Assembly (NCBI GenBank): GCA_949288855.1
Contig: CASELS010000004.1
Location: 1-64,000 of the forward strand
Direction: 5' to 3'
Origin: an uncultured Collinsella sp.
GTDB lineage: Bacteria > Actinomycetota > Coriobacteriia > Coriobacteriales > Coriobacteriaceae
Length of the DNA stretch: 64,000 nt
The notes beneath the pieces were generated by a model. The model made no database searches. It worked only from the letters and a program-made list of their open reading frames with translations, and was not told the DNA's origin. Below are positions 1-64,000 of this stretch, one piece after another (the first letter of the stretch is position 1; every line of letters starts with the position of its first letter). The position numbers and the translations under genes are program-made.

Positions 1-2259
1 AAGTATGCCTCTCACGTCCTCCGGCTCCAGGCGGCTCTCGACGGATGCCGCCGTCATAAGATCGCGCATCTCCTCCTCAACCATCTCGCGCAGGCGCGGG
101 TTGGGCAGCGCGCGCTGGTAGCAGGCAAGGCTCGTCCGGTAGTCGGCCATGCGCCACAGCACAAAGGCAAGTCGGTAATACGTGTAGGTGAACGACGCCG
201 GATCGACATCAAAGCGCAGGGCGCACTTGAGGTGCTCTGCCGCCTGCTCGAGCTCGCCGAGCTTAGACTCGGCCGTCGCTGCTGCGATATAGGCGCTCGG
301 CGAGGTTGGGCCGAGCTCAATCGCCTGCTCGGCGTAGGCAGCCCCGTGCTCGGCGTCGCCGTTGTCGGTGCAGAGGTTTGCGAGCGAGACATACGCGTCG
401 TACTGCGAGTCGTAGACGTAGCGATACCGCGCCGCCGGGTCGTCATCAACAAGCGCCATCGCAAGACGGGAAGCACCGCTTGCGCAATAGAGCGGCCGCA
501 GCCCGGTGTCCTCGTCCATAAGGCTCATGACGCCCAACAGGTCAGAGAGCTGCTGGGCTGCCTCGGCGGGGCGCCCCTCCGCAAGGGCAATCGCCTCGCG
601 CAGGCGCCCGACAAACGGATCCTCGCCCAGGTGGTACACGTCAAGGTCACATACGCGCTCTGCATGCAGAAACTCGGCGAGCTCTGGCGTGAGCGGACGT
701 GTGTCTTCCCAAACGGGGCAGGTGCGCACCGCGTCTGGATCGGCAAGCTCCTCTTCCGGCAAAACCAGGGGCTCCAGGCCCAGGCGCTCATTCAGCGTAA
801 ACGCGAGGCGCGCCGCCGAAAGCTGCTCTTTGATGCCGCTCACACTCCACGTGAGGCGCGGCTCAGAGAGAACGCCTTTGCGCACGACATCGTAGACCGA
901 CATGATGAAGCCCTCGCGGTCCACGTCCATGCGCAGCAGCGGGTGCTCAAACGCGCGATCCTCGCAAAGAAGGGCCTGTACGCTGCCCACGCCAGCGCTA
1001 GCACTGAACCCCACTGTGACAAGGGCGGCGGCAAGACGGAGCGCATAGGCGCTCGCCGCAACCTGCGTATGGCTGCTGCAATCCGCAAGGGGGCTTTCCT
1101 CCTCGCCCGGCGCCTGCGCGCGGACCCAGCGCGGCATTGCCTGCGCACCCGGGACCTTTGCGGTAATCGTCACCCTACCCTGCGCGGCGTTGGCGGAAAA
1201 ACGATAAGTAAGCCTAAACGGCAGCGCCAGCTCCTCAAGAAGGATGGCAACGCGCGTGCGCAGGTCCCACTCTCCCCCGCGCTCGCCCAGGGTACCAAAC
1301 AGGTTGAGCAGGCGATTATCGGTATACGCCGCTTGCTTGAGGTAGGGCGCCGTCTGGTCGGTAATGGCGCGCACGCAGCGCCAGTCCTCGTCGGCGCAAT
1401 ACGCCTCCGACGCCGCGGAAAGGTCATCCGACCCATTCTCGCGCGCACGACGGGCGATGAGGGCAAGGCGGTTGAGCGCCCCTTCCATCGTCGTCAGCGC
1501 ATCGAACTCCTCCTCGTTTAGCTCGTCAACATCGCACGCAAACCAAAAGAGCTCCGTTGTCCTTAAGCGGCGCAGCGAAATCTCGTGGCGCGCGGTAAGC
1601 GCTCGGAACGTAACGGGGTCGGCATCGGTCAGAATCCGCGCAGCATAGCGCTCAAAGCCCGAGGTGCGCTCGCCCCGTTTGACCTCGCCCAAAAACGCAT
1701 CGATCGCGTCTGCCGGAGGAAGGTCCAAAAACGCCGTCAGGACCTCGCCCATGCGCTTGCCTGCCGTGGCGCCCGCGTCCGCTCGCCGGGGAAGATGCCA
1801 GAAGGCAAGAAAAGCCACCGCGAGCATCTGCCGGAGGTTGACGGCAGATGCGCTGTACACAGGCCCAAGGTCGCTCACCGGGTCGACGAACGCGTAGGAC
1901 CCGTCATCAAGCTGCCTGTATTCCGTTACCTGCCGCTCCTCACCGCCCGGCGTATGCAACGCGATGCGCCCCGTGCGCGGGTTGCTGCGCCAGCGGGCGA
2001 CACTCAGGTCGGGCTCGCGCTCCGGGATAGCGTCGAGATATCCGTCGCAGGCGTAGACGTAGCCGCCATCTTGGATCCATGCAATCACGTACCCGGTGCG
2101 CTTACCTGTGAAATCGACAAGATAGCCAAGGCCTCCCTCGGGCTCCGGCATACCAGCGCCCCAGCACACGGCATAGCGCGAGCCTTCTGCCTGCGCAGGA
2201 AGCGCCTTAAGATGCGTTGCCTGGCAGAGCAGGGGAATCTTGATCTCTTGGGCAGACAT
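1..2259 (-). CDS. Hypothetical protein with C-terminal TPR-like repeats (3' end outside window)
   Basis: The frame is open for 753 codons from an ATG at 2259 to the left edge and no stop is reached, so the C-terminus lies outside the window. GAGAGAGG stands 8-9 nt before the ATG and supports this start. No enzyme motif is recognisable. The last ~120 visible residues (for example SPSAYIAAATAESKLGEL, then FVLWRMADYRTSLACYQRAL) look like helical TPR pairs, which would fit a scaffold or protein-binding role. There is no signal peptide or membrane segment, so it is probably cytoplasmic. It is divergent from the Nudix-Vsr gene, with a 167-bp gap between them. Function is unknown; the TPR call is by eye. 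Confidence 0.75.
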   Translation of the reverse strand, partial: MSAQEIKIPLLCQATHLKALPAQAEGSRYAVCWGAGMPEPEGGLGYLVDFTGKRTGYVIAWIQDGGYVYACDGYLDAIPEREPDLSVARWRSNPRTGRIALHTPGGEERQVTEYRQLDDGSYAFVDPVSDLGPVYSASAVNLRQMLAVAFLAFWHLPRRADAGATAGKRMGEVLTAFLDLPPADAIDAFLGEVKRGERTSGFERYAARILTDADPVTFRALTARHEISLRRLRTTELFWFACDVDELNEEEFDALTTMEGALNRLALIARRARENGSDDLSAASEAYCADEDWRCVRAITDQTAPYLKQAAYTDNRLLNLFGTLGERGGEWDLRTRVAILLEELALPFRLTYRFSANAAQGRVTITAKVPGAQAMPRWVRAQAPGEEESPLADCSSHTQVAASAYALRLAAALVTVGFSASAGVGSVQALLCEDRAFEHPLLRMDVDREGFIMSVYDVVRKGVLSEPRLTWSVSGIKEQLSAARLAFTLNERLGLEPLVLPEEELADPDAVRTCPVWEDTRPLTPELAEFLHAERVCDLDVYHLGEDPFVGRLREAIALAEGRPAEAAQQLSDLLGVMSLMDEDTGLRPLYCASGASRLAMALVDDDPAARYRYVYDSQYDAYVSLANLCTDNGDAEHGAAYAEQAIELGPTSPSAYIAAATAESKLGELEQAAEHLKCALRFDVDPASFTYTYYRLAFVLWRMADYRTSLACYQRALPNPRLREMVEEEMRDLMTAASVESRLEPEDVRGIL

Positions 2260-2426
2260 AGCAGTGCCTCTCTCACAATGGCGCCCGCGCGCGGCGCCAT
2301 AGAATGCGTCGGTTATGCCTTATCATAGCGATTCGCGCGGACACAAAGCGGGGCGACGGCGATACGATTTTGCTAGCATAGGACCTCGGAACCTAAAAGA
2401 TTCAGCGCCGCCGGGAGGTGAGCACC

Positions 2427-3278
2427 TTGAAGACGATACATGTTGCCGCCGGCATCATCCGCCGCACGGCCGAATCATCCGCTGCGTCCGAGGTGCTCGC
2501 CGTGCAACGCGGCTACGGAGAGATGCGCGGCCTGTGGGAATTCCCCGGTGGCAAGGTCGAGCGTGGCGAGACGCCCGAGGACGCCTGTCGGCGCGAACTT
2601 GCCGAGGAGCTCGATGTCACCGTTGAGAACCTGCAGGCGTTCTACACCGTCGAATATGACTACCCCGACTTCCACCTGTCGATGGAGTGCTTCTTCTGCG
2701 AGATTGCCGCAGGAAGCCCGCGCCTCTCTGACCGGCAGCTCGGCCTGCGTTGGATCGAGCGCGAACGCCTTAGCGAGCTCACCTGGATGCCCGCCGACAC
2801 TGGCCTTGTAGAGGCCCTTGCCCAGGGAGACGATGTCGAGCACGCGGTCGAGGGAGAACTCGTACGCCGCCGCGCCGCCATCCGCAAGTCCATGAAGGGC
2901 AACAAGCGCGCCAACACTAAGCCCGAGTTACTCGTGCGCCAGCGTCTGCGCGCCGCCGGGCTCACGGGGTACCGCCTGCAGTGGGCCAAGGCGCCCGGCA
3001 GGCCCGACATCGCCTTCCCCGGGCGCAAGATCGCCATCTTTGTGAACGGCTGCTTCTGGCATCGCTGCCCCCACTGCCACCCGAGCGTGCCCAAGCGCAA
3101 CACCGCCTTCTGGGAGGCAAAGTTTCGCCGCAACGTCGAGCGCGACCGCGCAGCGGTAGCGGCACTCGAGGAGGCGGACTGGACCGTCATCACCATCTGG
3201 GAATGCGAGCTCAAACGCGCCAACATTGATAAGACCATGGAGCGCGTGCTCGCCCAGATTCAAGCCGCAAGCGCGTAA
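2427..3278 (+). CDS. Nudix hydrolase fused to Vsr-type mismatch endonuclease
   Basis: One 283-residue frame carries two DNA-quality-control domains. Residues 1-~135 are a MutT/NudG-like Nudix domain. Its Nudix box at 42-64 reads G-KVERG-E-TPEDACR-RE-L-A-EE and keeps all catalytic acidic residues; the late Gly is Asp. Residues ~153-283 match very-short-patch repair endonuclease Vsr: NTKPEL near the start, PGRPD with the catalytic Asp at 194, NGCFWH with His212, RRNVERDR, and IWEC. Cys209, Cys214, His216 or Cys217, and Cys260 are plausible zinc ligands. Family knowledge: Nudix enzymes cleave damaged or surplus NTPs, and Vsr nicks next to T:G mismatches left by 5-methylcytosine deamination. A GTG at 2418 lies inside the ribosome binding site (GGGAGGTG). 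The TTG at 2427, 8 nt downstream, is the better start. No cytosine methyltransferase is adjacent. The fusion is seen directly; coupled function is inferred. Confidence 0.9.
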   Translation: MKTIHVAAGIIRRTAESSAASEVLAVQRGYGEMRGLWEFPGGKVERGETPEDACRRELAEELDVTVENLQAFYTVEYDYPDFHLSMECFFCEIAAGSPRLSDRQLGLRWIERERLSELTWMPADTGLVEALAQGDDVEHAVEGELVRRRAAIRKSMKGNKRANTKPELLVRQRLRAAGLTGYRLQWAKAPGRPDIAFPGRKIAIFVNGCFWHRCPHCHPSVPKRNTAFWEAKFRRNVERDRAAVAALEEADWTVITIWECELKRANIDKTMERVLAQIQAASA

Positions 3279-3442
3279 ATCTGCTGGTAGCACACCATAC
3301 ACGAACCCTTCAAGGCGATATAAGTAAGTCTTCACTCACCCATAAGTATTGCCCGTCGCAACTTGGCGATAATGGCATCAGCGCGCCGGAAACGCAGCAG
3401 CCGGCGCGCGTGCGACACCGGCGGATGAGCGAGGAGGCTGCG

Positions 3443-3664
3443 ATGCATAGCTCCCAACATGCAGCCTTAGCACGGCGACACCAATACCGTGAGGACCGTG
3501 CCGGTAACCTCTCCTTCCCCCCAACACAGAGAACCTGCCTCCTCTGCTCTCCCCCGCCGCCGTCCGTCCGCTCGAACGACCAGGTGCAAAACCTTCTGCA
3601 TTCGAGCGACGAGCTCCTCGAGGCGCTCAACACCTTGCCGCTTGCCCATGCGGCTAACCTATAG
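3443..3664 (+). CDS. Possible small protein (73 aa)
   Basis: This short frame has a good ribosome binding site (GAGGAGG, 5 nt before the ATG) and a GATAAT -10-like hexamer at 3368-3373. The product is Ser/Pro/Arg-rich in the middle (PPPPSVRSND) and ends in a leucine-rich, probably helical tail (SDELLEALNTLPLAHAANL). It resembles no family I know. A 60-codon frame also exists on the opposite strand (3467-3649) but lacks a well-placed ribosome binding site. The 534-bp gap between the Nudix-Vsr and GNAT genes is otherwise empty apart from the hairpin at 3706-3736, so this is either a real small gene or leader-like sequence. Confidence 0.3.
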   Translation: MHSSQHAALARRHQYREDRAGNLSFPPTQRTCLLCSPPPPSVRSNDQVQNLLHSSDELLEALNTLPLAHAANL

Positions 3665-3705
3665 CTCTCCTTTTGTCCGCAACCACGGACGTACTACAGC
3701 GACTC

Positions 3706-3736
3706 GCAAGAGGCCGGCCACGCGCCGGCTTCTTGC
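3706..3736 (+). terminator. GC-rich hairpin
   Basis: GCAAGAGGCCGGC and GCCGGCTTCTTGC flank a 5-nt loop with one mismatch in the stem. There is no T-tract after it, so termination is uncertain. It lies 42 bp after the small ORF. Confidence 0.4.
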
Positions 3737-3812
3737 ATTCCTGCCGCCTCGCGCTCCTGCCTAAAGCTTCGCTTACAATGGGTTTTGGCTGATATGGGCG
3801 AAAGGAATACCT

Positions 3813-4244
3813 GTGATTATCGAGAACGCTTCGCTTGCTGACACTGATCGCGTGATTGAACTTGAGTGCATTCTCGAAAACACCGAACTCGATTACGAGC
3901 GCTGCAAGGAAATCTTTGAGGCGCAGCTCGAAAACCCCTCGTTTTGCTGCTTGGTTGCCCGCGAGATGCCCGGCGCGCCGGCAGCGGGGCTTATCAACAT
4001 CCGCTTTGAAGACCAGCTGCACCACGCCGCACGCGTGGCAGGTGTGCTGGAGCTTGTTGTCGACCCCGCCTGCCGCGGAGGCCGCAGTGGGCAAGCACTC
4101 TTCCGCGCCGGGTGTGCCGCCGCACGCGAGGCAGGTTGTGTCCAGATCGAGCTCGAGACAAGCTGCTGGCGCGAAGGCGCGCATCGCTTCTACGAGCGCG
4201 AGGGCATGGTCTTCGATCACCGCTACTACACGATGAAGCTGTAA
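3813..4244 (+). CDS. GNAT family N-acetyltransferase
   Basis: A 143-residue single-domain GNAT protein expected to transfer an acetyl group from acetyl-CoA to an amine; the substrate is unknown. The fold order is visible: N-terminal strand and helix (IIENASLADTDRVIELE), the central strand VAGVLELVVDPACRG, the pyrophosphate-binding loop RGGRSGQALF, then the C-terminal GAHRFYEREGM segment typical of the family. The start is GTG with GAAAGGA 6 nt upstream. It stands alone, is followed by a strong terminator, and converges on htpG. Motif V plus the RxxGxG-type loop make the family assignment firm. Confidence 0.85.
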   Translation: MIIENASLADTDRVIELECILENTELDYERCKEIFEAQLENPSFCCLVAREMPGAPAAGLINIRFEDQLHHAARVAGVLELVVDPACRGGRSGQALFRAGCAAAREAGCVQIELETSCWREGAHRFYEREGMVFDHRYYTMKL

Positions 4245-4310
4245 GTGCCGCCAAAGCGACACGCCATAGGGCGGGGCGACCGCAAGGTCCTCCGCTTCGA
4301 ACAGCCCTCG

Positions 4311-4340
4311 AAAAAAGAGCCCCTTCCGGGGCTCTTTTTC
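4311..4340. terminator. Bidirectional intrinsic terminator
   Basis: AAAAAAGAGCCCC-ttcc-GGGGCTCTTTTTC forms a perfect 8-bp GC stem flanked by A and T runs. It can therefore end the GNAT gene on the plus strand and htpG on the minus strand. Confidence 0.9.
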
Positions 4341-4395
4341 TGCGGAACTCGCGGGGGCCTTGCGGCCGCCCCGCCCTGTTGTCAGTCGATTCGAA

Positions 4396-6429
4396 CTACA
4401 TCAGCTCGCACACGTTCTTGGCAAAAGCCACCGGATCCTCGGGCAGGATACCCTCAACCAGGAGCGCCTGGTCGTAGAGAAGGCCAGCGTAGAGCTTAAC
4501 CTTATCGGCGTCGCCGGCCTCCTGCGCAGCGGCGAGCTTGGCAAATACCGGGCTCTTCGCATTGAGCTCGAGCACGCGCTGGGCGGTAGGCATACCCTCG
4601 ATATCGCCCTCGGGACCGCGCTTTAGGACCTTCTCCATCTCAAGCGAAAGCGGGCCCTCAGTGGTGATGCAGGCGGGCGCGTCATCGGCCGAGACCAAAC
4701 GCGAAGAGACCGCGACCTTCTGAACATGGTCGCCAAGCGCCTCCTTCATGGCGCTAAAGAGGTCGGCGTGCTCCTTGGACGCCTCCTCGGCCTCCTTCTT
4801 CTCATCCTCGGACGCAAGGTCCAAATCACCCGTCGCAACGTTCTTGAGCTCCAGATGACGATCCTCGAGCTCGGGCTCGGCACCGTCTGCCACGGCCTTC
4901 TCGGCCGCCTCGCGCGCCGCATCGTCCTCATAGACCTTCGGCATATCGCGCGCCACATACTCGCGCATGGACTGGAAGGTGAACTCGTCCACATCCTGTG
5001 TGCACAGAAGCACGTCAAAGCCGCGTGCGAGCACGCCCGTAACCACCGGCATCTTGGACAGACGGTCGCGATCGTCGCCGGCGGCAAAGTAAATGGCCTT
5101 CTGGCCCTCGGGCATCGCCTTGGCGTACTCGGCGAGCGTGATCATCTTCTGCTCCTTGGCGCTCCAGAAGAGCAGCAGGTCCGCAAGCTCCGTGGCCTTT
5201 GCACCATAGCTCGCGTAGATGCCGTACTTGAGGCCGCGTCCGAAGTTCTCGAAGAACTTCTCATATGCCTCGCGGTCATTGTCGCGCATGTCCTCCAAGT
5301 CGGACGTCACGCGCTTTTCGATACGGCGCGCGATGGCGCGAAGCTGGCGGTTCTGCTGCAGGGTCTCGCGGGAGATGTTGAGCGACACATCGGCGGAGTC
5401 GACCACACCGCGGACAAAGTTGTAGTAGTCGGGCAGAAGGTCGGCGCACTTCTCCATAATCATGACGTTGGAGCTGTAGAGCGCAAGACCCTTCTCGTAG
5501 TCCTTGCTGTAGAGGTCAAACGGCGCGCGCCCGGGGATAAACAGCAGCGCATCGTATTCGAGGGCGCCCTCGGCATGGAAGCTGATGGTGCGGGCGGGAT
5601 CCTCAAAATCATGGAAGGTCGACTTGTAGAACTCGTTGTAGTCGGCGTCCTCCACGTCCTCGCGACGCTTCTTCCAGATGGGCGTCATGGAGTTGATGGT
5701 CTCAAGCTCCTCGTAATCCTCGTACTCGGGCTTGTAGTCGTCGCCGGCGTCCTCGGGCTTGGGCTTCTGGCGGGACTTCGTCACCATCATCTGGATGGGA
5801 TAGCGCACGTAGTTGCTGTAGCGGCGGATAAGATCCTTGAGACCCCACTCAGAGAGGTAGCGATCGTAGTTCTCGCCTTCCTCGCCGGCATCGCCCGGCA
5901 CGTTCTCGCGCAGGGTCAGGATAACGTCGGTGCCGTGCTCGGCGCGCTCGCCGGGCTCGATGGTGTAGCCCTCCAAACCGTCGGACTCCCACACGTGCGC
6001 CTCGTCCTCACCAAAGGCACGCGACACCACGCGCACGCGCTTGGCAACCATGAAGGCGGAGTAGAAGCCCACACCAAACTGGCCGATGATGTCGAGCGCG
6101 TCACCCTGGCTCTCGGCGTTCTCGGTCTTAAACTCCTCGCTGCCGGAGTGGGCGATGGTGCCCAGGTTGCGCTCGAGCTCCTCGGCGGTCATGCCGATAC
6201 CGTTGTCCGAAACCGTGATGGTGCGCGCATCGCGATCAAACGAAACGCGAATCGCCAGGTCAGCCTGGTCGACGTGCATGCTCTCGTCGGTCAGGCTCTT
6301 AAAGTTGAGCTTGTCCACCGCGTCCGATGCGTTGGAGATCAGCTCGCGCAGGAAAATCTCCTTGTTGGTGTAGATCGAGTTGATCATGAGGTCGAGAAGC
6401 TTTTTACTCTCTGTCTTGAATTTGCGCAT
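4396..6429 (-). CDS. htpG: Molecular chaperone HtpG (Hsp90)
   Basis: A full-length 677-residue bacterial Hsp90: an ATP-driven cytosolic dimeric chaperone. The N-terminal GHKL ATPase domain is plain: ELISNASDAVDKL with the Mg-binding Asn, DNGIGM, and GQFGVGFYSAF. The middle domain (KDYEKGLALYSSNVMI, SLNISRETLQQN with the catalytic Arg) and C-terminal dimerisation domain follow. An upstream extension of the frame to 6486 exists, but GGGAAGGA lies 7 nt before the ATG at 6429 and MRKFKTESKKLLDLM is where homologues begin. The gene is monocistronic between a terminator and the element at 6629. I see no convincing CIRCE or HAIR operator upstream. Confidence 0.97.
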   Translation of the reverse strand: MRKFKTESKKLLDLMINSIYTNKEIFLRELISNASDAVDKLNFKSLTDESMHVDQADLAIRVSFDRDARTITVSDNGIGMTAEELERNLGTIAHSGSEEFKTENAESQGDALDIIGQFGVGFYSAFMVAKRVRVVSRAFGEDEAHVWESDGLEGYTIEPGERAEHGTDVILTLRENVPGDAGEEGENYDRYLSEWGLKDLIRRYSNYVRYPIQMMVTKSRQKPKPEDAGDDYKPEYEDYEELETINSMTPIWKKRREDVEDADYNEFYKSTFHDFEDPARTISFHAEGALEYDALLFIPGRAPFDLYSKDYEKGLALYSSNVMIMEKCADLLPDYYNFVRGVVDSADVSLNISRETLQQNRQLRAIARRIEKRVTSDLEDMRDNDREAYEKFFENFGRGLKYGIYASYGAKATELADLLLFWSAKEQKMITLAEYAKAMPEGQKAIYFAAGDDRDRLSKMPVVTGVLARGFDVLLCTQDVDEFTFQSMREYVARDMPKVYEDDAAREAAEKAVADGAEPELEDRHLELKNVATGDLDLASEDEKKEAEEASKEHADLFSAMKEALGDHVQKVAVSSRLVSADDAPACITTEGPLSLEMEKVLKRGPEGDIEGMPTAQRVLELNAKSPVFAKLAAAQEAGDADKVKLYAGLLYDQALLVEGILPEDPVAFAKNVCELM

Positions 6430-6628
6430 GAAAACGTCCTTCCCGTTGACGTGCCGGCAAGGGCGCCTTTGCTTGGCAGCGCTCACCTCACCGTATCATC
6501 TCGTTAACGCACACCATAGTACCCATATTCTCACTCATAAAACCTTAGTCTCTAAGACTTAGATTATTTATCACAGCATCATCGCAGCGCGTCGTATTTC
6601 TTTCTTACAAAGCTAGTGAAGAGCAAAA

Positions 6629-6812
6629 TGGTCAAATCACCCAATGAGAGGGCATTTCGCATACGAAGGTTTCTGCCGCCATTCGAAAATGCGGACCTTC
6701 ATCCGATGAAATTCACCCGTCTTTGCTTGACAGGGCGTCAAGTGTGGGCACGATGGTCTAACCTCGCCCATACCAGATAGCTCCGATACCCTCTCGCGGG
6801 GTGATTTGACCA
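6629..6812. mobile_element. 184-bp non-coding element with terminal inverted repeats, copy 1
   Basis: Ends are TGGTCAAATCACCC-aat-GAGAGGG (6629-6652) and CCCTCTC-gcg-GGGTGATTTGACCA (6789-6812). They are inverted repeats matching at 21 of 24 positions, with differences only in the central triplet. The inside is non-coding and can fold: GAAGGT pairs with ACCTTC around CCGC/GCGG near 6667-6702. A related copy lies at 8077-8271, and the two bracket the nuclease-like gene. There is no transposase and no clear target duplication. It could be a MITE-like element or a structured RNA or regulatory module. The rest of 6430-7068 holds nothing I recognise. Confidence 0.6.
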
Positions 6813-7068
6813 CACGGCCAACCAGAAAGCGGAAGCTCGAACAAAAGTTTGCCGAATCCGCAGGGCACAAAATACCCATTTGAATTATCTCTGTCATCTT
6901 CAGGATTCTCCCACTTGCGAGCGTGGTGGAAAACTACGCGCCATAGGTATCACGACCGCGATAGTTAGATTCCCGTCAAGAATCTGTCTATCGGTTAATT
7001 ATTCCTTCCGGTGCATACCGCTCCCAACGGATCGCCGTAGCTCGATTACCGTACCTTATTCTGGTTGT

Positions 7069-8025
7069 ATGAGCATCTGCTGTGTCTGTGACAAATCCGC
7101 TCTGGAGCTTTTTCGTTCGAGCGGTCGGCTCCTCCCCGAGCTCCTCGATGCGCCTCGCACATCGGATCTTGCCCCATGCGCCATTCCTCCTCGCATCATG
7201 CTCGAGGACGAAATGACGCGCGCTGGCGTGGCCACTAAGCCTTATCATCTGCTAGTGGCATCGTCGAACAAGCGTCACCATAGAGATGATGTCGTCTGCC
7301 ACAGGCGCGAAACGCCCCTATCCCGTCGAACGCTTATCAAAGCTTCAAAAGACCTTTATGTCACAAGCCCCGAATATACATTTCTCCAGCTGGCAAAATC
7401 TGGAGAATACGATGAGGTGGATCTCGCCTTGATAGGTTTCGAGCTATGTGGGACCTACGTACTAGACGGCTCGTGGGATGGCTTCACCAATCTCGAGCGC
7501 CCTATTACATCAACGGCAAAAATCAAACGCTTTCTGGAACATGAACGAGGGAGAAAAGGCGCAGCGCTCGCAGCCCAAGCAATCGACCTTGTTCTTGATG
7601 CCTCGAATTCCCCCATGGAATCTGTTTTGGCAGCGCTCTTCACGTTTCCCCGCCGACTTGGCGGTCTCGGTCTTGGCCCTGCCGCCCTCAACCATCCCCT
7701 TGTCTGCGGAGATGACGAGCGCTATATCGACCTCGCACTTTATCTTGAAAAGATTGGTCTTGAATATAAGGGTAAGAAATATCATTCCATCGAACAGTCC
7801 GGGAGAGACGACCGTCGTCAAAACATGATTACAGCTTCTGGCTACACGATTTTCAATGTCTGGTATGAGGACCTCGTCGAGGAGCACCTGTTTAATAACC
7901 TTGTATCTCACGTTACCGCTGCGCTCAGCACGCGTTACAGAAACCGAGACAAGGGGTTTGCGGCTCGACAGAGACTTCTGCGAGTCCGGCTGCTGCCCGC
8001 ATTCAAAGCATACGCTCACGAATGA
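7069..8025 (+). CDS. Vsr/DUF559-like (PD-(D/E)XK fold) protein, possible nuclease
   Basis: I chose the ATG at 7069 (318 aa). A longer frame starts at 6880, but its first 63 residues do not look like protein, and homologous proteins of this kind begin near SICCVCDKSALELFR. Ribosome binding site support is weak. The N-terminal half resembles the recognition domain of large coriobacterial hypothetical families (VTSPEYTFLQLAKSGEYDEV, GFELCGTY). The C-terminal half carries a restriction-endonuclease-like pattern: SPMES with Glu184, YIDLAL with Asp221, then LEYKGKKYH giving Glu232-x-Lys234. Such D...ExK spacing is typical of the Vsr/DUF559 fold. The gene is visibly poorer in GC than its neighbours and is flanked by related inverted-repeat elements, which suggests horizontal arrival. 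Activity and role (defence, antitoxin-like or selfish) are unknown. Confidence 0.7.
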   Translation: MSICCVCDKSALELFRSSGRLLPELLDAPRTSDLAPCAIPPRIMLEDEMTRAGVATKPYHLLVASSNKRHHRDDVVCHRRETPLSRRTLIKASKDLYVTSPEYTFLQLAKSGEYDEVDLALIGFELCGTYVLDGSWDGFTNLERPITSTAKIKRFLEHERGRKGAALAAQAIDLVLDASNSPMESVLAALFTFPRRLGGLGLGPAALNHPLVCGDDERYIDLALYLEKIGLEYKGKKYHSIEQSGRDDRRQNMITASGYTIFNVWYEDLVEEHLFNNLVSHVTAALSTRYRNRDKGFAARQRLLRVRLLPAFKAYAHE

Positions 8026-8076
8026 GAAAACCGGCGACCGTCCATGCAGTCGACTCCGCCCTCATGCAGACTGAAG

Positions 8077-8271
8077 TGGTCAAATCATACCGTGAGAGGG
8101 CATTTTAATCGCGGAGCATCACAGACCGCGCGTGTTTGGGACGCTTGTATGCCCAATCCATGCTCAGTTTTCCGAGAACCGAGCACTTAAACAGTGGGCG
8201 AATCTGGCTGACCCGATAATCCAGCGGCAATCCGCTAGAGCAGAATGCCCTTTCGCGGGGTGATTTGACCA
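8077..8271. mobile_element. 195-bp non-coding element with terminal inverted repeats, copy 2
   Basis: Ends TGGTCAAATCA...GAGAGGG (8077-8100) and CCCTTTCGCGGGGTGATTTGACCA (8248-8271) are imperfect inverted repeats and match the ends of copy 1 at 6629-6812. The interiors have diverged, but a stretch near the right end still aligns (AGTGGGC..AT.TGGCTGACC here, GTGGGC..GATGGTCTAACC there). Internal hairpins are possible (AGCGG-caat-CCGCT near 8223). It fills most of the 339-bp gap between the nuclease-like gene and the histidine kinase gene. Confidence 0.6.
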
Positions 8272-8364
8272 AACCGCCTCACGTCAACGGAGCCGAGACC
8301 CAATCTAAGCTCTTCGACAGCATCCGAACTGCCAAAATCGGCACCACCGAACGCCCATCTAGCC

Positions 8365-9789
8365 TTAATCAGTCACGGAGGGCAGCACCTGCACCGGGAA
8401 GGTAACCGTAATGCGCGTGCCGCAATCGGGCTCACTCTCGAGGTCGATGGTCGCGCCGTGGAAGGCGGCAGCGTGCTTGACAATGGCAAGACCAAGACCG
8501 GTGCCGCCGCGCGCCTTGGAGCGACTCTTGTCCACGCGGTAGAAGCGCTCAAAGATCTTTGCCTGCTCGTCGTGCGCGATACCGATACCGGTGTCCTCCA
8601 CGCGAATGAAGGGGCGTCCCTCGTCGATGCCGCACGAGAGCACCACCGAGCCACCGGGTCGGTTGTAGCGAATGGCGTTCGACGCCAGGTTGTAGGCAAG
8701 CTCGTCGAGCAAGCGCGGGACGCCGATCACCATGGCGGGATGCGCGTCCAAAAAGACCGCAACGTCCGATTTATGCGCAACGTGTTCAAGGCGCTGCTGT
8801 ACCGTCTCGAGCATACGCGGCAGATCGACGGGCTCGGTGGAGCCGAGCACGCTTGCCGCGTCGTTCGATTCAGAGCGCTCCGCCTCATCCAGATTCGACA
8901 GGGTGAGGATGTCATTCACGAGCGACGTCAAACGACCCGCCTCGCGGTAGATGCGGCTGCCAAAGTCCTTGATGTCCGCCTCGTCAACCACCATGTCAGA
9001 CGAGATGAGCTCCGCATAGCCAGAGATGGTCGTAAGCGGGGTCTTGAGCTCGTGCGTGATGTTGGCCGTGAACTCGCGGCGCATGCGATCGTTATCGGCA
9101 AGTACGCGCATCTGCTGCTTGAGCTCTTGTCGCTGGCTCTCGATTCGCTCGAGCATGGGGACCATCTCCGCGTAGGCAGCCTCCATGTTGCGCTTGGGGT
9201 GGTCGAGGTCGACGTCGAGCAAAGGCGCGATAATGGCACGCGACTCGCGGCGCGCCGCAAAGAACGATACGACGATCACCACGGCAGCGATGATGAGCAA
9301 GGGCCCTACAAACGACAGCAGAATGGAGAGCACGCCCGCCTGGGCCTGCGCGATACGCACCACCTGGCCGTTGCCGAGCAGCACCGCCTCGTAGAGCATG
9401 ACCTCGCCGAGCGTGGAGGAATCGCGTTCGTCGGAACCGTGGCCCGTCTCGCGCGCAGCGATGACCTCGGGGCGTTGCCCGTGGTTCTCCATCTGGCTCG
9501 CCGGTTCCTGATTGTCGTAGATGACGGTGCCGTCCTCCGCAATGAGGGTGAGACGCGTGTTGTCGATATCCACCCGTTCGAGCACCGCAATGTCGTTCAC
9601 GGTGCTGTCGAGCGCCGCCGCAACGATCTCCGCCTCGTCATGCAGCTCGCTGCGCGTGACCTGGGCGAGGTTGTTCTGCAAAAACGCCGAACCCACCACG
9701 GTAAAGACCGCAATCGCCGCAAACGCGACTACAAAGACCGTCCCAAAGACGCGTCTGGAAAGGGTGCGCTTGGATCCAAAGGGGCTCAT
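8365..9789 (-). CDS. Sensor histidine kinase, PhoR-like
   Basis: A 474-residue membrane sensor kinase, presumed partner of the PhoB-like regulator 24 bp upstream. TM helices at about 15-37 and 153-178 enclose a ~115-residue extracytoplasmic region. A HAMP-less linker leads to the H-box ITHELKTPLTTISGYAEL (phospho-acceptor His246), then the N-box (YNLASNAIRYN), VEDTGIGI, FERFYRVDKSR and GGTGLGLAIVKH of the HATPase domain. It is last in a minus-strand operon pstB-regulator-kinase, so phosphate limitation is the likely signal, by analogy with PhoR. That is context plus family, not proof. Confidence 0.9.
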   Translation of the reverse strand: MSPFGSKRTLSRRVFGTVFVVAFAAIAVFTVVGSAFLQNNLAQVTRSELHDEAEIVAAALDSTVNDIAVLERVDIDNTRLTLIAEDGTVIYDNQEPASQMENHGQRPEVIAARETGHGSDERDSSTLGEVMLYEAVLLGNGQVVRIAQAQAGVLSILLSFVGPLLIIAAVVIVVSFFAARRESRAIIAPLLDVDLDHPKRNMEAAYAEMVPMLERIESQRQELKQQMRVLADNDRMRREFTANITHELKTPLTTISGYAELISSDMVVDEADIKDFGSRIYREAGRLTSLVNDILTLSNLDEAERSESNDAASVLGSTEPVDLPRMLETVQQRLEHVAHKSDVAVFLDAHPAMVIGVPRLLDELAYNLASNAIRYNRPGGSVVLSCGIDEGRPFIRVEDTGIGIAHDEQAKIFERFYRVDKSRSKARGGTGLGLAIVKHAAAFHGATIDLESEPDCGTRITVTFPVQVLPSVTD

Positions 9790-9813
9790 GGGAAGACCGC
9801 CTGGCGCGCGGCG

Positions 9814-10494
9814 CTACTCTGCGCGGTCGGCAAAGCGGTAACCCACGCCGCGAACCGTCTCAATGCAGCCTGCATGATCGCCAAGCTTTTGGCGGAGCGT
9901 CTGCACATGGACATCGACCGTGCGCGAGCCGCCGTCAAAGTCCCAGCCCCACACGCTCTGCAGCAGGGCCTCGCGGCTAAAAACCACACCGGGCTTGCGC
10001 ATAAGGTACTCGAGCAGGTCAAACTCGCGCAGCGTCAGCTTGATCTCCTCGCCGTCGACCTTCACCTCGCGATGGCTGGGCGAAAGCACGATGCCGCCCG
10101 AGGAGAGCACGTCGGACACCTTCTTGGTCATACCGCCACGGCGCAGAAGCGCGCGGCAGCGGCTTGTGAGCTCCATAAGCGAGAAGGGCTTGGTGAGGTA
10201 ATCGTCCGCACCGCCGTCGAGGGCGACCACCTTGTCGAGCTCGGTATCCTTGGCGGTGAGCATCATGATGGGAACCGTGGAGGTCTCCTGGTCGGCGCGC
10301 AGGCGGCGCAGAATCTCCAGGCCGTCAGTGTCGGGGAGCATGATGTCGAGCAGCACAGCGTCAGGAACACGACGGGCCACCGCAGCTTTGAACTCGCTGT
10401 CAGAAGCGAAGCCCTCGGCCTCTATACCCTGCTGGTGCAGCGCGTAGAGCGTAAGACCGCGAATGTTGTCGTCGTCCTCGACGTAATAGATCAT
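9814..10494 (-). CDS. Response regulator, PhoB/OmpR family
   Basis: A 226-residue regulator: receiver domain 1-~115 with acidic pair EDDD at 6-9, phospho-acceptor Asp50 in LLDIMLP, Thr in MLTAK and Lys in LTKPF; then a winged-helix DNA-binding domain (LTLREFDLLEYLMRKPG, RTVDVHVQTLRQKLG, TVRGVGYRF). A start 14 codons further up is possible, but the ATG at 10494 has AGAGGA 8 nt upstream and gives a normal N-terminus (MIYYVEDDDNIRG). It sits 51 bp after pstB and 24 bp before its kinase. It probably controls pstB through the phased repeat at 11500-11516. Confidence 0.9.
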   Translation of the reverse strand: MIYYVEDDDNIRGLTLYALHQQGIEAEGFASDSEFKAAVARRVPDAVLLDIMLPDTDGLEILRRLRADQETSTVPIMMLTAKDTELDKVVALDGGADDYLTKPFSLMELTSRCRALLRRGGMTKKVSDVLSSGGIVLSPSHREVKVDGEEIKLTLREFDLLEYLMRKPGVVFSREALLQSVWGWDFDGGSRTVDVHVQTLRQKLGDHAGCIETVRGVGYRFADRAE

Positions 10495-10545
10495 CGTGCC
10501 ATCCTCTTCTCGTCTGCCGAGCGCCGTACCCGGCATGCTCCCATC

Positions 10546-11400
10546 TTACCCGAATCGGCCCGTCAGGTAATCCGCCGTGCGCTGGTCTTGCGGCGTGGCG
10601 AAGAGCTGCTCGGTGGGCGCGTGCTCCACGAGCTCACCCAAGAGGAAGAAGGCAACGGAGTCGGAGATGCGCGATGCCTGCTGCATGTTGTGGGTGACGA
10701 CAACGAGCGTGTAGTGCTCCTTGAGCTCAAGCGCGAGCTGCTCGACCATCTGGGTGGAGATGGGGTCGAGAGCGGAGGTGGGCTCGTCCATGAGGAGGAC
10801 CTCGGGGTGCACGGCGATGGCGCGCGCAATGCACAGACGCTGCTGCTGACCGCCCGAAAGACCCATGCCGGAGCTCTTGAGCTTATCCTTTACCTCGTCC
10901 CACAAGGCGGCGCGACGCAGTGACTCCTCAACAATGCCCTCGAGCTCGCTTTTGCTCTTGATGCCCATCCCGCGCGGGCCATAGGCAACGTTGTCGAAGA
11001 TGCTCATGGGGAAGGGGTTGGGGCGCTGAAACACCATACCCACGCGCTGGCGCAGGCGGGTGACGTTGTAGTCCTGGTAGATATCCTCGCCGTCGAGCTC
11101 GATCGTGCCTTCGATGCGGCATCCCTTGACGAGGTCGTTCATGCGGTTCAGCGTGCGCAGAAGCGTTGACTTGCCGCAGCCGGAGGGGCCGATGAACGAG
11201 GTCACCTCGCGGTCCCGGATGTCGATGGAGACGTTCTTGAGCGCATGGAAGTCGCCGTAGAACAGGTCGAGGTTTTGCACCGACAGGCGCACCGGATGCT
11301 CCGGCTTGGCATCGCCAGCTGCCGGGGGCACGACTTCGCCTCGCTCGCGCGCTGCCGCCGCCTCGACCTCTGCCGCCCAGCTCTGCTCAGCAGTATCCAC
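10546..11400 (-). CDS. pstB: Phosphate ABC transporter ATP-binding protein PstB
   Basis: The ATPase of the high-affinity phosphate importer, 284 aa. Walker A is GPSGCGKST, the signature LSGGQQQRL and Walker [12 protein letters not shown]. The PstB-type sequences [19 protein letters not shown] and [20 protein letters not shown] separate it from other ABC ATPases. The start is GTG at 11400, because GGAGG lies 7 nt upstream; a longer frame to 11571 has no such support. About 40 residues rich in Ala/Glu precede the ABC domain, an unusual N-terminal extension. The membrane subunits PstC/PstA, the binding protein PstS and PhoU are not next to it. Confidence 0.93.
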
Positions 11401-11737
11401 CTGAGTACCTCCAAACGTTATGCGCGCCAAAGGCGCCCATATCAAGCGTGATAGCTCGCTTGATGGTACGCGTCCGAGTTCAGGCAGCTGAAAGAGACAT
11501 GTTAGGGAAGTGTAAGGCACACCGCACGTGAGGCGCTCATTTGGGGACGGGGTCAAAATATGCAACCGCATCAGCGTCTGGCCTGAGCTATACTGGTGCG
11601 GACTCGCCGCGCATGCGACGCGCGGTCCCTGCGACAGATTGGTTCACGAGGTTGCGTATCCGCTAGACATCTCTCACCTGTTCCCCAAGCGTTCGGCGCA
11701 CCCTCTCGGTGCGCGGCGCCCACGTTAGGAGATGCCC
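11401..11737. other. Divergent intergenic region between pstB and the ABC-F gene
   Basis: These 337 bp hold the Pho-box-like repeat at 11500-11516 and a TATACT -10-like hexamer on the plus strand at 11589-11594 without a good -35 at normal spacing. Nothing else is recognised. Confidence 0.5.
11500..11516 (-). promoter_or_regulatory. Candidate Pho-box-like direct repeat upstream of pstB
   Basis: On the minus strand CTTACA and CTAACA are spaced by exactly 11 bp (plus strand TGTTAG-ggaag-TGTAAG), 100-116 bp before the pstB start codon. OmpR/PhoP-family regulators bind such one-turn direct repeats, and TTAACA-like hexamers are the Gram-positive Pho-box theme. It fits autoregulation of pstB-phoBR. 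Only two repeats are visible, so support is moderate. Confidence 0.4.
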
Positions 11738-13216
11738 ATGCAACTCGTGCTTTCCCATATCACCTACACCTATCCCGCCGCTCCCACTCCCCTTTTGCAA
11801 GACGTGTCGGTCACCTTCCCCCGCGGTTGGACGGGGTTATTGGGCGACAACGGCTGCGGCAAGACAACGCTCGCACGCATTGCCACCGGCGAGATTGCGC
11901 CCGAGCACGGAAGCGTAACCGCGGGGCTCGTCTCGGTGCTCTGCGCGCAGGAGGTCGATGACGAGCCAGACGGGCTCCTCGATTTTGCCGCCGACTATGG
12001 GCGCGAGGCACGCGAGCTGCGCGAGATCTTTAGGATCGAAGACGATATGCCCTGGCGCTTTGCCGAGCTATCCTGCGGCGAGCGCAAGAAACTCCAGATT
12101 GCCGTGGCGCTTTGGCGCCGGCCCGACGTGCTTGTGGCAGACGAGCCGACCAACCACCTCGACGGCGACGCCCGCGAAGAGCTTGCCCGGGCACTCGCGC
12201 GCTTTCGGGGCATCGGCATCTTGGTAAGCCACGACCGCGCCCTTCTGGATGCGCTCGCCGAGCGGTGCGTCTCGTTTGAAGATGGCGGTATCGTCGTGAG
12301 ACCGGGCGGCTACACGGCGGCGCATGCCCAGGCGGCGCTCGAGCGCGAGAGCCTCACCCGAGAACGCAAGAGCGCCAAGGACGAGCTCGTCCGCCTAGCG
12401 CAGGAGCGCGACCGCCGCGAGCATGAGGCGGCGCGCGCGGACGCGCGGCGCAGCAAGCGCAAGATCGACCCAAAGGACAAGTCGGCAAAAGCCAAAATCG
12501 ACCTTGCAATCTTCACCGGACAAGACGGCGCCCGCGGGCGCCTCTCCGCCCAGATGGGGGCACGTATGGAGGCCGCGCAAAAACGGGTTGCCGCGGCGTA
12601 CGTGGCCAAGCGCTACGACGGCGACCTCTGGCTCGACGCCCGCCCGTGCCCGCGTAAAACCCTCGTGCACATCGCGCCCACGGACATCCCCTGCGGCCCG
12701 GGCACGCTCGCAGTCCCCGAGCTCTTTGTAGGCAACACCGACCACATTGCCATCGTGGGACCCAACGGCGCTGGCAAGTCGACGCTTCTTTCGCACATCC
12801 GCACGCTCCTTGCGCCGGACCTCACCGTGCTCGATATTCCGCAGGAGCCAACACCCGCGGAGCGCGAGCGTGTGCTCGAGGGCATCCGGGCGCTCTCCCC
12901 TGCCGCGCGCGGTCAGGTGCTCTCGACCGTAGCGCAGCTCAACTCTGACCCCGACCGCATCCTCACGGGCGCGCGCACGAGTCCCGGCGAGCTGCGCAAG
13001 CTTATACTCGCTGCGGGAATGCTCAACCACCCCGTCCTCATCATCATGGACGAGCCGACCAACCACCTTGACCTGCACTCAACTGAGGCGCTCGAGCGGG
13101 CACTCGCCGCCTATCCCGGCGCGCTTTTACTGGTAAGCCATGACCGGGCGTTTCTTAACGCTTGCACCACACGCACATGGGAGGTCCGCGCGGGCCGGGT
13201 GCGCGAGGGGCGCTAA
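11738..13216 (+). CDS. ABC-F family ATPase
   Basis: Two ABC cassettes in one soluble 492-residue chain with no membrane segments, as in ABC-F ribosome-associated ATPases (translation factors or ribosome-protection proteins). Cassette 1 has Walker A GDNGCGKTT, signature LSCGERKKL and DEPTNHLD; cassette 2 has GPNGAGKST, a weakened signature (SPGELRKL) and again DEPTNHLD. The linker around 205-260 is rich in Arg/Lys/Glu, as expected for the P-site-tRNA interaction motif region, but short. An ATG at 11732 abuts the TTAGGAG ribosome binding site, so the ATG at 11738 is preferred. The stop codon overlaps that of the convergent hydrolase gene. Resistance versus housekeeping role cannot be told from sequence alone. 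Confidence 0.9.
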   Translation: MQLVLSHITYTYPAAPTPLLQDVSVTFPRGWTGLLGDNGCGKTTLARIATGEIAPEHGSVTAGLVSVLCAQEVDDEPDGLLDFAADYGREARELREIFRIEDDMPWRFAELSCGERKKLQIAVALWRRPDVLVADEPTNHLDGDAREELARALARFRGIGILVSHDRALLDALAERCVSFEDGGIVVRPGGYTAAHAQAALERESLTRERKSAKDELVRLAQERDRREHEAARADARRSKRKIDPKDKSAKAKIDLAIFTGQDGARGRLSAQMGARMEAAQKRVAAAYVAKRYDGDLWLDARPCPRKTLVHIAPTDIPCGPGTLAVPELFVGNTDHIAIVGPNGAGKSTLLSHIRTLLAPDLTVLDIPQEPTPAERERVLEGIRALSPAARGQVLSTVAQLNSDPDRILTGARTSPGELRKLILAAGMLNHPVLIIMDEPTNHLDLHSTEALERALAAYPGALLLVSHDRAFLNACTTRTWEVRAGRVREGR

Positions 13217-14370
13217 CCCATCCAGTCGAAGAGGGCGCTTGCCACATCCTGCCCGACGCGGCGGGCCACGATACCGGCGAGGTTGCCAAACTCCTGCGTG
13301 AGCAGATCCCGCTCGTCGGGATCGAGCTCGCGCAGGGCCCGCGCCGCCGCACGGCCGAGCTCTGGCCCACCCGCAAAAATCTCCACCGCGCTTTTGGCTC
13401 CACTCACGGCAATAGCGGTAAAAAACGCCTCCACCACCTGTTCCTTGCGGGCGTCGTCCATACTCGCGAGCCACTCGGCAGCTACCGCACGGAGCGCCTG
13501 CGAGGCGTCGTTCACTCGCTCACGCGCCACAAAGTCCTCGCCGTAGGTCTCCCACGAGAAGACGGAATGCTCGTCGAGCCCCGCGGCAAAGCTCTCCACG
13601 CAGCGCTCGCCGCCATGGTGCTCGAGCAGCATCCCCACGATAGAGTCCTGCGGCACGATACGCGTAATGCGCCCCTCAAGCGGACGGTAAGCGTCCTCGT
13701 CAAACGCCCCCGCTTTGAACCCCGGCGCATCCAGCGCCCACACATGCTCGATGCGGGACTGCACCTTGGGCGCGGCGGTAAGCGCGGCAAAAAGCGCAAG
13801 GTTGCCGCCCTTGGAGTGGCCGCACACCACAAGGGGGCAGGGCAGGTGCGCTGCCATGGTATCCAGATAGGAGCGCGCAAGGCGCTGCGCGCGCACCACG
13901 GGCTTGTAGGTCATGTCAAAGTTCTCGCGCCAGCCGCAAAATGAGGTATCGGTTCCACGGAAGGCAATGAACGCCAGGCTATCGCGCCACAGATACGTCG
14001 TCGCGGAGAACTGCGTATGCGTTGTCTCGTCAAAGGTCGCCTTGTAGCCTATGAGCCGCATGTCGCGAAAGCGCGGACTCGCGATGAGGGCAAAGAGGAG
14101 TTTCTTGAGGTCCTCGGGCACAAACCCCGTGAACATCGTGTCGAAGCGCTCGGCACGCGCCAGGTCCTCAAACCGGGCGGCGCGCAGCGCGGCGGGCGCC
14201 ACCAGCGTGCGCAGCCGCGAGAGCGCGGCAGGCGTGCGCGGGACAGAAGGCACTATGCCCGCCCCGTCGATCATGGCGGCCTGCGAGAATATGGCCGCGT
14301 CGATGACATTCACCGGCCGCTCGTCAAACGAGGCGAGCTCGTAGCCGAGATATTCAAAGACGTTCGCCAC
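13213..14370 (-). CDS. DUF2974 (Mbeg1-like) alpha/beta hydrolase
   Basis: A 385-residue cytosolic lipase-like hydrolase. The nucleophile elbow VVCGHSKGGNLALF puts the catalytic Ser at 186; FIAFRGTD matches the lipase-class-3-like oxyanion strand, and the N-terminus MANVFEYLGYELASFDERP is characteristic of the family. I start it at GTG 14370 (GAAAGG 9 nt upstream); the frame extends to 14496, but that part overlaps the end of the kinase gene. It follows the VanRS-like pair by 76 bp in the same direction and may be the target or output of that system. Substrate unknown. Its last 4 bp overlap the convergent ABC-F gene. Confidence 0.85.
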   Translation of the reverse strand: MANVFEYLGYELASFDERPVNVIDAAIFSQAAMIDGAGIVPSVPRTPAALSRLRTLVAPAALRAARFEDLARAERFDTMFTGFVPEDLKKLLFALIASPRFRDMRLIGYKATFDETTHTQFSATTYLWRDSLAFIAFRGTDTSFCGWRENFDMTYKPVVRAQRLARSYLDTMAAHLPCPLVVCGHSKGGNLALFAALTAAPKVQSRIEHVWALDAPGFKAGAFDEDAYRPLEGRITRIVPQDSIVGMLLEHHGGERCVESFAAGLDEHSVFSWETYGEDFVARERVNDASQALRAVAAEWLASMDDARKEQVVEAFFTAIAVSGAKSAVEIFAGGPELGRAAARALRELDPDERDLLTQEFGNLAGIVARRVGQDVASALFDWMG

Positions 14371-14446
14371 CGACGGGGACCTTTCGATAAACACCGTGCA
14401 CTTGTAGCCGCTTGTACCCAAACACGCGCCGGCAGATGCAGTGGCG

Positions 14447-16012
14447 CTATGCCGGCAGGACGATGATAAACACGGTATGCTCGGGCGACGATTCACAGGA
14501 GATGGTGCCGCCGTGCGCCGTCACGATCTCCTTGGCAATGGCGAGCCCCAGACCGGCCCCGCCGTGGTTGGTGGCACGCGCGGCATCAAGACGATAGAAC
14601 TTCTCGAAGATCACCTTGAGCTTGGGGGCGGGAATGGGGTCGCCCTGGTTCTCAAAGCGAATCTCAACCGGCCCCTCGGCATGAGCGGCCGCGGCGGCAT
14701 CGCCCGACGGCTGAGAGGCGGAAGCCGCAGCCAACGATGTACCCAGGCGACGGGCGCTCACGCGAATCGTCGAGCCCTCGTAGCTGTAGGCGATGGCGTT
14801 TTTCATGACGTTGTTGAACACGCGCGCCATCTTGTCCGCATCGACCAGCACCGAGAGCCCCTCCGGCACATCGACCTCGGCATCCTTGTTCTGGGCGGAA
14901 AGCGTTGGGTAGAACTCGTCCACCACCTGTGCGAGCAAAAGCGAGAGGTCCACGTAGCCGCGCGTGAGCACCATATCGTGGAAGTCGAAGCGCGTGATAT
15001 CGAAAAACTCCTCGATAAGGGCATCGAGGCGCCGCGCCTTCTCGAGCGCGATACCGCAGAAATGGGCACGCTGCTCAAGCGGCAGGTCGGGCGCTTCCTC
15101 GAGCAGCGAAAGATAGCCCACCACACTTGCGAGCGGCGTCTTGAGGTCGTGGGCGAGGTAGGTGACGAGGTCGTCTTTGCGGGCGGCATCGTCGCGCAAC
15201 GCCTGTTCCGCCTTGCGCTCGCGCTCGCGCACGCGGTTGACCGCACTCTCCACCTCGAGGAAGCTCCCGTCGAGCTCGTCCCAGTTGTCGCGATGCTCGA
15301 TCAGCCGGTCCACGATGTGCGCAGAGATAACGTGGTCGGCCTCCTCCTGCCCGCGGTCATAGCCGTAACGGTACATAGAGCGCCCGGCAAAGTACGCCCC
15401 GCACACGGCGACGGCAAGCAAAAAACCGCCGATCATGAACACGTGGTCGAGGCCAAAGACGATGGGGGCGGTCACGCTCTCTGAAACGATGAAACCCACC
15501 AGAAGCGTGGCGAGCCAGGCCGCCCCGCCCATGATGACGCAGCGGCGTACCGGCGGGAAGCGATCGATAAGCAGGTAGCCCAAAAAGAGCAGCACCACAA
15601 AAAGCAGCAGCTGATCGGGGCCGACCACCACAAGCAGCACCACAAAGAGCATGCAGATGGAAAACGCTCGGTTCCCCATGAGCGCGCTCAGATGCTCGAG
15701 CAGGGTCTTGGGGGCGAGCTCCTCGTCGGCACGATCGACAAATGACTCCGAGGCAGCGCCGCTTACCGGCGCCGCACCCACAGCCTGCGCATCGGCAGGG
15801 GATGCTGACGAGAGACGGGCAGGCGTATCGTCATCCCAAAACGGAGCCGCCCCGTCCGCCGTGACACGTTGCGCGGACGCCTCGCTTGGCGCGGGCGCTT
15901 CTGCCGGCGCATGCTCGTGCGCAGAGGCGCTGTCTGCACGCCGCGCCTCGCCCGTAACCGGATTCACCGGCGCGTGGGCCTCACGTCGGCCCGCCCAGAT
16001 CTTGTTCGCCAT
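14447..16012 (-). CDS. Sensor histidine kinase, VanS-like
   Basis: A 521-residue kinase with an unusual ~100-residue Ala/Pro-rich, probably disordered N-terminus, then four predicted membrane helices (about 116-132, 134-150, 160-178, 190-210) with almost no extracytoplasmic loops. The signal may therefore be sensed in the membrane. The H-box is YLAHDLKTPLASVVGYL (His288), followed by N-box VMKNAIAYS, FENQGDPIP, FEKFYRLD and GGAGLGLAIAK. An Ala-rich insert (ASASQPSGDAAAAAHA) interrupts the ATPase domain between the N and G1 boxes. GTG 16021 falls in the ribosome binding site; the ATG at 16012 is preferred. It follows its regulator by 42 bp. The VanS relation is by motif style only; no van resistance genes are nearby. 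Confidence 0.88.
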   Translation of the reverse strand: MANKIWAGRREAHAPVNPVTGEARRADSASAHEHAPAEAPAPSEASAQRVTADGAAPFWDDDTPARLSSASPADAQAVGAAPVSGAASESFVDRADEELAPKTLLEHLSALMGNRAFSICMLFVVLLVVVGPDQLLLFVVLLFLGYLLIDRFPPVRRCVIMGGAAWLATLLVGFIVSESVTAPIVFGLDHVFMIGGFLLAVAVCGAYFAGRSMYRYGYDRGQEEADHVISAHIVDRLIEHRDNWDELDGSFLEVESAVNRVRERERKAEQALRDDAARKDDLVTYLAHDLKTPLASVVGYLSLLEEAPDLPLEQRAHFCGIALEKARRLDALIEEFFDITRFDFHDMVLTRGYVDLSLLLAQVVDEFYPTLSAQNKDAEVDVPEGLSVLVDADKMARVFNNVMKNAIAYSYEGSTIRVSARRLGTSLAAASASQPSGDAAAAAHAEGPVEIRFENQGDPIPAPKLKVIFEKFYRLDAARATNHGGAGLGLAIAKEIVTAHGGTISCESSPEHTVFIIVLPA

Positions 16013-16054
16013 GCGCTGCACCCCCCGTCTCGCGCTAAGCGTCGCGTCGCTCGC

Positions 16055-16762
16055 CTATGCGTCGATGGTATACCCGACGCCCCAGATGTTGCGAATGAAA
16101 CGCGGATTGGCCGCGTCGTCGCCGATCTTCTCGCGCAGGTGGCGGATGTGCACCATGACGGTGTTGTTGGACCCCGCCATGAACTGCTCTTTCCACACTG
16201 CGGCAAAGAGCTCCTCCACGGGAACGACCTTGCCGCGGTGCTCCACCAGATACAGCAGAATCGCATACTCGAGCGGCGTGGTGCGCACGGGTTTTCCGTC
16301 CACCGTCACCTGGCGCGCGTCGCGGTTGATGGAAAGCCCGTTGACGTTTAGGACCGCCTCTTCTGCCTGGTCGCGCGTGCCGTAGCTTGTATAACGCCTG
16401 AGCTGCGCTTTGACGCGGGCAACAAGCTCCAGCGGCCTAAACGGCTTGACCACGTAGTCATCCGCCCCCAGCGAGAGCCCTTCGATCTTGTCGGACTGGG
16501 CGTCGCGCGCGGTGAGCATGATGACCGGATAGGTGTGGTTTGCGCGCACGGTGCGCAACAGCTCGAACCCGTCGATATCGGGCAGCATGATGTCGAGAAG
16601 GGCAAGATCGAAATCCTGCGTGAGGATGGCGCGAGCGGCGTCCGCCCCGTTATAGGCGAGCGTCACCTCGTATCCCTCGTTCTTGAGGTAGATTCCGACC
16701 AAATCGGTGATGGCGCGCTCGTCGTCGACGACAAGAACGCGCGGTGTGTGCTGAGTATTCAC
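16055..16762 (-). CDS. Response regulator, VanR/OmpR family
   Basis: A 235-residue receiver plus winged-helix protein: VVDDERA at 11-17, phospho-Asp57 in LLDIMLP, MLTARDAQSDKI, KPF, then the DNA-binding domain (TTPLEYAILLYLVEHRG, NTVMVHIRHLREKIGDD, IWGVGYTI). DAQSDKIEGLSLGADDYVVK is close to VanR-type receivers. The start is GTG at 16762, with GGAAGGAG 5 nt upstream. It is first in a regulator-kinase-hydrolase run, and repeats upstream (16804-16845) look like its own operator. Confidence 0.92.
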   Translation of the reverse strand: MNTQHTPRVLVVDDERAITDLVGIYLKNEGYEVTLAYNGADAARAILTQDFDLALLDIMLPDIDGFELLRTVRANHTYPVIMLTARDAQSDKIEGLSLGADDYVVKPFRPLELVARVKAQLRRYTSYGTRDQAEEAVLNVNGLSINRDARQVTVDGKPVRTTPLEYAILLYLVEHRGKVVPVEELFAAVWKEQFMAGSNNTVMVHIRHLREKIGDDAANPRFIRNIWGVGYTIDA

Positions 16763-16803
16763 GGGCACTCCTTCCCTGGCCCCCATTATGCCCAGACACC
16801 TTC

Positions 16804-16845
16804 TAACGCCCTACCGCGCAAGCGGAAATTAAGGGGGCGTTAAGG
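16804..16845. promoter_or_regulatory. Candidate operator upstream of the VanR-like regulator
   Basis: Two TTAAGG hexamers start at 16829 and 16840, exactly one helical turn apart, typical of OmpR-family sites. In addition TAACGCCC (16804-16811) and GGGCGTTA (16835-16842) form a perfect 8-bp inverted repeat. The site is 42-83 bp before the regulator start and just after the antiporter gene on the same strand. Confidence 0.4.
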
Positions 16846-16874
16846 CGCGACCACGAAAGCCCCACGCATGGGCA

Positions 16875-18890
16875 TCACGATGCGGCAGCGAGCTCGCGCT
16901 CCGCGGCGGAAAGGCCCTCGGGCGAGGCCATGAGGCCGAGCACATCGCCTGCGCGCAGGACCTCGTCGGGCGCGACGGCAAGCGTTACCGCCTCGCCGCG
17001 GCGCAGCGCCACCACCTGCGCTCCCGTGCGGGCACGCAGATCGCTCTCTGCGAGGGTGGTGCCGGCAAGAGCGCTCCCCTCCTCCACCTCAACCCAGTCG
17101 AGCTCGAGGTCGCGCATCGCCGTCATGAGGCGCTCGACCGCACGGACGCGCGCGAGCTGCGCGCCATCGCCCAGAGCCTCATAACCGCTCTCGCGCAGGT
17201 CGTTCGCGTAGCCCTGAATCTGCTGGGGGCGATAGCCCAGGCGCAGCAGCGCATGGCGCATGAGCTCGATGCCGCCCTCCAGCTCGGGGCGCACCACGTC
17301 AGCGGCGCCCGCCTCTACGAGCGCCTCGACCGCACCGTCGGAGTCGGCACGCGCAACGACCGTGAGCCTCGGCGCGAGCTCGCGCGCCTCGCGGGCAACA
17401 AGCTCGGCGGACGCCTCCTGATCGATGGCGACCACGAGCAGGCGGGCCGCGTCGAGCCGTGCGTGCTCGAGAATGGTGGAGTTGGCCGCATCGCCCTGGA
17501 GCACCATGAGGCCGGCTGCCTCAGCCTCCTCGGCCGCCTCGAAGGCGCGCTCCACCACCAGACACGGAATATCGAGCCGGGCGAGCACATCTGCCACGCA
17601 GCGGCCCGCATGGCCGTAGCCCACCACGACCACGTGGTTGGCGAGCGTCTTTGCACCGGGCGTCTCGATGGTGCGCACGTGACGGTCGTAGAGCTTGTGG
17701 AACAGCGGGTGCGCGCCGAGCACGTGCTCGAGCGGGTCGACAGACTTGAACACAAACGAGTTGAGCGCGATCGAGATGACGGCGCCGCCCAAGATGAGGC
17801 TGTACTGCTCGGAGGTGAGCACGCCGAGCGACACGCCGAGCTGCCCAATGATGAAGGAAAACTCGCCTATCTGCGAAAGGCCGGCAGCAACGGTGAGCGT
17901 GGTTGCAAGCCCCGCGGAAAGCACGATACCCAGCACCATGTTGATGAGCCATTTGCCGACCATGATGAGTGCCACGATGGCGAGGAGCTCGCCCAGGTGC
18001 GACACGAGCACCGCCGGGTCGACCATCATGCCCACCGAGGCAAAAAAGATGATGGAGAAGAGGTCCTGGAAGGGAACGGCCTCTGCCGCGATGCGGTGCG
18101 AGAGCGCAGACCCGCTCACCACCACGCCGGCCAGAAACGCGCCGAGCGCAACCGACACGTTGAAGACAAGCGACGCGACCATGGCGACGCCGAGCGCCAC
18201 AACCACCACCGCGAGCTGGAAAAGCTCACGCGGGCAGAAACGGGCGATCTTGGTGAGAAGCCACGGCAAAGCGCGCGACCCCACCACGAGCATGAGCGCC
18301 ACAAACGCGGCCGTGAGCACGAGCGCCTCGACCACCTCGAACGCAAGCGCCGGACCCGCAACCTCGCCCGGGCCAAACACCACGGGCAGAATGACCAAGA
18401 TGACGATGGTCGCGAGGTCCTCCACAATGAGCCAGCCGGTGGCCACGCGCCCGCCCGCGCTCTGATAGCGGCCCGCGTCGGTGAGGTTGCGGATGAGCAC
18501 GACGGTAGAGGCGATACTCACCGAAAGGCCCAGCATAATGCCCGCCTCGCTCGACCAGCCAAGCGCCTGCGCGAGCCCCCAGCCGGCAAGCGTGCCGAGC
18601 GCGATCTGCAGCACCGCGCCGGGGATGGCGATGCCCTTGACCGAGAGCAGGTCACGTATTGAGAAGTGCATACCGACGCCGAACATCATGAACATGACGC
18701 CGACCTCGGAGAGCTGACTCATGGCATGCGAGTCACCGATGAAGCCTGGTGTGAAGGGCCCCACCGCAAAGCCGCCGAGCAGATACCCCACGATGGGCGG
18801 CAGATGGAGCGCTCGCGCAACGAGACCGCCGGCGAACGCCGCGACGAGGGCGAATACAAAGGTGAGCAGCAAGATGGTGTCGCCGTGCAT
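16875..18890 (-). CDS. Kef-type K+/H+ (cation/proton) antiporter with TrkA domains
   Basis: A 671-residue CPA2 antiporter. Residues 1-~385 are a Na+/H+-exchanger membrane domain with about 12 helices (LPPIVGYLLGGFAVGP, VGVMFMMFGVGMHFS, LSQIGEFSFIIGQLG). A TrkA-N Rossmann domain follows, with VVVVGYGHAGR (424-430) for NAD(H) or nucleotide binding, then a TrkA-C ligand domain near 590-665 (TGAQVVALRRGEAV). Such proteins move K+ or Na+ against H+ in pH or osmotic control. The ATG at 18890 has AGAGG 6 nt upstream; the frame reaches 19013 without support. It is monocistronic. Which cation it carries cannot be read from the sequence. Confidence 0.92.
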   Translation of the reverse strand: MHGDTILLLTFVFALVAAFAGGLVARALHLPPIVGYLLGGFAVGPFTPGFIGDSHAMSQLSEVGVMFMMFGVGMHFSIRDLLSVKGIAIPGAVLQIALGTLAGWGLAQALGWSSEAGIMLGLSVSIASTVVLIRNLTDAGRYQSAGGRVATGWLIVEDLATIVILVILPVVFGPGEVAGPALAFEVVEALVLTAAFVALMLVVGSRALPWLLTKIARFCPRELFQLAVVVVALGVAMVASLVFNVSVALGAFLAGVVVSGSALSHRIAAEAVPFQDLFSIIFFASVGMMVDPAVLVSHLGELLAIVALIMVGKWLINMVLGIVLSAGLATTLTVAAGLSQIGEFSFIIGQLGVSLGVLTSEQYSLILGGAVISIALNSFVFKSVDPLEHVLGAHPLFHKLYDRHVRTIETPGAKTLANHVVVVGYGHAGRCVADVLARLDIPCLVVERAFEAAEEAEAAGLMVLQGDAANSTILEHARLDAARLLVVAIDQEASAELVAREARELAPRLTVVARADSDGAVEALVEAGAADVVRPELEGGIELMRHALLRLGYRPQQIQGYANDLRESGYEALGDGAQLARVRAVERLMTAMRDLELDWVEVEEGSALAGTTLAESDLRARTGAQVVALRRGEAVTLAVAPDEVLRAGDVLGLMASPEGLSAAERELAAAS

Positions 18891-19074
18891 AGAGTCCTCT
18901 CGGGTAGGTAAAACGGTATGCGGACATGCGGCGTCGGGATCACGTGTGGCGCAAACCCGCGGCGTCGCGATACGAAAAGCGGCCCTCTCGGTGACGCGAA
19001 GGCCGCATGGCATATGTACGCATCTTTGAATTTCCTATACCCGCAAAGATGTGACGTATTCAGTAACAGAACAT

Positions 19075-20025
19075 TTACGCATCTAGATAGGCCACAAGGC
19101 CGTCGAGGGTCGCCTCCGCATCGGCGCGCCCACGCTGATAGACCTCCTCGAGCACGGTCGGGTCGCGCACGACCGCCGGGGTCTTGACCGAGGAGCTCGG
19201 CCGCACCACAAAAATATCGCCCGCTTGCTCGAGGCGCTCGATTGTATCGAGCGTGGCATTGTAGCGCTCGTGGCGATTGGCGAGCTGCGCCACGAACTGA
19301 GGATAATGACGGAACCACAGACGCAAAAACGGCATGATCGCATTGGGTTCCTTGCGGTAGCCCTGCGGCTGCGTGAGAACGAGCACCGTCTTTTGGTGCC
19401 CGCGCGCGAGCATCCAGTCAAGCGGGATGGAGTCGGCCACGCCGCCGTCGAGGAGCAGTCTGCCGTCCCGCTCGACCGGGCGCGAGAGCACCGGAATCGA
19501 GGCCGACGAGCGAATCCACTCGATAATATCGTCGCCGTCACCAGAAAGCTCGTGATACACCGCCTCGCCCGAGGCGAGGTCGGTCGAGGTGGTGAAAAAC
19601 CGCATGGGGTTGCGCTCGAACGTGTCCAGGTCAAAGGGGTCGTGCACCCAGGGCACCTCACCGTACGCAAAGTCTTTGCTGTAGAGGTCTCCGGTGGTGA
19701 GCAGGTTTTTGAAACCGCTGTAGCGCGGGTCTGCGCAGAACCGCTCATTGTAGCGACGGGCGCGCCCGATCTGGCGCGATTTGAAGTTGCACCCAAACGT
19801 AGCGCCCGCAGACACGCCCACGACCTCGGCGGCGGTGATACCGTGCTCCATCCACACATCGATCACGCCCGCGGTAAAAAGACCGCGCATGCCGCCGCCC
19901 TCGAGCACCACACCCGTGGTATCCGCCCCGCGCACGGGCTCGGGCGCGGGCACATCCACAATAGGATCGCCCACAACATAGGTCGTTCCCTTGGGCGTTG
20001 TTATGGTGGTCCGGGCTTGTGACAT
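19075..20025 (-). CDS. Patatin-like phospholipase
   Basis: A 316-residue patatin-fold serine lipase. The oxyanion glycine loop is EGGGMRG (42-48), the nucleophile Ser72 is in VGVSAGATFG, and the dyad Asp193 is in LLDGGVADSIPL. The C-terminal half contains the RHERYNATLDTIERLE segment seen in bacterial patatins of the YjjU/RssA kind. It probably deacylates phospholipids on the inner face of the membrane; there is no signal peptide. The frame runs open to 20583, but GGAAGGA is 7 nt before the ATG at 20025, and MSQARTTITTPKG is a sensible N-terminus. It is divergent from mscS. Confidence 0.92.
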   Translation of the reverse strand: MSQARTTITTPKGTTYVVGDPIVDVPAPEPVRGADTTGVVLEGGGMRGLFTAGVIDVWMEHGITAAEVVGVSAGATFGCNFKSRQIGRARRYNERFCADPRYSGFKNLLTTGDLYSKDFAYGEVPWVHDPFDLDTFERNPMRFFTTSTDLASGEAVYHELSGDGDDIIEWIRSSASIPVLSRPVERDGRLLLDGGVADSIPLDWMLARGHQKTVLVLTQPQGYRKEPNAIMPFLRLWFRHYPQFVAQLANRHERYNATLDTIERLEQAGDIFVVRPSSSVKTPAVVRDPTVLEEVYQRGRADAEATLDGLVAYLDA

Positions 20026-20157
20026 TATCGGTCCTTCCGTCAACTCGTCTGCAGGACAGTATACGCGCAGCGCCGCCGCCGAGATTCCCGCATTGCGCAA
20101 AGGGGTGCGGGTATACCATGGGAGCATCACGACGCCAACGGCAGACGGGACACGCGC

Positions 20158-20928
20158 ATGGACCAGTTTCTCACCCAGCTCCTCTCCATCCTCCCCGAAG
20201 GTTGGATGCGACAGGTCGCCTGGTTTGCCATCCTTTTGGCGATAACGTTTGTCTGCGAGCGCGCCATCGCCCACGGACTCCGGCGCATTCTGCGCAGCGA
20301 TGAGAATCCGCTTCCCGCAACCTCCATCATCGTCAACATCGCCCGCGGCGCCGTCTGGTTTGTAGGGGGAAGCATCATCCTCGAGACCTGCTTTGACGTC
20401 AACGTGAGCACCTTCGTTGCCGCCCTTGGCGTCGGCGGTATCGCCATCTCGCTCGGCTTCCAGGACACGCTCTCCAACCTCATCGGCGGCCTGCAGCTCA
20501 CCTTCATGCGCGTTGTGGCTCCCGGCGACCACATCCGCGTCGGCACCGACCAAGGTGTAGTGACCGACGTGGGGCTGCGGCACACCACCATTGAGAATGC
20601 TACCGGTCAGACCATCATCATCCCCAACTCGGTTCTGTCGAAAAGCTCCTTTGTCAAGCTGCCGCCGGCGAGCCTCGTTGTGGTGCCCTTTGCCATCACC
20701 TCGACCGAAAAGCCGCTCGCAGAGGACGCCGACCGCATAGCGCAGGCGACCGAGACGGCCGTGTGCGCAGTCTCCCCCATCGTCTCCGACCCACCCGTCA
20801 AGGTACTCTTCTCAGACATCACCGAGTACGGCTTCCGTGGCAAGGTCATCCTGCGCATCGAGGACCCGGAGCTCGTCGCCGCCGCGATCGACGCCGCCGT
20901 GCGCGCCATCGCCCCGTTTACGCGGTAG
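20158..20928 (+). CDS. mscS: MscS-family mechanosensitive channel
   Basis: A compact 256-residue small-conductance mechanosensitive channel that releases solutes on hypo-osmotic shock. Helices TM1 (about 18-37) and TM2 (about 55-80) precede the pore helix VSTFVAALGVGGIAISLGFQ, whose Gly/Ala packing pattern is diagnostic. The beta-domain follows (DHIRVGTDQGVVTDVGLRHT, IIIPNSVLSKSSF) and a short C-terminal alpha/beta domain. The ribosome binding site is weak. It is separated from the divergent patatin gene by 132 bp and followed by a MIF-like gene after 79 bp. Confidence 0.93.
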   Translation: MDQFLTQLLSILPEGWMRQVAWFAILLAITFVCERAIAHGLRRILRSDENPLPATSIIVNIARGAVWFVGGSIILETCFDVNVSTFVAALGVGGIAISLGFQDTLSNLIGGLQLTFMRVVAPGDHIRVGTDQGVVTDVGLRHTTIENATGQTIIIPNSVLSKSSFVKLPPASLVVVPFAITSTEKPLAEDADRIAQATETAVCAVSPIVSDPPVKVLFSDITEYGFRGKVILRIEDPELVAAAIDAAVRAIAPFTR

Positions 20929-21007
20929 CGCGTTCGCGCGGAAGAAGACGCCATATCGCTTCCTTTGGGTATGATGAAACTCTGAGACAGCACAGAGAGG
21001 AGCCATC

Positions 21008-21358
21008 ATGCCCGTTATCAAGACCCATGTATCCACGCCCATCCCCGAGGATGCGCGCATAGCACTCAAGACCGCATACGGATCTGCCATCGAGGCCATC
21101 CCTGGCAAGTCCGAGCAATGGCTCATGTGCCTTTTTGACGAATGCGCGCCCATCTACTTCGCCGGCGACGACACGCAGCCCTCTGCCCTTATCGAGGTGG
21201 GCGTCTTCGCACGCAGCGAGGTACCGGCCGCTGCATGGGACGCCCTCGCTGCCGAAGTGACCCAAAGCGTGGCGCAAACGCTCGCCATCGACCCCTCGCG
21301 CATCTACGTGAGCTGCTCGTCTACCCCCAACTTTGGCTGGAACGGCAGCACGTTCTAG
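21008..21358 (+). CDS. MIF-like tautomerase (phenylpyruvate tautomerase family)
   Basis: A 116-residue member of the macrophage migration inhibitory factor / tautomerase superfamily. Met is followed by Pro, which becomes the catalytic N-terminal proline after Met removal. KSEQWLMCLFDE and the C-terminal DPSRIYVSCSSTPNFGWNGSTF follow the MIF fold and length (114-116 aa). The enzyme interconverts keto and enol forms of phenylpyruvate-like compounds; the true substrate is unknown. The ribosome binding site is strong (GAGAGGAG). It lies between mscS and the thioesterase on the same strand. Confidence 0.9.
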   Translation: MPVIKTHVSTPIPEDARIALKTAYGSAIEAIPGKSEQWLMCLFDECAPIYFAGDDTQPSALIEVGVFARSEVPAAAWDALAAEVTQSVAQTLAIDPSRIYVSCSSTPNFGWNGSTF

Positions 21359-21415
21359 CGCCGTCCCGCGCACACCGCCCGGTAGAGCCGACCTATACCA
21401 TCTCAAAGGACCACC

Positions 21416-22231
21416 ATGGACGCACCTCTTAATCCGACCGATACCACCGAACCCGCAACGCCGGCGGCGCGCGCAACTGACGGCGCCGTCAAGCCGGCGC
21501 CAAACGCCTTCGAGTACACCTACAACGTGCGCTACAGCGAAGTCGGGCATCGCGGCCTCATGACGCTCCCTGCGCTCATCAACGCTTTCCAGGATGCGAG
21601 CACCTTTCAGTCCGAGACGCTCGGCCTCGGCATGGCATGGCTCAAGCACGAGAAGCGCGCCTGGGTCCTCACCCACTGGCACATCGTCATCGATCGCTAC
21701 CCGTCGCTCTGCGAACCGGTAACAGTGGGCACGTTTGCCACGCACTTTAGAGGGTTCACGGCAAAGCGCTGCTTCTACCTGCGCGATGAGGCGGGGCGCT
21801 ATATCGTGCGCGCACTGTCGTCGTGGGCGTTCATGGACCTTGCCACCATGCGCCCAACCCGCCCGACGCCCGAGCACATCGCCCCCTACGGCGAGGCGGA
21901 GGCGCTACCCCTGCCTGCCGAGAGCCGCCGCATCGAGCTGCCCGAGCATCTGCGCGACGGCGAGCCCATCACCGTTGGGCCGAGCCTTATCGACACCAAC
22001 GAGCATGTCAACAACTGCCACTATGTCCAGATGGCCTTCGAACAGGTCGCTCGCGAGGACCTGCCCGAGCAGGTGCGCGAGCGCGGAGCTAGGGGCGTGC
22101 GCGTGGACTACCGCCGCGCCGCCGTTCTCGGCGACGTCATCTATCCGCATGTTGCCATCGATGGCGACCGCGCCGTCGTGACGCTCACCGATCACGAGGG
22201 TGCCACGTTTGCCGTCGTCGAGCTGCGCTAG
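21416..22231 (+). CDS. Acyl-ACP thioesterase (FatA/FatB-like)
   Basis: A 271-residue double-hotdog thioesterase that would release free fatty acids from acyl-ACP. A ~32-residue Ala/Pro/Thr-rich leader precedes the first hotdog (EYTYNVRYSEVGHRGLMTLP, with NAFQDASTFQSETLG). The second has the catalytic-region sequence LIDTNEHVNNCHYVQMAFE with Asn and His in the expected D-x-N-x-HVNN context. WVLTHWHIVIDRYP is also typical. AAAGGA lies 6 nt before the ATG. The oxidoreductase gene follows after 26 bp, so the two are probably co-transcribed. Confidence 0.9.
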   Translation: MDAPLNPTDTTEPATPAARATDGAVKPAPNAFEYTYNVRYSEVGHRGLMTLPALINAFQDASTFQSETLGLGMAWLKHEKRAWVLTHWHIVIDRYPSLCEPVTVGTFATHFRGFTAKRCFYLRDEAGRYIVRALSSWAFMDLATMRPTRPTPEHIAPYGEAEALPLPAESRRIELPEHLRDGEPITVGPSLIDTNEHVNNCHYVQMAFEQVAREDLPEQVRERGARGVRVDYRRAAVLGDVIYPHVAIDGDRAVVTLTDHEGATFAVVELR

Positions 22232-22257
22232 AGACGAGCGAGGAAGCAGGCTGTGCC

Positions 22258-23322
22258 ATGAGTTCTAATCGGATCATTCGCTGGGGCATCTTAGGGGCGG
22301 GGCGCATCGCGCACCGCTTTGCCGCGAGCCTTAGATACGAGCCGCAGGCAAAGCTCGTAGCCATCAGCTGCCGCTCCGCTGCCAAAGCCGCTGCCTTTGC
22401 AGAACAGTTCAACGTTGCCACCGCAGATGCGCTTTCCGACGAGGCGCTCGGCGGCGAGGCGTGCGCAGCGCACGAGACCCTTCTCGCACGCCCCGACATC
22501 GACGCGATCTACCTCGCCCTCCCCCACGGCCTCCACCGCGTCTGGGCGATACGGGCCCTGCGTGCGGGCAAGGCCGTTCTCTGCGAGAAGCCGGCGGCGC
22601 TTTCCGCCGATGAGATGCGCGAGGTGGCAGCTGTCGCTCGCGAGACGGGCACGCTCTTTATGGAGGCGATGAAGACCCGCTTCACCCCCTGCTACGCCCG
22701 CGTGCGCGAGCTTGTTGTCGCCGGCGCCATCGGTAGGATCACGCGCGTAGAGACCGCGCTGGAAAACGATATGGGCGAACGTCTCTCCTCGAGAACGGAC
22801 TATATGTCCGACCCCAAACAGGGCGGCGTGCTGCTAGACACTGGCATCTACCGCGCCTGCTGGCTGGAGGACTACCTCGCGGGGCAGTTTGAGGTTACCA
22901 GGTCGTGCGCTCGCTTTGATACCGACGTGGATAGCTTTGTCGACGCCGAGCTCTCCTTTGCCGGTCAGGGCGACACCGATTCGCACGTCACCCGTGCAGC
23001 TGCCCCAAACGAGCAAGCCACCGCTCGCCTCATCACGGCATGTGACAGCGACGAGCTCCCGCGCCAGGCACGTCTTATCGGCACCAAGGGCACCATCATC
23101 GTCGATGACCTGCATCGCCCCGTTCACGCCCAGGTCTGCATCGAGGGCGAGGATCCGTATGCCATCGACCTCCCCTATGAGGTGGACGATTTCTACGGAC
23201 AAATCCACCACTTCTGCGAGCTTATGCATACCGGCGCCACCGAATCTCCCGTCATGCCGCTTGCCGCGAGCATTCGCTGCGCCAAGATGCTCGACGCCAT
23301 ACGCGCAAGCCTCATCAGCTAG
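22258..23322 (+). CDS. Gfo/Idh/MocA-family oxidoreductase
   Basis: A 354-residue NAD(P)-dependent dehydrogenase. The N-terminal Rossmann domain has WGILGAGRIAHRFA (9-22); the catalytic lysine lies in VLCEKPAALS near residue 118; the C-terminal alpha/beta domain follows (MKTRFTPCYARVRELV, GGVLLDTGIYRACWLEDYL). Such enzymes act on sugars, inositols or related polyols; the substrate is not predictable here. The pattern MKTRF after GTLFMEA is typical of the trans-1,2-dihydrobenzene-1,2-diol/glucose dehydrogenase branch. It is second in a probable operon with the thioesterase, an odd pairing with no evident pathway link. Confidence 0.9.
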   Translation: MSSNRIIRWGILGAGRIAHRFAASLRYEPQAKLVAISCRSAAKAAAFAEQFNVATADALSDEALGGEACAAHETLLARPDIDAIYLALPHGLHRVWAIRALRAGKAVLCEKPAALSADEMREVAAVARETGTLFMEAMKTRFTPCYARVRELVVAGAIGRITRVETALENDMGERLSSRTDYMSDPKQGGVLLDTGIYRACWLEDYLAGQFEVTRSCARFDTDVDSFVDAELSFAGQGDTDSHVTRAAAPNEQATARLITACDSDELPRQARLIGTKGTIIVDDLHRPVHAQVCIEGEDPYAIDLPYEVDDFYGQIHHFCELMHTGATESPVMPLAASIRCAKMLDAIRASLIS

Positions 23323-23390
23323 CCTGCAATTCCCTTTAGGTACGCAGCGCTAAAGGCGAGGCGGAGCCACAAAAACTGCCTGAGGATCCG

Positions 23391-24062
23391 TCAGTCGTCA
23401 GCGATGCGTACGCCCAAAAGCCCGATAAGGTCCACCGCCTGCTCTGAAGCGATCACACAACCGCGCAGCTCACGATAGTCCTGCGAAACAACAAGCCCAC
23501 CAATGCGGCAGGACGTCAGATCGATGCCCGAAAGCGAAGTGCGGATGAACTCGGCGCCGGTGAGGTCGCAGTCGGAAAAGCCCGCGCTCTTGAGGACGAG
23601 CGCATGCCACGAGCTCTCCGCAAGATTGGTCGTGCGCACGCGCAGCCCGCGCACGTTCGCCTCCGAGAAGTTCGCATAGCGCAGCTGGCTGTCATCGATA
23701 AAGGCGCTGGTAATACGGCTCTTGAGAAGGCTCAGGCCGGGTGCCGAGCAGGAGCAGAAATCGACGCGGTTGAGCCAACAGCGCTCCATGCGGCACGAGA
23801 TAAACCGACAGTTCTCAAACCGCACATCGGTGAGCGTGCTGTTGGAGAAATCGACCCCATCAAAGACGCAGTCGTGAAATATCACCTGTTCGAACGTGGC
23901 ATCGGTCGCATCGATGTCAGCGAGCTCGAGTGCGCGGAACGCACCGCGCGACACTTCCGCCTCGCCCGCTGCAAAGCAATCGGAAAGTTCCTCGGCGCTC
24001 AGCGTCGACTCCATGCGACCCGAGACATGGGCATATCCAGAAAACACCTTGTTTGTTTCCAT
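23391..24062 (-). CDS. Pentapeptide-repeat protein
   Basis: A 223-residue protein built of A(D/N)LxX repeats from about residue 40 to 190, for example FDGVDFSNSTLTDVRFENC, LRYANFSEANVRGLRVRTTN and FSDCDLTGAEFIRTSLSGI. This predicts a right-handed quadrilateral beta-helix. Some members mimic DNA and protect gyrase; most have unknown roles. Cysteines recur at equivalent repeat positions. The C-terminal ~30 residues (SEQAVDLIGLLGVRIADD) leave the repeat. GGGAG is 4 nt before the ATG. It is monocistronic and converges on the oxidoreductase gene. There are no neighbours that hint at a target. Confidence 0.9.
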   Translation of the reverse strand: METNKVFSGYAHVSGRMESTLSAEELSDCFAAGEAEVSRGAFRALELADIDATDATFEQVIFHDCVFDGVDFSNSTLTDVRFENCRFISCRMERCWLNRVDFCSCSAPGLSLLKSRITSAFIDDSQLRYANFSEANVRGLRVRTTNLAESSWHALVLKSAGFSDCDLTGAEFIRTSLSGIDLTSCRIGGLVVSQDYRELRGCVIASEQAVDLIGLLGVRIADD

Positions 24063-24114
24063 ACGACTCCCTTTGCCGTCTACGAAGCGATCGCGCGCTA
24101 CCCAGTGCCGTTAG

Positions 24115-25083
24115 CTAGAAAAAGATGCGGAGGGCGTTGTCGTATGCCGCGCGCAGGATATCATCCGGTGCTTCACCCGTGCGCCTCGCTCGGTCACGGC
24201 TGAGGGCATCGGCCGTGAACGTGATCATCGCCGGTTCGCACTCGAGTCCGCGAATGGGCTCGGGAGCCATATAGGGGCAATCGGTCTCAAAGAGTATGCG
24301 GTCGAGGGGGCACGCCGCAAAGGCCTCGCGAACGGGCTCGTTGCGCTTAAACGTCGCCGCCCCGCCAAAAGCGATGTAGCAACCGAGCTCCGCGAACCGC
24401 TCCATGGTGCGTGCGTCCTCCCCAAAGCAGTGGAGGATGCAACCTGCCTCGGGTACGCCAACCTTGCGGAGCACACGATACGCATCCGCATGCGCCTCGC
24501 GCGAGGCGTCGTCCGCGTCGTTGCGCAAATGGAGCTCAACGGGGACGTTACGTTCGCAGGCAAGCACCAGCTGCCGCGCCATCGCATCCATCTGCACATC
24601 GTGCGGCGCCGTCTCGATATCGTCATCAGCGTCAAAGTGGTAGTCGAGCCCTATCTCGCCAATACCGGCGCATAACGGGTCATCGAGCGCGCGCTCAAGC
24701 ACCTCGTGCACCGCATCGGTGTAGTCCGGCGCGCCGTAGGGATGGACGCCCGCGAGAAATCGAACGTTGTCTGCAAGCGCACAGCCCGCCGCACGTGCCT
24801 GATCGATCCACGACCGCAGAAGCTCCTGGTAGGCAGGCAGCTCCATATCGTCGCCCACGGGATCATAGAGCGTCACGAGGCGATGTACCCCCGCGCACGC
24901 CGCACGCTCGAGAACCCGAACGGGGTCCTTTGACCAGAAGCAGGTCAGATGCGCATGGGTGTCCGCAAGCGGCAGGGCGAGACTCGGGGCGGCATAGCTC
25001 TTGTCACCCCGTTTGGTGTGTTTGACAAACGTCAGCGGCTCGGTATTGGCGCCGTCGGACGCCTGGGGGCGCGGCTCGCACAT
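24115..25083 (-). CDS. TatD-family metal-dependent hydrolase/DNase
   Basis: A 322-residue TIM-barrel hydrolase of the TatD/YcfH group, implicated in DNA repair and exonuclease activity. Metal ligands are visible: DTHAHL near the start, GEIGLDYHF, VELHLRND, ILHCFGEDA and FETDCPYMAPEPIRG. An N-terminal tail of ~35 residues precedes the barrel. GTG 25086 and ATG 25083 are both possible; the ATG forms a TGATG overlap with rsmA, which I prefer. It is last in the operon GH5-rsmI-metG-rsmA-tatD; metG, tatD and rsmA are commonly neighbours in Gram-positives. Confidence 0.93.
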   Translation of the reverse strand: MCEPRPQASDGANTEPLTFVKHTKRGDKSYAAPSLALPLADTHAHLTCFWSKDPVRVLERAACAGVHRLVTLYDPVGDDMELPAYQELLRSWIDQARAAGCALADNVRFLAGVHPYGAPDYTDAVHEVLERALDDPLCAGIGEIGLDYHFDADDDIETAPHDVQMDAMARQLVLACERNVPVELHLRNDADDASREAHADAYRVLRKVGVPEAGCILHCFGEDARTMERFAELGCYIAFGGAATFKRNEPVREAFAACPLDRILFETDCPYMAPEPIRGLECEPAMITFTADALSRDRARRTGEAPDDILRAAYDNALRIFF

Positions 25084-25976
25084 CACAGCGCACCGGCCTT
25101 GCTCAGCGCGCAGGCAAGACGGACAAAATCATCGACCGAAAGCGTCTCGGCGCGTGCCGTGGCGGCAACACCCGTCGCAGCAAACGCGGCATCGAGCGCG
25201 TCTTTGGCAAAACCGTTTGCACCCATGGAGTTGCGGATGGTCTTGCGGCGCTGGGCAAACGCTGCATCGATCACGCGGCAGACATCCGCATGCCCGGGCA
25301 GGCACCCGGCCTCGGCACACGCCGCCAACGCCCCGCGCCCGGCAGGGATGCGGTCGAGCCTCACTACTGCAGAGTCAACATGGGGAGCGGGCAAAAAGCA
25401 GCGTGGCGGCACCTCAAAACGGCCCGTCACCTCGGCAAAAAGCGCAAGCTTAGCGGTATAGGCGCCGTACGCCTTGGTGCCGGGGCGCGCCGCAATGCGG
25501 TCTGCGACCTCCTTTTGCACCATCACGACGGCACGCTCAAGCGCGGGCATGCGCTCGAAGAAGTCGAGGATGATGGTCGCCGCCACGTTGTAGGGAAGAT
25601 TCGCCACAAAAACGGTCGGCTCCCCACCCGCCGCCTCGGCAACAAGATCGGAGGGAACTTTAAGTGCGTCCCCCATAAGGAAACGGAAGTTGTCGTGTGC
25701 CGAGGCATGCGCGCCGAGCACGGGCTCAAGCTCGCGATCCATCTCAATCGAGACGACGCGGCCGGCCTCCTGCAGCAGCGCGAGCGTAAGAGTGCCGATG
25801 CCGGGCCCCACCTCAAGCACACGCTCCGTACCCGTGAGCTCGGCGAGCGCCATGATGCGCCCGATTACGTGGTTGTCGATAAGAAAGTTCTGCCCCAAGC
25901 GGTGCTTGGTGGCGAGCCCGAAGGCGTCAAGCAGCTCGCGGGTGGCGGCCGGGCTCGCCAGAGGTGACGTCGTCAT
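25083..25976 (-). CDS. rsmA: 16S rRNA (adenine1518/1519-N6) dimethyltransferase RsmA (KsgA)
   Basis: A 297-residue SAM-dependent enzyme that dimethylates two adjacent adenines in the 3'-terminal hairpin of 16S rRNA, a late ribosome assembly step. Motifs: KHRLGQNFLID at the N-terminus, VGPGIGTLT (SAM loop), SIEMDRELEPVL, GDALKVP and the catalytic FVANLPYNVAATII, with the RRKTIRN segment in the C-terminal domain. The ATG follows the metG stop directly (TAGATG), and its own TGA overlaps tatD, so translational coupling is likely. Confidence 0.96.
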   Translation of the reverse strand: MTTSPLASPAATRELLDAFGLATKHRLGQNFLIDNHVIGRIMALAELTGTERVLEVGPGIGTLTLALLQEAGRVVSIEMDRELEPVLGAHASAHDNFRFLMGDALKVPSDLVAEAAGGEPTVFVANLPYNVAATIILDFFERMPALERAVVMVQKEVADRIAARPGTKAYGAYTAKLALFAEVTGRFEVPPRCFLPAPHVDSAVVRLDRIPAGRGALAACAEAGCLPGHADVCRVIDAAFAQRRKTIRNSMGANGFAKDALDAAFAATGVAATARAETLSVDDFVRLACALSKAGAL

Positions 25977-27599
25977 CTAGTCGACCAGACGCGGGAAGAG
26001 CGGCTCGCCCTTCTCAACGGGCGCGCCGCCAGCGAGGCCACCCCACACGCAGGCTTGGGCGAGGTCGCTCGTCGGTGCCGCGTCGAGCGACAGGCGGCGA
26101 CGCACCTCAGCCGAGATGCTCGGCATGAAGGGGTCGTACAGCTCGGCCACGATGCGGATGACCTCAAGGAGGTTCCAGATCACCAGGGCAAGGTCGTCGG
26201 CGCGCTCGGGATCCTTGGCAAGCGCCCACGGGGCCATGTCCTCGATGTAGTGGTTCGCGGCAGATACGATGGCGAGCACCTCGGCGGCGGCCCCGCTGTA
26301 GTCCATCGTCTCCATGCAGGCAGCGTAGCGCTCAAAAATGCCGGCGCATGCATCGCGCAGCGGCGAGGGCTCATCGTAGGTGGCGGGACGCACGGGCGCG
26401 CAGCCGTCGAAGTACTTGGCGCTCATATTGAGCGTACGGGAGACGAGGTTGCCCCAGCTGTTGGCGAGGTCGGCATTGTAGACCTGGCGCATGCGACCCC
26501 AGCTGATGGGCGCATCGGTCCCGTGCACAACGTCGCTCATGAAGTAGTAGCGGTAGGCGTCCACGCCAAGAAGCTCGAGGACCTCCTCGGGGGCGATGGC
26601 GTTGCCGCGGCTCTTGCTCATCTTCTCGACCTTGCCGGTCTCCTCGTTGCGCACCGTGAGGAAGCCGTGCACAAAGACCTTCTCGGGAAGCGGCAGACCG
26701 GCGGCCATAAGAAGCGCGGGCCAGATGACGCAATGGAAACGGATGATGTCCTTACCGACCACGTGCACCTGCGCCGGCCAGCGGAAGGCGAGCTCATCGG
26801 CCGCCTCCTCGCCCTCAGCGCCGTAGCCCACGGCCGAGAGGTAGTTGATCAGAGCGTCGACCCAAACGTAGGCAACGTGCTTCTCGTCAAAGGGGAACGG
26901 CACGCCCCAATCAAAGGTCGAGCGGCTGATGGAGAGGTCCTTGAGACCGCCCTTCACAAAGGAGAGCACCTCGTTGCGGCGCGTCTCGGGCTGGATGAAA
27001 TCGGGGTGCGCCTCATAGAAGTCAAGCAAGGGCTGCTGGAACTCGGAGAGCTTGAAGAACCAGCTCTCCTCCTTGATGCGCTCGAGCGGGCGATCGCAAT
27101 CCGGGCAGAGCGGGTGCTCGGGGTCAGCGGGCTCCTCGCCCGCCGCGATGCGCTCCTCCTCATGGTGGCGCACCTGGGTCTCGGTGAAGTACGTCTCATC
27201 CGGGCGGCAATACCAGCCGTCGTAGGCGTCCTTATAGATGTAGCCGCGCTCGAGCAGCGTCTCGAGGAACTTCTGGACGCCAGCCATGTGGCGGGGCTGC
27301 GTCGTGCGGATGAAATCGTCGTTGGAGATATTCAGCGTCTTCCACAGGTCGCGGAACGCCGGCTCCATGGAATCGCACCATGCCTGCGGGGAGTCGAAAC
27401 CGTTTTTCTCCGCGGCCTCAGCAACCTTCTCGCCGTGCTCATCCATGCCCGTGAGGAACTTGACGTCGCGGCCGCAGGAACGCTGGAAGCGAGCCTGAAC
27501 GTCGGCCAGAACGGTGCAGTACGCCGTGCCGAGGTGCGGGCGGGCGTTCACGTAGTAGATAGGCGTGGTGATGTAATACGAAGGCTGCGTATGCTCCAT
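25977..27599 (-). CDS. metG: Methionyl-tRNA synthetase
   Basis: A 540-residue class I synthetase charging tRNA-Met. The HIGH-like motif is in ITTPIYYVNARPHLGTAY, and the KMSKS loop is VEKMSKSRGNAI. The connective domain has CRPDETYF and CPDCDRPLERI, the single-knuckle zinc region of the shorter bacterial type. The protein ends after the anticodon-binding helical domain and has no C-terminal tRNA-binding/dimerisation extension, as in the 510-550-residue forms. GTG 27620 is possible, but the ATG at 27599, 9 nt after GAAAGGA, gives the usual N-terminus. It lies 84 bp after rsmI and abuts rsmA. Confidence 0.96.
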   Translation of the reverse strand: MEHTQPSYYITTPIYYVNARPHLGTAYCTVLADVQARFQRSCGRDVKFLTGMDEHGEKVAEAAEKNGFDSPQAWCDSMEPAFRDLWKTLNISNDDFIRTTQPRHMAGVQKFLETLLERGYIYKDAYDGWYCRPDETYFTETQVRHHEEERIAAGEEPADPEHPLCPDCDRPLERIKEESWFFKLSEFQQPLLDFYEAHPDFIQPETRRNEVLSFVKGGLKDLSISRSTFDWGVPFPFDEKHVAYVWVDALINYLSAVGYGAEGEEAADELAFRWPAQVHVVGKDIIRFHCVIWPALLMAAGLPLPEKVFVHGFLTVRNEETGKVEKMSKSRGNAIAPEEVLELLGVDAYRYYFMSDVVHGTDAPISWGRMRQVYNADLANSWGNLVSRTLNMSAKYFDGCAPVRPATYDEPSPLRDACAGIFERYAACMETMDYSGAAAEVLAIVSAANHYIEDMAPWALAKDPERADDLALVIWNLLEVIRIVAELYDPFMPSISAEVRRRLSLDAAPTSDLAQACVWGGLAGGAPVEKGEPLFPRLVD

Positions 27600-27683
27600 G
27601 ATGCGCGTCCTTTCTTTCACGGCACGGGGCCGATAGGGTGTGACTCAAGACGCGGTCGGCGCCGCGTCGGCTAAAGAGGGATT

Positions 27684-28604
27684 TTACCGCAAACGAGCGT
27701 CTTGCATGTCGAGTACCAGCGCGTACACGTCCCGCCGTTTGCGAGAAAACCGCTGCGAAAGACGTTTGGCAATTGCCGAGGCGGCCTCACCCGCATCGAG
27801 CGCGGCCTCAATCTCTGTCCTCAGGACAGCGTCGATGTCGCCCGCCGCACCCCGCGGAGCACCCGCCGGGGAAGCGGCCCTCAGGGCAGCGAGCTCCTCG
27901 GTATCGGGCGGAGCGACTACGATAACAATCTCCCCTTTAAGCTCCTCGCGCTCTGCCACCTCGCGGGCAAGTTCGGCGGCAGGAAGGCGAAGCACCTCCT
28001 CGTGCAGCTTGGTGAGCTCGCGACAAAGCGCGGCCTCGCGACGGGGATATGCCTCGGCAATAGCAGCAAGGGTTGCCGCCGCACGATGGGGTGATTCGTA
28101 GAACAGAAGCGCCCCCGGGACCGGTGCGAGCTCCGCCAAGCGCCGCGTGCGCTCCCCCGTCTTGCGCGGGAGGAATCCCTCAAAAAAGAAGTGCTCGCAC
28201 GCAATGCCCGAGCTCACCAGCGCCGTGATGCATGCAGTGGGACCCGGTATGACCTCAACGTCAACGCCCTCTGCGCGCGCGGCATCGACGAGCACCTGCC
28301 CGGGGTCGGAGACGCCGGGCATACCCGCGTCGGAGGCGAAGGCGATGGTCTCTCCTGCGAGCATTCGCTCGACAAGGCCCGCCGCGCGAGCCGCGATCAC
28401 GTTCTCATCGCAGCGAACGAGCGGCTTGCGCTGACCTATGTATGCCAAGATCTTGCCGGTCACGCGCGTGTCCTCGCAGCACACGGCATCCGCCTCAGAG
28501 AGCGCCTGTGCCGCGCGAGGAGACAAATCCCCTAGATTGCCGATGGGCGTTCCCACTACATAGAGCTTGCCCGCGGCGGGCGAGCCGTCCGCATGCGTGC
28601 GCAT
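27684..28604 (-). CDS. rsmI: 16S rRNA (cytidine1402-2'-O)-methyltransferase RsmI
   Basis: A 306-residue tetrapyrrole-methylase-fold enzyme that 2'-O-methylates C1402 in the ribosomal decoding centre. The signature motifs are all present: YVVGTPIGNLGDLSPRA, CEDTRVTGK, AFASDAGMPGVSDPG, EVIPGPTACITALVSSG, FEGFLPRK and FYESPHR. The C-terminal ~50 residues (Ala/Glu-rich, then KRLSQRFSRKRRDVYALVL) form the family's small helical domain. It begins 14 bp after the GH5 gene, so the two are surely co-transcribed. Confidence 0.95.
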   Translation of the reverse strand: MRTHADGSPAAGKLYVVGTPIGNLGDLSPRAAQALSEADAVCCEDTRVTGKILAYIGQRKPLVRCDENVIAARAAGLVERMLAGETIAFASDAGMPGVSDPGQVLVDAARAEGVDVEVIPGPTACITALVSSGIACEHFFFEGFLPRKTGERTRRLAELAPVPGALLFYESPHRAAATLAAIAEAYPRREAALCRELTKLHEEVLRLPAAELAREVAEREELKGEIVIVVAPPDTEELAALRAASPAGAPRGAAGDIDAVLRTEIEAALDAGEAASAIAKRLSQRFSRKRRDVYALVLDMQDARLR

Positions 28605-28618
28605 ATCAGACCGCCCCG

Positions 28619-29683
28619 CTAATCAAGCATGGCACGCTCGAGCGCACCGAGCGCCACGCGGGCATCCCAGGCAGCGATGCGCTTCTCAGTTTTCCACGTC
28701 TGGAAGAACCAACCCGCTGCATCGGAGAAGGAGGCGAGCTGATTAGAGATGAACACGCGCCCGTAGGCAGCATGGCCCTCCGGAGTGATCGAGGCGTTGG
28801 CGAATACCGCCGCGCCGGACCACTCTCCCACAATGACGGGGAATCCCGCCGAACGGGCTTCTTTGATGAGCTTGCGGTTGCGGGCAATCGCTGCGGAAAG
28901 GCCGCGCGGACTTGTGATGTCCTGGGCATTGTCGTCACGGTAGTGATACAGGTGCACGTCCATGATGACGTTCTGGTACTTGTCGCCGCTCATGAAGTGC
29001 TTCCACGCGCCGGGGTCGCCCGAAGCGGAGAACACCACCGCCTTGTCCTCTGGCATGTGTGCGCGCACGAGCTCATAGGCGTCGCGGTAGAAATTCCTGA
29101 GATAGTGACGGGGAATGCCGTCGCTTGTGGTGAACAGATTCACGCGCCGGCTCATAATCGGCGAGTCAAGCAGCTCCAAACCGATCAGACCCTTGCGCGA
29201 CCCATAACGGACCGCAAGACGCTCGAGAACGTTCAGGGCGATATGGCGTCCGTTGGTTGATGAGTGCCACGCGGCGGTCGACTCGGGCGTGCTCGGCGTG
29301 GCGTTGGAATCGCCTTGCCCGCCCGGCACGGTCGCCAAATCAAGCAGCACGCCCATGTCGTACTTCTCGGCCCACTCGAAGGCGCGGTCGATATAGTCGA
29401 CCAGGGGAATGTAGACCTCAGACTCGCTCTGCGAGCCAAAGGCGTACCACGGCACCGGGAGGCGCACGGCGTTCAGGCCGATTGCGGAGATGCGGCGAAA
29501 GTCGTCTTCGGTGATGAACGTCTCCAGATGCTGCCGCACGCGCTCGTTGAACTTGGTGGCGCCGAGCGCCGCCTGCAGCTCCGACACATTGGAGGCGCCG
29601 GTGGCAGCAAAGAGCGAGGGCGTGACCCACGGCTCGGGAAGAAACCATCCAGAAAGGTTGACGCCGCGAATTCTCTCGAACAT
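28619..29683 (-). CDS. Glycoside hydrolase family 5-like protein (exo-beta-glucanase-like), acid/base residue replaced
   Basis: A 354-residue TIM-barrel protein close in pattern to fungal-type GH5 exo-beta-1,3-glucanases: GVNLSGWFLPEPWVTPSLF (7-25), GLNAVRLPVPWYAFG with the conserved Arg, HSSTNGRHIALNVLERLAVRY, DVHLYHY and the nucleophile Glu287 in VIVGEWSGA. In that family the acid/base Glu lies in an ELLNEP motif. Here the same place reads ELLDSP, putting Ser at 174, read directly from the bases. Activity is therefore doubtful, or it may act as a binding or remodelling protein. No signal peptide is seen. The ATG at 29683 has GGAG 5 nt upstream. It heads the rsmI-metG-rsmA-tatD operon, strange company for a glycosidase. 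Confidence 0.85.
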   Translation of the reverse strand: MFERIRGVNLSGWFLPEPWVTPSLFAATGASNVSELQAALGATKFNERVRQHLETFITEDDFRRISAIGLNAVRLPVPWYAFGSQSESEVYIPLVDYIDRAFEWAEKYDMGVLLDLATVPGGQGDSNATPSTPESTAAWHSSTNGRHIALNVLERLAVRYGSRKGLIGLELLDSPIMSRRVNLFTTSDGIPRHYLRNFYRDAYELVRAHMPEDKAVVFSASGDPGAWKHFMSGDKYQNVIMDVHLYHYRDDNAQDITSPRGLSAAIARNRKLIKEARSAGFPVIVGEWSGAAVFANASITPEGHAAYGRVFISNQLASFSDAAGWFFQTWKTEKRIAAWDARVALGALERAMLD

Positions 29684-29801
29684 ACCCGCTCCATCCTCAT
29701 CGCTCACACTGCTCGCACGGTCGTGTCCATGAGTATAGCCGATGCCCCGCACGCCCGAGAGCGCAGGCGCAGGCGCAGTTTTAGAAAAAGAAATTTCTCC
29801 C

Positions 29802-29829
29802 TTGACCCTACGGACGTTTTTGGTATATT
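29802..29829 (+). promoter_or_regulatory. Promoter of tRNA-Phe
   Basis: TTGACC (29802-29807) and TATATT (29824-29829) are separated by 16 bp and lie 27 bp before the mature tRNA, a good sigma-70-type match in an AT-rich patch. Confidence 0.7.
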
Positions 29830-29855
29830 TAACAAGCTGTTCTTGAGACAGCCCC

Positions 29856-29931
<76 letters not shown>

Positions 29932-29942
29932 TCGCAATTCGA

Positions 29943-29978
29943 GCAAGCCCGCAGACCACCTGCGGGCTTGCTGCTTTT
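29943..29978 (+). terminator. Terminator of tRNA-Phe
   Basis: GCAAGCCCGCA and TGCGGGCTTGC pair perfectly (11 bp) around a 7-nt loop, followed by TGCTTTT. It may also stop the convergent abi transcript. Confidence 0.85.
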
Positions 29979-30020
29979 CATCGCACAGATCTTACAGTGG
30001 CTCCTCTATTCTGTGCGCCC

Positions 30021-30995
30021 TTAGAGAAGCGACCTACTGCTGCCGTCCCGCTCCTTCATGATCGCCACGCGCCCATCAATCTTTCTCACCATCTCCGGAA
30101 AACCTAGAGACGACAGGAGATGGCCGCCGACCTTATTCCCCTTCAGATAGTCTCTGACGAGGCTGGTCAGCTCTCCCAAAAACTCATAGAACTCGCAACG
30201 TGTCAGGTATCTCTCGAGCATCCAAACCATCTTGTCGTACCCGATGTGCTTCCTGTCGCCGACATGAGCGCAGTACAGCCTCTCATCATGAGCACAGATA
30301 TTTCTGAACTTAACCAATGCCTCCAAGCTCACACGCGCCGTATCAACGTCAAAGAATCCGAGCATCTTGCTGCCGAGATTCCCTGTGCTTTCGGCTATCG
30401 TCCGACAGACCGCCCTCTTATCGGCGGGCTTCATGAGGTTGAAGAAATGCTCGATGTTGCCGAATGTGAGATCGTTACATAACACCCAGATTGGAACTAT
30501 GCCGTATTCACTCCTGTAGTGTTCAATGAAATCTGCAGTGCTCTTTTCCCTTCTCTTCTTGAGCACGAAGGTCAGGCCGCTGATTTCGCTTGCATAATCT
30601 TCCTCCGCCTTGCCGTAGCTGACAAACTCCTGTTTTGAACAGTAATTCGATTGCAGCAAGTAGTCGTCATGCCCTCTATGAGCTTCGGCGAAACAATAGG
30701 CGACCGCTGTCCTCACCGTCGCTTCAGCTTTTATCAGTCGGTTGAACGTCATCGCCCTCAAAGACCTGTCGAAATCAAACAGGTGGTACAAATCATTGAA
30801 CGTGGTTCCCTTCCTATACCTATCATCACCAACGGCATTCGTGGCGTCGTCATCTATGAACGGACGCTTGTACCCGTTGACAATGGAGTAATAGCCCTCG
30901 CGCTGGAGAATCCTCGGAGTGGCTTGGTCCGTCACTACTCCGCGCGCTTCAAGCAAATCAACCTGTTGATCGATAGTGAGAAACGGCTTGCACAT
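30021..30995 (-). CDS. Abi-family protein (AbiD/AbiF-like, HEPN)
   Basis: A 324-residue protein of the Abi_2 family, known from phage abortive-infection systems. KPFLTIDQQVDLLEARG and GYYSIVNGYKRPFID match the family N-terminus, and the HEPN ribonuclease signature R-x4-H is intact in FRNICAHDERLY (Arg231, His236). AbiF-type proteins are thought to cut or bind RNA when a phage infects. The ATG at 30995 has AGAGG 5 nt upstream; the frame to 31082 crosses a hairpin. The gene is less GC-rich than its surroundings and sits between the Tad operon and tRNA-Phe, so it is probably acquired. Only ~25 nt separate the ATG from the hairpin upstream, so expression may depend on Tad read-through. Confidence 0.88.
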   Translation of the reverse strand: MCKPFLTIDQQVDLLEARGVVTDQATPRILQREGYYSIVNGYKRPFIDDDATNAVGDDRYRKGTTFNDLYHLFDFDRSLRAMTFNRLIKAEATVRTAVAYCFAEAHRGHDDYLLQSNYCSKQEFVSYGKAEEDYASEISGLTFVLKKRREKSTADFIEHYRSEYGIVPIWVLCNDLTFGNIEHFFNLMKPADKRAVCRTIAESTGNLGSKMLGFFDVDTARVSLEALVKFRNICAHDERLYCAHVGDRKHIGYDKMVWMLERYLTRCEFYEFLGELTSLVRDYLKGNKVGGHLLSSLGFPEMVRKIDGRVAIMKERDGSSRSLL

Positions 30996-31018
30996 AGCTG
31001 CCTCTTTAATAAATAGAA

Positions 31019-31048
31019 GAGCGGCCACCCCCGTAGGGGCAGCCGCTC
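31019..31048 (-). terminator. Terminator-like hairpin between the Tad operon and abi
   Basis: On the minus strand GAGCGGC-tg-CCCC-TAC-GGGG-(g)tg-GCCGCTC forms a strong stem followed by TTCTATTTATT. It would end the Tad transcript, yet its 3' end is only 23 nt from the abi start codon and could also mask or attenuate abi. Confidence 0.7.
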
Positions 31049-31097
31049 CGCGGACGCGAGTCCCGTAGGATCCTCGCGTCAATACCGCTGTCCCATA

Positions 31098-31544
31098 CTA
31101 TATCCGTTCACTTACGAATTCACAACTGTTTGACATCGACAGACGTTCAAGCACCGAAACCGCGGTTGAACAACGCAACAAGCGCCATGGAGGCACTGCG
31201 GCATGAACTGCGATGATGCCTCCCTCTTCATCCAAGAATGCGACATCAATTGGGCGAACCATAAAGCAGGTGTGCACCGAGCTGCATCGAGGAAACCCCA
31301 ACACGCACGGAGGTCTATCTGCAGGCAACCCGTCCATCGTCCCGATGAGGCCAGTCAAGCGAGTAAAGAAGCGCTCTGCCACCTTAAGCTCGCAATCGTC
31401 CCACCCTAGCTCCCGCATTGCCCGCTGAAACCCGTAGGGGTCGCCACGAGGAGCGCAACGCGTTGCCTCGCCTCGCCATAAGCCGCCAAGTCGCTCGGCA
31501 ACTGCTGCGCCAAGCCCTACCAATCTCTTTGTAAACGGCAGCAC
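31098..31544 (-). CDS. DUF192 protein at the end of the Tad operon
   Basis: A 148-residue protein with the DUF192 core: FFTRLTGLIGT, then SSVHTCFMVRPIDVAFLDEEG (the equivalent of the WMKNTLIPLDIAFLD-type motif) and AVPPWRLLRCSTAVSVLE. DUF192 proteins are small beta-fold proteins of unknown function often found beside tad genes. The ~55-residue N-terminal part is Arg-rich and unlike other members. It starts at a GTG that overlaps the previous stop (TAGTG), so it is part of the operon by translational coupling. No signal peptide is seen. Confidence 0.75.
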   Translation of the reverse strand: MLPFTKRLVGLGAAVAERLGGLWRGEATRCAPRGDPYGFQRAMRELGWDDCELKVAERFFTRLTGLIGTMDGLPADRPPCVLGFPRCSSVHTCFMVRPIDVAFLDEEGGIIAVHAAVPPWRLLRCSTAVSVLERLSMSNSCEFVSERI

Positions 31545-32011
31545 TATGCCACCACCCCCGGTCTCCAGGGATCTACCGTTATCGAGCGCGCATGCGTAAG
31601 CTCAAGAGGCGCGCCCAGAGACACGCCCGCGATAGAGAGAGCGCCCGGCCATGGCTGGAATCGCATCTCGCAGCGATAGGTATGCAACGCACCCACCAAC
31701 TCCAGCACGCCCCCGTCCGCCGATGCGCCCTGCTCGCCGGCAACGGAAATCGACACACGGTAGCCCTCCATGGCCTCCTCGAGAGAGGCGGCAACCCGCG
31801 AAGCGCCGTCGGCGGCGCCCATGTCTCCCGGAGGAGAAACCGCCTGAGCCATGACCACGTCCGCCACAACATGATCGAAACGCGCAACCGCGCAGACAAA
31901 GAGCATCACGTTGTAGACCAAGATTGCGAGGACCAGCAGCACCGGCAGCACGACCGCCATCTCTACCGTTGCCTGAGCCTTGTCCTCCGCAACAGGAGCG
32001 CCCAGCCTCAT
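31544..32011 (-). CDS. TadE/TadF-like pseudopilin
   Basis: A 155-residue protein with the class III prepilin arrangement: a short charged leader (MRLGAPVAEDKA), a processing site A|QATVE with Glu at +5, and one hydrophobic helix (MAVVLPVLLVLAILVYNVMLF). A ~110-residue outer domain follows with one Cys. Minor pseudopilins of this type act in Flp pilus assembly. The ATG at 32011 has GGGAGGTGG 6 nt upstream and overlaps the TadG-like stop by 4 bp (ATGA). The longer frame to 32356 is a shadow of that gene. Confidence 0.85.
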   Translation of the reverse strand: MRLGAPVAEDKAQATVEMAVVLPVLLVLAILVYNVMLFVCAVARFDHVVADVVMAQAVSPPGDMGAADGASRVAASLEEAMEGYRVSISVAGEQGASADGGVLELVGALHTYRCEMRFQPWPGALSIAGVSLGAPLELTHARSITVDPWRPGVVA

Positions 32012-34044
32012 GTCTTCCCACCTCCCAGCAAGTCTCGAACGCGCACGGTAAGGGGAAACGAGCCTCCGCCCGGAAGAGGAATCTCGGCGATGGTGAACGT
32101 CGTCTCCTGTATCACCTCGACCGCGCCGTAGCCCATCGCCTGCAGCAAGGCCGCAGGATCGGTGGTCCCAACTGTGATGGACCGCAACCGCTCCTGAACG
32201 TCCGCCAATCCCGACACCCCGGCGTGCGCCACAACGTTTGCCGAATCGGTAAGCACCGGCTTCATGAGCGTAAGATCGGCTGGTTCGAGGTCGAGCGCCT
32301 TCACCGCATCGTCCACACGGTCCTCGAGCCATGTCGCCAAAGGCCCCATCCCCCATTGCTTGAGACCCCCAAGCAGGTCATCCATCACGCCCGAGAGCTT
32401 TCCGGTCAGATCCCCATACGAGACCAGAAGGCGACCCCATAGGCCCATCACATCGTCGACAAGTCCGATTGCCCCGCCATCTGCCCGCTCTGCAAACGTG
32501 CCGAGGAACTCTGAGAGCACGTTATTCTCGGCGGTCGCTTTATCGGGAGCCAAAACGGCACCCGCCACAGCCCCGCGTGATGCAACAGACGTCCCCGGTG
32601 CAAAGGCACTTGTAAGCTCCGCGGGCGTAGCGGACTCACCGGTCACCGCAAATCCGAGCGTGCCGTTTCTGCCCGGAGGCGCTATGCGCGGGCGCTTACC
32701 GCCAAGCACGGACAGCGCGTCATCAAATGCGCCCGCCGCGCTCTCCGCCTCCCCTCGTGCCTTCCTCTCAAGGGCGAGCTCCTCGTTGCGACGCGCGACG
32801 TAATCCTCAAGCGCCAGCGTGAACGTGCGCAGATGATATTCGTAGCCGTTGTCGATCGAGGTGGATGCAGCGGGCGTCTTGCCCACGTCACCCACGCCGA
32901 AGCGGCAGACCTCGCACTCGCGCGCCGCCCCGGTCTCGGTGGCGGACAGGGCAAGCAAAGGTCCCGAAGAGCCGGTCGCACCCGGGCACGCCGACCCGTA
33001 ATGAAGGGTAAGCCCCTCATCCTCATAGCTCGAGGGCCAGATCGTCTCACGGTACAGCTCACTTGCTCGCACCTCATCGGTATTGCGAGGTAGCAAAGGC
33101 ACTGTCGAAACGACGACGCCGTCGACCTCTTCCACGCGCGCGTTCTCGAACTCCTTCAGCGCAAAACGGTAAAACGCCTCGCGCGCGGCGGCATCCGCAG
33201 CCGCCTCCGTGCCGGTGCCCTCCGGCGCATTGTGCTCAAGACGCCACCGGTAATATGCTCGGGTTCTGTCGATGGCGACCTGCGGGCTCCATGTGACGCT
33301 TGACGCGTAATCCGGGTTCTCGGCTGCCGAGAGGCCCGACAGGCTCGCGGCCCTCTCCTGCATGTTGGCACCTTCTTTTCCGCAATCAGCCAGCCACGCC
33401 TCTCGCTTGGCGTCTTCAGACGCCTCTGCGGCGCGGGCCAGTTCCTCGGCCGCTTCGTCCAAGCGCTCCGAGGTCTCCTTAAGCCCCTGCGTGGGGACGC
33501 CCGAGCCCTCCAGGGCAGGGAAGGACGATGCGCTCTCCCGCGGCGCAGCGATTGCCGTTCCCGTGTACGTTATCTTTTCTGAACCCTGCGCCGCGCATAC
33601 GCGCGTCCCGTTCGCTGCCACCAGATAGGGCAGGGCATCCTCCAGCTTGGACAAGCCTTTTGAGGCGGAGGCGGCGAGGTCGTTTCTCAGCTCGAGCATC
33701 CGTATGCCAGCATCAACGGTCTTCTTCGCCGCCGCCTGGCCACCCGGAATCAGGAGGCCGACAAGCCCTGCCCCGGTTGTGCAGAACCCGGCAAGTCCCA
33801 TGCTGAGAACAGCCGCATCGACCACCGTCGCAGCGGTGCGGTAGGAGGATACGACGTTCGCCCCGGCGAGCGCCGTCGCATCTGCCGCCGCCTGCACCTC
33901 ACTCGACCGAGCCGCACTCCACACCGCCGTCGCCGCAGAGAACAGCAAGGTCAGCACAACCAGCATCGAAACGGCGGCAGCAACCGTGGTGTACGCGCCG
34001 TCCTCTATGAACAGCTCAACTCCAAGATGCGATCCACGTCTCAT
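32008..34044 (-). CDS. Large TadG-like membrane-anchored protein of the Tad operon
   Basis: 678 residues: a 20-residue cytoplasmic start, a helix (YTTVAAAVSMLVVLTLLFSA) and then DATALAGANVVSSYRTAATVV, the Tad/Flp TadG-type N-terminus seen in DUF2134-like proteins. The rest is probably extracellular and helical, with a coiled-coil-like Ala/Glu stretch near 205-225 (ERLDEAAEELARAAEASEDA). Cysteine pairs (CEVC near 375) hint at disulfides. I recognise no von Willebrand domain, which normally marks TadG. The ATG at 34044 is 6 nt after GGAGGG; the first 29 bp overlap the preceding pseudopilin gene. Confidence 0.75.
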   Translation of the reverse strand: MRRGSHLGVELFIEDGAYTTVAAAVSMLVVLTLLFSAATAVWSAARSSEVQAAADATALAGANVVSSYRTAATVVDAAVLSMGLAGFCTTGAGLVGLLIPGGQAAAKKTVDAGIRMLELRNDLAASASKGLSKLEDALPYLVAANGTRVCAAQGSEKITYTGTAIAAPRESASSFPALEGSGVPTQGLKETSERLDEAAEELARAAEASEDAKREAWLADCGKEGANMQERAASLSGLSAAENPDYASSVTWSPQVAIDRTRAYYRWRLEHNAPEGTGTEAAADAAAREAFYRFALKEFENARVEEVDGVVVSTVPLLPRNTDEVRASELYRETIWPSSYEDEGLTLHYGSACPGATGSSGPLLALSATETGAARECEVCRFGVGDVGKTPAASTSIDNGYEYHLRTFTLALEDYVARRNEELALERKARGEAESAAGAFDDALSVLGGKRPRIAPPGRNGTLGFAVTGESATPAELTSAFAPGTSVASRGAVAGAVLAPDKATAENNVLSEFLGTFAERADGGAIGLVDDVMGLWGRLLVSYGDLTGKLSGVMDDLLGGLKQWGMGPLATWLEDRVDDAVKALDLEPADLTLMKPVLTDSANVVAHAGVSGLADVQERLRSITVGTTDPAALLQAMGYGAVEVIQETTFTIAEIPLPGGGSFPLTVRVRDLLGGGKT

Positions 34045-34492
34045 AGCTTCCCTCCAGCCAAGACGGACGCCCCTCATAAGAGACCTCGACTCTCACCAGC
34101 ACGTCTCCCTGTCCGTTGCGCTCTCCCCACAGCCCGGCAAATGCCCCCAACACTGGCAACGGTTTGACCGCCCCCTCAATCTCGACGCGGACCTTTCTCG
34201 CCCCGGAGGATGCGGCAGAAAGCTCGATATCCCAGGCAAGGGGACCTCCCTCGTGAAAAAGCGCTAGGTCGGGGACGGCTGCAAGCCGACGAAGTGCGAA
34301 GGCGCGATACGCCTCCGCACCCCCATCGGAGCCCGTGACCATAAGACGTGCGGTTTCCGCTGCCGCCCCCTCCATAACCGCGCGTGTGTACAGCATGCAC
34401 ACCGGCTGCAACGCCAACAAGAGCACGAAGAGAAAACTCGGCAACAAAAGCGCCGCCTCCACCGTCGCCTGGGCTTTGCACTCCCCGAACAC
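34016..34492 (-). CDS. TadE-like pseudopilin
   Basis: A 158-residue minor pilin: leader MFGECKA, processing site A|QATVE, then a hydrophobic helix (AALLLPSFLFVLLLALQPVCML) and a ~120-residue beta-rich outer domain. The start is uncertain: GTG 34492 lies one base after the upstream stop (TGAGGTG) without a clear ribosome binding site, implying translational re-initiation. The frame is open up to 34711, but that part is the shadow of the preceding gene. It overlaps the TadG-like gene by 29 bp. Confidence 0.8.
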   Translation of the reverse strand: MFGECKAQATVEAALLLPSFLFVLLLALQPVCMLYTRAVMEGAAAETARLMVTGSDGGAEAYRAFALRRLAAVPDLALFHEGGPLAWDIELSAASSGARKVRVEIEGAVKPLPVLGAFAGLWGERNGQGDVLVRVEVSYEGRPSWLEGSYETWIASWS

Positions 34493-34493
34493 C

Positions 34494-34766
34494 TCAAAAC
34501 AGCGCGATATCGAGCGCCCCCAGTCCGTTGAACTGATGGGAGGCAGCCTTGGACGCAAGGGCGACGAACGCCCCTCCCGCGCCTGCCTGCCAGAGCAGGC
34601 CGAGGACAACGAGCATGCCGAGAAAGGCGCAGAAAACGATTGCGTACTCGACCGTCCCCTGAGCTGAATCTTCGAACAGAAAGGGGCGCTCAACATCACC
34701 ACCCCTCTCAAAGTGAAGGGGCCGCTGACGCCCTGAGCCGCACAACTTTGACCGTAGACCCCTCAT
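34494..34766 (-). CDS. Small TadE/Flp-like pilin subunit
   Basis: About 90 residues: a ~35-residue leader, processing site A|QGTVEY (the Flp-like EY is kept), a helix AIVFCAFLGMLVVLGLLW and only ~25 residues after it. In size and in the EY motif it is closer to a Flp pilin than to a TadE protein. I chose the ATG at 34766, with GGGGGAG 4 nt upstream; an ATG at 34784 is also possible. It overlaps the previous gene by 59 bp and is followed one base later by the TadE-like GTG start. Confidence 0.75.
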   Translation of the reverse strand: MRGLRSKLCGSGRQRPLHFERGGDVERPFLFEDSAQGTVEYAIVFCAFLGMLVVLGLLWQAGAGGAFVALASKAASHQFNGLGALDIALF

Positions 34767-35271
34767 CGTTCTCCCCCGCCTCAATCGTCACCATGTCCAC
34801 CCATCCCTTTCCGTCACTCAAGAGCGCCGCCCATACATTTCCCGCGAGGTCGACGTATCCGCTCGTCACCAGATCGACTGATTCGACCTTGCGATACACT
34901 TCCAGCACCCCGCGCGCCGCCTCCACGATGTCTCTCGATTCCTTCCAAGAAACGCTCGTCGAAGCCTTTTCAGTCGCATCCTGAACGTCATCTTGCTCGA
35001 GAATGTCCATAAACGTCGCAAGAGACGCGGCCGCCCCTCCAACCTCTCCACCGGGCACACTTCCCGCAGCAGGAGTTTCCCCGTCCGACGCACCCTCCCG
35101 GTGCGGAGCAGCAACCTCAGCATCGCTTTCAATCGCGGCGAGAGCAGTCCCCTCGCCCCTGCGCTCTTGATCAAAAAGGCACCAGGAGGTACACAACGAC
35201 GCCGCTAAGAGCAGCGCGAGGCCGATGCCGCGCGCCCTCGATGAGAGGCGCGCCCGGTGAAATCTGCTCAC
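34708..35271 (-). CDS. Hypothetical membrane-anchored or secreted protein in the Tad operon
   Basis: 187 residues with a basic N-terminus and a hydrophobic stretch (GIGLALLLAASLCTSWCLF) that is a signal peptide or anchor. An acidic Gly/Ala-rich spacer (40-85) follows, then a small C-terminal domain (VLEVYRKVESVDLVTSGYVDL, GNVWAALLSDGKGWVDMV). I recognise no family. The GTG start overlaps the flp stop by 4 bp (GTGA), so it belongs to the operon. It takes the place where other Tad loci carry a lipoprotein or pilotin-like gene, but there is no lipobox. Role in pilus assembly is a guess from position. Confidence 0.7.
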   Translation of the reverse strand: MSRFHRARLSSRARGIGLALLLAASLCTSWCLFDQERRGEGTALAAIESDAEVAAPHREGASDGETPAAGSVPGGEVGGAAASLATFMDILEQDDVQDATEKASTSVSWKESRDIVEAARGVLEVYRKVESVDLVTSGYVDLAGNVWAALLSDGKGWVDMVTIEAGENDEGSTVKVVRLRASAAPSL

Positions 35272-35519
35272 AGGCTGTTGATGCCGCTTGAGATCGCCTG
35301 CCAGAGTTCGCTCACCTTGTCACGAAATGCAACGATGGCGATGATCGCGATGACAACGAGCACACCGACCAAGATGGCGTACTCGGTGGTGCCCTGTGCG
35401 CTCTCCTCTCTAGTAAGTTCCCTTAGCGAGGCCTGAGCACGCCTCACAAGGTCACCTGCGCGCGCTACAATGCGCTCAGCTCCGTGCACGGCCGTTAATC
35501 CGTCGATGTTCCAAGCCAT
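35268..35519 (-). CDS. flp: Flp-type major pilin
   Basis: An 83-residue prepilin: long leader (~42 residues) ending EESA, processing site A|QGTTEYAILVG with Glu at +5 and Tyr at +6, then a continuous hydrophobic helix (VLVVIAIIAIVAF) and a short tail (KVSELWQAISSGINSL). This is the architecture of Flp/Fap pilins assembled by the Tad machine. The residue before the cut is Ala, not the usual Gly. It is preceded by tadC after 10 bp. Confidence 0.88.
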   Translation of the reverse strand: MAWNIDGLTAVHGAERIVARAGDLVRRAQASLRELTREESAQGTTEYAILVGVLVVIAIIAIVAFRDKVSELWQAISSGINSL

Positions 35520-35529
35520 GGTGTCCTCC

Positions 35530-36165
35530 TTACCACATGCCGCTCGCCGCAGCGAACGGGCCCAATATAGACAGCAACAATGCCGGAAGAATGAGCGTGC
35601 CGGTAGGTATGAGAAGCTTTACCGGTGCACGTTCTATCTGACGCTCCACCTCGGCGCGGTGCGCCAATCTGATTTCCCGGCTTTGGGCAGAGAGCGTCTC
35701 GGTCAAGGGAGCCCCCAACAGCAACGCCTCGGAGACTGCGATGGCAAAGGTTTCAAGCACCTTGAGCCGACAGAAGCGGGCCACGCACGTGAGCTCCTCC
35801 TCTCTGGTACCGGCACCTATGCGCCAAGAAAGCAGTGCCTTGTCGAGCGCAGCTGCCAAGCGGGAGTCGTGCGATGCGCAATAGAGCTCGAGCGATGCGT
35901 CAAACGACAATCCCGCGGACAGGCCGAGGTTGACGACATCGATCATCTCTGAAGCCTCGGAAAGCGTGGTCACCGGCGCCGCCCGCTGCTTACGCGTGCG
36001 GACCGACCTCTCGAAGGCGCGCACCCGCCCCGTTAAAGAGGCGCGCGCCTGCCCAAGGAGCCCCATCAACCACAACCGGTCGGCAAGGGGCCAGGATGTC
36101 GCGAAGACGACCGAGGCCGCAGCCGACGCACTCGTCGCCGCTAAAAGGACAGTCGAATCGACCAT
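35530..36165 (-). CDS. tadC: Tad platform protein TadC (type II secretion F domain)
   Basis: A 211-residue inner-membrane platform protein for Flp pilus assembly. A T2SSF domain lies between an N-terminal helix (2-25) and a C-terminal one (LLIPTGTLILPALLLSILGPF): SEASEMIDVVNLGLSAGLSFDAS, and LKVLETFAIAVSEALLLGAPLTETL. The ATG at 36165 overlaps the tadB stop (TGATG) with GGAGGTGAGG upstream. It is shorter than typical TadC (~300 aa), lacking most of the N-terminal membrane region. Confidence 0.88.
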   Translation of the reverse strand: MVDSTVLLAATSASAAASVVFATSWPLADRLWLMGLLGQARASLTGRVRAFERSVRTRKQRAAPVTTLSEASEMIDVVNLGLSAGLSFDASLELYCASHDSRLAAALDKALLSWRIGAGTREEELTCVARFCRLKVLETFAIAVSEALLLGAPLTETLSAQSREIRLAHRAEVERQIERAPVKLLIPTGTLILPALLLSILGPFAAASGMW

Positions 36166-37115
36166 CACACCCTCACCTCCATGATTCGCCTGATGAGAAG
36201 CCAGGCGCACACGTCAAGCGCCATGGCCACGGCTATGGCGATAGCTCCCCCGGGCGATGCCGCGCCCGCACGAAAATCCGACGAGAGCAGGGTAAGCGCC
36301 GCCATCATCGCCACGGGCATGACGCCGACGAGGCGCGCGGACAACCTCGCCTGCACGGTCTTGACCTCGAGCCGTCGAGCGAGTTCTATGCGCTCTCCCA
36401 CCATCGATGCCGCACTCGCAAGAAGGTCTTTAAGCGGCGCGCCCGTACGCTGGGAAACAACGAGCGCGCTCGCGACGAGGTCCATCCCCGGTGCCGGAAG
36501 GCGTTCGAGAAGGCCGTTGAGGGCGTCTGCGGCAGAAAGGCCGCAGGATATCTCGAGCGACGCCTGCAGAAACTCGGAGCGAACGGGTTCTTGCGCATGG
36601 TTGCCCACAAAGCGCAGGGCTTGCGCCAGAGAGTGCCCGGACCCCAGAGAAATCGCCAGTGCCTGAAACGCCTCGGGCATGGCGCCCTCCAGCGCCTGGC
36701 GCCGCTCACGTCCTCGTCGCGCCGCACGGGCGGCGCACCACCCGAGCGGGAGCGCCGCGCCCACGGGAATACCCAAGGGGGATAGCGAGATAACTGCACC
36801 GGCGAGAGCCCCTGCGCAAACGCTTGCCGCAAGCGCTCCGCGGGCAAACGTGCGATCCGCAACAGCGCCGCGCGCGTCGCGACCAAACACACGGAGAAGC
36901 TCGTCGGCCCAGCCGTCCACCGCCGTTGCCCACACCGCGGGGATCGGGAGGGCAGCACCCAACCGACAAACAGCGATGCGAGCGGCCATCTTTCCCCCGG
37001 AAACCGCAGCGCGCCAATCCCTTCTCAGGGCGTCTGCCGCATCCGCCAGCACGGCAGCATGCCATGCGCTAAAACTCGCAGACAACGCTATGAAGCAGGG
37101 CAAGATTGCCTCCAT
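36165..37115 (-). CDS. tadB: Tad platform protein TadB (type II secretion F domain)
   Basis: A 316-residue membrane platform protein pairing with TadC and the TadA ATPase. Two helices near 85-130 (FARGALAASVCAGALAGAVI, GIPVGAALPLGW), the T2SSF domain at about 140-265 (MPEAFQALAISLGSGHSLAQ, VASALVVSQRTGAPLKDLLA) and two C-terminal helices (VGVMPVAMMAALTLL, AIAIAVAMALDVCAWLL) are visible. The ribosome binding site GGGGGAGG lies 6 nt before the ATG. Its first 28 bp overlap the end of tadA. Confidence 0.88.
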   Translation of the reverse strand: MEAILPCFIALSASFSAWHAAVLADAADALRRDWRAAVSGGKMAARIAVCRLGAALPIPAVWATAVDGWADELLRVFGRDARGAVADRTFARGALAASVCAGALAGAVISLSPLGIPVGAALPLGWCAARAARRGRERRQALEGAMPEAFQALAISLGSGHSLAQALRFVGNHAQEPVRSEFLQASLEISCGLSAADALNGLLERLPAPGMDLVASALVVSQRTGAPLKDLLASAASMVGERIELARRLEVKTVQARLSARLVGVMPVAMMAALTLLSSDFRAGAASPGGAIAIAVAMALDVCAWLLIRRIMEVRV

Positions 37116-38419
37116 TGCTCCACCTCCCCCTCGGTAAGCGCGCCCGCATCAAGGGCGGCGGCGATAAACGGCGGCTCTTTCTCGAGCGTCCACGAGGCGC
37201 TCGCGCGGTCGAACGTCACATACCGCTCGAGCTTGACCCCGCCTCCCGCGGCACGCGACACGCCCGAATAGCTCGACACAAACCGCCTGCCGTCGGGTCG
37301 CCGCTCGGACATGACGATGCCGTCGAGCGCAAGGGCGATCTGATCCTCAATCAGCTCCGAGGGCAGGTTGATCCCGTAGCGGGCAAGAAGGGTGAGGCGC
37401 ACCACCGCCTCCTCCTCGCTTCCCGCATGAAGCGTCGTGAGAGACCCGTCGTGCCCGGTCTGCATAGCGCTCAGCATGTCAATGGCCTCGCCGCCACGAA
37501 CCTCGCCCACCACAATGCGATCAGGACGCATGCGCAGGGAGTTCGCCACCAGATCGCGTATGGTGACGGCACCCTCTCCCTCGATGGACGCCTCGCGAGC
37601 CTCCAGACGCACCACATGGGGATGGCGCGCGAACTTGAGCTCCGCGGAATCCTCTATCGTCACGATGCGCTCGCCTATGGGAATCTCCGTTGAAAGCGCG
37701 TTCAGAAGCGTCGTCTTCCCTGACCCCGTTCCTCCCACGACCGCCAGGTCCTGCCTCAGCGCCACGGCGCACGAGAGTAGGCACGCATACCACTCAGGGA
37801 GGGACCCCAGCTCCACAAGCTCGCGAAGAGACGTGATGCGGTCCGAGAACTTGCGTATGGTAAGCGCCGGCCCGTCGATGGCGATGGGCGGGATCACCGC
37901 GTTGACGCGGTAACCGTTCTTGAGACGGGCGTTTACGAGCGGGCTTCGCTCATCGACGCGACGTCCGAGCGGCGCGATGATGCGATCGATGAGGATGCGG
38001 ATCTGCTCGTCGTTCTCAAAAAAGTTCTCCATGGGATGGAGCGTTCCCCCGCGCTCAAAGAACGACGAATGGCAGCCGTTCACCATAATCTCGGTGACCG
38101 TGTCATCCTCTATGAGCGGCTGCAGAGGGCCGAGCCCCACGATGTCATCGAGGATGCCGTCGACCATCTCCTCGCGCGCCGCCGGGTCAAGCTCGAGCAT
38201 GTCTTGGGCATTCACCACCGCTTCCACCGCGGGGCGCAGCTCGCTCCGCGCATGGTCCACGTCCTCATCGGCAACCAGACGCGTCATCTCGTCGTAGCCC
38301 ACGCGCTCCATAGCATGACGCTTCACCGTACGCACCATGCCCTGCCGGCGGCTGAGCACAGGAGACGTGCGAACGGAAGTCTCTGCGGTAGCGCGCCGCA
38401 CGCGTTCCATCACGCTCAT
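37088..38419 (-). CDS. tadA: Tad secretion ATPase TadA (CpaF)
   Basis: A 443-residue hexameric traffic ATPase powering Flp pilus assembly. Motifs: GLGPLQPLIEDDTVTEIMVNG in the N-terminal domain, Walker A VGGTGSGKTT (228-237), the Asp box IVTIEDSAEL, the His box with EVRGGEAIDMLSAMQTGHDG, and TLHAG. The length is normal for CpaF. The ATG overlaps the tadZ stop (ATGA) and has GGAGGTGAGG upstream. It is the firmest anchor for naming the whole operon. Confidence 0.95.
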   Translation of the reverse strand: MSVMERVRRATAETSVRTSPVLSRRQGMVRTVKRHAMERVGYDEMTRLVADEDVDHARSELRPAVEAVVNAQDMLELDPAAREEMVDGILDDIVGLGPLQPLIEDDTVTEIMVNGCHSSFFERGGTLHPMENFFENDEQIRILIDRIIAPLGRRVDERSPLVNARLKNGYRVNAVIPPIAIDGPALTIRKFSDRITSLRELVELGSLPEWYACLLSCAVALRQDLAVVGGTGSGKTTLLNALSTEIPIGERIVTIEDSAELKFARHPHVVRLEAREASIEGEGAVTIRDLVANSLRMRPDRIVVGEVRGGEAIDMLSAMQTGHDGSLTTLHAGSEEEAVVRLTLLARYGINLPSELIEDQIALALDGIVMSERRPDGRRFVSSYSGVSRAAGGGVKLERYVTFDRASASWTLEKEPPFIAAALDAGALTEGEVEQWRQSCPAS

Positions 38420-39909
38420 CTTGCCTCACCTCCGCGGTGCCACGGAAGCCGAATGCGGGGCCTCTCGTGCGCATCCGCAGCTGGCACCTCTTGACTTGCT
38501 ATGCTGAATCCGAGTTCTCTCAGCAGCTGATCTGTGAACGTACAGGCGCTCGAGCGGAACGTGCCAGCGTGCGTAAAGGCGTCGGAGAAATGCCCGATGG
38601 ATGCGAGCCCTGTGAGCTCCTCCCCGCCGTCGGCGATGCGCCCCTTGCAGCCAAGGGCTGTCGTGAACTCAAAGCGCGTAGCAGCGTCCTCGCCACCATG
38701 CGGCGACAAGCGGTTGAAGACGCTCGCCATCTTGGTACGGGAAACACCGAGCCTCCCGGCGAAATCTATTGCACGCTCTGCAGAGGAGATGGACCCCGCG
38801 CCGGCATCCCCCACTACCAGGCAGCGGTCGCAAGAGGCGACTGCGGCGGCAACCGAATCGCTCCAATACAGAGAGGTATCTGCCACGATGAGGTCCGCCT
38901 CGCCGCGCATGACCTCAATCAGCTGCTCCACCGCGGACGCCATGAGCTCTGCGTGCTCGGGCGCCCGCACCGGCCCCCACAGCGTGAGCCCCGGCGCGAC
39001 ACGCATGGACGCGCGCACGATATCCTCCTCGCCAAGCGCCCCTGTTCGCGCCGGGCGCTCGAGTGCAAACGCGTCGCTCGGCTCCTCGATGCCCAAGATC
39101 GCATATAGATTCCCAAACATAAGGTCCAGGTCGAGCAAAGCACAGCGCAGGCCAACCTCTGCGGAGCGCAGTGCGAGAGCTGCGGCAACCGTCGTCTTTC
39201 CACAGCCGCCGCGGCCGGATATGAGGGTGATGAGAGGGGCTCCACCCTGAGCGCTTCGAACCGAGCGAGAACGTACGCCGGCGCCTCGCGACAACGGCGC
39301 AGGTGCCTCGCTTCTCGCGGAAGGCGATACGGCTGCATCGTCCCCGGCGGATGCGAACGCATCGGGCTCGTCGAGGTCATCGGCGTAGTTTGCGTGGGGC
39401 AGATGCTCCTCAGGGGCGCCGCCATGGATGGCTCCCTCGACAACGCGGGTCAGCCTACCGGTATCATGCGGCGCCCCAGAAGCAGCGTCATCGCGGCCTT
39501 TGTCCCCATCCCGTATCGCGGCCATGTGCCCCGTCTCCGCACCGGCCTCTCTCCCCATATCGGTCGGGACCTCGCCCTGTCCCGCGATGACCTCATTTGC
39601 CCCAGCATTGAATAGGCACGCTGCAAGAGCGGCATCTGCTCGCTCTGCCACAACAACAATCTGGGCAGCGGCGCCGCTCTGGCAAAGGCCCTCGACCAAA
39701 TCCAGAAGGTCCCTCTCGGCGCCCGTCTCCCGCCCGATCATCACCGGCGTCCGCTCCCCCGAGCGGGCAAATGCCTCGATCACGCGCAGCAACGATTCGC
39801 CGTCCCCTACGCGCAGTATCTTCGCCCGAGGGTCGCGCAACTCAATCTCGCGCTGTAGCTCCGGATACCTATCGCAGGCACAGCATGCAAGCCAGACGTT
39901 CCCCATCAT
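38416..39909 (-). CDS. tadZ: Tad localisation ATPase TadZ (CpaE-like)
   Basis: 497 residues. Residues 1-~115 look like an atypical receiver domain (RAKILRVGDGESLLRVIEAF, AQIVVVAERADAAL), then a ~105-residue low-complexity linker (about 117-222). A MinD/ParA-like ATPase follows, with deviant Walker A SGRGGCGKTT (231-240), CALLDLDLMFGNL and DLIVADTSLYWSDS. TadZ/CpaE proteins place the pilus machine at the cell pole. ATGATG offers two starts; both overlap the cpaB stop, with GAGGAGG upstream. The long linker is unusual. Confidence 0.9.
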   Translation of the reverse strand: MMGNVWLACCACDRYPELQREIELRDPRAKILRVGDGESLLRVIEAFARSGERTPVMIGRETGAERDLLDLVEGLCQSGAAAQIVVVAERADAALAACLFNAGANEVIAGQGEVPTDMGREAGAETGHMAAIRDGDKGRDDAASGAPHDTGRLTRVVEGAIHGGAPEEHLPHANYADDLDEPDAFASAGDDAAVSPSARSEAPAPLSRGAGVRSRSVRSAQGGAPLITLISGRGGCGKTTVAAALALRSAEVGLRCALLDLDLMFGNLYAILGIEEPSDAFALERPARTGALGEEDIVRASMRVAPGLTLWGPVRAPEHAELMASAVEQLIEVMRGEADLIVADTSLYWSDSVAAAVASCDRCLVVGDAGAGSISSAERAIDFAGRLGVSRTKMASVFNRLSPHGGEDAATRFEFTTALGCKGRIADGGEELTGLASIGHFSDAFTHAGTFRSSACTFTDQLLRELGFSIASQEVPAADAHERPRIRLPWHRGGEAR

Positions 39910-40646
39910 GCAGCCTCCTCGCCGTCCTCGTTACCGGAAGAATCGGACGTCGTTTGCTCCCCGACATCCTTCTCACCGTCTTCGTCGGCATCGCCATCAG
40001 ATGTGTTCTCGCCGCTTGCCGCCTCGGGCATGGTAAGGCTTACCGCCCCCTTTGCCGTAGCGGTCAGAACCTCGCTCACCCGTTCGGGATCGATTGCCAG
40101 AGTCGCCCAGGTGATGGACGAGGATTCAGACTCCTGACCGTGCGCGCTCGTATCTATTACGCTCGCACTGCAAAGACGGTCAGCCACGCCATTGCTCGAC
40201 ACATACACGTCCACCTGATCGTTCGGAGCGATGGCTCCGCCCACGGCATGCTCCTCGTCCACCGCAACAGAGACGGCGACCTTTCCCGCAGGCACCTCGA
40301 TAGCCCCATCGTGCTGCTCGAGATAGGTCGGGCAAATGACCGCGCGGGCGGGAATGGACGAAGTGGCGCGCTGGCCGACGAGGTCCTCGAGCGATGTCTC
40401 CGCTTCATCGGGAAGCAGGCTCGCCACCCATTCCTCGACTTGGACATTCGCCTCGCTCAAGACCTCGCCGGCATCCACATCGCGCGAGGCAACGCAGACG
40501 CTCACCAGCTCGCCGCCGTACGCGGCAAGCACTTCTTGGCGCGCCTGGTCCGCCTCTGCACGCACCGAGGAGCCGTACCAAAGGGCAAGTCCCGCGGCCA
40601 GAATGCCCGAGGCAACGCTCAGCATCAATCTTGTAGTCCGTTTCAT
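39906..40646 (-). CDS. cpaB: Flp pilus assembly protein CpaB (RcpC)
   Basis: A 246-residue membrane-anchored SAF-domain protein. Basic N-terminus and helix (TTRLMLSVASGILAAGLALW), then the SAF core VCVASRDVDAGEVLSEANV and ATSSIPARAVICPTYLEQ, and the CpaB-type region KVAVSVAVDEEHAVGGAIAPNDQVDVYV. The last ~35 residues are strongly acidic (GENTSDGDADEDGEKDVGE) and probably disordered. It is the first gene of the Tad operon; the ATG at 40646 has GAGAGGTG 6 nt upstream, while the GTG at 40655 lies in the ribosome binding site. Confidence 0.88.
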   Translation of the reverse strand: MKRTTRLMLSVASGILAAGLALWYGSSVRAEADQARQEVLAAYGGELVSVCVASRDVDAGEVLSEANVQVEEWVASLLPDEAETSLEDLVGQRATSSIPARAVICPTYLEQHDGAIEVPAGKVAVSVAVDEEHAVGGAIAPNDQVDVYVSSNGVADRLCSASVIDTSAHGQESESSSITWATLAIDPERVSEVLTATAKGAVSLTMPEAASGENTSDGDADEDGEKDVGEQTTSDSSGNEDGEEAA

Positions 40647-40980
40647 GCGTCGCACCTCTCATCTCTCGGCCCAAAGCCCATCGGCTCCCCTTGGGACACA
40701 TTCTCTGAGAGGCACCTGGAGACGCCCGGATCAATCTGAGAAAGTCCGACGCGTTCTTACCAATCGCTGCACACGTTTCTGACCAGCCTGTTAGATAACA
40801 ACATGCAAGTCGGCTTCAGCGGTTTGTTTGTTTGCAGCGCGCACTTGAAGCGTTCCAAAGTAAGGCAAAATGAGCCCAAATCGCCCTATTCGGCAGAAAA
40901 AAGCCCTCCGCACCGCGTGGCGGAGGGCAATCTGATCGGTTTCTGACACCGGTGGAAAAGTAGAGAGCCGCGCGTGCTGT
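40647..40980. other. Intergenic region upstream of the Tad operon
   Basis: These 334 bp must hold the Tad promoter. On the minus strand TTATCT is a possible -10 near 40790-40800, but no -35 at normal spacing was found. The far end carries the rsgA terminator (40897-40928). The long leader (~140 nt) before cpaB has no riboswitch that I recognise. Confidence 0.45.
40897..40928 (-). terminator. Terminator of rsgA
   Basis: On the minus strand GCCCTCCGC and GCGGAGGGC pair perfectly (9 bp) around an 8-nt loop and are followed by TTTTTT, about 50 bp after the rsgA stop. Confidence 0.9.
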
Positions 40981-42126
40981 CTAGAGCTTCACATCGGGGT
41001 CGAGGCTCTGCGCACTCACGCGCATCTCTCGTGCAAGGGCCAGGCACGCCTCGAGCCGTACCTCGTCAATCTCACCTGTTGCAACAGCCTCGCGCACCGC
41101 GCAACCAGGTTCGTGCGTATGGGTGCAATCGTTGAAGCGACAGCCGTGCGCTGCCTCCACCACCTCGGGAAACACACGGGCAAGCCCCCGTTCATGCCCC
41201 ACGAGCGGCAAGCTCCTCAAGCCCGGGGCGTCCGCAATCACGCCCGCGCCGGGAAGCTTCACCATCACACGGGCGACCGTGGTATGACGTCCCGCATCGT
41301 CGCGCGCGCGCACCGCGCTCGTCTCAAGCGCCTCATGGCCAAGAAGCGCATTCAGAAGGGTAGATTTGCCGGCACCGGACTCGCCCAAAATCATGGCGAC
41401 CGTGCCCTCGGGCACGCAGGCGCGCACAGGGTCGAGCCCCTCGCCCGCAAGCGAAGAGGTCACAACCACATCCACGTGCTCGCCCACCAGGCGTCGCACG
41501 CGCGCAACCTCCTCGGCAAGCTCCTCGGGCGTGCAGCGGTCCGCCTTGGTGAGAACCACACTCGCCGCAGCGCCGCAATCCGCCGCAAGCACAAGGGAGC
41601 GAGCGATGCGGTCGAGCAGCACCTCGCCTGCACCAAGCGCCGCAACGATGAGCACCCGGTCGACGTTGGCACAAAGCACCTGGCGCTCGCCGCGGTTCTT
41701 GCCGCGCCAGCGCTCAAAGGTAGAGCGACGCGGGAGCACGCGCTCGATAACCCCCCTATCATGCCCGGGTGCCAGGCGGACCGCCACAGCATCGCCCACA
41801 GCGGGCAGAGCCATATCGTCTTTCTCGCGGTTACGCTTGGCAAAGCTCACCGCATGCTCGGCGCGAAATGTCGTGCCCTCGCAGGCGACCAGGGGAAATC
41901 CGCGGTCAAGGCGAATCACAAAACCGATGTGCATCTCATCAGGCGCCTCGGCCTCGGCGCAAAACTCCTCAAACGAACGGCACTGGGCATCGTCAAGCCG
42001 AAGATTGCTAAACGCAGGAGCATCTGCCAAGACATCGACGGGAGGCAAGTCCCCCGGTTGAACGACTTTGTCGCGCACCTCAGCCGAGCCATGGTCACGC
42101 CGTTTGCCGCGCGCCTTCTTTGCCAT
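40981..42126 (-). CDS. rsgA: Ribosome small-subunit GTPase RsgA
   Basis: A 381-residue circularly permuted GTPase that checks late 30S assembly. The permuted motif order is G4 (VLTKAD), G1 (GESGAGKSTLLNAL), then G3 (DAPGLRSL), as in RsgA/YjeQ. An N-terminal OB-fold (AVGDAVAVRLAPGHDRGVIE, followed by RRSTFERWRG) and a C-terminal zinc finger (HGCRFNDCTHTHEPGCAV) complete it. The frame extends to 42282 across a repeat, but GGGAG is 6 nt before the ATG at 42126. An Arg/Lys-rich N-terminal tail of ~25 residues precedes the OB-fold. Confidence 0.95.
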   Translation of the reverse strand: MAKKARGKRRDHGSAEVRDKVVQPGDLPPVDVLADAPAFSNLRLDDAQCRSFEEFCAEAEAPDEMHIGFVIRLDRGFPLVACEGTTFRAEHAVSFAKRNREKDDMALPAVGDAVAVRLAPGHDRGVIERVLPRRSTFERWRGKNRGERQVLCANVDRVLIVAALGAGEVLLDRIARSLVLAADCGAAASVVLTKADRCTPEELAEEVARVRRLVGEHVDVVVTSSLAGEGLDPVRACVPEGTVAMILGESGAGKSTLLNALLGHEALETSAVRARDDAGRHTTVARVMVKLPGAGVIADAPGLRSLPLVGHERGLARVFPEVVEAAHGCRFNDCTHTHEPGCAVREAVATGEIDEVRLEACLALAREMRVSAQSLDPDVKL

Positions 42127-42200
42127 AGAGAACTCCCACCCTGTCAAACGTCTTATCTTGCCCATCTTATCGCACCGGTACGAACGTACCCCAGCAAAAA

Positions 42201-42280
42201 GGGCCGGGTGCAATCCCGGAGGGTGTTTCCCGCAGCCGCAAAGCGGCGAGTACCACACCCGAAGGGATTGCACCCGGCCC
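42201..42280. repeat. 80-nt palindromic repeat, copy 1
   Basis: GGGCCGGGTGCAATCCC (17 nt) pairs exactly with GGGATTGCACCCGGCCC; inside, GGGTGT pairs ACACCC and GCCGC pairs GCGGC, giving one long stem-loop. The A5 run before it means that on the minus strand the stem ends in TTTTT, so it can terminate the upstream membrane-protein gene. A copy with two differences lies at 48307-48386. Frames running through it explain spurious upstream extensions of rsgA. Confidence 0.8.
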
Positions 42281-42305
42281 ATATTGATACATGTGCTTTA
42301 CGGGC

Positions 42306-42629
42306 CTATACGTTTGTTGACGAGGATGAATCAGGGGTCGTTTCCGCCTCGGCGAGAATCTTCTCGACATTCTTCTTGGCGTTAGTCGTACCCACCTTAA
42401 GCACGACCGAGGCCACACCGCCAAGTAACAGAAGAACGATCCCCGCTACGCCGAGCCCCATGCCGTACCCGCCAAAAAAACCGCCATATCCCAAAAGGAA
42501 CCCGACCGCAACGAGCGAGTACGCCAGACGAAGCCAAACCGTCAGTCGCTGAATGGCAATCGTCTGGAGTTGAGCCTCGCGCAACGCATCAGAGCGAGTC
42601 CACTGAGAGGTATCGAGCGGCTTCAGCAT
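42306..42629 (-). CDS. Small membrane protein
   Basis: A 107-residue protein with a ~20-residue soluble start and two predicted helices: LTVWLRLAYSLVAVGFLLGY and a Gly-rich second one (GLGVAGIVLLLLGGVASVVL). A charged tail follows, ending EAETTPDSSSSTNV. I recognise no family. AAGGAG is 6 nt before the ATG at 42629. It lies between the PTS terminator and the palindromic repeat, so it is transcribed alone. Confidence 0.7.
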   Translation of the reverse strand: MLKPLDTSQWTRSDALREAQLQTIAIQRLTVWLRLAYSLVAVGFLLGYGGFFGGYGMGLGVAGIVLLLLGGVASVVLKVGTTNAKKNVEKILAEAETTPDSSSSTNV

Positions 42630-42662
42630 GGGAAACTCCTTATAACTACAAGTGCAAAAGGC

Positions 42663-42694
42663 GAGGGCCCGCGTTGGGGGCAACGCGGGCCCTC
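42663..42694 (-). terminator. Terminator of the mannose-type PTS operon
   Basis: GAGGGCCCGCGTTG and CAACGCGGGCCCTC form a perfect 14-bp stem with a 4-nt loop; on the minus strand it is followed by GCCTTTTGC. It lies 15 bp after the IID stop. Confidence 0.85.
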
Positions 42695-42708
42695 ACGGAA
42701 GAGGGAGG

Positions 42709-43563
42709 CTAGACCGTAGGAGCGGCGATGGTCGCAGCGCCAAAGAAGCCCACAAGCGCGCCGATGAAGGCAATTACCACGAGAATCAGCATGGTGACGA
42801 TCGGGCTAATCTTCTTCTTGGTCATGAGCCACCAGCACAGCACGGTGAAGATGAGCGGCAGAAGCTTGGGATAGATGCCGTCGAGCGTGCCCTGAAGCGT
42901 GCCGCCGCCGGGAAGCTCAAGCGCAGTAGAGATGGAAACCCAGGTAGCTGCCACAGCACCGATGACCATGGTGCCGACCATAACGATTGCGTCGCGCAGC
43001 GCCTGCGCGTTGGGGCCGACGAGCGCCTCGACGGCCTTGCCGCCCATGTCATAGCCGCGATAGTAGGCGAGCTTCATACCAAAGTAAGCAAGTAGGTTCC
43101 AGACCACGATGTAGAAAATCGGGCCCAAGATGGAGCCGCCCTCGGAAAGACCCATCGCAATACCGAGCAGAATGGGGATGAGCGTACCGACGATGAGCGA
43201 GTCACCGATGCCGGCGAGCGGGCCCATAAGGCCGGCGCGAATGCCGTTGATGGTTTCATCGTCAATGGCCTCGCCGTTGGCGCGGGCCTCCTCGAGGCCG
43301 ACCGTGACGCCTACGATCATGGAACCGATCTGCGGCTCGGTGTTGAAGAATGCGGAGTAGGTCTGGAGCGCCTTGGCCTGATCGTCCTTCTTATCGTAAA
43401 GATCCTCGACGATCGGAAGCATGGAGACCAGGTAACCGAAGGTCTGCATGTGCTCCTGCGAGAAGCAGGTGAGGTTGCCGTAGTACCAATTGCGGAACGA
43501 CTTGGCGAGAGCCTTCTTCGAGACCTTCTTCTTTCCGGCCTCGACTGCAGTGTTGTCAGCCAT
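42709..43563 (-). CDS. PTS system mannose/fructose/sorbose family IID component
   Basis: A 284-residue membrane subunit that forms the sugar channel with IIC. Family landmarks: SFRNWYYGNLTCFSQEHMQTFGY at the N-terminus, FFNTEPQIGSMIVG, GIRAGLMGPLAGIGDSLIVGT and a C-terminal run of helices (LLPLIFTVLCWWLM, ISPIVTMLILVVIAFIGALVG). Several IID proteins of this family are also phage and bacteriocin receptors. It overlaps the IIC stop by one base (TAATG). The exact sugar cannot be read from sequence. Confidence 0.94.
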   Translation of the reverse strand: MADNTAVEAGKKKVSKKALAKSFRNWYYGNLTCFSQEHMQTFGYLVSMLPIVEDLYDKKDDQAKALQTYSAFFNTEPQIGSMIVGVTVGLEEARANGEAIDDETINGIRAGLMGPLAGIGDSLIVGTLIPILLGIAMGLSEGGSILGPIFYIVVWNLLAYFGMKLAYYRGYDMGGKAVEALVGPNAQALRDAIVMVGTMVIGAVAATWVSISTALELPGGGTLQGTLDGIYPKLLPLIFTVLCWWLMTKKKISPIVTMLILVVIAFIGALVGFFGAATIAAPTV

Positions 43564-44423
43564 TAGATGTCCTCCTCTTCCTCATCCGTATCGGAGCTGA
43601 GAGCGACAGCGCCGGAGCCAATCGATGCGAGCTTGAGTTTCATGGTGGAGATGTTGAAGTTGATGAGCGCGAAGAAGCAGGCGATGGCAGAGCACGCGAT
43701 AAGGTTGCAGCCCATAACCGCGGCCAGCGTGAAGCCGAAGAAGAACGTCAGGAAGTCCGTCGGCTTGGCAATGACCTGCTTGAGCAGAATGGCGATACCA
43801 ACGCAGGGCAGAAGCGAGCCAACCGCAAAGAGCGTCTTCATCGCAAGGCCGTCCATGGGAAGGTTCGCCAGGAGCGTGTCGACCATGCCCTGACCGGCAA
43901 GCGCGATAGCAAAGGTCGGGATGAACGAGCAGATGATGTGCGAAATCCAAGGCAGCACCATATCGACGAGGTAGAGCTTGTGAGTATCGCCCTTCTCGAG
44001 CCACTTCCAGCCCATGCCCTGCCATACGAGGTTGATCGTTGCAGTGCCATAGAACAGAATCGCGCCGAGGGTGCCGAGGGTGGCGCCAAGGGCCGTAGCG
44101 AGCGAAGCGGCCTCAGCGGACGCCGGATCGAGCCCGGCAGCGTGAATAGCGACCATCGCCAGCGGAATGCCCATGTAGCAGGCAGCGCGAACATCTGCAG
44201 AAACAGTACCGCCCGGCGTCACGAGGGCGATGTAGACGACCTGGATGGCGGCGCCCACGATAATGCCCGTCTGAATGTCGCCCAAGATGATACCGACCAC
44301 GAGACCGGCGACGAGCGGGCGGCCGAGCGTATAGTTACCGATACTGGTTCCGCCGAGGCCAGGCATCGATGCCAGGCAGGCGAAGAGTCCCAGCAACGCC
44401 GCTTGGAACACGTTGATTTCCAT
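43563..44423 (-). CDS. PTS system mannose/fructose/sorbose family IIC component
   Basis: A 286-residue membrane subunit: FQAALLGLFACLASMPGLGG, PLVAGLVVGIILGDIQTGIIVGA, VTPGGTVSADVRAACYMGIPLA and ICSFIPTFAIALAGQGMVD follow the IIC family. Sugars are taken up and phosphorylated together by IIA-IIB-IIC-IID. The C-terminus ends in an acidic tail (SSDTDEEEEDI), echoed by the IIA tail in the same operon. It is co-transcribed with IID and preceded by IIB after 98 bp. Confidence 0.94.
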   Translation of the reverse strand: MEINVFQAALLGLFACLASMPGLGGTSIGNYTLGRPLVAGLVVGIILGDIQTGIIVGAAIQVVYIALVTPGGTVSADVRAACYMGIPLAMVAIHAAGLDPASAEAASLATALGATLGTLGAILFYGTATINLVWQGMGWKWLEKGDTHKLYLVDMVLPWISHIICSFIPTFAIALAGQGMVDTLLANLPMDGLAMKTLFAVGSLLPCVGIAILLKQVIAKPTDFLTFFFGFTLAAVMGCNLIACSAIACFFALINFNISTMKLKLASIGSGAVALSSDTDEEEEDI

Positions 44424-44521
44424 GTGTTACCCCTTTCCTTCCTTCAGCCCCTTGTGGGGACCGTTTATCTCCTCTCGTGCATTATGGTTGCACGAGTCGG
44501 ATGCCTCAATAGCACGCCGAC

Positions 44522-45016
44522 TTAGAACCCGAACTGGCCGCGGAACTTGTTCCACTCGCCAATGCCCTTGTCGGGAATCAAGCGGAAGTCGACCGTATAA
44601 CCTGCGTTCGTGATATCTTCGAACGCCTGGGCCTCCTCCTGGGTGATGGACTGGTTGTTGCCGAGCTTCACCGTACCGGGGCGGTCGTTGCAGGGCCCCA
44701 CGATGACGGTCTTGACGTCGTCCGGCACAAACCCAAAGTTCACAAGGATCTCGCGCATGTCGAGCGGGTTCTTGGTAATCAGGAAGTAGCGGGTCTTGCT
44801 GTCACGCACCGTCTGGGCCTTCTCCTTGAAGTGGTCCATCGTCCAGACAAACGTCTTCTTGTCGGGCGCGGCGCTCTTGTAGGCGCTCTTGAGCACCGGA
44901 TTGGAAGCGGCGGCGTCATTCACGGCGATGATGCCGTCGCACGGATACTCAACGGCCCAGCGAGTCACGGTCTGGCCATGAATCATGCGGTCGTCGATTC
45001 GGATAAATGAAATCAT
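44522..45016 (-). CDS. PTS system mannose/fructose/sorbose family IIB component
   Basis: A 164-residue cytosolic phosphocarrier. The phosphorylated His13 is in IRIDDRMIHGQTVTRW, and VNDAAASNPVLKSAYKSAAP and KTVIVGPCNDRPGTVKLG follow the IIB family. It accepts phosphate from IIA and gives it to the incoming sugar. The ATG at 45016 lies 5-6 nt after GAGAGGAG; the in-frame ATG at 45034 lacks a ribosome binding site. Gaps on both sides are ~95 bp without terminators. Confidence 0.94.
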   Translation of the reverse strand: MISFIRIDDRMIHGQTVTRWAVEYPCDGIIAVNDAAASNPVLKSAYKSAAPDKKTFVWTMDHFKEKAQTVRDSKTRYFLITKNPLDMREILVNFGFVPDDVKTVIVGPCNDRPGTVKLGNNQSITQEEAQAFEDITNAGYTVDFRLIPDKGIGEWNKFRGQFGF

Positions 45017-45111
45017 GGGGTTCTCCTCTCCCACGTTCGGCTATGCGCCCAATCGCGCAGCCCTTTACACACCTCTTTTGGCCCGAGCCCTTAGTTGCTC
45101 CGGCCGTCCGG

Positions 45112-45540
45112 TTAAATGTCGTCCTCGTCATCCTCGGACACCGCGAGCTCAACCTGACGAGCACCTTCATGGGCCTCGGTAAGCATTTGCGCAACGAGCG
45201 CGGAGGTCTCCGCGGTCTCGAGTCCCATGAGCGCGGTCATAGCCATGGGAAGACTCATGCCGCCGAGCGCCGTGGTATGGGCAAGCAGGCCACGATCAGC
45301 CAGAGCGTTCAGCGTATTGGTGAGCGGAGACCCGCCGATAATGTCACCGAGGACGATGACCTCATCCTCCGCCGTAATAGGAGCGAGAACCTCGTTCACG
45401 CGCGCCACAAAAGCGTCCGCACCCATACCGTCCTCGAGGCTAGCGCTCAGAACGTCCGGGCGCTCGCCCATGAGCATCTTGAGCACGCTGTGCAGACCCG
45501 GAGCAAATGTTCCGTGACTCACCAGAAGCAGATACCGCAT
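45112..45540 (-). CDS. PTS system mannose/fructose/sorbose family IIA component
   Basis: A 142-residue EIIA-man domain protein. The phosphorylated His9 is in LLLVSHGTFAPGLHSVLKML; VIVLGDIIGGSPLTNTLNAL is the family's GG(S/T)P motif. It takes phosphate from HPr and passes it to IIB. It is the first gene of the operon; the ATG at 45540 has GGGGGAAGGAG upstream. It ends in an acidic tail (SEDDEDDI), like IIC. Confidence 0.92.
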   Translation of the reverse strand: MRYLLLVSHGTFAPGLHSVLKMLMGERPDVLSASLEDGMGADAFVARVNEVLAPITAEDEVIVLGDIIGGSPLTNTLNALADRGLLAHTTALGGMSLPMAMTALMGLETAETSALVAQMLTEAHEGARQVELAVSEDDEDDI

Positions 45541-45613
45541 TGCAACTCCTTCCCCCGCGCTTGGCGCGATAGTTGCTTTGTTGTGTCGTTGCAAAATAAA
45601 TAATAGTGTTAAC

Positions 45614-45642
45614 TATATACGGTTGAAATAATCACCGGTGAA
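45614..45642 (-). promoter_or_regulatory. Candidate promoter of the PTS operon
   Basis: On the minus strand TTCACC (45637-45642) and TATATA (45614-45619) are spaced by 17 bp, with ~70 bp from the -10 to the IIA start codon. The -35 lies inside the first ACGGTAG repeat, so a bound regulator would compete with or contact RNA polymerase. Confidence 0.5.
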
Positions 45643-45722
45643 CGGTAGGACGTCGTTCCGTTAACGGTAGCAACTATTATCAATTAACAACTAAACGGTA
45701 GGTTTTCGCCGGTGAACGGTAG
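45635..45722. promoter_or_regulatory. Array of four phased ACGGTAG repeats upstream of the PTS operon
   Basis: CCGGTGAACGGTAG occurs twice exactly (45635-45648, 45709-45722), with CCGTTAACGGTAG at 45658-45670 and TAAACGGTAG at 45692-45701. The repeat ends are 22, 31 and 21 bp apart, close to two, three and two helical turns, so all lie on one DNA face. Two also contain palindromes (TCACCGGTGA, CCGTTAACGG). This is a strong operator or activator array; the protein is unknown. The rest of 45541-45902 holds the marR terminator and nothing else recognisable. Confidence 0.7.
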
Positions 45723-45829
45723 ATTTGCCTCAACTCTTACCAAAAGGTGTTAACCATCTATGAAGCAGTCGACCTTTCAGAGGCATTCACCTGCAAGAGC
45801 CCATGCAAAGACGTGCCCGAAAACAACAA

Positions 45830-45849
45830 CACCCCGCAGTAGCGGGGTG
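45830..45849 (-). terminator. Terminator of the MarR-family gene
   Basis: CACCCCGC-agta-GCGGGGTG is a perfect 8-bp stem followed on the minus strand by TTGTTGTTTTC, ~55 bp after the marR stop. Confidence 0.8.
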
Positions 45850-45902
45850 CGAGCATGCATCTATTTTATGCGGCAGTTTGTCCGCAACGCACGTTTCTAC
45901 AG

Positions 45903-46439
45903 CTATTCGCCCCGCTTCTTTTTGGGCTTCTCAAAGGGCTCGCGATCATAGGTGATGCTGTACGCCTTCTCCAAAACATTCACGAGCTCTCGCGCGCTAT
46001 CATCACCAAGCGACGCAAGTTGCTCCGCCACAGCGTTAACGCTACTGTCGCCTTGCCGCTTGGCGTGCTCCATGCCGGCAGGCGTGGCGGAGACGAGCAC
46101 CTTGCGGCGGTCGTTCTCATCGTTCTTTCGCTCTACGTACCCTTTGTACACCAGCGAGTCCAGTATGCGCGTCATGCGTGGGCGAGTATAGCCGAGGGTA
46201 TCAGCAAGCACCGACGGATTCATAGCGGTACCTTTGTCACAAAGATACTGCAGGACAGGCGCCTCCCCTACTGCAAGGGAGCGAGCCGTGCCAAGAGACC
46301 CCTTGGCAAGTCCCTGAGAATATACAATCAGTTTTCTCGCTGCAGCCTCATAATCCATGGCGCCCGACATCACTTCAAATCCCTCACCTTCCCGCACAGG
46401 GGAAGGATAATAGCTAACATCATTAACTGTTGCTATCAT
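45903..46439 (-). CDS. MarR-family transcriptional regulator
   Basis: A 178-residue winged-helix repressor: DYEAAARKLIVYSQGLAKGS (dimer helix), LAVGEAPVLQYLCDKGTAMN, the recognition helix SVLADTLGYTRPRMTRILDSL, and the wing VERKNDENDRRKVLVSATPAG with the conserved D-x-R-R. A basic tail ends PKKKRGE. The ATG at 46439 has GAGGTGAG 6 nt upstream, giving ~25 extra residues before the usual start; an internal ATG at residue 24 is less well placed. It lies between the PTS operator region and a HAD gene, so it could control the PTS operon, but this is only positional. Confidence 0.87.
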   Translation of the reverse strand: MIATVNDVSYYPSPVREGEGFEVMSGAMDYEAAARKLIVYSQGLAKGSLGTARSLAVGEAPVLQYLCDKGTAMNPSVLADTLGYTRPRMTRILDSLVYKGYVERKNDENDRRKVLVSATPAGMEHAKRQGDSSVNAVAEQLASLGDDSARELVNVLEKAYSITYDREPFEKPKKKRGE

Positions 46440-46507
46440 ACCAAACTCACCTCATCAGCCAACAAAATAATGCGATTCTCGGTAAGCGGATGTTTTGGCC
46501 ACGCGAG

Positions 46508-47335
46508 CTATGCAGACTCGCCCACAAGCCCTTCCGCGATGAGCGCCCGGGCAATCCCGTCATGATCGTTGTCCGTCGTCTGACGCGGAAATACAGCTCG
46601 AAGTTCTTCTGGCGCATTAGCCATAAGGTAGCCCTTCCCCACCGCCTTTAGCATGGGCATATCGTTGTGGCTGTCACCAAACGCGAGCGCGTCTGCTGGA
46701 TCTGCACCCCACAGCTCGCAATGGGTCCGCACGGCATTTGCCTTGTTAGTGCCCCGCGGCATCACCTCAATAAGAATGTCCGAAGAGCGCATGACAGTAA
46801 GGGCGGAAAAGCGCTTACGAAGTGCATCCTCAACTGCCACCGTCTGCTCCGGGTTGCAGATGAGCAGAAACTTTTGCACCTCATCATGGGCGATGGACGC
46901 AACATCACCCTCACGGGCCTCTGCCATCACGATACGCTCCTCATTCTGGAGGCGAGCATCATCTTTACGCGGTGAGACCCAGTCTTCGAAGGCGTATGCG
47001 CTCCAAGTAAGGTCAAAACCCTCTTCCTCTATAAAGTCGACTACATCCTGCGCCGTCTTTTTGCTAAACCCGTGGTGATAGATGACAGAGCGGTCGCGGT
47101 CCAAAATGACGCCGCCGCTGTACGTGACCACCGGGCATACTATTCCGTTCTCTTCAAGCATGGGATAGGTGCCCGTGATACCGCGCGCCGTGACGACAAC
47201 AAACGGAATCCCCCGCTCCTGTACGGCCGAAATCGCCGCCTTGGTGCGCGGTGTTATATGGTGAGCCGAGTTGAGCAGCGTTCCGTCGATGTCGCTGAAG
47301 ATGATGGTCTGCACCGTGCGTTTCTCTACCGCCAT
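46508..47335 (-). CDS. HAD-superfamily hydrolase, Cof type
   Basis: A 275-residue Cof/YidA-type phosphatase. Motif I is IIFSDIDGTLLNS (nucleophile and acid/base Asp pair), motif II VVVTARG, the Lys region RGTNKANAV and motif IV FGDSHNDMPML. The cap domain between is the C2B type. Such enzymes dephosphorylate sugar phosphates or flavin and PLP precursors. It is divergent from the GntR regulator, with an operator-like palindrome between them, so it is probably that regulator's target. Confidence 0.92.
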   Translation of the reverse strand: MAVEKRTVQTIIFSDIDGTLLNSAHHITPRTKAAISAVQERGIPFVVVTARGITGTYPMLEENGIVCPVVTYSGGVILDRDRSVIYHHGFSKKTAQDVVDFIEEEGFDLTWSAYAFEDWVSPRKDDARLQNEERIVMAEAREGDVASIAHDEVQKFLLICNPEQTVAVEDALRKRFSALTVMRSSDILIEVMPRGTNKANAVRTHCELWGADPADALAFGDSHNDMPMLKAVGKGYLMANAPEELRAVFPRQTTDNDHDGIARALIAEGLVGESA

Positions 47336-47390
47336 AACGCCGCCCCTTTGCCCTCTGTTCCTCTATAGTAGAGAAAACAAATATCATGTT

Positions 47391-47410
47391 TGTACGGTAT
47401 GTACCGTACA
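47391..47410. promoter_or_regulatory. Palindromic operator between the HAD and gntR genes
   Basis: TGTACGGTA-TG-TACCGTACA is an inverted repeat with perfect 9-bp arms, 55 bp from the HAD start and 73 bp from the GntR start. GntR-family regulators bind GT...AC palindromes of this size, so autoregulation and control of the HAD gene are likely. Confidence 0.65.
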
Positions 47411-47483
47411 TTTGATACTATAGCAAAAGTCCCGCGGTTTTCCGCACAACGGCGCCGACAGTGCACATGCAACGGGAGGCCTA

Positions 47484-48245
47484 ATGGAGCTTTTCTCCCT
47501 CATTACCAATGAGCCACTCGACCTGACCTCGGCAACTCCGCTGTATCGGCAGCTTGAGGATCGCATAGTGCGCCTCATCGCCACCGGCGCCCTCGGGGCG
47601 GAAACCCCGCTACCCGCCGAGACCGAACTCGCAGAGAAGTTGCATCTCTCCCGTGCCACCGTACGTCGTTGCTTTGCCGACCTCGTCGAACAGGGCCGTG
47701 TGGTGCGGCGGCGCGGCCGCGGCACCTTTGTGGCACCTCCGTCTGCGGCACATGGCGGGCCCTCGCTCAACTTCTCGCAGCGCATGATCGCCGCCGGACT
47801 GCGTCCCTCCTCCCGCACGCTCTCCTTCAGCCGCGAGCAGGCTGAGGCAGACATCGCCCGCAAGCTTGGCGTCGATGTAGGCGAGGCGCTGTTCCATGTA
47901 GAACGCCTGCGTCTTGCAGACGGGCGCCCCATGACGCTCGACAACGTGAGGGTACTCGAGGCGGTCTGTCCTCATCTTGCCGAGGCAGACCTCGCACATC
48001 AATCGCTTTATGCGCTCATCGCTCAGAGCACAGGCACCATGCCCGCACGAGCAGAAGAGCATTTCGAAGCCGTAGGGCTCACCAAGCAGCAGGCTGCGCT
48101 CTTTGACCTGCCGGCCGGGGCCCCCGCCTTCCGCATCACGCGTGTTACCTACGACGCCAACGAGCGCCCCTTCGAGCTCACCGTCACGCTCGCGCCCGGA
48201 GATCGAAACAGCTACGAGCTCTCCTCCCCGGGCGGCCTCGCATAG
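47484..48245 (+). CDS. GntR-family (HutC/UTRA type) transcriptional regulator
   Basis: A 253-residue regulator: N-terminal winged helix (TPLYRQLEDRIVRLIATGAL, PAETELAEKLHLSRATVRRC, RRRGRGTFVAPP) and a C-terminal UTRA ligand domain (~95-245; GVDVGEALFHVERLRLADGRPM, FRITRVTYDANERPFELTV). UTRA domains bind small ligands, often sugar or amino-sugar phosphates. GGGAGG is 4 nt before the ATG. It is followed by the second copy of the 80-nt palindrome. Confidence 0.92.
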   Translation: MELFSLITNEPLDLTSATPLYRQLEDRIVRLIATGALGAETPLPAETELAEKLHLSRATVRRCFADLVEQGRVVRRRGRGTFVAPPSAAHGGPSLNFSQRMIAAGLRPSSRTLSFSREQAEADIARKLGVDVGEALFHVERLRLADGRPMTLDNVRVLEAVCPHLAEADLAHQSLYALIAQSTGTMPARAEEHFEAVGLTKQQAALFDLPAGAPAFRITRVTYDANERPFELTVTLAPGDRNSYELSSPGGLA

Positions 48246-48306
48246 CCAATAAGTCCGCACGTCCTGAGCCTGTCTCCGGTTTGTGCCAACGGCTCCGCAT
48301 AACAAA

Positions 48307-48386
48307 GGGCCGGGTGCAATCCCGGAGGGTGTTTCCCGCAGCCGCGAAGCGGCGAGGACCACACCCGAAGGGATTGCACCCGGCCC
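48307..48386. repeat. 80-nt palindromic repeat, copy 2
   Basis: Same stem-loop as 42201-42280 with 78 of 80 bases identical; the two changes lie in the apical part. It sits between the convergent gntR and Ca2+-ATPase genes, where it can act as a shared terminator, though only short A/T runs flank it. Confidence 0.8.
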
Positions 48387-48410
48387 AACGAGGCAGATGC
48401 GTACGTGCGC

Positions 48411-51095
48411 TTACGCGTCCTTCTCCACCGCGCGCATGATGGCCTTGTAGAGCTCCATGAGCGGGATGATGAGGAACGCGAGGCCAAGCGCGGAGGCAAG
48501 CGCCACCGGCGGCAGCTCCATGAAGCCAAACATCTCGGCCAGGAACGGCACCTCGACCACAACGACCGTCAGGATAAGCGCGAGCACCGCGGCACCCCAG
48601 AGCCACATGTTCTGCGTCTTCATGCTGAAGAGCGACTGACGGCGGCTGCGCATATTGAAGCAGTGGAAGATCTCGACCATGGACAGCGTGATGAACGCCA
48701 TGGTCACGCCCTCTTCGTCGGCCGTACCGGCGATCATGTCGGCAATGTTGATGTAGCCCATGTCAAAGTACACGCCCACAAAGAAGCTGGCGAGCACGAG
48801 CGCAGTGATGATCACGCCCTGGACCACGATGTCGAGGCCCATGCCGCCGGCAAAGACGCCGTCCTTGGCGTTACGCGGCTTGCGCTTCATGATGTCGCCC
48901 TCGGCACCTTCCATACCGAGCGCGAGCGCCGGGAAGCAGTCGGTCACAAGGTTGATCCAGAGCAGCTGCACGGGCTGGAAGATGGTGAAGCCCACGAGGG
49001 TCGCCACAAAGACCGAGAGCACCTCGGCGATGTTGGCGGAGAGCAGGAACTGGATGACCTTACGAATGTTGTCGTAGATACGACGACCCTCTTCGACCGC
49101 GCTCACGATGGTGGCGAAGTTGTCGTCGGCGAGCACCATGTCGGCCACGTTCTTGGTGACGTCGGTACCGGTGATGCCCATACCCACGCCAATGTCGGCG
49201 CGCTTGATGGACGGAGCGTCGTTCACGCCGTCGCCGGTCATGGCGACGATGTTGCCGCGGCTCTTCCAGGCGTCGACGATGCGGGCCTTGTGCTCGGGCT
49301 GAACGCGCGCGTAGACGCTGTACTCGGTGACCTTCTCGTGGAAGTCCTCGTCAGAGATCTTGTCGAGCTCGGCGCCCGTGATGGCGTGGCCTGCGCCATC
49401 GCCCTCGAGGATGCCGAGGTTCTTGGCGATGGCCACGGCGGTATCGATGTGGTCGCCCGTGATCATGACAGGACGGATACCGGCCTCGCGGGCCTCGGCG
49501 ATAGCGGGAGCCACCTCGGGACGTTCGGGGTCGATCATGCCGGAGAGACCGCAGAACACGAGATCGTGCTCGAGCGCCTCGGGCGAGCAGTCGGCAGGCA
49601 CCGCGTCGTGCGTGCGGCTTGCGAGCGCGAGCACGCGCAGGGCCTCGTTGGCCATATCCTTGTTGGCGGCCAGCAGCTCGGCCTTGCGCTCGGGCGTGAG
49701 CGGCACGATCTGATCACCATCGTAGATATGCGTGCAGAGGTCGATCACCACGTCAGGTGCACCCTTGGTGTACTGCTCAAAGGTGCCGTCGGCCTCCTTG
49801 ACCACCACGGACATCATCTTGCGACCGGAGTCAAACGGCGCCTCACCCACACGCGGGTGCTCGACGTCGAGCCCCTGCATACCGGCCTTGGCGGCATCGT
49901 TCACAAGCGCGCACTCGGTGGGCTCGCCCTGGGCCTCACCCTTCTCCTCGTCCCACTTAGCGTCAGAGCAGAGCGCCATACCGGCGAGGAACTTCTCCTC
50001 AGGCGCAGCGAGCTCGTGCTTCACAACGGTCATCTTGTTCTGCGTGAGCGTACCCGTCTTGTCCGAGCAGATCACGGTGGTGCAGCCGAGCGTTTCGACC
50101 GCGGTCATCTTGCGGATGATCGCCTGACGGCGCGCCATCTTGGTAACACCCATGGAAAGCACGATGGTCACGACGGCCACAAGGCCCTCGGGGATGGCGG
50201 CAACGGCGAGCGACACGGCGACCATGAAGGTGTCGAGGATCATCTCGGGGTTGCTTCCGAGCTCACCGCCGTGGCGGATGAGGTCAACAGCAAAGATGAC
50301 CACGCAGATGCCGAGCACGAGCTTGGTGAGAATACCCGAGAGCTCGTTCAACTTGATCTGGAGCGGGGTGAGTTCCTTCTTGGCGGTGGTGAGCGCGTTG
50401 GCGATCTTGCCCATCTCGGTCTTCATGCCGGTGGCAACAACCACGGCGCGACCACGGCCGTAGACCACGGTGGAGCCCATGTAGCACATGTTCTTGCGGT
50501 CGCCCAGAGGCACGTCGTCGGCACCGTCGGTAAGGGCGATGGCCTCAACGTGCTTCTCAACCGGCACGGACTCGCCGGTGAGCGCGGCCTCCTCGATCTT
50601 CATAGAGGCGCTCTCGAGCACGCGGCAGTCGGCGGGCACCGAGTCGCCGGCCTCGAGCAGCACAATGTCGCCGGGCACGAGCTCGGCGGACGGCAGGTGG
50701 ATGAGCTTGCCGTCGCGAATGACCTTTGACTGCGCGGCGCTCATCTGCTGCAGGGCCTCGAGGGCCTGCTCGCTCTTGGCCTCCTGGACCACGCCGAGCA
50801 CGGAGTTGATGATGACGACCGCCATGATGATGATGACGTCGGCCCACTCGGGCTCACCCTGAATGGTGCCCGTGATGGCGGAGATGGCCGCGGCGCAGAT
50901 GAGCATGATGACCATGGGGTCGGCCATCTGCTCAAAGAAGCGCTTCCACAGCGGCGTCTTCTCCTCCTCATCGAGCTTGTTGGGGCCTACCGCCTCAAGG
51001 CGGCTCGCCGCCACATCGGCAGCAAGACCCGCATCAGCGCTCGTGGATTGCTCCTCAAGCACCTCCTCGGCCGAAGCCAAGTATTCTTTTTGCAT
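48411..51095 (-). CDS. Calcium-transporting P-type ATPase (SERCA/PMCA-like, P2)
   Basis: An 894-residue P2-type pump expected to export Ca2+. The phosphorylated Asp345 is in ICSDKTGTLTQNKM, the actuator loop TGES at 173-176, and TGDGVNDAPSIKRADIGVGMG marks the hinge. Ca2+-site residues in the membrane are readable: AAIPEGL (about 300-305), SANIAEVLSV in M5 and LWINLVTDCFPALALG in M6. Domain order is cation N-terminus, M1-M2, actuator, M3-M4, P/N domains, M5-M10. The ATG at 51095 is 6 nt after GGAGGG. Ca2+ rather than Mn2+ is inferred from the M4-M6 residues. Confidence 0.94.
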   Translation of the reverse strand: MQKEYLASAEEVLEEQSTSADAGLAADVAASRLEAVGPNKLDEEEKTPLWKRFFEQMADPMVIMLICAAAISAITGTIQGEPEWADVIIIMAVVIINSVLGVVQEAKSEQALEALQQMSAAQSKVIRDGKLIHLPSAELVPGDIVLLEAGDSVPADCRVLESASMKIEEAALTGESVPVEKHVEAIALTDGADDVPLGDRKNMCYMGSTVVYGRGRAVVVATGMKTEMGKIANALTTAKKELTPLQIKLNELSGILTKLVLGICVVIFAVDLIRHGGELGSNPEMILDTFMVAVSLAVAAIPEGLVAVVTIVLSMGVTKMARRQAIIRKMTAVETLGCTTVICSDKTGTLTQNKMTVVKHELAAPEEKFLAGMALCSDAKWDEEKGEAQGEPTECALVNDAAKAGMQGLDVEHPRVGEAPFDSGRKMMSVVVKEADGTFEQYTKGAPDVVIDLCTHIYDGDQIVPLTPERKAELLAANKDMANEALRVLALASRTHDAVPADCSPEALEHDLVFCGLSGMIDPERPEVAPAIAEAREAGIRPVMITGDHIDTAVAIAKNLGILEGDGAGHAITGAELDKISDEDFHEKVTEYSVYARVQPEHKARIVDAWKSRGNIVAMTGDGVNDAPSIKRADIGVGMGITGTDVTKNVADMVLADDNFATIVSAVEEGRRIYDNIRKVIQFLLSANIAEVLSVFVATLVGFTIFQPVQLLWINLVTDCFPALALGMEGAEGDIMKRKPRNAKDGVFAGGMGLDIVVQGVIITALVLASFFVGVYFDMGYINIADMIAGTADEEGVTMAFITLSMVEIFHCFNMRSRRQSLFSMKTQNMWLWGAAVLALILTVVVVEVPFLAEMFGFMELPPVALASALGLAFLIIPLMELYKAIMRAVEKDA

Positions 51096-51439
51096 ACGTT
51101 TCCCTCCCGGGAGCATCAAGCCGCCCTGCAGGTTGACGCCCGATCGTAATTCCCCGGGAGTGGGGCAAGGGCTCGTCAAAGCCGCCGATCCGGGCAGCAG
51201 CTGACAATGCGCTCTATCTTAGCGTAAAATGAACCGTTCGTGAGCGCCCTTATCTGGTTTATAAGAGGTTAATTGCCGAGGGCGCCCCTCCGCGGAGCAT
51301 TTGAAGCTATTGCCACCTTATCTTGTAAAAAATCTATTAGAAATCGGTGTGCGGCATCTATTTTTCGCTATTCGGTCTTGCCAATCCTTCTATAATGCGC
51401 ATGACGTTACACAGAATAAGAAAAGACTCTGGAGGACTG
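51096..51439. other. Divergent region between the Ca2+-ATPase and pyk genes
   Basis: A TATAAT -10 for pyk lies at 51391-51396 with no clear -35. The ATPase side has a long GC-rich leader that can form local hairpins (CCCC-actccc-GGGG near 51153-51166) but matches no riboswitch that I know. Confidence 0.5.
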
Positions 51440-52900
51440 ATGTACAAACACACCAAGATCGTGTGCACGATGGGTCCCGCCTGCGACAACGACGAGACGC
51501 TCCGCGAGATGATCAAGGCGGGTATGAACGTCGCCCGCTTCAACTTCTCCCATGGTTCCTACGAGGAGCACCACGGCCGCATCGAGCGCGTCAAGCGCAT
51601 TGCCGAGGAGCTCGACACGCCCGTGGGCATCCTTCTCGACACCAAGGGCCCCGAGATCCGCACGGGCCTGCTCGAGGATCATCAGAAGGTCACCGTCAAG
51701 GCCGGCGACAAGATTATCGTCACGGCTGAGCCGACCACCGAGGAGAACCTCGGCAACGCCAGCCACATCTCCCTTGACTACGTGAACCTCCCCCGTGAGG
51801 TCCGCCCCGGCTCCAAGATCCTGATCGACGACGGCCTCATCGGCCTTGTGGTCAACGCCATCCACGGCCAGGACATCCACTGCACCGTTGAGAACGGCGG
51901 CGAGATTGGCGAGCGCAAGGGCATCAACGTCCCCAACGTCGAGACGGGTCTTCCCGCCATCACCGAGCGTGACCGCGAGGACATCCTCTTCGGTCTTAAG
52001 GAGGGCATCGACTACATCGCGGCCTCCTTCGTCCGCGACGGCGACGCCGTGCGCGAGATCCGCAAGCTCTGCGACGAGAACGGTGGCGAGCACGTCGGAA
52101 TCTTCCCGAAGATCGAGTGCGCTCTTGGCGTCAAGAACTTCGACGACATCCTGAAGGCCTCCAACGGCGTCATGGTCGCCCGCGGCGACCTCGGCATCGA
52201 GATTCAGCCCGAGCTCGTGCCGCACATCCAGAAGACCATCATCGCCAAGTGCAACGCGGCCTATAAGCCCGTTATCACCGCCACCCAGATGCTCGACTCC
52301 ATGATCCGCAACCCGCGCCCGACCCGCGCCGAGGTTGCCGATGTGGCGAACGCCATCTACGACGGCACCGACGCCGTCATGCTCTCTGGTGAGACCGCTG
52401 CTGGCAAGTACCCGGTCGAGGCCGTCCGCATGCAGGCCTCCATCGCCCACGAGACCGAGCAGCACATCGCCGACCACGGCCCGCTCGAGGTCCCGGCTGG
52501 CAGCCACGGCACCCGCGTTATCAACAACGTCGTGGGTCTCTCCGCCGTTAACATGGCCACCACCATCGACGCCAAGGCCATCATCGTCCCGACGACCACC
52601 GGCCGCTCCGCGCGCCTGATCTCGCACTTCCACCCCAAGACCCCGGTTGTCGCCTTCTCGCGTCACAAGTGGGCCGTGCAGAAGATGATCATGTACTGGG
52701 GCGTCGAGCCGCGCTACGCCGCCATCACCCAGGGCACCGTCGACGAGACCGTACAGAAGGCGATTGCCTCCGCCAAGGAGCGCGGCTACGTCGACAAGAA
52801 CGACCTCGCCGTCGTGACGGTCGGTGACCCCAAGACCTCCATCGCCTTGGCCGACAAGGTGACCTCCACCAACGTGGCCTACGTCGTTCAGGTGCACTAA
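51440..52900 (+). CDS. pyk: Pyruvate kinase
   Basis: A 486-residue glycolytic enzyme making pyruvate and ATP from PEP and [63 protein letters not shown] with the catalytic Lys, [22 protein letters not shown] and [19 protein letters not shown] are all present, and the C-domain has the effector-loop region [14 protein letters not shown]. There is no extra C-terminal PEP-utiliser domain. The ATG at 51440 lies 4 nt after GGAGG; the frame upstream to 51347 contains the promoter and is not coding. Confidence 0.97.
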
Positions 52901-52930
52901 GCAGCCACACGGCAGCGCACCCTCTAACGC

Positions 52931-52966
52931 AAAAAGGCGCCTGGCTCTGTGCCGGGCGCCTTTTTT
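52931..52966. terminator. Bidirectional terminator of pyk and the symporter gene
   Basis: AAAAA-GGCGCCTGGC-tctgt-GCCGGGCGCC-TTTTTT gives a near-perfect 10-bp stem flanked by A and T runs, so it serves both convergent genes. Confidence 0.92.
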
Positions 52967-52968
52967 GG

Positions 52969-54399
52969 TTACTCGCCGTCGCGGAAGGTCAGAAGGTCGC
53001 GGTAGTTTGTATCGCGCGGACGCCGGCGGTCGGGGTCGCGGAAGAAGTCCTGCGAGAGCCGCCGGATCACCGGGGCGAGCGCAATGAGGGCGACGAGGTT
53101 GGGAATCGCCATGAGGCCGTTGAAGAAGTCGGCGAGCTCCCAGACCGTGTCGAGGTTGGCTACGCAGCCGGCGAACACCATCGCCACGTACGCCACCTGG
53201 TAGAGGCGAATCGCCACGCGCCCGCCGCGGCGCGCACCAAAGAGGTACTCGACGCACTTCTCGCCGTAGTAGTACCACGCAATCAGCGTAGCGAAGGCAA
53301 AGAGCATGAGCCCGACCGTCACCACGTACTGGCCGCCGGGGATGCTCTGCTCAAAGGCGGCGGAGCTCATGGCGCCCTCGGTCATCATGGGGTCGGCGCA
53401 CCACAGCCCCGAGGTGATAATCACCAGCCCGGTGATGGTGCACATGACGATGCTGTCGAAGAACACCTCGAAGGTGCCCCACAGGCCCTGGCGGGCGGGG
53501 TGGTCGGTATCGGCGGAGGCGTGCGCGATAGGAGCGGAGCCCATGCCCGCCTCGTGGGTGAACACGCCGCGCGACATGCCGACGCGGCACGCATACATGA
53601 CCGTCGCGCCCAGAAAACCGCCGGTCGCCGCCGTGCCGGTGAACGCATCGCGGAAGATCACCGCGATGGCGGCGGGAATCTCCGCGGCGTTGCAGATGAG
53701 CACCACGGCGGCGCAGACGAGGTAGAAGATAGCGGCAAAGGGCACGAGCACCTCGGTGATCTGCGCGATGCGCTTGATGCCGCCGATAAGCACCAGACCC
53801 GCAAGCACCGCCACAACGGCGCCAATCACGACGAAGGGAACTCCAAAGGTCGCGTTAACGCTGCTGGCGAGCGAGTTTGCCTGCACGCTCGCCCCGATGC
53901 CAAAGGACGCCAGAAAGCCAAAGATGGCAAAGAGCACCGCGAGCCACTTGAGACCCAAACCGCGGGAGATGTAGTACATGGGGCCGCCCACAATCTCGCC
54001 GCGCTCGTTGCGCGTGCGGTAGGCGACCGAGAGCGTGACCTCGCAGAACTTGATGACCATGCCCGCCAGCGCGGAGAGCCACAGCCAAAAGATCGAGCCC
54101 GGACCACCCGTTGCCACCGCGAGCGCCACGCCCACGATATTGCCGGTGCCGAGCGTGGCCGCAAGCGCGGTGCACACCGCTTGGAAGGGCGAGATGGTAC
54201 CCTCCCCCGCCTCGGTTGGGTCCTTGCGCTGGAAGAGCGTCTTGGTGGTGTAGCGCATCACCACGTTGAAGCGCGAAAAGACAACACCGCGCGTAACGAC
54301 GAGCAAAAACACGCCCGTCCCGATCATCAGCACGACCATGGGAATGCCCCACAGCACGTTGGTGTTCAGCGCGGCCAGCAAAGACATGATGTCGAACAT
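52969..54399 (-). CDS. Sodium:alanine (amino acid carrier) symporter, AGCS family
   Basis: A 476-residue inner-membrane carrier with about 11 helices. Family hallmarks: GEGTISPFQAVCTALAATLG and TGNIVGVALAVATGGPGSIF (the AGCS unwound helix), FCEVTLSVAYRTRN with GGPMYYI, GMSRGVFTHEAGMGSAPIAH, and FFNGLMAIPNLVALIAL. It imports alanine or glycine with Na+ or H+. AGAGAGG is 6 nt before the ATG. It is monocistronic and ends at the shared terminator with pyk. Confidence 0.95.
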   Translation of the reverse strand: MFDIMSLLAALNTNVLWGIPMVVLMIGTGVFLLVVTRGVVFSRFNVVMRYTTKTLFQRKDPTEAGEGTISPFQAVCTALAATLGTGNIVGVALAVATGGPGSIFWLWLSALAGMVIKFCEVTLSVAYRTRNERGEIVGGPMYYISRGLGLKWLAVLFAIFGFLASFGIGASVQANSLASSVNATFGVPFVVIGAVVAVLAGLVLIGGIKRIAQITEVLVPFAAIFYLVCAAVVLICNAAEIPAAIAVIFRDAFTGTAATGGFLGATVMYACRVGMSRGVFTHEAGMGSAPIAHASADTDHPARQGLWGTFEVFFDSIVMCTITGLVIITSGLWCADPMMTEGAMSSAAFEQSIPGGQYVVTVGLMLFAFATLIAWYYYGEKCVEYLFGARRGGRVAIRLYQVAYVAMVFAGCVANLDTVWELADFFNGLMAIPNLVALIALAPVIRRLSQDFFRDPDRRRPRDTNYRDLLTFRDGE

Positions 54400-54510
54400 G
54401 AATACCTCTCTTGGGCGTCACTAATACGGCGTCACTTGAGCGCACTAGTTTACGCCACCTCTGTTTCCTTCTTATAACGGAAGCTGGGGCGCGCGAACGG
54501 ATGGGGCCAC

Positions 54511-55353
54511 CTAATGCAGCCGCTCGACCACAAGCCGGTCCGCCTCATCGAGGTTCTCGCCAAAGACATGCTCAAAGAAGTCGGTCGTAAGCAGCTGGTA
54601 GCGCGGGTTCTGGTCCCCGTGATTGGTGCGGACCGTCTCGTGCGCCACACCTATGGTGGTGAGCATGGCGGCCTCGTCGATAACGTACTGGGGAAACGCC
54701 CGGACGGTCGCCGCAAGTCGCGGGGTCATCCGCGGCAGAAGGTCGAGCGGCAGCGCTTTACCAAACAGGTCGAAGTCCCCCTGCTTCTTGATGCGGAAGC
54801 TCTCGCTCGGCTTTCCGCCGTGGGCGTCGAGAAACTCGTTTACCCGCGTGTTCCAGATGTTATCGGCCAAAAGATGCGACCATGTGCCTAAGAGCAGGTC
54901 AAAGAGCGACCGTTCGATGGCTGCCGGCGACAGGTCGTCGTCAGCAACCGAGGCTTGCCAAACGGGAGGCTCGGCATCCTCGTAGCGCTGCGGATAGTGC
55001 GAGCGGCTCACATAGTCCTGCTCGACGGCAAGCGAAGCAGCAGGAATCGTCTTTTCTGCAGCGGGCGCGGCAAGCACCGCGTCTGCCGTGATACCCATTC
55101 TTTCTGCCGCGGTGGCAACATACGTGTCCCAAAACTCCCCCTCGCGCGGCTTGGGAATATGCGCGGGCGTGGCAAAGTGCGTGATGCGGTACGGAATGGG
55201 GTCCTTGATGGCAGGGACCATGTAGCCCACGTAGATATCGGGGATGAGGCTGCCGAAGAGAAACGCATTGCGATCGTGCACGATGCGTGCAACCGCGCCG
55301 CCGCGTTCAAACAGCTGCTGCGTTTGAGCGATATGAATGTTCCAGCTGGGCAT
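54511..55353 (-). CDS. Zinc-dependent phospholipase C-like protein
   Basis: A 280-residue protein matching the Zn_dep_PLPC family: PSWNIHIAQTQQLFERGG at the N-terminus, FLFGSLIPDIYVGYM with the Asp ligand, RITHFATPAH, GTWSHLLADNIWNTRVNEFL and DEAAMLTTIGVAHETV. The His and Asp residues fit an all-helical three-metal site. No signal peptide is present, so despite the family name it may act inside the cell on an unknown phosphoester. The ATG at 55353 lies 5 nt after GGAGG; an in-frame ATG at 55380 has no ribosome binding site. Confidence 0.82.
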   Translation of the reverse strand: MPSWNIHIAQTQQLFERGGAVARIVHDRNAFLFGSLIPDIYVGYMVPAIKDPIPYRITHFATPAHIPKPREGEFWDTYVATAAERMGITADAVLAAPAAEKTIPAASLAVEQDYVSRSHYPQRYEDAEPPVWQASVADDDLSPAAIERSLFDLLLGTWSHLLADNIWNTRVNEFLDAHGGKPSESFRIKKQGDFDLFGKALPLDLLPRMTPRLAATVRAFPQYVIDEAAMLTTIGVAHETVRTNHGDQNPRYQLLTTDFFEHVFGENLDEADRLVVERLH

Positions 55354-55480
55354 CGATGCCTCCGGACATGAACTAGACAAGCCAAAGAAAGCGTAACAGA
55401 CTCACAAGTAACTTACTCACGAGTCTGTTATCCACATCTCTCTATGTAGGTATGTCGCAGGCGTGTGGTTGGCCGCTGCA

Positions 55481-55557
55481 GGGCAGGAGGTTGGTTTCTG
55501 AGAACATTCCGCAGGCGCAAAACGCCGAGGAAGTTCTCAGAAACCAACCTCCCGCCC
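55481..55557. repeat. 77-nt near-perfect hairpin downstream of pheT
   Basis: GGAGGTTGGTTTCTGAGAAC (55486-55505) pairs exactly with its complement at 55533-55552; outside it GGGC pairs GCCC, inside TTCC pairs GGAA and GGCG pairs CGCC. There is no T-tract. It may be a terminator or processing element for pheST, or a dispersed palindrome. No second copy occurs in the window. Confidence 0.7.
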
Positions 55558-55568
55558 CAAGAGCGCTG

Positions 55569-58031
55569 CTAGCCGCGCACCTCGCCACCCACGGCACGGC
55601 ACACCTTGGTGACGAGCTTGCCGTGGACGCGCTCGACCTCATCGGAGGTGAGGGTGTGGTCGTCTGCGCGATACGTGAGCGCGAACGCCATGGACTTCTT
55701 GCCCGCACCAACGCGCTCCTCGTCGCGGTAGACGTCGAAGAGGCGAACGTCGCGCAGGAGCTTTCCGCCGGCGGAGGTCAGGCGCTGGACGAGCGTCTCG
55801 TAGGTCACCGACTCATCGACCACAATGGCCAGGTCCACATCGACCGAAGGATACGTGGAGAAGCCGGCGTAGGCGCCCTGGTCGTGTGCGGCGCGCAGAA
55901 GCGCGTCGAGCGAGAGCTCAAACGCAACAACCGGCAGCGCGATGTCGTAAGACGCGCGGACCTCGGGGTGAATCTCGCCCACCCAGCCGAGCACAGTGCC
56001 GCCCGAGAGCACCTCCGCACCGCGGCCGGGCTGCAAAAAGCCAAAACCCTCGCCCTCGGCCGGACGGAAGCGGACCTTCTCCACGCGCAGTTGCGCCAGA
56101 AGCTCCTCGACAATGCCCTTGCCGTCGAAGAAGCGCAGCGGCGCATACTTCTGGTTCCAGGTGATGTCGCCCCAAGTGCCGGAGAGCACACCCGCCACGC
56201 TCTGGTTCTCCTTGGGCAGGCTCGCGTTCTCACGCCCGTGGAAGAGCGTGCCGATCTCGTAGAGGTGCACGTTCTCGTGACCGTGCGCCTCGTTGTACGC
56301 AACCGAGGTGAGAAGTCCGGGCAGAAGCGTGCGGCGCATCTCGGACTGCTCGGCAACGAGCGGGCGCATGATCTTCACCGGCACGCCGCGGCCCTCGTCG
56401 GACATACCGCAGCGTTCGAGGTCGCCGGGAGCGGCAAAGGCGTAGGAGAGCGTCTCGTTGAGGCCGCAGGCGCGCAGGATCTGACCGACCTCGCGCACAA
56501 GCCGCTGGTCGTGGGTAAGACCGCCGATGTGGTTTCTAGCGGCGGGAATGGTCGCAGGCACGCGGTCCATGCCCCAAAGGCGCACGATCTCCTCGATGAG
56601 GTCGATCTCGCGCTCGAGGTCGGGGCGGTTGGTGGGAACCGTCACGGCAAGCGTGCCGTCAGAGGCTGTCTCAACCGTGCAGCCCAGGCGCGTGAGGCGT
56701 GCGGACATGAACTCGGCCGGAATGTCGGTACCGGCGATCGCGCAAGCGCGCGCCGGGCGCAGGGCAAGCGTCACGGGCTCGGCGGGCACCGGGTAGACGT
56801 CGATGGCACCCGAGACCACGGTTGCGCCGCAGCACTGCTCAAACAGCGCCGCCGCGATGCTCGACACCATATCGCAGCGCGTGCGGTCAACCTGACGCTC
56901 GTAGCGGATGGACGCCTCGGAGATGAGCGAGAGGTTGCGGCTCGTGCGCGAGATATGGCTCGAATCGAAGCACGCCGCCTCGAGCAGCACGTCGTGGGTG
57001 GTCTCGTCAATCTCGGAATCGAGCGAGCCCATCACGCCGGCGAGGCACACCGGACGCTCGCCGTCATCGGTGATGACGCACATATCGGCAGAGAGCGTCC
57101 GCTCGACGCCGTCGAGAGTCTGAATCTGCTCGCCCTCGTGCGCAGCGCGCACCACCACATGGCGGCGGCCCTCGCGCTCGGAGAGCTTGCCGAGGTCAAA
57201 GGCGTGCAGGGGCTGCCCCGTGAGCATCATCACGTAGTTGGTGACATCCACCACGTTGTTGATGGGACGCATACCGGCAGCGGCAACGCGGCTCGCGAGC
57301 CACTCGGGCGAAGGACCGATCTTCACGCCGCGAACCACGCGCGCCGTGTAGCGGCTGCAGAGCTCGGGGTCGTCCACGCGGACCTCGACGAGGTCGTCCA
57401 CGTGCACCGAGGTATCCTCGTGCTGGATGCACGGCAGCTCGATGTGCGTATCGCGGTCAAAGATCGCCGAAGTCTCAACCGCCATGCCGATCATCGAGAG
57501 GCAGTCGGGGCGGTTCGGCGTGATCTCGCAGTCGAGCACGGTGTCCGCGGTGTTGTGATACTCCGCAAAGGGCACGCCCACCGGCGCGTCCTCGGGCAGG
57601 ATCATGATGCCCGAGTGATCGCCCGAGAGACCGAGCTCGCGCGCGGAGCAGTTCATGCCCCACGAGACGACGCCGCGGAGCTTAGATTTCTTGATCTTGA
57701 TGCCACCGGGGAGCTCGGCGCCCACGAGCGCCGTCACGATATGGTCGCCCACCTCGAAGTTCTGGGCACCGCAAACGATCTGGAGCGACTCGGGCTCGCC
57801 GTTCTCGCCGAGGTTCGCGCGACCCACGTCTACTTTCGTGACCCACATGTGGTCAGAATCGGGGTGCGGCTCTTTGGAAACGACCTGGGCGCAGACCACG
57901 TGCTCAAAAGCATCGCCGACCGTCTCGATCGCCTCGACCTCCGTACCGGTGCGAATGTACTCGCGGGAAAGCTCGTCGGGAGACTCCGGCACATCGATAA
58001 GATCGCGGAGCCAGGTATATGAAACGCGCAT
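55569..58031 (-). CDS. pheT: Phenylalanyl-tRNA synthetase beta subunit
   Basis: An 820-residue beta chain of the (alpha-beta)2 synthetase. Order: N-terminal MRVSYTWLRDLIDVPESPD, the EMAP/OB tRNA-binding domain (about 40-155; AQVVSKEPHPDSDHMWVTKV), B3/B4 editing domain, B5 domain, catalytic-like core (LLPGLLTSVAYNEAHG) and the C-terminal FDX-ACB anticodon domain (FSTYPSVDVDLAIVVDESV). It follows pheS by 15 bp and is under the same T-box. Confidence 0.97.
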   Translation of the reverse strand: MRVSYTWLRDLIDVPESPDELSREYIRTGTEVEAIETVGDAFEHVVCAQVVSKEPHPDSDHMWVTKVDVGRANLGENGEPESLQIVCGAQNFEVGDHIVTALVGAELPGGIKIKKSKLRGVVSWGMNCSARELGLSGDHSGIMILPEDAPVGVPFAEYHNTADTVLDCEITPNRPDCLSMIGMAVETSAIFDRDTHIELPCIQHEDTSVHVDDLVEVRVDDPELCSRYTARVVRGVKIGPSPEWLASRVAAAGMRPINNVVDVTNYVMMLTGQPLHAFDLGKLSEREGRRHVVVRAAHEGEQIQTLDGVERTLSADMCVITDDGERPVCLAGVMGSLDSEIDETTHDVLLEAACFDSSHISRTSRNLSLISEASIRYERQVDRTRCDMVSSIAAALFEQCCGATVVSGAIDVYPVPAEPVTLALRPARACAIAGTDIPAEFMSARLTRLGCTVETASDGTLAVTVPTNRPDLEREIDLIEEIVRLWGMDRVPATIPAARNHIGGLTHDQRLVREVGQILRACGLNETLSYAFAAPGDLERCGMSDEGRGVPVKIMRPLVAEQSEMRRTLLPGLLTSVAYNEAHGHENVHLYEIGTLFHGRENASLPKENQSVAGVLSGTWGDITWNQKYAPLRFFDGKGIVEELLAQLRVEKVRFRPAEGEGFGFLQPGRGAEVLSGGTVLGWVGEIHPEVRASYDIALPVVAFELSLDALLRAAHDQGAYAGFSTYPSVDVDLAIVVDESVTYETLVQRLTSAGGKLLRDVRLFDVYRDEERVGAGKKSMAFALTYRADDHTLTSDEVERVHGKLVTKVCRAVGGEVRG

Positions 58032-58046
58032 GCGTATCTCCTTCTC

Positions 58047-59123
58047 TTAGAACTGCGCCAAAAAGCGCATGTCACCGGTCATGAGGGCGCGGAGGTCCGG
58101 CAGGTCGTAGCGAAGCGCCGCCACGCGCTCGACGCCGATGCCAAAGGCAAAACCGGTGTAGCGCTCGGGGTCGACGCCGCAGTTCACGAGCACGTTGGGG
58201 TCGACCATGCCGCAGCCCAAGATCTCAATCCAGCCCGAGTGCTTGCAGAAGCTGCATCCCTTGCCGCCGCAGACATGGCAGGACACGTCGAGCTCGCAGC
58301 TGGGCTCGGTGAACGGGAAGAAGTGCGGGCGGTAGCGCGTCTTGCGATCGGGGCCGAACATGGCCTTGGCAAAGTAGTCGAGCGTGCCCTTGAGGTCACC
58401 GAAGGTGATGCCCTCGTCCACCACGAGACCCTCCACCTGGTGGAACTGAGGCAGGTGGCAGGCGTCGGCGGTGTCGGGACGATACACCGTACCCGGTACG
58501 ATGGCGTAGATGGGCGGCTTCTGGTTCTCCATGATATGGATCTGCGTGCCCGAGGTCTGGGTGCGCAGCAGCACGTCGGACTCGCCCGCCGCGTGCTCCT
58601 CGGGGTGCACGACGCTGCCGGGCGCGTTGTCCACCACGTAGAACGTGTCGCGCGCCGAGCGGCTGGGGTGATCCATAGGGGCGTTGAGGGCGGTGAAGTT
58701 GTACCAGCTCGTCTCGACCTCGGGACCCGCCTCGACGGTATAGCCAATAGCGCAGAAGACGTCTTCCATCTCCTGGGCGATCTGCGTGATGAGGTGCTGA
58801 TGGCCAAGCGTGGGACGCGCGCCGGGCAGCGTCACATCAACGGCCTCAGAGGCGATTGCCGCCGCCATCGTCTCGCGACGAATGCCCTCGCCGCGGTTCT
58901 CGATCAGACCCTCAACCATGCGTCGGAGTTCGTTGGCGCGCTTGCCGAGCACCGGGCGCTCCTCGGGGGCCACCTTGCCCATCATATGCATAAGGGCGGT
59001 TACCTCGCCCTTCTTGCCAAGCAGCGCCACACGAGCCGCCTCGAGCTTGCCGGCATCGTCAGCGCCGTCGATCATCTCGCGCGCGCGGGCTTCGAGCGCG
59101 TCCAGATCTTCAATCAGACTCAT
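58047..59123 (-). CDS. pheS: Phenylalanyl-tRNA synthetase alpha subunit
   Basis: A 358-residue class II catalytic chain. The N-terminal coiled coil (LIEDLDALEARAREMIDGAD) precedes motif 1 (HQHLITQIAQEMEDVFCAIG), the substrate loop YNFTALNAPMDHPSR, motif 2 and motif 3 (YTGFAFGIGVERVAALRYDL). CHVCGGKGCSFCKHSGW is a Cys cluster seen in many bacterial PheS. It is first in pheST, 24 nt after the end of the T-box terminator. Confidence 0.97.
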   Translation of the reverse strand: MSLIEDLDALEARAREMIDGADDAGKLEAARVALLGKKGEVTALMHMMGKVAPEERPVLGKRANELRRMVEGLIENRGEGIRRETMAAAIASEAVDVTLPGARPTLGHQHLITQIAQEMEDVFCAIGYTVEAGPEVETSWYNFTALNAPMDHPSRSARDTFYVVDNAPGSVVHPEEHAAGESDVLLRTQTSGTQIHIMENQKPPIYAIVPGTVYRPDTADACHLPQFHQVEGLVVDEGITFGDLKGTLDYFAKAMFGPDRKTRYRPHFFPFTEPSCELDVSCHVCGGKGCSFCKHSGWIEILGCGMVDPNVLVNCGVDPERYTGFAFGIGVERVAALRYDLPDLRALMTGDMRFLAQF

Positions 59124-59147
59124 ACCTGTCCTTCCTGTAGAGCCACT

Positions 59148-59181
59148 AAAAAACCGTCCTTGGGATTAGTCCCAAGGACGG
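59148..59181 (-). terminator. T-box-controlled terminator upstream of pheS
   Basis: A perfect 12-bp stem CCGTCCTTGGGA/TCCCAAGGACGG with a 4-nt loop region and TTTTTT on the minus strand; it competes with the antiterminator containing the T-box sequence. Confidence 0.9.
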
Positions 59182-59422
59182 CTCAATTACCGCGGTACCA
59201 CCTTGTTTGGCCGTGGGATGTCTCCCCACGTACCCCCTCATGGCCCCGTGTCGTGGGGCAACGGCTTCCCTACTCAGCTCGGCGCGGGGCGCGAACCGTT
59301 CAAGTCGCTGCTCGGGAGTGAACGCTGCATCCTTGTCTCCGCAGGTGGGCTCTCAGCCGGTGACCCTCCCTCTCTTGGCGGCGACGCGGCGGGTGCAACC
59401 CTCTCCGTCAACGCGTTGGTCA
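59148..59422 (-). ncRNA. T-box leader controlling pheST (Phe)
   Basis: A transcriptional T-box riboswitch. The T-box sequence AAGGTGGTACCGCGGT (minus strand, 59189-59204) is followed by terminator CCGTCCTTGGGA-cta-TCCCAAGGACGG plus six T. Upstream, GCTGAGAGCC and GTTCACTCCCGAG fit stem I; the specifier codon is TTC at 59320-59322, matching tRNA-Phe(GAA). Uncharged tRNA-Phe pairs with the specifier and, through its CCA end, with the TGG of the T-box, allowing read-through into pheST. The 5' end is approximate. Confidence 0.92.
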
Positions 59423-59449
59423 GTATGTTAGCACACGCGCCCTTTCTAC

Positions 59450-59601
59450 GCTCAAGTCGCTTATGAGCGTAAAGTTCGATTATCTCGACGCATACATCGG
59501 TGCTGGCCGATTGTGCAGCATTGTTTTCCCAGTTAATTGCTTTATCGCACTAGAGTGACGTTGAATACCTCGTCTGTTTTACGCTCATAAGCGACTTGAG
59601 C
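59450..59601. repeat. 152-bp non-coding element with 24-bp perfect inverted ends
   Basis: CTCAAGTCGCTTATGAGCGTAAA at 59451-59473 is mirrored exactly at 59578-59600, and one further base pairs on the outside. The ~104-bp interior is AT-rich, non-coding and without further symmetry. It lies between the T-box leader and the giant activase gene. It could be a MITE-like insertion or a long-range RNA hairpin. Confidence 0.7.
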
Positions 59602-59663
59602 CTCGGAAAACGGAATACCCTCAATACGATGCCAGCAAACAAAGGCGCACTTGGCAGCTAAAG

Positions 59664-59716
59664 GAAACCACGCTTTGGCCAGCTTTCTTGACGAATACTG
59701 ACCAAAACGTGGTTTC
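59664..59716 (-). terminator. Hairpin downstream of the giant activase gene
   Basis: GAAACCACGcTTTGGcCAG and CTGaCCAAAaCGTGGTTTC pair at 17 of 19 positions around a 15-nt loop; on the minus strand it is followed by CTTTAGC. It lies 43 bp after the stop codon, so it is probably the terminator. Confidence 0.55.
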
Positions 59717-59758
59717 TTTCAGCGCATGAGCGCGATCCTCAGCTGCCGGAGCGTTCTG

Positions 59759-62700
59759 CTACTTGCCCACGCCCTCGCCCAGGCGCTCGGCCACGGCGGC
59801 AACAGCCTCGTCAGAAACCGCACCACACGCCCGGCAAGCGCCCGTATCGGAGCTCGCCCACGCCGCAGACGCGGCGCCGGAGGCCGTGTGGCCCTCGTCA
59901 CCGGTATGGTCCGGGCGGAACTTGCTGTCGTCCATGTCCATGGCGAGCGGCTTCACGCTCTCCATCTTGAAGCCCTTGCCGGCGCGCATGTTCTCCTTGG
60001 CGACCGAGATCATAAGCTTGATGCGGTTCAGCTGGTTCACCTCGGAGGCACCGGGGTCGTAGTCCACGGCCACGATGTTGCTCTCGGGGTGCAGGCGGCG
60101 CAGCTCCTTGATAACGGCCTTGCCCACCACATGGTTGGGCAGGCACGCGAACGGCTGCGTGCAGATGATGTTCGGCGCACCGTGGTCGATGAGGTCGAGC
60201 ATCTCGGCCGTAAGGAGCCAGCCCTCACCCATGTTGTTGCAAAGGGAGAGCACCTGCGTTGCTTTCTCGGCCATGACGGAGATGGGCTCAGGCCGCTCGA
60301 AGCGCGCCGACTTCTCCAACAGCTCGTCCACAGGTTTGCGCATCCAGTCCACCATGCCAATGGCCGCGTCCATGGTCGCGCGCGACACCGCCGAGCTGCC
60401 GAGCTCGTCCTTCTGCACCTTGGCGTTGCTCATCGAGTAGAGGAAGAAGTCCAAAAGGCCCGGCACAACGGCCTCGCAGCCCTCGTTCTCAATGACCTCG
60501 ACCACGTGGTTGTTTGCCGTGGGGTGGAACTTGACGAGGATTTCGCCGACCACGCCCACGCGCGGCTTGGTGCCCTCGCCCACCAGCGGCATGGTGTCGA
60601 AGGCGCGGATGGCCTCGCGTGAGAGCTTGGTGAAGCTGCGGCGCGTGAAGCTGGGCGCGAGCTTGCGAGCACGGGCCATATACTCCTCAAAGAGCGCGTT
60701 CGCAGCGCCCGGCTCTGCCTCGTAGGGACGGCAGCGGTAGAGCATCTGCATCATCACGTCGCCAAAGAGCACGCAGTACACCGCGGCTTTGAGGAGGCCC
60801 GGCGAGAGCTTGAAGCCGGGGTTCTGCTCGTCGAGCTTGACCGCCGCGAGCGAGATAACCGGAATCTCGGGGTGACCGCTCTCGCGCAGGGCCTTGCGGA
60901 TGAGGGCGATGTAGTTGGTTGCACGGCAGCCACCGCCCGTCTGGCTGATGATGACGGCGGTCTTCTTGAGGTCGTACTTACCGCTCTCGATGGCCTCCAT
61001 GATCTGGCCCGTCACCAGAATAGAGGGGTAGCAGATGTCGTTGTTGACGTAGCGCAGACCCGCCTCAACGGCGCCGCGATCGGTGGAAGGCAGAAGCTCA
61101 AAGTTGTAGCCGCCCGCCTTCATGACCTCCTTCACCAGGTCAAAGTGGATGGGCGCCATCTGCGGGCAGAGGATGGTATAGCCCGCGTCGCGCATCTCCT
61201 CGGTGAAGGGTACCTTCTCAAACGCGGCGGAGTTGGCACGGCGCTGCGCGGCAAGCGCGTACTTGTGCGTGGAGAACGCGGGCGCGTCCGCACTCGGCGC
61301 CACCGGAGCGGCATCGCCCTGCTCGTAGGCCTCGCCCGCGGCGGCCGCTGCGGCGGCGCGCTCGGCCTCCTGGTCCTTGAGGGCGGCCATGAGCGAGCGG
61401 ATACGGATGCGCGCGGCGCCGAGGTTGGAGACCTCGTCGATCTTGAGCACGGTGTAGATCTTGTCGGAGCCCTCGAGGATCTCCTGCACCTGATCGGTCG
61501 TGAGCGCGTCCAGGCCGCAGCCAAACGAGTTCAGCTGGATAAGGTCGAGGTCGTTGCGCAGGGTCACCAGTTTGGCCGCACGGTAGAGGCGGCTGTGGAA
61601 CATCCACTGGTCCACAACGCGGATGGGGCGATCGGGCTTCACGAGGTGCGCGACCGAGTCCTCGGTAAGCACCGCAAATCCAAAGCTCGTGATGAGCTCG
61701 GGCAGGGCGTGATTGATCTCAGGGTCGTTATGGTAGGGACGCCCGGCGAGCACGATGCCGTGACCGCCGTGCTCCTCGATCCAATGGATGGCATCCTCGC
61801 CCATGGTCTGGATGTCCTCGTGGAACTTGGCATCCGCCTCGTACGCGGCGTTGACCGCGGCGTCGATCTCGGAGCGGGTGAGACGCGGCCCGCGCACGCG
61901 CCCGCGACCGGCCTCGGCATCAGCCACGCGCTCAACGGCCAAAAGCTCATACAGGCGGCGTTTGAGCTCGACCTTGTCGTGATAGGGCACGAACGGATAC
62001 ATGAACTCGACGTTCTTGCTCGCAATGTCATCGATGTTCAAGCCGAGCGCCGTGGGGTAGCTCATGACGATGGGGCAGTTGTAGCAGTTACCCGCCTGCG
62101 GGTCCTCCTGACGCTCCCAGCGGATGCAGGGCATCCAGATGAAATCGACGTCCTTGTCGATGAGGTTCATGACGTGGCCGTGCGACAGCTTTGCCGGGTA
62201 GCACACCGACTCGCTCGGCATAGACTCGATACCGGCGTCATAGGTCTTTTTGCTCGAGTTGTCCGAAAGCACGACGCGGAAGCCGAGTTTGGTGAAGAAC
62301 GCATGCCAGAACGGATAGTTCTCGTACATGTTGAGCGCACGCGGGATACCCACCGTGCCGCGCGGGGCGTCTGCCTCCTCGAGCACCGGACGGTTGAAGA
62401 GGAGCTCGTTTTTTTTGGTGAAGAGGTTGGGGGCCTCGGTCTTCTCCTTCTTGTGGCCGGCGCCCTTCTCGCAGCGGTTGCCCGTGATGAAGCGGCGACC
62501 GCCGCCAAAGTCGTTGATGGTGAGCAGGCAGTTGTTGGAGCAGCGGCCGCAGCGCGCATGCTTTTGGGTAACGGTGAGGTGCGCGATCTCGTCCGCGGGG
62601 AGGATGGTCGACACGCCGTCTGCACCCGCGCGGTCGCGCGCAAGAAGCGCCGCGCCGTAGGCGCCCATGCAGCCGGCGATGTCGGGACGGATGGCGTCGA

Positions 62701-64000
62701 CACCGGTTAGGAGCTCGAAGGCACGCAGGGTCGCGTCGCTCATGAACGTACCGCCCTGCACGATCACCTTCGTGCCGATCTCCTTAGGGTCGCGGAGCTT
62801 GATGACCTTGAAGAGGGCGTTTTTGATAACCGAGTACGAGAGGCCGGCGGCGATATCGCCCACCGTGGCGCCTTCCTTCTGCGCCTGCTTCACGCGGCTG
62901 TTCATAAAGACCGTGCAGCGGCTACCGAGGTCGACAGGGTTCTTGGCACGAATCGCCTCGGCGGCAAACGCGCGCACGTCCATGTTCATCGACACCGCAA
63001 AGCTCTCGATGAAGCTGCCGCAGCCCGAGGAGCACGCCTCGTTCAGCATGATGTGCTCGATCACACCATCGCGCACACGCAGGCACTTCATGTCCTGGCC
63101 GCCGATATCCAGAATGAACTCGACGCCCGGCAAGAACGCCTTGGCGCCGCGCAGGTGCGCCACGGTCTCGATCTCGCCCGAGTCGGCCTTGAGCGCCTCG
63201 ATGAGCAGGGCCTCGCCGTAACCGGTGGTGGTCACGTGCCCGATCGTAACGCCCGCGGGAATGTGCGCGTAGAAGTCGGCCATGATGACCTTGGCCGTAC
63301 CCAGGATGTCGCCGTTGTTGTTGCCATACCACGTGTGCAGGAGCTGCCCGTCCTCACCCACCATGGCGGCTTTCATGGTTGTGGAGCCCGCGTCGATACC
63401 AATGAACACGCGCTTGCCCGTATAGGTGGCCGCGTCGCCTGTGGGTACGACCTCGCGGTCGTGGCGGTCCTCGAACGCGCGGTAGGCGTCCTCGTCCGCA
63501 AAGAGCGGATCCAAGCGCGCCACCTCGGAGCCCTGCGTATCGCCGAGGGCATCGATGGCAGCAATGAGCTCGGGGAAGGTCGAGAGCTTGCTCGACTCGT
63601 GCGCCATGGCCGCGCCCGATGCCACAAACAGGTGCGCATTCTCCGGCACGATGCGGTGCGCCTCGTCCAGATCGAGCGTGAGATAGAAGCGGTGGCGAAG
63701 CTCGGAGAGGTACTGGAGCGGGCCGCCCAGGAAGGCAACGTTGCCGCGGATGGGGCGGCCGCAGGCGAGGCCGGAGATGGTCTGCGTGACCACAGCCTGG
63801 AAGATACTCGCCGCCACGTCCTCGGGAGCCGCGCCCTCGTTCAGAAGCGGCTGCACGTCGGACTTGGCGAACACGCCGCAGCGGCTTGCAATCGGGTAGA
63901 TGGTCGTGGCGCTCTTGGCGAGCTCGTTCAGCCCGCTCGCATCGGTGTGCAGAAGCGTCGCCATCTGGTCGATGAACGCGCCCGTGCCGCCAGCGCAGGT
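59759..64000 (-). CDS. Giant 2-hydroxyacyl-CoA dehydratase activase/dehydratase-like fusion (5' end outside window)
   Basis: At least 1413 residues; the frame stays open to the right edge (CAGGTGAFIDQMA), so the start is beyond it. The visible part begins in the end of a first BadF/BcrA-type ATPase domain. A second complete ASKHA ATPase follows from about residue 195 (FIGIDAGSTTMKAAMV, DIGGQDMKC, NEACSSGCGSFIESF), the cluster cysteines being in ACSSGCG. A Cys-rich stretch CGRCSNNC (near 500) comes next, then DUF2229/HgdB-like regions (SVCYPAKLSHGHV, CIRWERQEDPQAGNCYNCP, NNDICYPSILVTGQIMEA). The end carries CRACG. Such fusions resemble activators of Fe-S radical dehydratases, but their substrate is unknown. 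I see no separate HgdA/HgdB partner in the window. Confidence 0.85.
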   Translation of the reverse strand, partial: TCAGGTGAFIDQMATLLHTDASGLNELAKSATTIYPIASRCGVFAKSDVQPLLNEGAAPEDVAASIFQAVVTQTISGLACGRPIRGNVAFLGGPLQYLSELRHRFYLTLDLDEAHRIVPENAHLFVASGAAMAHESSKLSTFPELIAAIDALGDTQGSEVARLDPLFADEDAYRAFEDRHDREVVPTGDAATYTGKRVFIGIDAGSTTMKAAMVGEDGQLLHTWYGNNNGDILGTAKVIMADFYAHIPAGVTIGHVTTTGYGEALLIEALKADSGEIETVAHLRGAKAFLPGVEFILDIGGQDMKCLRVRDGVIEHIMLNEACSSGCGSFIESFAVSMNMDVRAFAAEAIRAKNPVDLGSRCTVFMNSRVKQAQKEGATVGDIAAGLSYSVIKNALFKVIKLRDPKEIGTKVIVQGGTFMSDATLRAFELLTGVDAIRPDIAGCMGAYGAALLARDRAGADGVSTILPADEIAHLTVTQKHARCGRCSNNCLLTINDFGGGRRFITGNRCEKGAGHKKEKTEAPNLFTKKNELLFNRPVLEEADAPRGTVGIPRALNMYENYPFWHAFFTKLGFRVVLSDNSSKKTYDAGIESMPSESVCYPAKLSHGHVMNLIDKDVDFIWMPCIRWERQEDPQAGNCYNCPIVMSYPTALGLNIDDIASKNVEFMYPFVPYHDKVELKRRLYELLAVERVADAEAGRGRVRGPRLTRSEIDAAVNAAYEADAKFHEDIQTMGEDAIHWIEEHGGHGIVLAGRPYHNDPEINHALPELITSFGFAVLTEDSVAHLVKPDRPIRVVDQWMFHSRLYRAAKLVTLRNDLDLIQLNSFGCGLDALTTDQVQEILEGSDKIYTVLKIDEVSNLGAARIRIRSLMAALKDQEAERAAAAAAAGEAYEQGDAAPVAPSADAPAFSTHKYALAAQRRANSAAFEKVPFTEEMRDAGYTILCPQMAPIHFDLVKEVMKAGGYNFELLPSTDRGAVEAGLRYVNNDICYPSILVTGQIMEAIESGKYDLKKTAVIISQTGGGCRATNYIALIRKALRESGHPEIPVISLAAVKLDEQNPGFKLSPGLLKAAVYCVLFGDVMMQMLYRCRPYEAEPGAANALFEEYMARARKLAPSFTRRSFTKLSREAIRAFDTMPLVGEGTKPRVGVVGEILVKFHPTANNHVVEVIENEGCEAVVPGLLDFFLYSMSNAKVQKDELGSSAVSRATMDAAIGMVDWMRKPVDELLEKSARFERPEPISVMAEKATQVLSLCNNMGEGWLLTAEMLDLIDHGAPNIICTQPFACLPNHVVGKAVIKELRRLHPESNIVAVDYDPGASEVNQLNRIKLMISVAKENMRAGKGFKMESVKPLAMDMDDSKFRPDHTGDEGHTASGAASAAWASSDTGACRACGAVSDEAVAAVAERLGEGVGK

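Follow-up and report, generated by a model that had tools for sequence, protein, structure and literature searches.

The window analysed here, a 64,000-nucleotide stretch of DNA from an uncultured Collinsella, carries near its start a gene in which a Nudix hydrolase and a Vsr-type mismatch endonuclease are encoded as a single chain. The product has 283 amino acids, begins at a TTG codon, and is read without an internal stop (Table 1). An alternative GTG at 2418 overlaps the Shine–Dalgarno sequence of the gene. The neighbouring gene (1-2259) lies in the opposite orientation, and the fusion gene is therefore probably transcribed alone. Downstream are a GNAT acetyltransferase gene (3813-4244) and then htpG (4396-6486, minus strand). 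Further along the window, a 381-amino-acid protein (6880-8025, plus strand) has, towards its C-terminus, a weak, below-cut-off match to the REase_MTES_1575 nuclease family, and the C-terminal stretch of the product of 5509-6495 in locus L217 looks similar to that of this protein.

Table 1. Features of the Nudix-Vsr fusion gene in the window.
Feature	Position	Strand	Basis
Nudix-Vsr fusion gene	2427-3278	+	Open reading frame; Pfam and NCBIfam profiles; homologues
Shine–Dalgarno sequence GGAGG	2414-2418	+	From sequence; TTG lies 8 nt downstream
Nudix domain (MutT/NudG-like, PADLOC PDC-S07), residues 1-133	2427-2825	+	Profiles; AlphaFold2 model; Foldseek
Flexible linker, residues 134-160	2826-2906	+	Low pLDDT; interdomain lengths in the family
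Vsr mismatch endonuclease domain, residues ~150-283	2874-3275	+	TIGR00632, 112 bits; 1cw0, 1.7e-21
Nudix box G42-V64, GX5EX7REUXEE intact	2550-2618	+	Core kept in 62/62 fusions
Asp124, the MutT Asn119 base-recognition position	2796-2798	+	Alignment; Asp likewise in NudG and 3GWY
Catalytic Asp194 (E. coli Vsr D51)	3006-3008	+	Conserved in 66/66
Catalytic His212 (E. coli Vsr H69)	3060-3062	+	Conserved in 66/66
C209, C214 and C217, three of four probable zinc ligands	3051-3077	+	Each in 66/66
Cys260, fourth probable zinc ligand	3204-3206	+	Cys in 62/66, His in the remaining 4

The two domains and their nearest relatives

Pfam places a NUDIX domain at residues 5-124 (1.9e-18) and a Vsr domain at 153-213 (2.1e-18). 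The AlphaFold2 model likewise consists of two confident domains (mean pLDDT 89), with values mostly above 90 in the Nudix block and disorder mainly at residues 140-159, across most of which pLDDT falls below 50. Chance domain matches are ruled out by the agreement of Pfam, NCBIfam, and PDB matches. The original prediction of one chain carrying both domains is thus borne out by the reading frame, the profiles, and family-wide conservation; the Nudix box at residues 42-64, Asp194, and His212 are present as it claimed. Its view of the protein as a genuine two-domain repair enzyme is also supported, with the activities of both halves predicted from homology.

The Vsr half passes the cut-offs of both family models, scoring 112 bits against NCBIfam TIGR00632 (cut-off 97.85) and 66.4 bits against Pfam PF03852 (cut-off 27), and matches the structure 1cw0 by sequence. 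When aligned with E. coli Vsr, residues E25, D51, and H69 correspond to E167, D194, and H212 of the fusion, and M14, W68, K89, and N93 to M156, W211, K232, and N236; all of these are invariant in the 66 Vsr sequences from the family. The intercalating F67 corresponds to F210, which is Phe in 61 of the 66 and Tyr in five. By family model and by its catalytic and intercalating residues, this half is a Vsr endonuclease, predicted to nick T:G mismatches. The zinc positions C66, H71, C73, and C117 align with C209, C214, C217, and C260. A re-ordered C-C-H/C set of ligands had been proposed, but H216 is variable in the family (His in 32, Lys in 25, and other residues in the rest). With four cysteines at the zinc positions, the site is therefore most likely Cys4, one Cys standing in place of His71.

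The Nudix half is harder to assign. The core of its Nudix box is intact, with Asp at position 63 where the consensus has Gly. NCBIfam MutT models score below their cut-offs (83.3 versus 97.9 bits, and 84.6 versus 148 bits), as does the NudG model (56.4 bits), while the PADLOC model PDC-S07 matches at 133 bits. At the position of MutT Asn119, 60 of the 62 fusions have Asp, as do NudG and 3GWY, which counts in favour of 5-Me-dCTP as the substrate. The best solved match, by both sequence and fold, is 3GWY (Foldseek 2.2e-12), an enzyme with a kcat/Km of 4.8e6 M-1 s-1 on 5-Me-dCTP, 4.4e6 on 5-MeOH-dCTP, and 6.7e6 on 5-Me-CTP (PMC5158307). The second fold match is Mycobacterium smegmatis MutT2 with 5mdCTP (5zro). 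The match to 3GWY and the nearly constant Asp make a modified dCTP the likely substrate, as the original prediction had suggested. However, identity to 3GWY is only 35%, against 34% to MutT and 29.5% to NudG, and MutT folds score nearly as high as 3GWY in the fold search. In the Nudix tree, moreover, the fusion does not group with 3GWY, which like NudG lies elsewhere; it groups with Coriobacteriaceae Nudix genes that adjoin DUF3427 helicases. The assignment to 5-Me-dCTP is consequently a lead rather than proof.

Distribution and selection

Of 67 family genomes, 62 carry the fusion in one open frame and with its motifs intact, all nine genomes of the genus included. The family is taken as Coriobacteriaceae, with whose members the Collinsella records agree. 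Interdomain spacing among these fusions ranges from 2 to 114 amino acids. The remainder comprises four genomes of a single genus with a stand-alone Vsr, and one genome (G039) with a Nudix gene and no Vsr. A public Collinsella aerofaciens record also gives the fusion as one CDS, annotated merely as 'Vsr'. A sequencing frameshift joining two genes, raised earlier as a possible refutation, and an assembly artefact are excluded by these genomes and by that record.

Both halves are under strong purifying selection, with a median dN/dS between close species of approximately 0.03-0.04, and htpG lies near the fusion in several genera. Within the family, the fusion is a core gene passed on vertically and not an accessory of one restriction-modification system. 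A Prevotella locus (L016) has a Nudix-Vsr fusion of its own, which falls into a different Nudix clade. This suggests two independent fusion events, and the Prevotella form thus appears to have arisen separately.

G039, the sole family genome without Vsr, has several peculiarities. In its locus L217 (6815-8566, minus strand), the Nudix domain lies in frame behind a GFO/IDH/MocA oxidoreductase in a 583-amino-acid reading frame, and htpG is about 1.4 kb away. The sampled sequence of G039 has a GC content of 48%, compared with 58-63% for three Collinsella that carry Vsr. Across loci L273-L292, GATC is strongly depleted relative to related genomes (GACC/GATC bias 2.25), a pattern that the action of a GATC-cutting enzyme might leave.

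Cytosine methyltransferases and genomic neighbours

Several observations bear on a possible role of the fusion in guarding against mutagenesis by 5-methylcytosine (5mC). No C5-methyltransferase was found in the neighbourhood of the fusion gene, where the original prediction of its absence holds; for the genome it does not. With respect to the relation to METHYLTRANSFERASES, the genome has one C5-methyltransferase, on a contig other than that of the fusion. Its identity to E. coli Dcm is 50%, target-recognition region included, and its presence argues for a 5mC guard. An HNH endonuclease gene adjoins it. Locus L083 encodes a Dcm-like C5-methyltransferase with roughly 150 extra N-terminal residues (1447-2886, minus strand) and an adjoining HNH endonuclease (2973-3806, minus strand), probably a restriction-modification pair that is unlinked to the fusion.

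The textbook pairing of Vsr with Dcm, on which the original prediction drew, is not binding in Coriobacteriaceae. In 20 of 59 near-complete family genomes, a C5-methyltransferase was not detected; all 20 keep Vsr, 17 of them as the fusion. Protection of a bacterium's own 5mC therefore cannot be the sole reason for retention. Relaxed selection on Vsr was not seen in genomes that lack the methyltransferase, where the median dN/dS is 0.043 versus 0.028 in those that carry one. Vsr under selection where no cytosine methyltransferase is detected is not what the textbook pairing predicts.

In outgroup families, a related Vsr adjoins a different C5-methyltransferase of about 450 residues, which again counts for a 5mC guard; relatives of this methyltransferase occur unlinked in Coriobacteriaceae. 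In sister families, the presence of Vsr tracks that of a C5-methyltransferase (23/31 versus 4/12, p=0.03), and 12 of 43 genomes are without Vsr. Word bias was compared for C-to-T pairs. In the E. coli control, CCAG/CTAG is the top 4-mer pair (2.29). It is also the top pair in Vsr-positive Collinsella, at 0.90-1.13 versus 0.51 in the Vsr-less G039, a comparison confounded by composition and relatedness.

The same Nudix family also occurs in other settings. In some Bacteroidales, the Nudix and vsr genes are separate neighbours, and a C5-methyltransferase is frequently encoded within a few kb; in Treponema saccharophilum, the Nudix gene lies near two C5-methyltransferases. Both arrangements count for a 5mC guard. 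From the first loci, Vsr seemed to accompany the Nudix gene almost without exception, which an even sample of 295 Bacteroidales genomes did not bear out: among 50 Nudix genes, Vsr lies within 7 kb of six, including the seed and one weak Vsr match. This is above rough expectation, yet a minority state. A C5-methyltransferase lies within that distance of 4 of the 50. Both counts weigh against the guard, as do neighbours that are Schlafen-type helicases or unrelated genes. PDC-S07 is patchy in these Bacteroidales (49/295 genomes). Other neighbours are PLD-helicase-DUF3427 genes, labelled by PADLOC as type IV methyl-directed restriction, which count for it.

In the genome studied here, two convergent genes on contig C62 (50-1471, plus strand, and 1468-1968, minus strand) encode a Nudix paralogue, 46% identical to the Nudix half of the fusion, and a DUF3427 helicase-type protein, a type IV methyl-directed restriction enzyme according to PADLOC. 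The same pairing recurs in two further loci (L093 and L094). In three Bacteroidales loci (L223, L232, and L238), a Nudix gene of this family adjoins a Schlafen group 3 helicase (PADLOC PDC-S41), possibly as a two-gene defence unit.

Explanations and known systems

The reading we favour, to which we give an even chance, is that the fusion is a bifunctional guard against 5mC mutagenesis, for which we infer the substrate, mismatch context, and pathway. The N-terminal Nudix domain would hydrolyse 5-methyl-dCTP to the monophosphate before it can be incorporated, and would probably accept other 5-substituted cytidine triphosphates as well. Salvaged 5-methyl-dCMP, from degraded host or foreign DNA, would thus be kept from entering the chromosome at random. 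Where deamination of 5mC in DNA has left a T:G mismatch, the C-terminal Vsr domain would nick 5' of the mismatched T, and the nick would initiate very-short-patch repair, completed by polymerase I and ligase. With a flexible linker between them, the two domains would probably act independently. Two defences against 5mC mutagenesis, one in the nucleotide pool and one in DNA, would then be linked in one conserved enzyme, and this Nudix family, hitherto listed solely as a phage-defence candidate, would gain a possible role.

A broader function in mutation avoidance, partly replacing mismatch repair, is somewhat unlikely. Here, T:G nicking would be broad in context and independent of methylation, and the Nudix half would clear mutagenic dNTPs. 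No MutS scored above the cut-off in 149 genomes of the class, and NucS gave partial or weak matches and no convincing full-length one, in agreement with the published lack of NucS and MutS-MutL in all analysed Coriobacteriia (PMC5290159). V.NgoAXIII nicks T:G mismatches across a broad range of sequence contexts (PMC6116569), a Vsr unlinked to a methyltransferase is active in Caulobacter (PMC12907096), and Vsr persists in the 20 methyltransferase-less genomes under nearly as strong selection. With no MutS above the cut-off, no convincing NucS, and broad-context Vsr enzymes known, the fusion could cover part of the missing function. It may serve as a substitute safeguard against mutation in a family without the usual mismatch-repair genes, and it is a candidate answer to how Coriobacteriia limit mutations. 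However, a Vsr without strand discrimination would turn roughly half of the T:G errors of replication into mutations if it acted in an unrestricted context, and known Vsr biochemistry thus points to a poor general mismatch-repair enzyme. The tracking of methyltransferases by Vsr in sister families also argues against this function, as does the lack of Vsr in 12 of 43 genomes there. Furthermore, methyltransferases come and go, so that absence from one sequenced strain is no proof of long absence. The stronger form, a true stand-in for mismatch repair in which a resident broad-context T:G nickase needs no cognate methyltransferase and is joined to a dNTP-pool cleaner, is unlikely; if it were true, one polypeptide would cover both pool damage and mismatches.

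Equally doubtful is a reading in which the Nudix half acts as an ordinary MutT, an 8-oxo-dGTP diphosphatase, and the fusion does no more than combine two unrelated antimutators with housekeeping roles. MutT models do outscore the NudG model, and many family genomes show no other Nudix gene with this query. Against this, every MutT model falls below its curated cut-off, Asn119 is replaced by Asp in nearly all fusions, and the closest fold is that of a 5-Me-dCTPase; this Nudix family is also found next to vsr elsewhere, and there is another fusion. An antiphage module, in which the Nudix half destroys phage-modified dCTP such as 5-hydroxymethyl-dCTP and Vsr nicks phage DNA, is very improbable. 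The PADLOC candidate status of the family, its relatives in defence-type loci, and the similar activity of 3GWY on 5-MeOH-dCTP and 5-Me-dCTP (PMC5158307) are consistent with such a module. A core gene that lies near htpG in several genera is nevertheless unlike patchy defence genes, and an attack of Vsr on phage DNA is without evidence.

The fusion is a conserved and apparently so far undescribed union of two known kinds of enzyme; no paper on a Nudix-Vsr fusion was found in the open-access literature, a scope that is no proof of absence. Among characterised systems, E. coli Vsr (1cw0, 1vsr, 1odg) shares the catalytic, intercalation-site, and other aligned residues E25, D51, H69, M14, W68, K89, and N93, together with the zinc Cys positions. 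The fusion differs from it in having Cys for H71, Val for T63, and Asn for H64, an added Nudix domain, a gene apart from dcm, and a host class without MutS. V.NgoAXIII is likewise a Vsr enzyme, one with broad T:G context (PMC6116569), and so is Caulobacter VsrA, a DUF559-type protein whose gene is unlinked to a methyltransferase gene (PMC12907096); neither has a reported Nudix domain. On the Nudix side, the Bacteroides fragilis 5-Me-(d)CTP pyrophosphatase (Q5LBB1/3GWY; PMC5158307) is the top match in sequence and fold and shares the Asp at the N119 position, whereas it is a stand-alone enzyme, 35% identical and apart from the fusion in the tree. Mycobacterial MutT2 shares the fold, and E. coli NudG, a 5-Me-dCTP/CTP pyrophosphatase, shares both the fold and the Asp, yet both are stand-alone proteins. 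PDC-S07, finally, is a single Nudix gene that is often found in defence loci, whereas in the fusion it is joined to Vsr.
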